A stretch of 12,699 bases of DNA from Paracoccaceae bacterium (GTDB lineage Bacteria > Pseudomonadota > Alphaproteobacteria > Rhodobacterales > Rhodobacteraceae), in contig NYTF01000029.1 of assembly GCA_002683355.1 (NCBI GenBank), positions 14,742 through 27,440 on the forward strand, read 5' to 3'. The notes under the pieces are model-generated. The model was not told where the DNA came from. It did not search any database and worked only from the letters and a program-made list of their open reading frames with translations. The first letter of the stretch is position 1. Each line of letters starts with the position of its first letter. The position numbers and the translations under genes are program-made. Positions 1 to 12,699 of the stretch are shown piece after piece.

Positions 1-681
1 AAATAATGGTGAAATACCTTTTGGATCTATTGATCCTAAATATGATGTTTTCATAAAATCAATCTGCTCTGCTGGAAGTATAACCTCAGCTTCTTTATTA
101 GTTTTTATAGAGTTTCCTGAAAATGTCAGATCTGTAAGCGGGCTTAAAAGAACTGCAGCAGCAGGAAGATCTAATTTTTTCTTTAAAAGATGGTTGATTA
201 GTTCAAGAACAAGTGTTCCACCAGCGCTGTCCCCAGCCAATACAATTTGGCTTGATTCTATACCAGTTGATAAAATCGCTTGATATGTCGTGATTACGTC
301 TTCGACCGCGCATGGATACTTATTTTCAGGCGCTAATCTATAATCTGGCAAAGCAGCCTTAAAATCGATTTCTTTAGCTATTCGAGCCGCTAACTTCATA
401 TGAGTTTTGGGGCTTCCAAATATAAACGCCCCACCATGGATATATAGCAGTACCCCTTTATATTTTTTATTTTTTCCACTACCAACCCAGAGCCCCTTGA
501 CAGTTTTATTATCTACAGAAAAAGTGGTTGGAGTTTCCCAGAAATTTTCAGGTTTTAAGAAAAAATATTTTGCTTGATTTTCTAACCATCTTCTAACACG
601 ATACGGATCTTTATTTCTTCTGAGAAATGGCTTGACCATCAATCTTGCATAAAAATTAGTTATGTTTAGTCTAATTGACAT
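1..681 (-). CDS. HSL-family (lipolytic family IV) alpha/beta hydrolase, C-terminus off the left edge
   Basis: Translating the minus strand from the ATG at 681-679 gives 227 residues with no stop before the window edge, so this is the N-terminal part of a family that usually runs to about 300 residues. The oxyanion-hole motif HGGAF is at residues 82-86, the family-typical DYRLAPE stretch at 113-119, and the nucleophile elbow GDSAGG at 150-155 with Ser152 as the expected nucleophile; SPLTDLT at about 180-186 also fits. The catalytic Asp and His would lie in the missing part. The family hydrolyses short-chain carboxyl esters in the cytoplasm; the natural substrate cannot be told. There is no signal peptide. 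The upstream sequence has a weak purine-rich AAGAGC ribosome site. The gene is divergent from the regulator gene at 913 and could share its control region. Family is certain, substrate unknown. Confidence 0.9.
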   Translation of the reverse strand, partial: MSIRLNITNFYARLMVKPFLRRNKDPYRVRRWLENQAKYFFLKPENFWETPTTFSVDNKTVKGLWVGSGKNKKYKGVLLYIHGGAFIFGSPKTHMKLAARIAKEIDFKAALPDYRLAPENKYPCAVEDVITTYQAILSTGIESSQIVLAGDSAGGTLVLELINHLLKKKLDLPAAAVLLSPLTDLTFSGNSIKTNKEAEVILPAEQIDFMKTSYLGSIDPKGISPLF

Positions 682-732
682 TTAAGAAAGCTCTTTTTTG
701 TAATCTTCAATCATATGTGTTTTATTAATAAC

Positions 733-754
733 TTACATAATAATAACTATGTAA
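733..754. repeat. Spaced inverted repeat TTACATA-N8-TATGTAA
   Basis: Seven-base arms TTACATA (733-739) and TATGTAA (748-754) flank an 8-base spacer, giving a 22-bp symmetric site about 50 bp upstream of the esterase start. The arrangement resembles the binding site of a dimeric regulator, but the region is so AT-rich that a 7-bp repeat could arise by chance. Which protein would bind is unknown. Confidence 0.35.
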
Positions 755-847
755 TAAACATTTAAAAAAATTGTTTTATAGATTGATTGACTCTTTAATA
801 CTTTTTTGCCTAGCTTTCTATCCTATGATTTTAAATACCAGTCTATG

Positions 848-867
848 AAATTATACTAGTATAATTT
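848..867. promoter_or_regulatory. Perfect 20-bp palindrome, candidate operator for the adjacent LuxR-type regulator
   Basis: The sequence AAATTATACTAGTATAATTT equals its own reverse complement across all 20 bases; symmetry ends at 847 and 868. It lies 45 bp upstream of the regulator's start codon at 913. Twenty base pairs of dyad symmetry is the size of the classical lux box bound by LuxR-type dimers, although the bases are not those of the lux box. It contains TATAAT on both strands (860-865 plus, 855-850 minus), so it could overlay the -10 element of either divergent promoter. Autoregulation is an inference. Confidence 0.55.
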
Positions 868-912
868 TGTAATTGTTGTGGTTTCAGTGAAGCCAATTCG
901 AGGATAAGGTTA

Positions 913-1671
913 TTGAATTTAACAGACCAGGAAGCAAACTTAGTTTTTTCCATTATGCGAGATCTTAGTGGTGATTTTGATCATAATGAAGTGAGACAAA
1001 GGGTTGGAAAGACTCTGTTAGAATTGCTTAATGCAGACTATTTCGCTTCTTATGTTTGGGATGAAGATCAAAAGAAATTTGTATCTTGTGTTCAATTAAA
1101 CATGAATAATGATAATTTGAAAGTTTATGAGGATTACTATCAATTTCATGATCCAATCACGCCTACTCTACAAAGAAGAAAGAACGCCACACCTGTTAGT
1201 GAAGTGATGAGCCACGATAGATTGGTACGAACAGAGTTTTTTAATGATTTTTTGAAAAAAGATGGATTATGCTTTGGGCTAAATTATTTCGCTTATAATC
1301 GTGGAGAAAATATTGGTGATGTTCGAATTTGGCGAGGTTCTCAAAAAGAAGATTTTACAGACCGTGACGCAAAAATAGTTGATGCAATAGGTCCAAGTTT
1401 TGTAAATGCATTAATAAGAGCGCAAAATGCTGATGAGTTTGCTCCTTCTCTAAGGTTCTCACAATTAAAAGAGGATTTTCGGTTCACTACACGTCAAGCA
1501 GAGATAGCCGATTTATTAGTTTTAGGGCTCATGGATGAAGAGATATGTGAGAAATTATGCATTTCAAAACCAACTTTACGAACGCACATAACAGCAATTT
1601 TTAGAAAATCGGGATTAAACCGAAGAACACAATTGGCGCAATGTTTGGCGGAAAAAAATCATCATTTGTGA
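913..1671 (+). CDS. LuxR-family transcriptional regulator with GAF-like N-terminal sensor domain
   Basis: The 252-residue protein has two parts. Residues about 20-168 look like the GAF-like or autoinducer-binding-like sensor domain found in LuxR-family solos, with the stretch RTEFFNDFL (106-114) and GDVRIWR (135-141) typical of that type. Residues about 190-245 form the C-terminal LuxR/GerE helix-turn-helix, with the expected TRQAEIADLL, ISKPTLRTHI and IFRKSGL motifs and a recognition helix near 218-234. No cognate LuxI synthase is visible. The start is TTG; GAGGA at 900-904 lies 8 bases before it, and no in-frame ATG occurs until residue 15, inside the sensor region. It sits immediately upstream of the catabolic run and is probably its substrate-responsive activator. 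The ligand is unknown. Confidence 0.88.
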   Translation: MNLTDQEANLVFSIMRDLSGDFDHNEVRQRVGKTLLELLNADYFASYVWDEDQKKFVSCVQLNMNNDNLKVYEDYYQFHDPITPTLQRRKNATPVSEVMSHDRLVRTEFFNDFLKKDGLCFGLNYFAYNRGENIGDVRIWRGSQKEDFTDRDAKIVDAIGPSFVNALIRAQNADEFAPSLRFSQLKEDFRFTTRQAEIADLLVLGLMDEEICEKLCISKPTLRTHITAIFRKSGLNRRTQLAQCLAEKNHHL

Positions 1672-1675
1672 TGAT
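1658..1675 (-). terminator. Hairpin with a T-tract on the minus strand, overlapping the regulator stop codon
   Basis: ATCATCA (1658-1664) and TGATGAT (1669-1675) pair over 7 bp around a 4-base loop. Read on the minus strand the stem is followed directly by a run of seven T residues (complement of the A-run at 1652-1658), the look of an intrinsic terminator, though stem GC is low. On the plus strand no T-run follows, so it would not stop readthrough from the regulator into the amidase operon. It could block antisense transcription, or be incidental. Confidence 0.3.
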
Positions 1676-1681
1676 ATACTT

Positions 1682-1693
1682 AATGGGCCCATT
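1682..1693. promoter_or_regulatory. Perfect 12-bp GC-centred palindrome upstream of the amidase operon
   Basis: AATGGGCCCATT is a perfect 12-bp palindrome whose GGGCCC centre stands out in AT-rich surroundings. It lies in the 55-bp gap between the regulator and the amidase start, 33 bp before the start codon at 1727. It is a candidate regulator site, but it does not match the 848-867 palindrome, and the adjoining bases show no clear -35/-10 promoter. Confidence 0.3.
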
Positions 1694-1726
1694 GCATAAG
1701 ATAAGATAAATTTTATGGGGGAACGA

Positions 1727-3118
1727 ATGACTTCTGATTCTATGAAGCTTGGTGTTGTAGAGCTACTGAATTTAATGGACACCAAAAAAATATCTGCAAA
1801 AGAATATGCTGCTGAGTTATCAAGAAGACTTAAAGATCTTAATCATTTAAACTCAATTCAATCTTTTAACGAAGATCTCTTATTAGAGAATGCTGAGATT
1901 GCAGATGAAAAAAGAGAATCTGGTGTAGCAGGAAAAATATGTGGCATACCCTTCGTTGTGAAAGATAATATGAATTCTAAGATTTTTCCAACAACAGCAT
2001 GCACTACAGCGTTGATGAATAATCATTTAGATATTAATGCTGAAACAATTGATTTATTGCTAAAAGAAGATGCAATTTTGGGTGCAAAGGCGAACATGCA
2101 TGAATTGGCATTTGGAATTACTTCTAATAATTCAGTTACTGGACCAGTAAAGAACCCTGTCAATCAAGAAAAATTTGCTGGCGGCTCGTCAGGGGGAACT
2201 GCAGCTGCTGTAGCATCAGGAATTTTCCCCATAGGATTGGGTACTGATACAGGTGGGTCCTGCCGCATCCCAGCTGCTCTTTGTGGCGTGGTGGGTTTTA
2301 GACCCTCGACGGGAAGATATTCTGCTGAAGGAGTAGTTCCAATTTCTCACACTAGAGATACCGTTGGAACTATCGCCAGGAATGTAAGTGATATTGTCTT
2401 ATTTGATGATATTTTGTGTGATACAGATAAGGTTGATAATGATAAAACTTTTAATGATATCACACTTGGGATTCCAAGTGAGGTGTTCTTTGATAATCTA
2501 GAGCCTCAGGTAGAAAAAACGGTCCAAGCTCAGTTGTCAGCCCTTGAAAAAGTGGGGGTTAAATTGAAAGAAGTAACCATGTCGGAAATCTGGAGCCATA
2601 ATGAAGCTTTTGGGTTCCCAGTCGCACTTTATGAAGTTATGCAGGATTTACCAGATTATTTGCAGAAATATGTCCCAAGTGTAAGTTTTCATGAATTAGT
2701 GGAGGGTATTAGATCTCCAGACGTATTGGGGGTTTTTAATAGTCAGATGGGTGCTGATGCTATGCCAAAAGAGGCTTATGATGCAGCAATTAATGTTCAC
2801 AGGCCTGAAATGCTTAAAATTTATAAGTCAACTTTTGACGAGCACAAGCTAGATGCAATTATTTTCCCCACAACCCCACTAACGGCACGAAATATAGGTG
2901 AGGACGAAACGGTTGAACTGAATGGGACACAAGTTCCAGTATTTCCAACTTACATTCGAAATACGGATCTTGGATCTAACATAGGTGCGCCAGGAATTTC
3001 TTTGCCCTGTGGAGTTTCAACTGACTTGCCTGTTGGCATCGAACTTGAAGGCTTGCCTGGTGATGACCAAAATTTACTAAATTTAGCAAAATCTATTGAG
3101 ATGACGCTCACATCTTAA
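1727..3118 (+). CDS. Amidase-signature family enzyme (Ser-cisSer-Lys hydrolase)
   Basis: This cytoplasmic enzyme hydrolyses a carboxamide or related C-N bond. Numbered from the ATG at 1727 (463 residues), the catalytic triad is Lys79 (VVKDN), Ser154 (first serine of GGSSGG) and nucleophile Ser178 (TDTGGSCRIPAA); the spacings match those of GatA and FAAH. An in-frame ATG at 1715 would add four residues, but it has no ribosome site, whereas the GGGGG at 1717-1721 serves the ATG at 1727. There is no signal peptide. Length fits the family's usual 450-500. It leads the operon, just before an amide/urea-type transporter, so it most likely acts on the imported compound. It could equally be a ureide, indoleacetamide-like or aryl amide hydrolase; sequence alone cannot choose. 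GatA itself is unlikely, since no gatB or gatC is nearby. Confidence 0.9.
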   Translation: MTSDSMKLGVVELLNLMDTKKISAKEYAAELSRRLKDLNHLNSIQSFNEDLLLENAEIADEKRESGVAGKICGIPFVVKDNMNSKIFPTTACTTALMNNHLDINAETIDLLLKEDAILGAKANMHELAFGITSNNSVTGPVKNPVNQEKFAGGSSGGTAAAVASGIFPIGLGTDTGGSCRIPAALCGVVGFRPSTGRYSAEGVVPISHTRDTVGTIARNVSDIVLFDDILCDTDKVDNDKTFNDITLGIPSEVFFDNLEPQVEKTVQAQLSALEKVGVKLKEVTMSEIWSHNEAFGFPVALYEVMQDLPDYLQKYVPSVSFHELVEGIRSPDVLGVFNSQMGADAMPKEAYDAAINVHRPEMLKIYKSTFDEHKLDAIIFPTTPLTARNIGEDETVELNGTQVPVFPTYIRNTDLGSNIGAPGISLPCGVSTDLPVGIELEGLPGDDQNLLNLAKSIEMTLTS

Positions 3119-3146
3119 AGATTTTTAAATTATTGAGCGTAAAAAT

Positions 3147-3152
3147 GGAGGG
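3147..3152 (+). promoter_or_regulatory. Ribosome binding site fixing the binding-protein start
   Basis: GGAGGG lies 4 bases before the ATG at 3157. It decides that ATG over the in-frame TTG at 3133 and the ATG at 3145, which would put eight or four extra residues in front of a twin-arginine signal peptide. Confidence 0.75.
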
Positions 3153-3156
3153 TAAA

Positions 3157-4323
3157 ATGAAAAGACGTGACTTTATTAAATCATCCCTAACAGCTGTCGC
3201 TGCGACGGCAGCATTTCAAACTGTGGCTGGTAAAGCAATGGCCGGATCAGTTTTGAAAGTGGGAGTAATGATACCACTGAGTGGGCCGGCAGGTTTGTTT
3301 GGTCCTGCTTCAAAAAATGTGTCTCAAATGGCTGCTGAAGACATTAACGCTGCTGGAGGAATTCTTGGCAGACAGATTGAAATAATTTTTGGTGATGCAG
3401 GGTTGCCACCAGCCGAAGCAGCACAAACAGCATTGAGACTATGGCGCGGTGAAGGTTGTGAAGCTTTTATTGGCATGCATGATAGTGCGGTTCGCGGGGC
3501 TTTAATAAATGTATTTAAGGAACAAGTCCCATATGTTTATTGTCCAAATTATGAAGGTGGAGAATGTGCCAATGGAGTTTACTATGTTGGTGAAACGCCA
3601 GCTCAGTCTGTTGTCCCTACGATGACATGGCTTGCTAATGAAAAAAATTGCAAAAAATTCTACCTTATCGGGAATGATTACAATTGGCCTCGAGACACCA
3701 ATGCAATTGCTAAAAATACGATTGCTGATATTGGTGGTGAGGTTGTAGGCGAAGAGTATATGCCATTTACCGTCGATAACTTTGATTCTAGTTTAGCTAA
3801 AATTAAAGACAGTGGAGCTGACATGGTTTTGATCACATTGGTTGGTGGCGCGTCGGTATCTTTTAATCGGGCATTTGCCAGCTTTGGTTTAGCAGATAAT
3901 GTCATGCGGCTGGGTACCCTTATTGATGAAAATACATTGATGGGTATTGGCGCAGAAAACTCAAAGAATGTCTTTTCAGCAGCGAGCTATTTTGCCAACA
4001 TTGAAACTGCTGATGCTAAAGCTTTCGCTGAGAGTTACTCTGCAAAATTTGGAAGTAAAGCTGCGTTATTAAATGGGCTTAGTACATCTTGTTATGATGG
4101 CTTAACCGCACTTGATGCAATCGCGGAGAGGGCAGGTGGCTTATCTGTGAAGGAAATGGACTCTGTAGCTGAAGGTACAGCATTCGGAAGCCCTCGTGGG
4201 GATGCGGTCATGAAAAACCGACATTTAACTCTCGATATTTATTTGGCTGAAGCTAAAGGTACAGATTTTAAAATTGTTAAGACATTTTCAAAACAAGAAC
4301 CTGGAAATTTTTGTAAAGCGTAA
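3157..4323 (+). CDS. Tat-exported periplasmic substrate-binding protein, amide/urea ABC family (UrtA/FmdD/AmiC-like)
   Basis: The 388-residue protein is the ligand receptor of the ABC importer that follows. It begins with a twin-arginine signal: MKRRDFIK, a hydrophobic stretch to about residue 28 and a likely cut after AMA (residues 27-29), so it is exported folded. The mature part is a type I periplasmic-binding fold of the Peripla_BP_5/6 group, starting with VGVMIPLSGPAG and DINAAGGILGR. The stretches NYEGGE, FYLIGNDYNWPR and VVGEEYMPF closely resemble UrtA and short-chain-amide binding proteins. The ligand-contact segment that in UrtA reads roughly CWTS-SRK is here MHDSAVRGA, so the ligand is probably not urea itself. 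The GTG of the permease gene follows 3 bases after the stop. Confidence 0.9.
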   Translation: MKRRDFIKSSLTAVAATAAFQTVAGKAMAGSVLKVGVMIPLSGPAGLFGPASKNVSQMAAEDINAAGGILGRQIEIIFGDAGLPPAEAAQTALRLWRGEGCEAFIGMHDSAVRGALINVFKEQVPYVYCPNYEGGECANGVYYVGETPAQSVVPTMTWLANEKNCKKFYLIGNDYNWPRDTNAIAKNTIADIGGEVVGEEYMPFTVDNFDSSLAKIKDSGADMVLITLVGGASVSFNRAFASFGLADNVMRLGTLIDENTLMGIGAENSKNVFSAASYFANIETADAKAFAESYSAKFGSKAALLNGLSTSCYDGLTALDAIAERAGGLSVKEMDSVAEGTAFGSPRGDAVMKNRHLTLDIYLAEAKGTDFKIVKTFSKQEPGNFCKA

Positions 4324-4326
4324 TTA

Positions 4327-5178
4327 GTGGAAGCTCTAATAACGTTTGTCTTAAACTTTATATATTCATCAGCGACCCTGGCACTAATTGTGCTGGGGCT
4401 TGCGATGGTTTTTGGTCTGCTCGGTGTTATGAATATGGCACACGGCGAGTTTGTGATGCTAGGTGCTTATAGTGCTTATGTTGTGCAATCTTTAGGACTA
4501 AATTTTATATGGGCCATTCCAATTTCAATACTTGTTTGTGTGGTAGTTGGATGGTTGATGGAATGGACGATTATAAGGCATCTATATAATCGTCCATTTG
4601 ATACTCTTTTGGCAACTTGGGGTGTTGCCATTTTAATTCGCAAGGGTATTGAAGCTATTTTCTCACGTGATTACAAAAGCGTTGATCAAGTGATGCCGGG
4701 AACTATAGATATTTTAGGAATTACATACCCTTCTTATCGACTAATATTAATTGCTATAATTATTTTTTTATTTGTGACTTTGTTTGCCTGGTATCAAAAA
4801 AGTAAAACTGGATTGCGGATAAGAGCTATGGTTCAGAATCCTGGTCTAGCTTCGGCTGTTGGTATTGATACTTCGCGGCTTTCTACGGTGACGTTCATAA
4901 TAGGGGTTTCATTCGCTGGTTTGGCTGGTGTGCTTTTAGCACCATTGGTGAGGGTAGAGCCTTATATCGGTCTAGATTACCTGCTTTCATCATTTTTTAT
5001 ACTGATCGTAGGTGGATTAGGTACTTTGGAGGGACTTTTAATAGGTTCAGCTGTAATAGGTGGTAGTGATGCTTTAATTTCAACAATATTTGATAAGACA
5101 GCTGGTTATTTGTCAGTATTGCTTCTCTCAATTTTGTTTCTATGGTTAAGACCTGATGGCATATACTCTCGTCGTTAA
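4327..5178 (+). CDS. ABC transporter inner-membrane permease, LivH/UrtB type
   Basis: This 283-residue, very hydrophobic protein is one of the two membrane subunits of the importer, with roughly eight predicted membrane segments. NMAHGEF at residues 36-42 is the family hallmark, followed by MLGAYSAYVVQ; RPFDTLLATWG and the closing GGLGTLEGLLIG are also typical of UrtB/LivH. The cytoplasmic coupling loop that contacts the ATPase falls around residues 162-186 (GLRIRAMVQNP, VGID). The start is GTG at 4327, only 3 bases after the binding-protein stop and without a clear ribosome site, so translation is probably coupled. Its 3' end overlaps the next gene by 23 bases. The resemblance favours the urea/short-chain amide branch over branched-chain amino acids. 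Confidence 0.9.
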   Translation: MEALITFVLNFIYSSATLALIVLGLAMVFGLLGVMNMAHGEFVMLGAYSAYVVQSLGLNFIWAIPISILVCVVVGWLMEWTIIRHLYNRPFDTLLATWGVAILIRKGIEAIFSRDYKSVDQVMPGTIDILGITYPSYRLILIAIIIFLFVTLFAWYQKSKTGLRIRAMVQNPGLASAVGIDTSRLSTVTFIIGVSFAGLAGVLLAPLVRVEPYIGLDYLLSSFFILIVGGLGTLEGLLIGSAVIGGSDALISTIFDKTAGYLSVLLLSILFLWLRPDGIYSRR

Positions 5179-6898
5179 AAGCCTGCTTTTAGCAGTATTA
5201 ATACTGATACCATTTTTGACTAATAGCTATTTTGCTTATCAATTGGGATTGTATCTTCTATATGGGATGGTTGGTCAGGGTATAGCTCTTTGCTGGGGAA
5301 AAGGAGGCTTTTTGCCTTTGGGACAAGCCCTATTTTTTGGTATCGGTGCGTATATTTCTGGAACAATATTACAAGATAGTGTTGGTTGGTTATCAGTAAT
5401 ATCTGCTTTAATTTTGTCTATACTTATACCAGCGTTTATTGCTGGTTTAGTAGGATTATTGGTTTTTGACAGGCAAATTGGTTCGGGTCCTTATTTTTCA
5501 TTAATCACGTTAGCATTATCCTTATTAGGATATCAATTAGCTAACTCACAGGTATGGATAACTGGCGGGTTTAATGGATTAACAGGTATAGGTGGTCTGC
5601 CTGGAATTGATAGTTATGGAAGTCTATATTTTTTTATTGTTGGTGCGTTAGCAATTTCAACATTCGTTTTAGTCTATTTGATACGAACACCTTTCGGACA
5701 GTTATTAGAGGCTGTCCGAGAAAATGAGGAGCGAACACAATTTTTAGGTATTAATACTAGTTTGGTAAAAGCAGCTGCGTTTGCTATCAGTGGTGCTATT
5801 GCAGGTCTGGCAGGAGCTTTTTTTGCCCCACACCAAGGAATTGTAACCCCACAAGTTGTTGGATTCATACTTTCTGCAGAATTGGTTATTTGGGCTGCTG
5901 TTGGGGGAAGATTCGGATTTATTGGTCCAATTGTGGGAGCAGTGTTGATTGGTTTCTTGGCATCAGGGCTGAGAGATAGCTTTGCATATTGGGAGGTAGG
6001 TGTAGCTTTGGTGTTTATTTTAGTTGTTCTGCGAATGCCTGGTGGAATTTCAGGCATGGTAACATCCTTATTAAGACGCTTTAACATTGATATTTTGTCC
6101 AATAACGTATCCTCACGATCTCAAATTATTCCCAAAAAAAATAATTTGCGAAAGCCAGTTTTGAAATTTGATAATGTATCAGTCAAGGTGGGCAATGTTT
6201 CAATCCTTGATAATCTTTCCTTTACCATAGAAAATCCTGGTGTGCATTGTTTGATTGGTCCTAATGGCGCTGGAAAAACCTCTGCCTTAAATGCACTAAC
6301 GGGTAAGTTAGATTACAATACAGGTAATGTTTATTGGTCTGGCAAATCATTAAAAGGAATACGACCTTTTCGTACGCCAAAAATTGGTATTGGACGAAAA
6401 TTACAAGTACCATCAATTTTTTCTAATCTCACAGTTCGGCAGAATATTGATATCGCAATTTGGGTAAATAGACTCAATATAAAGCACCTATTTTCATTAC
6501 GTCCATACTCATGGGGCACTAATTTGCTGAAAGATTTAGAAGAGTCTTTTCCTTTTCTAAACAAAACTGATGTCCATGCTGGAACTTTGTCAGTTGGGCA
6601 GAGACAAATGCTTGATTTTGCAATGACTGTTTTAGCTGAGCCTGACCTGATTTTACTTGATGAACCTTGCGCTGGATTGTCGAAATACGAAACAGAAAAA
6701 ATGATTTTAGCAATATCAAAATTAGCCAAAACATCAAAAGCAACATTTATTATTGTCGAGCATGATATGCATGTTGTGGAATTATTGTCTGATAATGTGT
6801 TTGTTATGCATCAAGGGAAACTGCTTGCTCAAGGTTCCTTAGAAGAAATCCGAGCGAACAAGGAGGTGCAAGTTGTTTACGCTGGAGGATCGAAATGA
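5156..6898 (+). CDS. Fused LivM/UrtC-type permease and LivG/UrtD-type ATPase
   Basis: One 580-residue polypeptide carries the second permease and the first ATPase of the importer, which are separate proteins in the classical liv and urt systems. Residues 1 to about 305 are membrane-spanning, with a coupling loop near 184-209 (LLEAVRENEERTQFLGIN). A polar linker of about 30 residues joins the ATPase from about residue 335: Walker A GPNGAGKT at 368-375, signature LSVGQ at 478-482 (a Val in place of the usual second Gly), Walker B LILLDEP at 498-504 and switch His536. The reading frame is continuous through the joint, so this is a true fusion. The ATG at 5156 overlaps the preceding gene by 23 bases and has no evident ribosome site, suggesting coupled translation. 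Confidence 0.9.
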   Translation: MAYTLVVKSLLLAVLILIPFLTNSYFAYQLGLYLLYGMVGQGIALCWGKGGFLPLGQALFFGIGAYISGTILQDSVGWLSVISALILSILIPAFIAGLVGLLVFDRQIGSGPYFSLITLALSLLGYQLANSQVWITGGFNGLTGIGGLPGIDSYGSLYFFIVGALAISTFVLVYLIRTPFGQLLEAVRENEERTQFLGINTSLVKAAAFAISGAIAGLAGAFFAPHQGIVTPQVVGFILSAELVIWAAVGGRFGFIGPIVGAVLIGFLASGLRDSFAYWEVGVALVFILVVLRMPGGISGMVTSLLRRFNIDILSNNVSSRSQIIPKKNNLRKPVLKFDNVSVKVGNVSILDNLSFTIENPGVHCLIGPNGAGKTSALNALTGKLDYNTGNVYWSGKSLKGIRPFRTPKIGIGRKLQVPSIFSNLTVRQNIDIAIWVNRLNIKHLFSLRPYSWGTNLLKDLEESFPFLNKTDVHAGTLSVGQRQMLDFAMTVLAEPDLILLDEPCAGLSKYETEKMILAISKLAKTSKATFIIVEHDMHVVELLSDNVFVMHQGKLLAQGSLEEIRANKEVQVVYAGGSK

Positions 6899-7590
6899 TG
6901 GCTGATCTCATGTTGGAAGTAAAGAATTTATCAGGTGGGTATGACGATCTTATAATTGTGAAAAATATATCATTGAACGTATACTCTGGTCAGGTTGTTA
7001 GCGTGACTGGTAGAAATGGTGTTGGTAAAAGCACACTTATGAAGTTAATCTCTGGCTCACTGAAATTATCTGGTGGGACTGTTTTTGTATTAAACCAAGA
7101 TGTTCGATCAATCGCAAAGCATAAAAGGCTTAAGATGGGAGTTTCCTATGCTCCTCAGGAAAGTATTGTATTTGATGAATTGAGTTTAGAAGAAAATCTG
7201 ACTTTGCACTACGAAGGTACAGATCTTGCAAGCTATGATGAAGTATTTAAATACTTTCCGCGTTTAAAAGAGCGCCTGGGCCAAAGAGCTGGCACGCTCT
7301 CGGGAGGAGAAAAAAAACTCCTATCATTTTCTAGGGTAATCGCTGAGCCCACAAAAATGGTATTACTCGATGAACCCACTGAGGGCGTACAATCTGATAA
7401 TATAGAATTGATGGCAGAAATCATCATAAAGGAAAAAGCAAAGGGCCGTGGATTTTTAATAGTAGACCAGAACCTGACATTTCTTGAGAGATTCAATGAC
7501 GTAATCCATCTAATGGACCACGGTGAAGCAATTTTTAAAATGGAAGGACTGATGTTTAGAGAAGATATTGAGGAACGTATTACTATTTGA
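6895..7590 (+). CDS. ABC transporter ATPase, LivF/UrtE type
   Basis: This 231-residue cytoplasmic protein is the second ATPase of the importer and would pair with the ATPase half of the preceding fusion. Walker A is GRNGVGKST (residues 39-47, the spelling common in UrtE), the Q-loop glutamine is Gln89, the signature is LSGGE (136-140), and Walker B is MVLLDE (156-161). The position usually held by the switch histidine reads VDQN, with Gln; LivF/UrtE proteins commonly have VEQN there, so this is normal for the subfamily. The start ATG at 6895 overlaps the upstream stop as ATGA, with GGAGG at 6884-6888, a strong sign of coupled translation. A second ATG follows at once at 6898 and could also serve. 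Confidence 0.92.
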   Translation: MMADLMLEVKNLSGGYDDLIIVKNISLNVYSGQVVSVTGRNGVGKSTLMKLISGSLKLSGGTVFVLNQDVRSIAKHKRLKMGVSYAPQESIVFDELSLEENLTLHYEGTDLASYDEVFKYFPRLKERLGQRAGTLSGGEKKLLSFSRVIAEPTKMVLLDEPTEGVQSDNIELMAEIIIKEKAKGRGFLIVDQNLTFLERFNDVIHLMDHGEAIFKMEGLMFREDIEERITI

Positions 7591-7649
7591 TAATTATAGC
7601 CGTTTTGTACAGTGTATGTGAGCTGATGACACTAATTGGGAGAAAGTAA

Positions 7650-8132
7650 GTGACTAAAAATTTAGCAAGATGGTCTGGTGAGATTGTTGGGTTGCATAAG
7701 ACTCCTCGATCATTTCTGCCTATGAAAAATTTTCGGTGTTTATCTCTTATTGCAGGGGTTGGTATTGATGGTGATAGGCACGCTACTGGAGAGGCTTTTC
7801 ATTCAGATAGGCCAGAAGAAGGGCGCCAAATTACTTTATTTGAGGAAGAAACAATTGATGCTCTTTTGAGAGATCACAATATTATTCTTAGACCAGAAGA
7901 CCATAGAAGAAATGTAACAACGCGTGATGTTCCTCTGAATCATTTGGTGGGTAAAAAATTTAAGATTGGTGAGGCAATTCTGGAAGGCACCAGACTTTCA
8001 ACGCCATGTCGCCATATTGAACAGATAACTGGTCTAGAGCTTTTCAATCAACTGCTAAATAGGTCAGGGTTAAATGCCAAAATAATAGTTAGTGGGAAAA
8101 TTTTTACTGGTGATGAGATAAGGATGGTTTAA
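7650..8132 (+). CDS. Stand-alone MOSC-domain protein, probable molybdenum-cofactor reductase subunit (YiiM-like)
   Basis: The 160-residue protein is little more than one MOSC domain. Visible motifs are GIDGDRH (38-44), QITLFEEE (60-67), RRNVTT (86-91), LEGTRLSTPCRH (111-122) and the closing SGKIFTGDEI. Cys120 in the TPCRH motif is in the place of the conserved cysteine that in this superfamily ligates the molybdenum. Known relatives (mARC, YcbX, YiiM) reduce N-hydroxylated compounds such as hydroxylaminopurines, hydroxamates and amidoximes, taking electrons from a separate or fused flavin/iron-sulfur module. The next gene, 4 bases downstream, encodes such a module. The GTG start has GGGAG at 7638-7642, 7 bases away. 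Family membership is clear; the reductase role is inferred. Confidence 0.85.
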   Translation: MTKNLARWSGEIVGLHKTPRSFLPMKNFRCLSLIAGVGIDGDRHATGEAFHSDRPEEGRQITLFEEETIDALLRDHNIILRPEDHRRNVTTRDVPLNHLVGKKFKIGEAILEGTRLSTPCRHIEQITGLELFNQLLNRSGLNAKIIVSGKIFTGDEIRMV

Positions 8133-8136
8133 ATCT

Positions 8137-9075
8137 ATGCGTAATAGAATTCATAGTGTAACTACTGAGATTGTTTCTATTGAAGATGATGTGAACAATA
8201 TCAAGATATTTACGTTATCAGACCCTGATGGCTGGCCTCTTCCAAGTTTTATGCCAGGAGCTCATTTGGATATTTATTTACCGAGTGGTCTAATACGACA
8301 GTACTCTCTTTGTAGTGATCCCAACAATAAAACCCAATACATGATAGCAGTGCAAATGGAGATAGAAGGACGTGGGGGCTCAAGTGAAATGCACAATTTA
8401 AGTGAAGGCATGATCTTACCAGTGTCGCTTCCACGTAATCACTTTTCACTTGGAGATGCAAAGCGTCATATATTCATAGCTGGTGGCATTGGAATAACGC
8501 CATTTTTATCAATGTTACCAGATTTAATCAGTAAAGAAATTGATTGGGAATTACATATTTGTGCAAAATTTGGAGAAAAAATTTCATGCCAAAGCTTGCT
8601 TAAGAAATATGAAAAGGAACCAAATATCTACAAATATATAAGTCATGGAGGAAATCGTCTATCGATTGAAAAAGTTATTTCAAAGATTAAGTCTGACGAA
8701 CATTTATATTGTTGTGGGCCTAGTTCGATGATTAATGATGCTAATATAAATGGAAAGGCGTTGGGAGATCGGTTGCATTTTGAAAAGTTTGGTATTGACG
8801 AACATTTAGAAGATGCGGCTTATCAAGTTGTTCTTAAGAAAAGTGGTAGTGTGGTTAAAGTCCCGAAGGGACAAACTATGCTGGGAGCTTTAAGAGTAGC
8901 TGGTTTTGATGTGCCTGCTTCTTGTGAGGGAGGAATTTGCCTTGAATGTAAGACGAGGTTTCTGGCGGGAACCCCAATTCACCGTGATCTTGTTATGCAA
9001 CCATCTGACAGAAAAGAATTTATAACACCATGTGTTTCAAGTTGTTCGTCAGAAAGTATAGAGTTGGACCTTTAG
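8137..9075 (+). CDS. Class IA oxidoreductase: FMN/NAD(P)H reductase with C-terminal 2Fe-2S ferredoxin (VanB / phthalate dioxygenase reductase type)
   Basis: The 312-residue protein passes electrons from NAD(P)H through flavin to a plant-type 2Fe-2S cluster. Domain order is flavin barrel (RQYSL at 54-58 binds the flavin), nucleotide-binding fold (GGIGITP at 116-122; CCGP at 192-195) and ferredoxin from about 228. The cluster cysteines are Cys263, Cys268, Cys271 and Cys299 (C-x4-C-x2-C-x27-C), all present, and the typical GTPIHRD follows. Such reductases normally serve a Rieske oxygenase or a demethylase, but none is in the window. The MOSC gene sits 4 bases upstream and is the obvious partner; natural fusions of MOSC with this kind of reductase are known. 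The ribosome site (AAGGA, 8120-8124) is rather distant, so translation may be coupled to the MOSC gene. Confidence 0.92.
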   Translation: MRNRIHSVTTEIVSIEDDVNNIKIFTLSDPDGWPLPSFMPGAHLDIYLPSGLIRQYSLCSDPNNKTQYMIAVQMEIEGRGGSSEMHNLSEGMILPVSLPRNHFSLGDAKRHIFIAGGIGITPFLSMLPDLISKEIDWELHICAKFGEKISCQSLLKKYEKEPNIYKYISHGGNRLSIEKVISKIKSDEHLYCCGPSSMINDANINGKALGDRLHFEKFGIDEHLEDAAYQVVLKKSGSVVKVPKGQTMLGALRVAGFDVPASCEGGICLECKTRFLAGTPIHRDLVMQPSDRKEFITPCVSSCSSESIELDL

Positions 9076-9132
9076 TTCATTATAATTAGGAAAAAAAGCT
9101 ATAGAGATTAAATTAAAAAACAGGAGATTAAA

Positions 9133-9813
9133 ATGGCAAACTTTGTGTTAGTACATGGTTCATGGGCTGGCGGTTGGCAATGGGCAGCAATTAGAGAAAG
9201 CCTTGAGAAGGACGGCCATCGTGTTCTGACCCCCAGTCTGACTGGAATGTCTGACCGGCATCATTTGATAAATGAAAATGTAGGCCTTCAAACTCATATT
9301 GATGATATTGCTAACCTTATTGAATGGGAGGATCTTTATAACGTAATTTTGGTAGGGCATAGTTATGGTGGGATGGTTATAACTGGAGCTGCTGCCCAAG
9401 TTAAAGATAGACTAGCCCATTTAGTTTATGTTGATGCCTTTTTGCCAAGAGCAGGTGAGTGTGCTTGGGATTTATTACCATGGCAACCAGAGATTTTTGA
9501 AACGTTGCGTTTAAAAGACAAGCCATGGCAGGTAGAGCCAGTAGATAAGATGACTTATTTTCCTGAATTAGAGAGTTTTGATATGGATCGATCAACTCCG
9601 ATGACAATTCGAACCCATTCAGATAAGTTGCCATCTGCAACAACAGATATTCCAGGTACATTTATAGAATGTACGCAAGAACCATCATTTTTTGGTGAGA
9701 TTGCGGTGCGAGCAAAATCTGATGGTATGAGGCATGTTTCTATAAAAGCAGGTCATTATGTGATCATAACACACTCAAATGAGGTGGTGAAAATATTAAA
9801 AGAGGCTTTATAG
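9133..9813 (+). CDS. Alpha/beta hydrolase (AB hydrolase_6, small esterase / hydroxynitrile-lyase-like)
   Basis: This 226-residue cytoplasmic protein has the compact fold shared by plant salicylate esterases, hydroxynitrile lyases and many bacterial esterases. HGSW is at residues 8-11, the nucleophile elbow GHSYGG at 75-80 with Ser77, and the catalytic His at 208 (AGHYV). The segment that usually supplies the acid, written C-T-x-D in many relatives, reads CTQEP here (180-184), so Glu183 seems to replace Asp; Asp101 in VDAFLP is a well-conserved family residue but not usually the acid. AGGAG at 9122-9126 lies 6 bases before the ATG, and 57 bp separate it from the reductase gene. Ester, thioester or C-C cleavage are all possible. 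Being inside the run, it probably processes a pathway intermediate. Confidence 0.85.
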   Translation: MANFVLVHGSWAGGWQWAAIRESLEKDGHRVLTPSLTGMSDRHHLINENVGLQTHIDDIANLIEWEDLYNVILVGHSYGGMVITGAAAQVKDRLAHLVYVDAFLPRAGECAWDLLPWQPEIFETLRLKDKPWQVEPVDKMTYFPELESFDMDRSTPMTIRTHSDKLPSATTDIPGTFIECTQEPSFFGEIAVRAKSDGMRHVSIKAGHYVIITHSNEVVKILKEAL

Positions 9814-9893
9814 AAAAAATCTATTTTAGTAAGTCTCTTCATTAGATAGGTTAACTTGTATTAAAATTATAGAAATTAATTTGAGGTGGTGAT

Positions 9894-10847
9894 TTGGCCC
9901 AAGTATTTAAACTTGATGAAATCCTAAAAGCTTTAAAAGATATTGATGTGGTAGATGTTATAGCTCAGGGTTTTAAAGCTCTATCTGAGGAAAAAGTTGT
10001 TATTCCACCTATTGGCGAAATGCTTTTCCCTGATGTTGATGGAGAGCTTCACATTAAATATGGTGCAATAAAAGGAGATGAAGATTTTGTTGTAAAAATG
10101 GCAACTGGCTTTTTCCAGAATCCAAGTATAGGGCTCAGCCCATTCAGTGGTTGTATGATGGTTTTTAGCCAAAAAACAGGTCATATTAGCTCTGTCCTTT
10201 TAGAAGAGGGTGAACTTACAAATCATCGGACAGCGGCAGCTGGTGCTGTCGCAGCAAAATGTTTAGCACCAAAAAATGTCAATATGATTGGAATTGTAGG
10301 AACTGGAGTTCAATCGCGTTTGCAAGCATTGTACCTACAAAAAATGACAGATTGCAGAAACCTTGTCATCTGGGGTCGTAACAAAGATAAGGCAGAACTA
10401 GCTGCTGTTGACATGCAAAAAATGGGATACGAAGCAAATGTAATAGAAAATTTGAATGATTTATGCAAAGTAAGTCAAATTATTGTGACTACCACGCCTG
10501 CGACGAGTCCGTTACTTAAACGCGAAATGATTACTCCTGGGACGCACATAACGGCGATGGGGTCTGACACAAGCGATAAATGTGAACTTTCTCCCGAAAT
10601 ACTTGATTTAGCTGATATTGTTGCCGCTGATAGTATTGAGCAGGCAATACAAAGGGGGGAAATTTCTCAGGCATTGAAAGCCGGTAAATGTAACAAAGAT
10701 AAATTGGTTGAATTAGGATCAATTATCATTGACCCTTCGAAGGGTCGTACAAACGATCAGCAAATAACAATAGCTGATTTATCTGGTGTTGCCATACAAG
10801 ATATTATGATAGCAAAAGCTGTTACAGACAAATTAGGAAGTAAATAA
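9894..10847 (+). CDS. Ornithine cyclodeaminase / mu-crystallin family NAD(P)-dependent enzyme, imine-reductase-like (BhcD/EutC-like)
   Basis: The 317-residue protein belongs to the ornithine cyclodeaminase family, which also contains alanine dehydrogenase, ketimine reductases, iminosuccinate reductase BhcD and ectoine-pathway EutC. Lys68 (VVKMATGFFQNP) and Arg112 (LTNHRTAAAGAVA) are the conserved substrate-site residues; the Rossmann loop is GIVGTGVQ (133-140), and IADLSGVAIQD is near the end. The wording around IKYGAIKGDEDFVVK looks to me closer to the BhcD/alanine-dehydrogenase side than to true ornithine cyclodeaminase. The start is TTG at 9894, supported by GAGG at 9883-9886; the next in-frame ATG is at residue 43, too late. 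The gene is one base from the PLP dehydratase, implying that the two act in sequence, with this enzyme reducing an imine to an amino acid. Confidence 0.88.
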   Translation: MAQVFKLDEILKALKDIDVVDVIAQGFKALSEEKVVIPPIGEMLFPDVDGELHIKYGAIKGDEDFVVKMATGFFQNPSIGLSPFSGCMMVFSQKTGHISSVLLEEGELTNHRTAAAGAVAAKCLAPKNVNMIGIVGTGVQSRLQALYLQKMTDCRNLVIWGRNKDKAELAAVDMQKMGYEANVIENLNDLCKVSQIIVTTTPATSPLLKREMITPGTHITAMGSDTSDKCELSPEILDLADIVAADSIEQAIQRGEISQALKAGKCNKDKLVELGSIIIDPSKGRTNDQQITIADLSGVAIQDIMIAKAVTDKLGSK

Positions 10848-10848
10848 C

Positions 10849-11826
10849 ATGACCACTAAACAAATATCTATTGAGACTATCGCTGCTAATTCATCAAAGG
10901 CAATGGATCGTATACAAGAGAGTATTTTTAAAACACCGTTATTGCCTTCAATGCGGTATGGGTCAAAACTAATGTTTAAAGCTGAGAATTTTCAAGAGAC
11001 GGGTTCATTTAAAATTCGTGGTGCATTAAGCAAATTAACTGCATTAGCTAAGGAAAAGAACTTAGATGAGGTAAAGTTTATAACAGCTTCTTCTGGTAAT
11101 CATGGGATAGCATGCTCGAAGGCATCATCAATATTAGGGGCTTCTTTAACTGTTGTTTTACCGAAAACGGTAGCAAAAATTAAGCTTGAGCGAATAAAAG
11201 GTTTTGGAGTTCAAGTTTTGATAGAAGGAGATGAATCAGGTCAGGCAGAATTATACGCGCAGAAACTTTCGAAAGAAAAAGGGTATTTTTATATATCACC
11301 TTATAATGATTTAGATGTTATTGCTGGCCAGGGTACAATCGGGTTAGAGCTTATTGAGCAAATGAAAAATCAGTCTATTGACAATTTGTTTGTATCAATC
11401 GGTGGTGGGGGTCTGATAAGTGGTATTTCAGCTGTTATAAAAGCCCATAGCCCTTCAACAAAAATTTGGGGTGTGTCTGCGATTAATTCGTGTACTTTAG
11501 CAGATTCAATAAAAGCTGGAAAAATGATTAGTACTGATCATTTTGAAACCCTGGCTGACGGTTGTGCGGGTGGTGTAGATGAAGACACTGTGACTTTACC
11601 AATTACACAGCAAACTATTGATGAGTTGATTTGGTGTGAGGAAAATGAAATTGAGAAGTGTTTTAGAGATATGGCGTTTGAGGAGCATCAAATTGTTGAA
11701 GGCTCAGCAGCATTAGCATTGGCTGGTTTTAAACAGGTTGAAAAACGGATTGGTAAGCAAAATTCTATAGTTTTATTATGTGGTGCTAATATAGATATAG
11801 ATTTAGCAAAGAAATTGTTGGCTTAG
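10849..11826 (+). CDS. Fold-type II PLP enzyme, threonine dehydratase family (BhcB/EutB-like)
   Basis: The 325-residue protein is a short dehydratase with no C-terminal ACT regulatory domain, so it is catabolic rather than the isoleucine-pathway enzyme. Lys55 in TGSFKIRGA is the PLP Schiff-base lysine, SSGNHG (81-86) holds the cofactor and substrate carboxylate, GGGGLISG (185-192) binds the phosphate, and Cys311 in LLCGANID faces the pyridine nitrogen. Relatives include threonine/serine dehydratases, serine racemase, hydroxyaspartate dehydratase (BhcB) and EutB. Its ATG is one base after the stop of the ornithine-cyclodeaminase-family gene, with AGGAAG at 10835-10840. That pairing recalls BhcD-BhcB and EutC-EutB, where loss of water from a beta-hydroxy-amino acid gives an imine that the partner reduces. 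The exact substrate is not determined. Confidence 0.9.
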   Translation: MTTKQISIETIAANSSKAMDRIQESIFKTPLLPSMRYGSKLMFKAENFQETGSFKIRGALSKLTALAKEKNLDEVKFITASSGNHGIACSKASSILGASLTVVLPKTVAKIKLERIKGFGVQVLIEGDESGQAELYAQKLSKEKGYFYISPYNDLDVIAGQGTIGLELIEQMKNQSIDNLFVSIGGGGLISGISAVIKAHSPSTKIWGVSAINSCTLADSIKAGKMISTDHFETLADGCAGGVDEDTVTLPITQQTIDELIWCEENEIEKCFRDMAFEEHQIVEGSAALALAGFKQVEKRIGKQNSIVLLCGANIDIDLAKKLLA

Positions 11827-11837
11827 GTTTAAGCCAA
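11818..11837. terminator. Eight-bp hairpin overlapping the end of the dehydratase gene, possible operon terminator
   Basis: TTGGCTTA (11818-11825) pairs perfectly with TAAGCCAA (11830-11837) around the loop GGTT; the stem includes the stop codon. No uninterrupted T-run follows in either direction: the plus strand continues with GGTATTACTAATATTTT. It is therefore a weak intrinsic terminator candidate or a 3'-end stabilising structure. A second, looser repeat, CTAATATT (11845-11852) with AATATTAG (11876-11883), lies in the same convergent spacer. Confidence 0.4.
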
Positions 11838-11913
11838 GGTATTACTAATATTTTAATAACAATTGCCTGTATCGTAATATTAGCAAGTCGCAAGCAAATC
11901 CAAACTAAATTGG

Positions 11914-12699
11914 TTATATACTTTGGTTAAAATTTTTAGGCAGTTTTGGTGTGGCTGCAATTAATTCTTTTGTATAATCATGTTTAGGATCATTGAAGAC
12001 CATTTGAGTTTGACCACTTTCAACAATACGACCTGATTTCATAACTAACACTCTGTCTGTTATATTTCTGACTACTGATAGATCGTGACTTATAAACAAA
12101 TAAGAAAGGTTAAATTTTGAAGATAACTCTGCTAACAAATCTAGAACCTGCGCTCTAATAGAAACATCAAGAGCTGAGACAGCCTCATCTAATACGATAA
12201 GGCTAGGTTTTATTATTAAGGCTCGAGCTATTGCTATTCTTTGACGCTGGCCCCCTGAAAACTCATGTATATACTTATTTGCGTCCTCTCTTTCTAAACC
12301 AACATTCAGTAGGGCGTCATCTATCTCATTTTTAAGTTCTAGTCCTTTAGGTTGGTCTTCAATTAAGTAAAATGGTTCAGATATTAGCCGTCCAACTTTA
12401 TGCCGTGGATTAAAAGAACCAAATGGATCTTGAAAAACCACTTGCATTTTGCGTCTAATGTTAGGGTCTAAATTCTTACCTGCTTTTACAATATCACCTT
12501 CCAGCTTGATTTCACCGCCTTGCAATTCTTCCAAACCCAGTATTGCTCGTGTTAGGGTTGATTTCCCACAGCCACTTTCTCCAACTAATCCTAAGTTTTC
12601 ACCCTTTTTCAACGTAAAACTGATATCACGTATAGCTGGAAAATCTTTTTGTCGGGAAAATATACTTTCGCGCGGTAATTTATAATTCCGAATAACGTT
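11914..12699 (-). CDS. Oligopeptide/dipeptide ABC transporter ATPase (OppF/DppF type), N-terminus off the right edge
   Basis: The minus-strand frame is open from the window edge to a TAA at 11916-11914, giving 261 visible residues. A TTG at 12612 is a tempting start, but the frame continues upstream with LPRESIFSRQKDFPAIRDISFTLKKGE split across the domain's normal opening, so the true start is beyond 12699. In visible numbering: Walker A GESGCGKST at 40-48, Q-loop Gln90 followed by DPFGSFNPR, signature FSGGQ at 147-151, Walker B LIVLDE at 167-172 and switch His205. DEAVSALDVS and the C-terminal DPKHDYTKELIAATP element are hallmarks of peptide-transporter ATPases. It energises an importer whose other parts are outside the window. 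It converges on the catabolic run, so it belongs to another transcription unit. Confidence 0.9.
   Translation of the reverse strand, partial: NVIRNYKLPRESIFSRQKDFPAIRDISFTLKKGENLGLVGESGCGKSTLTRAILGLEELQGGEIKLEGDIVKAGKNLDPNIRRKMQVVFQDPFGSFNPRHKVGRLISEPFYLIEDQPKGLELKNEIDDALLNVGLEREDANKYIHEFSGGQRQRIAIARALIIKPSLIVLDEAVSALDVSIRAQVLDLLAELSSKFNLSYLFISHDLSVVRNITDRVLVMKSGRIVESGQTQMVFNDPKHDYTKELIAATPKLPKNFNQSI

Follow-up and report, generated by a model that had tools for sequence, protein, structure and literature searches.

A small MOSC protein and an adjoining PDR/VanB-type reductase as a candidate two-component N-reductase in transporter-linked catabolic gene clusters

The gene cluster

The window, by which we mean the whole 12,699-nt stretch of DNA analysed here, comes from an assembly of 1.88 Mb that is 76.5% complete. 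All of its named genes lie on the plus strand between positions 913 and 11826.

913..1671, +, LuxR-type regulator, first gene of the cluster
1715..3118, +, indoleacetamide hydrolase-family amidase, scoring 552.5 bits (cut-off 532)
3133..4323, +, substrate-binding protein of a urea/short-amide-type ABC importer, scoring under the curated cut-offs for urea itself
4327..5178, +, ABC permease of the UrtB/LivH type
5156..6898, +, fused ABC permease and ATPase of the UrtC/UrtD type, 580 aa
6895..7590, +, second ABC ATPase in the LivF/UrtE position, labelled from position and sequence, with 59 bases between its end and the MOSC gene
7650..8132, +, MOSC, single-domain protein (PF03473) of 160 aa with a GTG start; proposed Mo-cofactor catalytic subunit
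8137..9075, +, RED, PDR/VanB-type reductase of class IA, 312 aa; proposed electron donor to MOSC
9133..9813, +, alpha/beta hydrolase, 226 aa, the next gene after RED
9894..10847, +, ornithine cyclodeaminase/mu-crystallin (OCD) family protein, 317 aa
10849..11826, +, PLP-dependent ammonia-lyase of the threonine/serine dehydratase type, 325 aa

The Pfam scan covered ten window proteins; the second ABC ATPase and the partial genes at both ends of the window lay outside it. The OCD family takes in ketimine and imino-acid reductases. Two other loci resemble the window closely. L002 preserves the complete operon, with an amidase that is 74% identical and an alpha/beta hydrolase that is 85% identical to those of the window. 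L129, from genome G033, has the importer, the MOSC–RED pair and the hydrolase (81% identical), and its amidase (46% identical) occupies a downstream position; no OCD or PLP gene was found in the 14.1 kb examined. The permease–ATPase fusion has full-length matches in both L002 and L129, which suggests that it is kept. Most of the other clusters have an XRE-type regulator in place of the LuxR-type protein at the cluster head.

The MOSC protein

MOSC scores 30.4 bits against PF03473, above the curated threshold of 22.7, and is the only match to this family in the 76.5%-complete assembly. Cys120 is invariant in all 22 aligned MOSC sequences (the query counted), and the cysteine is kept in 74 of 74 paired loci, in agreement with the preliminary description of a single-domain MOSC protein with a conserved Cys120. 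The predicted structure matches the folds of YuaD, YiiM and mARC1, the nearest being the single-domain YuaD from Bacillus subtilis (PDB entry 1oru). Sequence and profile searches of solved structures returned no MOSC entry, YuaD included, and the fold is assigned from the structure model only. A reductase gene adjoins the window protein.

PF03473 is the only Pfam match in the 160-residue chain at E ≤ 1e-3, and there is no MOSC_N domain. Neither is a ferredoxin fused to the chain, the Fer2 domain being found on RED instead. The structures of YiiM (E. coli, 5yhi; G. stearothermophilus, 5yhh) share the MOSC fold and the cysteine, but the C-terminal three-helix domain of YiiM is absent here, as the MOSC match runs to residue 158 of 160. 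The protein had been described as mARC/YcbX-like; given the missing MOSC_N and ferredoxin domains and a nearest fold that is the single-domain YuaD, this label does not hold and, on the predicted model, MOSC is a small YuaD-type protein and not a YcbX or mARC.

The adjoining reductase

MOSC ends at position 8132 and RED begins at 8137, leaving four bases between the genes. Residues 11–312 of RED align with phthalate dioxygenase reductase (PDB entry 2pia; E = 4.7e-53), the best-scoring solved relative. Pfam identifies NAD_binding_1 and a C-terminal Fer2 domain; it gives no flavin-domain match, and the flavin assignment comes from the 2pia alignment and the RxYS motif. The sequence carries both RxYS and CX4CX2C...C, each of which is present in 73 of 74 RED relatives, and the domain order is flavin, NAD, plant-type 2Fe-2S, the order called class IA. 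A complete class IA reductase 4 bp after MOSC, as first described, is thus borne out.

The accompanying remark that no oxygenase is present stands for the window, where none was found among the ten scanned proteins, but fails for the genome, which has nine Rieske-domain matches elsewhere, one of them adjoining the genome's own PDR-type paralogue of RED. In view of these nine matches, RED might also serve an oxygenase. A loose Rieske pattern matched 11 of 91 sequences, the window not among them, and the only motif of these that looks canonical by eye belongs to L014, where it lies 4.6 kb away from the pair.

Recurrence of the pair

Scanning genome contigs with the 22-sequence alignment gave 80 loci; the scan used subfamily motifs, so these do not represent MOSC genes in general. 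Pairing and neighbours were counted using tblastn. RED lies within 150 bases downstream of MOSC in 73 of the 80 loci; in L012 it is 2.4 kb away on the opposite strand, and no RED was detected in the examined flanks of L030, L035, L044, L071, L079 and L080, down to an E value of 1e-3. Because the scan relied on subfamily motifs, a separate draw of 398 genomes was made across the phylum. The MOSC subfamily occurs in ten of these at E ≤ 1e-30, the source genome counted. Seven of the nine other loci have RED, and an XRE-type regulator and an MHS-type transporter occur in these same seven; none of the three was found in the examined stretches of L144 and L145. An adjacency survey, as put forward in the preliminary description, points to a pairing beyond chance, both in the 80 loci and in the phylum draw.

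A draw of 100 genomes from the family of the source genome gave 20 matches to the alignment at E ≤ 1e-3 and four at E ≤ 1e-35, again with the source genome counted. In G033 (L083) RED adjoins MOSC, in G028 (L084) there is no RED within the 1.5 kb examined downstream, and the sequence of G022 (L085) ends ∼0.15 kb after the MOSC match and is uninformative on pairing. The four matches in 100 genomes, together with the unpaired gene in G028, mark the subfamily as an accessory one that can occur unpaired. Over 74 pairs, the distance matrices of MOSC and RED show a correlation of r = 0.89, and the pair is found in alpha-, beta- and gammaproteobacteria, on chromosomes and plasmids, joined to differing importers. 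That MOSC and RED constitute one genetic unit is well supported, and the genome context, in which they recur as a unit within transport and catabolic clusters, upholds the earlier placement of the pair in a catabolic operon.

The earlier wording also presented the two genes as the split halves of a fusion. Separate genes are the rule (73 of 80), and a joined MOSC+RED query, for which 7999 candidates were scored, gave no fusion among the best 120 of its 3885 hits, all of which are of RED length (285–339 aa), so that 'split' is not an apt term. Natural fusions do exist, as was stated: a review describes YiiM-type MOSC proteins with flavin and 2Fe-2S domains, such as UniProt Q89NR8, which is YiiM-like MOSC, flavin and [2Fe-2S] on a single chain (PMC10637980). 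By this description Q89NR8 has the same three redox parts as the window pair, whereas in the window these are spread over two genes and the MOSC is of a different subfamily.

No reductase was found in the examined stretches around the MOSC relatives L030, L035, L044, L079, L080, L084, L144 and L145, of which L030 and L035 are located just past a ClpX-like gene and a sigma-70-family gene. These eight possibly belong to a different subfamily.

Neighbourhoods in other bacteria

In the 80 loci, the raw tblastn counts of neighbours at 1e-10 are 63 for the XRE-type regulator, 34 for the MHS-type transporter, 19 for TctC, 15 for GST, 12 for a TPP enzyme, nine for a relative of pyruvic oxime dioxygenase (POD), three for the alpha/beta hydrolase and two each for the amidase and the OCD protein; L002, which is of the window's own lineage, supplies one each of the last three. 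'XRE' is the annotated label of this regulator, while 'cupin' for the same protein is a reading of the sequence by eye. The transporters beside the pair are of the ABC, TRAP, TTT, MHS and TonB types, and this wide spread may mean that there is more than one substrate.

Individual arrangements are varied. By annotation, a Sulfitobacter plasmid has the order XRE–TRAP–GST–MOSC–RED, a Bradyrhizobium plasmid locus combines a TTT transporter with a CoA-transferase, an acyl-CoA dehydrogenase and a TPP enzyme, and the Rhizobium plasmid loci L111 and L125 have amino-acid ABC transporter genes, MOSC, RED and an OCD-family gene in that order. The OCD-family genes of L111 and L125 gave no tblastn match to that of the window at 1e-6. 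A relative of the window OCD protein (27% identity) comes after the pair in L013. The two loci with an amidase are L002 and L081, and in the latter it comes after RED.

L013 is labelled Pirellulaceae. Its pair is 63% and 46% identical to that of the window and is accompanied by a TonB receptor, a POD relative and the OCD-type gene; either transfer or mis-binning would account for the pair in this record.

The link to pyruvic oxime dioxygenase

The recurrent neighbour in L040 is a class II aldolase by Pfam. Three of the nine POD relatives (L067, L040 and L068) were compared with the structure database. The L067 product scores 443.8 bits against the POD entry 8il8 and its relatives 8ix6 and 8iqa, with the next entry at 94.9 bits; the L040 and L068 products score 255 and 249 bits against the POD entries, compared with 113 and 102 bits against other class II aldolases. 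Entry 8il8 is the POD of Alcaligenes faecalis (PMC11841055). In an alignment with motif-based mapping all nine relatives keep the His triad, the Gln of GQ, the Phe-His of RFH and the Glu of WPG...EG, residues that are named in PMC11841055, and the mobile-loop Glu47 is seemingly kept only in L067 and L069. Judged by sequence, L067 and L069 are close POD orthologues, and the remaining seven may lie closer to PODh, the weaker homologue.

POD relatives were found in 15 of 49 carrier genomes and in six of the 398 drawn genomes (Fisher test, 2e-11, a value that takes no account of relatedness). These 49 genomes belong to 50 of the 80 loci, comprising nearly all non-Bradyrhizobium carriers and a few Bradyrhizobium; L002, L044, L080, L078 and most Bradyrhizobium were left out of this count. 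In nine of the 15 genomes the POD relative is within the fetched flanks; in G137 it is beyond the fetched stretch. In Bradyrhizobium sp. WSM3983 (L020), the source of a crystallized POD (PMC11841055), the POD gene is ∼14 kb from the MOSC gene, apparently on the same contig, as judged by its length and a shared TctC gene. In Cupriavidus metallidurans CH34, matches to POD, TctC, the XRE regulator and the MOSC–RED pair lie side by side.

Some of these neighbours also accompany POD where the pair is absent. Among the ten loci of this kind whose sequence covers POD, the XRE-type regulator adjoins POD in L116, L117, L118, L122 and L123, and an MHS-type transporter is present in L114, L120, L121 and L122. 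The published pod clusters have transporter and GST gene types of a similar kind (PMC8629993): the pod/podh clusters of the heterotrophic nitrifier A. faecalis have GST-type neighbours and a transporter of the MHS or TctC type, as MOSC–RED clusters do, while the term MOSC occurs nowhere in the main text of PMC11841055 or of PMC8629993. A link between MOSC–RED and POD clusters was not found in searches of open-licence PMC papers. The association should be read with caution. At 1e-50 POD was absent from all nine other genomes of the phylum draw that have the pair subfamily, and no MOSC gene was found within ∼9 kb of POD in its six POD genomes (two of these loci end at contig ends). The source genome gave no POD match at 1e-50 in its 76.5%-complete assembly, and no Aldolase_II domain was found in the ten scanned window proteins.

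Proposed mechanism and alternatives

On balance, MOSC and RED probably form a two-component molybdenum reductase that cleaves an N–O bond in a small organic compound brought in by the cell. Hydride from NAD(P)H would go to the flavin of RED, whose 2Fe-2S cluster would pass single electrons to a molybdenum cofactor held at Cys120 in the MOSC cavity, where the N–O bond would be cleaved. The imine, amide or amine product would then be worked up by the amidase, alpha/beta hydrolase, OCD-family reductase and PLP ammonia-lyase of the window. Two routes through the operon can be envisaged: a hydroxamate could be reduced to an amide for the amidase, or an oxime could be reduced to an imine for the OCD-family reductase and the ammonia-lyase. 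We infer the molybdenum binding, electron path and N–O chemistry from the genes, domains, predicted fold, cysteine, pairing and neighbourhood. The recurrence of the pair beside transporters, and sometimes beside an oxime-oxidizing enzyme, suggests N–O deoxygenation of imported food compounds. As for the substrate class, our guess is that oximes (giving imines) and hydroxamates (giving amides) are better candidates than amidoximes, N-oxides or N-hydroxy amines. The genome has MoaA, MoeA and a Mo-hydroxylase domain among its Moco-related genes; MoaC was not found, probably through assembly loss, since the assembly is 76.5% complete.

N–O reduction is the chemistry of the MOSC proteins assayed so far, although the same 2023 review regards both their physiological substrates and whether N-reduction is their biological function as uncertain (PMC10637980). 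Moco-dependent N-reduction has been reported for YiiM, the electron partner of which was unidentified as of 2018, and the known chains are mARC with Cytb5 and Cytb5R, YcbX with CysJ, and the Vibrio VCA0924 fusion (PMC5818509). The window pair would share with the mARC and YcbX systems the logic of NAD(P)H to flavin to a one-electron carrier to the MOSC molybdenum, but MOSC has neither MOSC_N nor a fused ferredoxin and the donor is a PDR/VanB protein of class IA. From its sequence features, the pair is a candidate new form of MOSC N-reductase, in which a small MOSC protein would have a dedicated PDR/VanB-type donor and the two belong to catabolic modules linked to transporters. With the likely donor encoded beside MOSC, such clusters offer a self-contained system for testing substrate and donor.

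The electron chain from RED to MOSC given in the preliminary description is the likeliest reading of the pair. A very improbable alternative is that RED works for at least one Rieske oxygenase encoded outside the cluster and that MOSC, though adjacent, has a role of its own; phthalate dioxygenase reductase as the top-scoring solved relative and the nine Rieske matches would fit this, but the pairing with MOSC recurs across three proteobacterial classes, the loose Rieske pattern misses the window and looks canonical only in L014, and the other PDR-type reductase of the genome already adjoins a Rieske oxygenase. We also think it improbable that the pair carries out a general detoxification of N-hydroxylated bases. 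MOSC belongs to the same domain family as YiiM and YcbX, which detoxify such bases in E. coli (PMC5818509), but its patchy accessory spread (four of the 100 genomes drawn from the family at E ≤ 1e-35 and ten of 398 in the phylum draw, the source genome in both) and its co-location with importers and catabolic genes argue against such a role.

The other two alternatives are specific forms of N–O reduction. The pair could turn hydroxamic acids into amides, which the cluster amidase would convert to the acid and ammonia; mARC carries out the first of these conversions (PMC10637980), the window operon combines an indoleacetamide hydrolase-family amidase with a urea/amide-type importer, and amidases recur elsewhere in L129 (46% identical) and after RED in L081. 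With an amidase in just two of the 80 loci (L002 and L081), we regard this as doubtful. It is likewise a tentative possibility, and on the unlikely side, that the pair is specifically an oxime reductase, converting R2C=NOH to an imine and hence to a ketone and ammonia, or to an amino acid through an imine reductase, as the reductive counterpart of POD. mARC is reported to reduce oximes (PMC10637980), POD relatives accompany the pair in nine of the 80 loci, the transporters are related, and OCD-family genes lie just downstream in the window, in L002 and in L013, and by annotation in L111 and L125. Against this, POD is absent from 71 of the 80 loci, from nine of nine in the phylum draw and from the window, the related L129 cluster has neither OCD nor ammonia-lyase in the 14.1 kb examined, the Rhizobium OCD-family genes give no match to that of the window at 1e-6, and the POD clusters may act on another, external substrate (PMC8629993). 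The fullest version of the oxime reading, in which a dedicated bacterial oxime reductase would convert imported oximino acids to imino acids, with the carbon and nitrogen regained through imine reductases and ammonia-lyases, is speculative and we hold it to be unlikely. Its interest is that the POD-cluster link supplies a concrete substrate class and, if true, would connect molybdenum with the turnover of organic oximes in heterotrophic nitrification; an oxime reductase would then be a MOSC enzyme whose physiological pathway is defined. Reduction of canavanine or hydroxyguanidine was considered and dropped, as no lyase of that pathway was found among the scanned window proteins.

Further clusters

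The Mesorhizobium and Agrobacterium plasmid loci L112 and L128 carry a RED-paired MOSC branch that is ∼45% identical to the MOSC of the window, with PLP aminotransferase-type genes before the pair and a large gene annotated as a transketolase or a dehydrogenase after it. The Ruegeria pomeroyi DSS-3 megaplasmid (L109, 4024–8407) has two MOSC genes at most 3.5 kb apart: one, of 230 aa, adjoins a MarR regulator, the other is paired with a PDR/VanB reductase, and redoxin and heme-protein genes are among those between them. The MOSC–RED pair of this strain has the locus tags SPO_RS20710 and SPO_RS20715. An E. coli plasmid (L113, CP099135.1, 5638–9117) has a compact module consisting of an MHS transporter, MOSC, RED and an XRE regulator, which looks mobile because IS26 copies and an integrase are located upstream.
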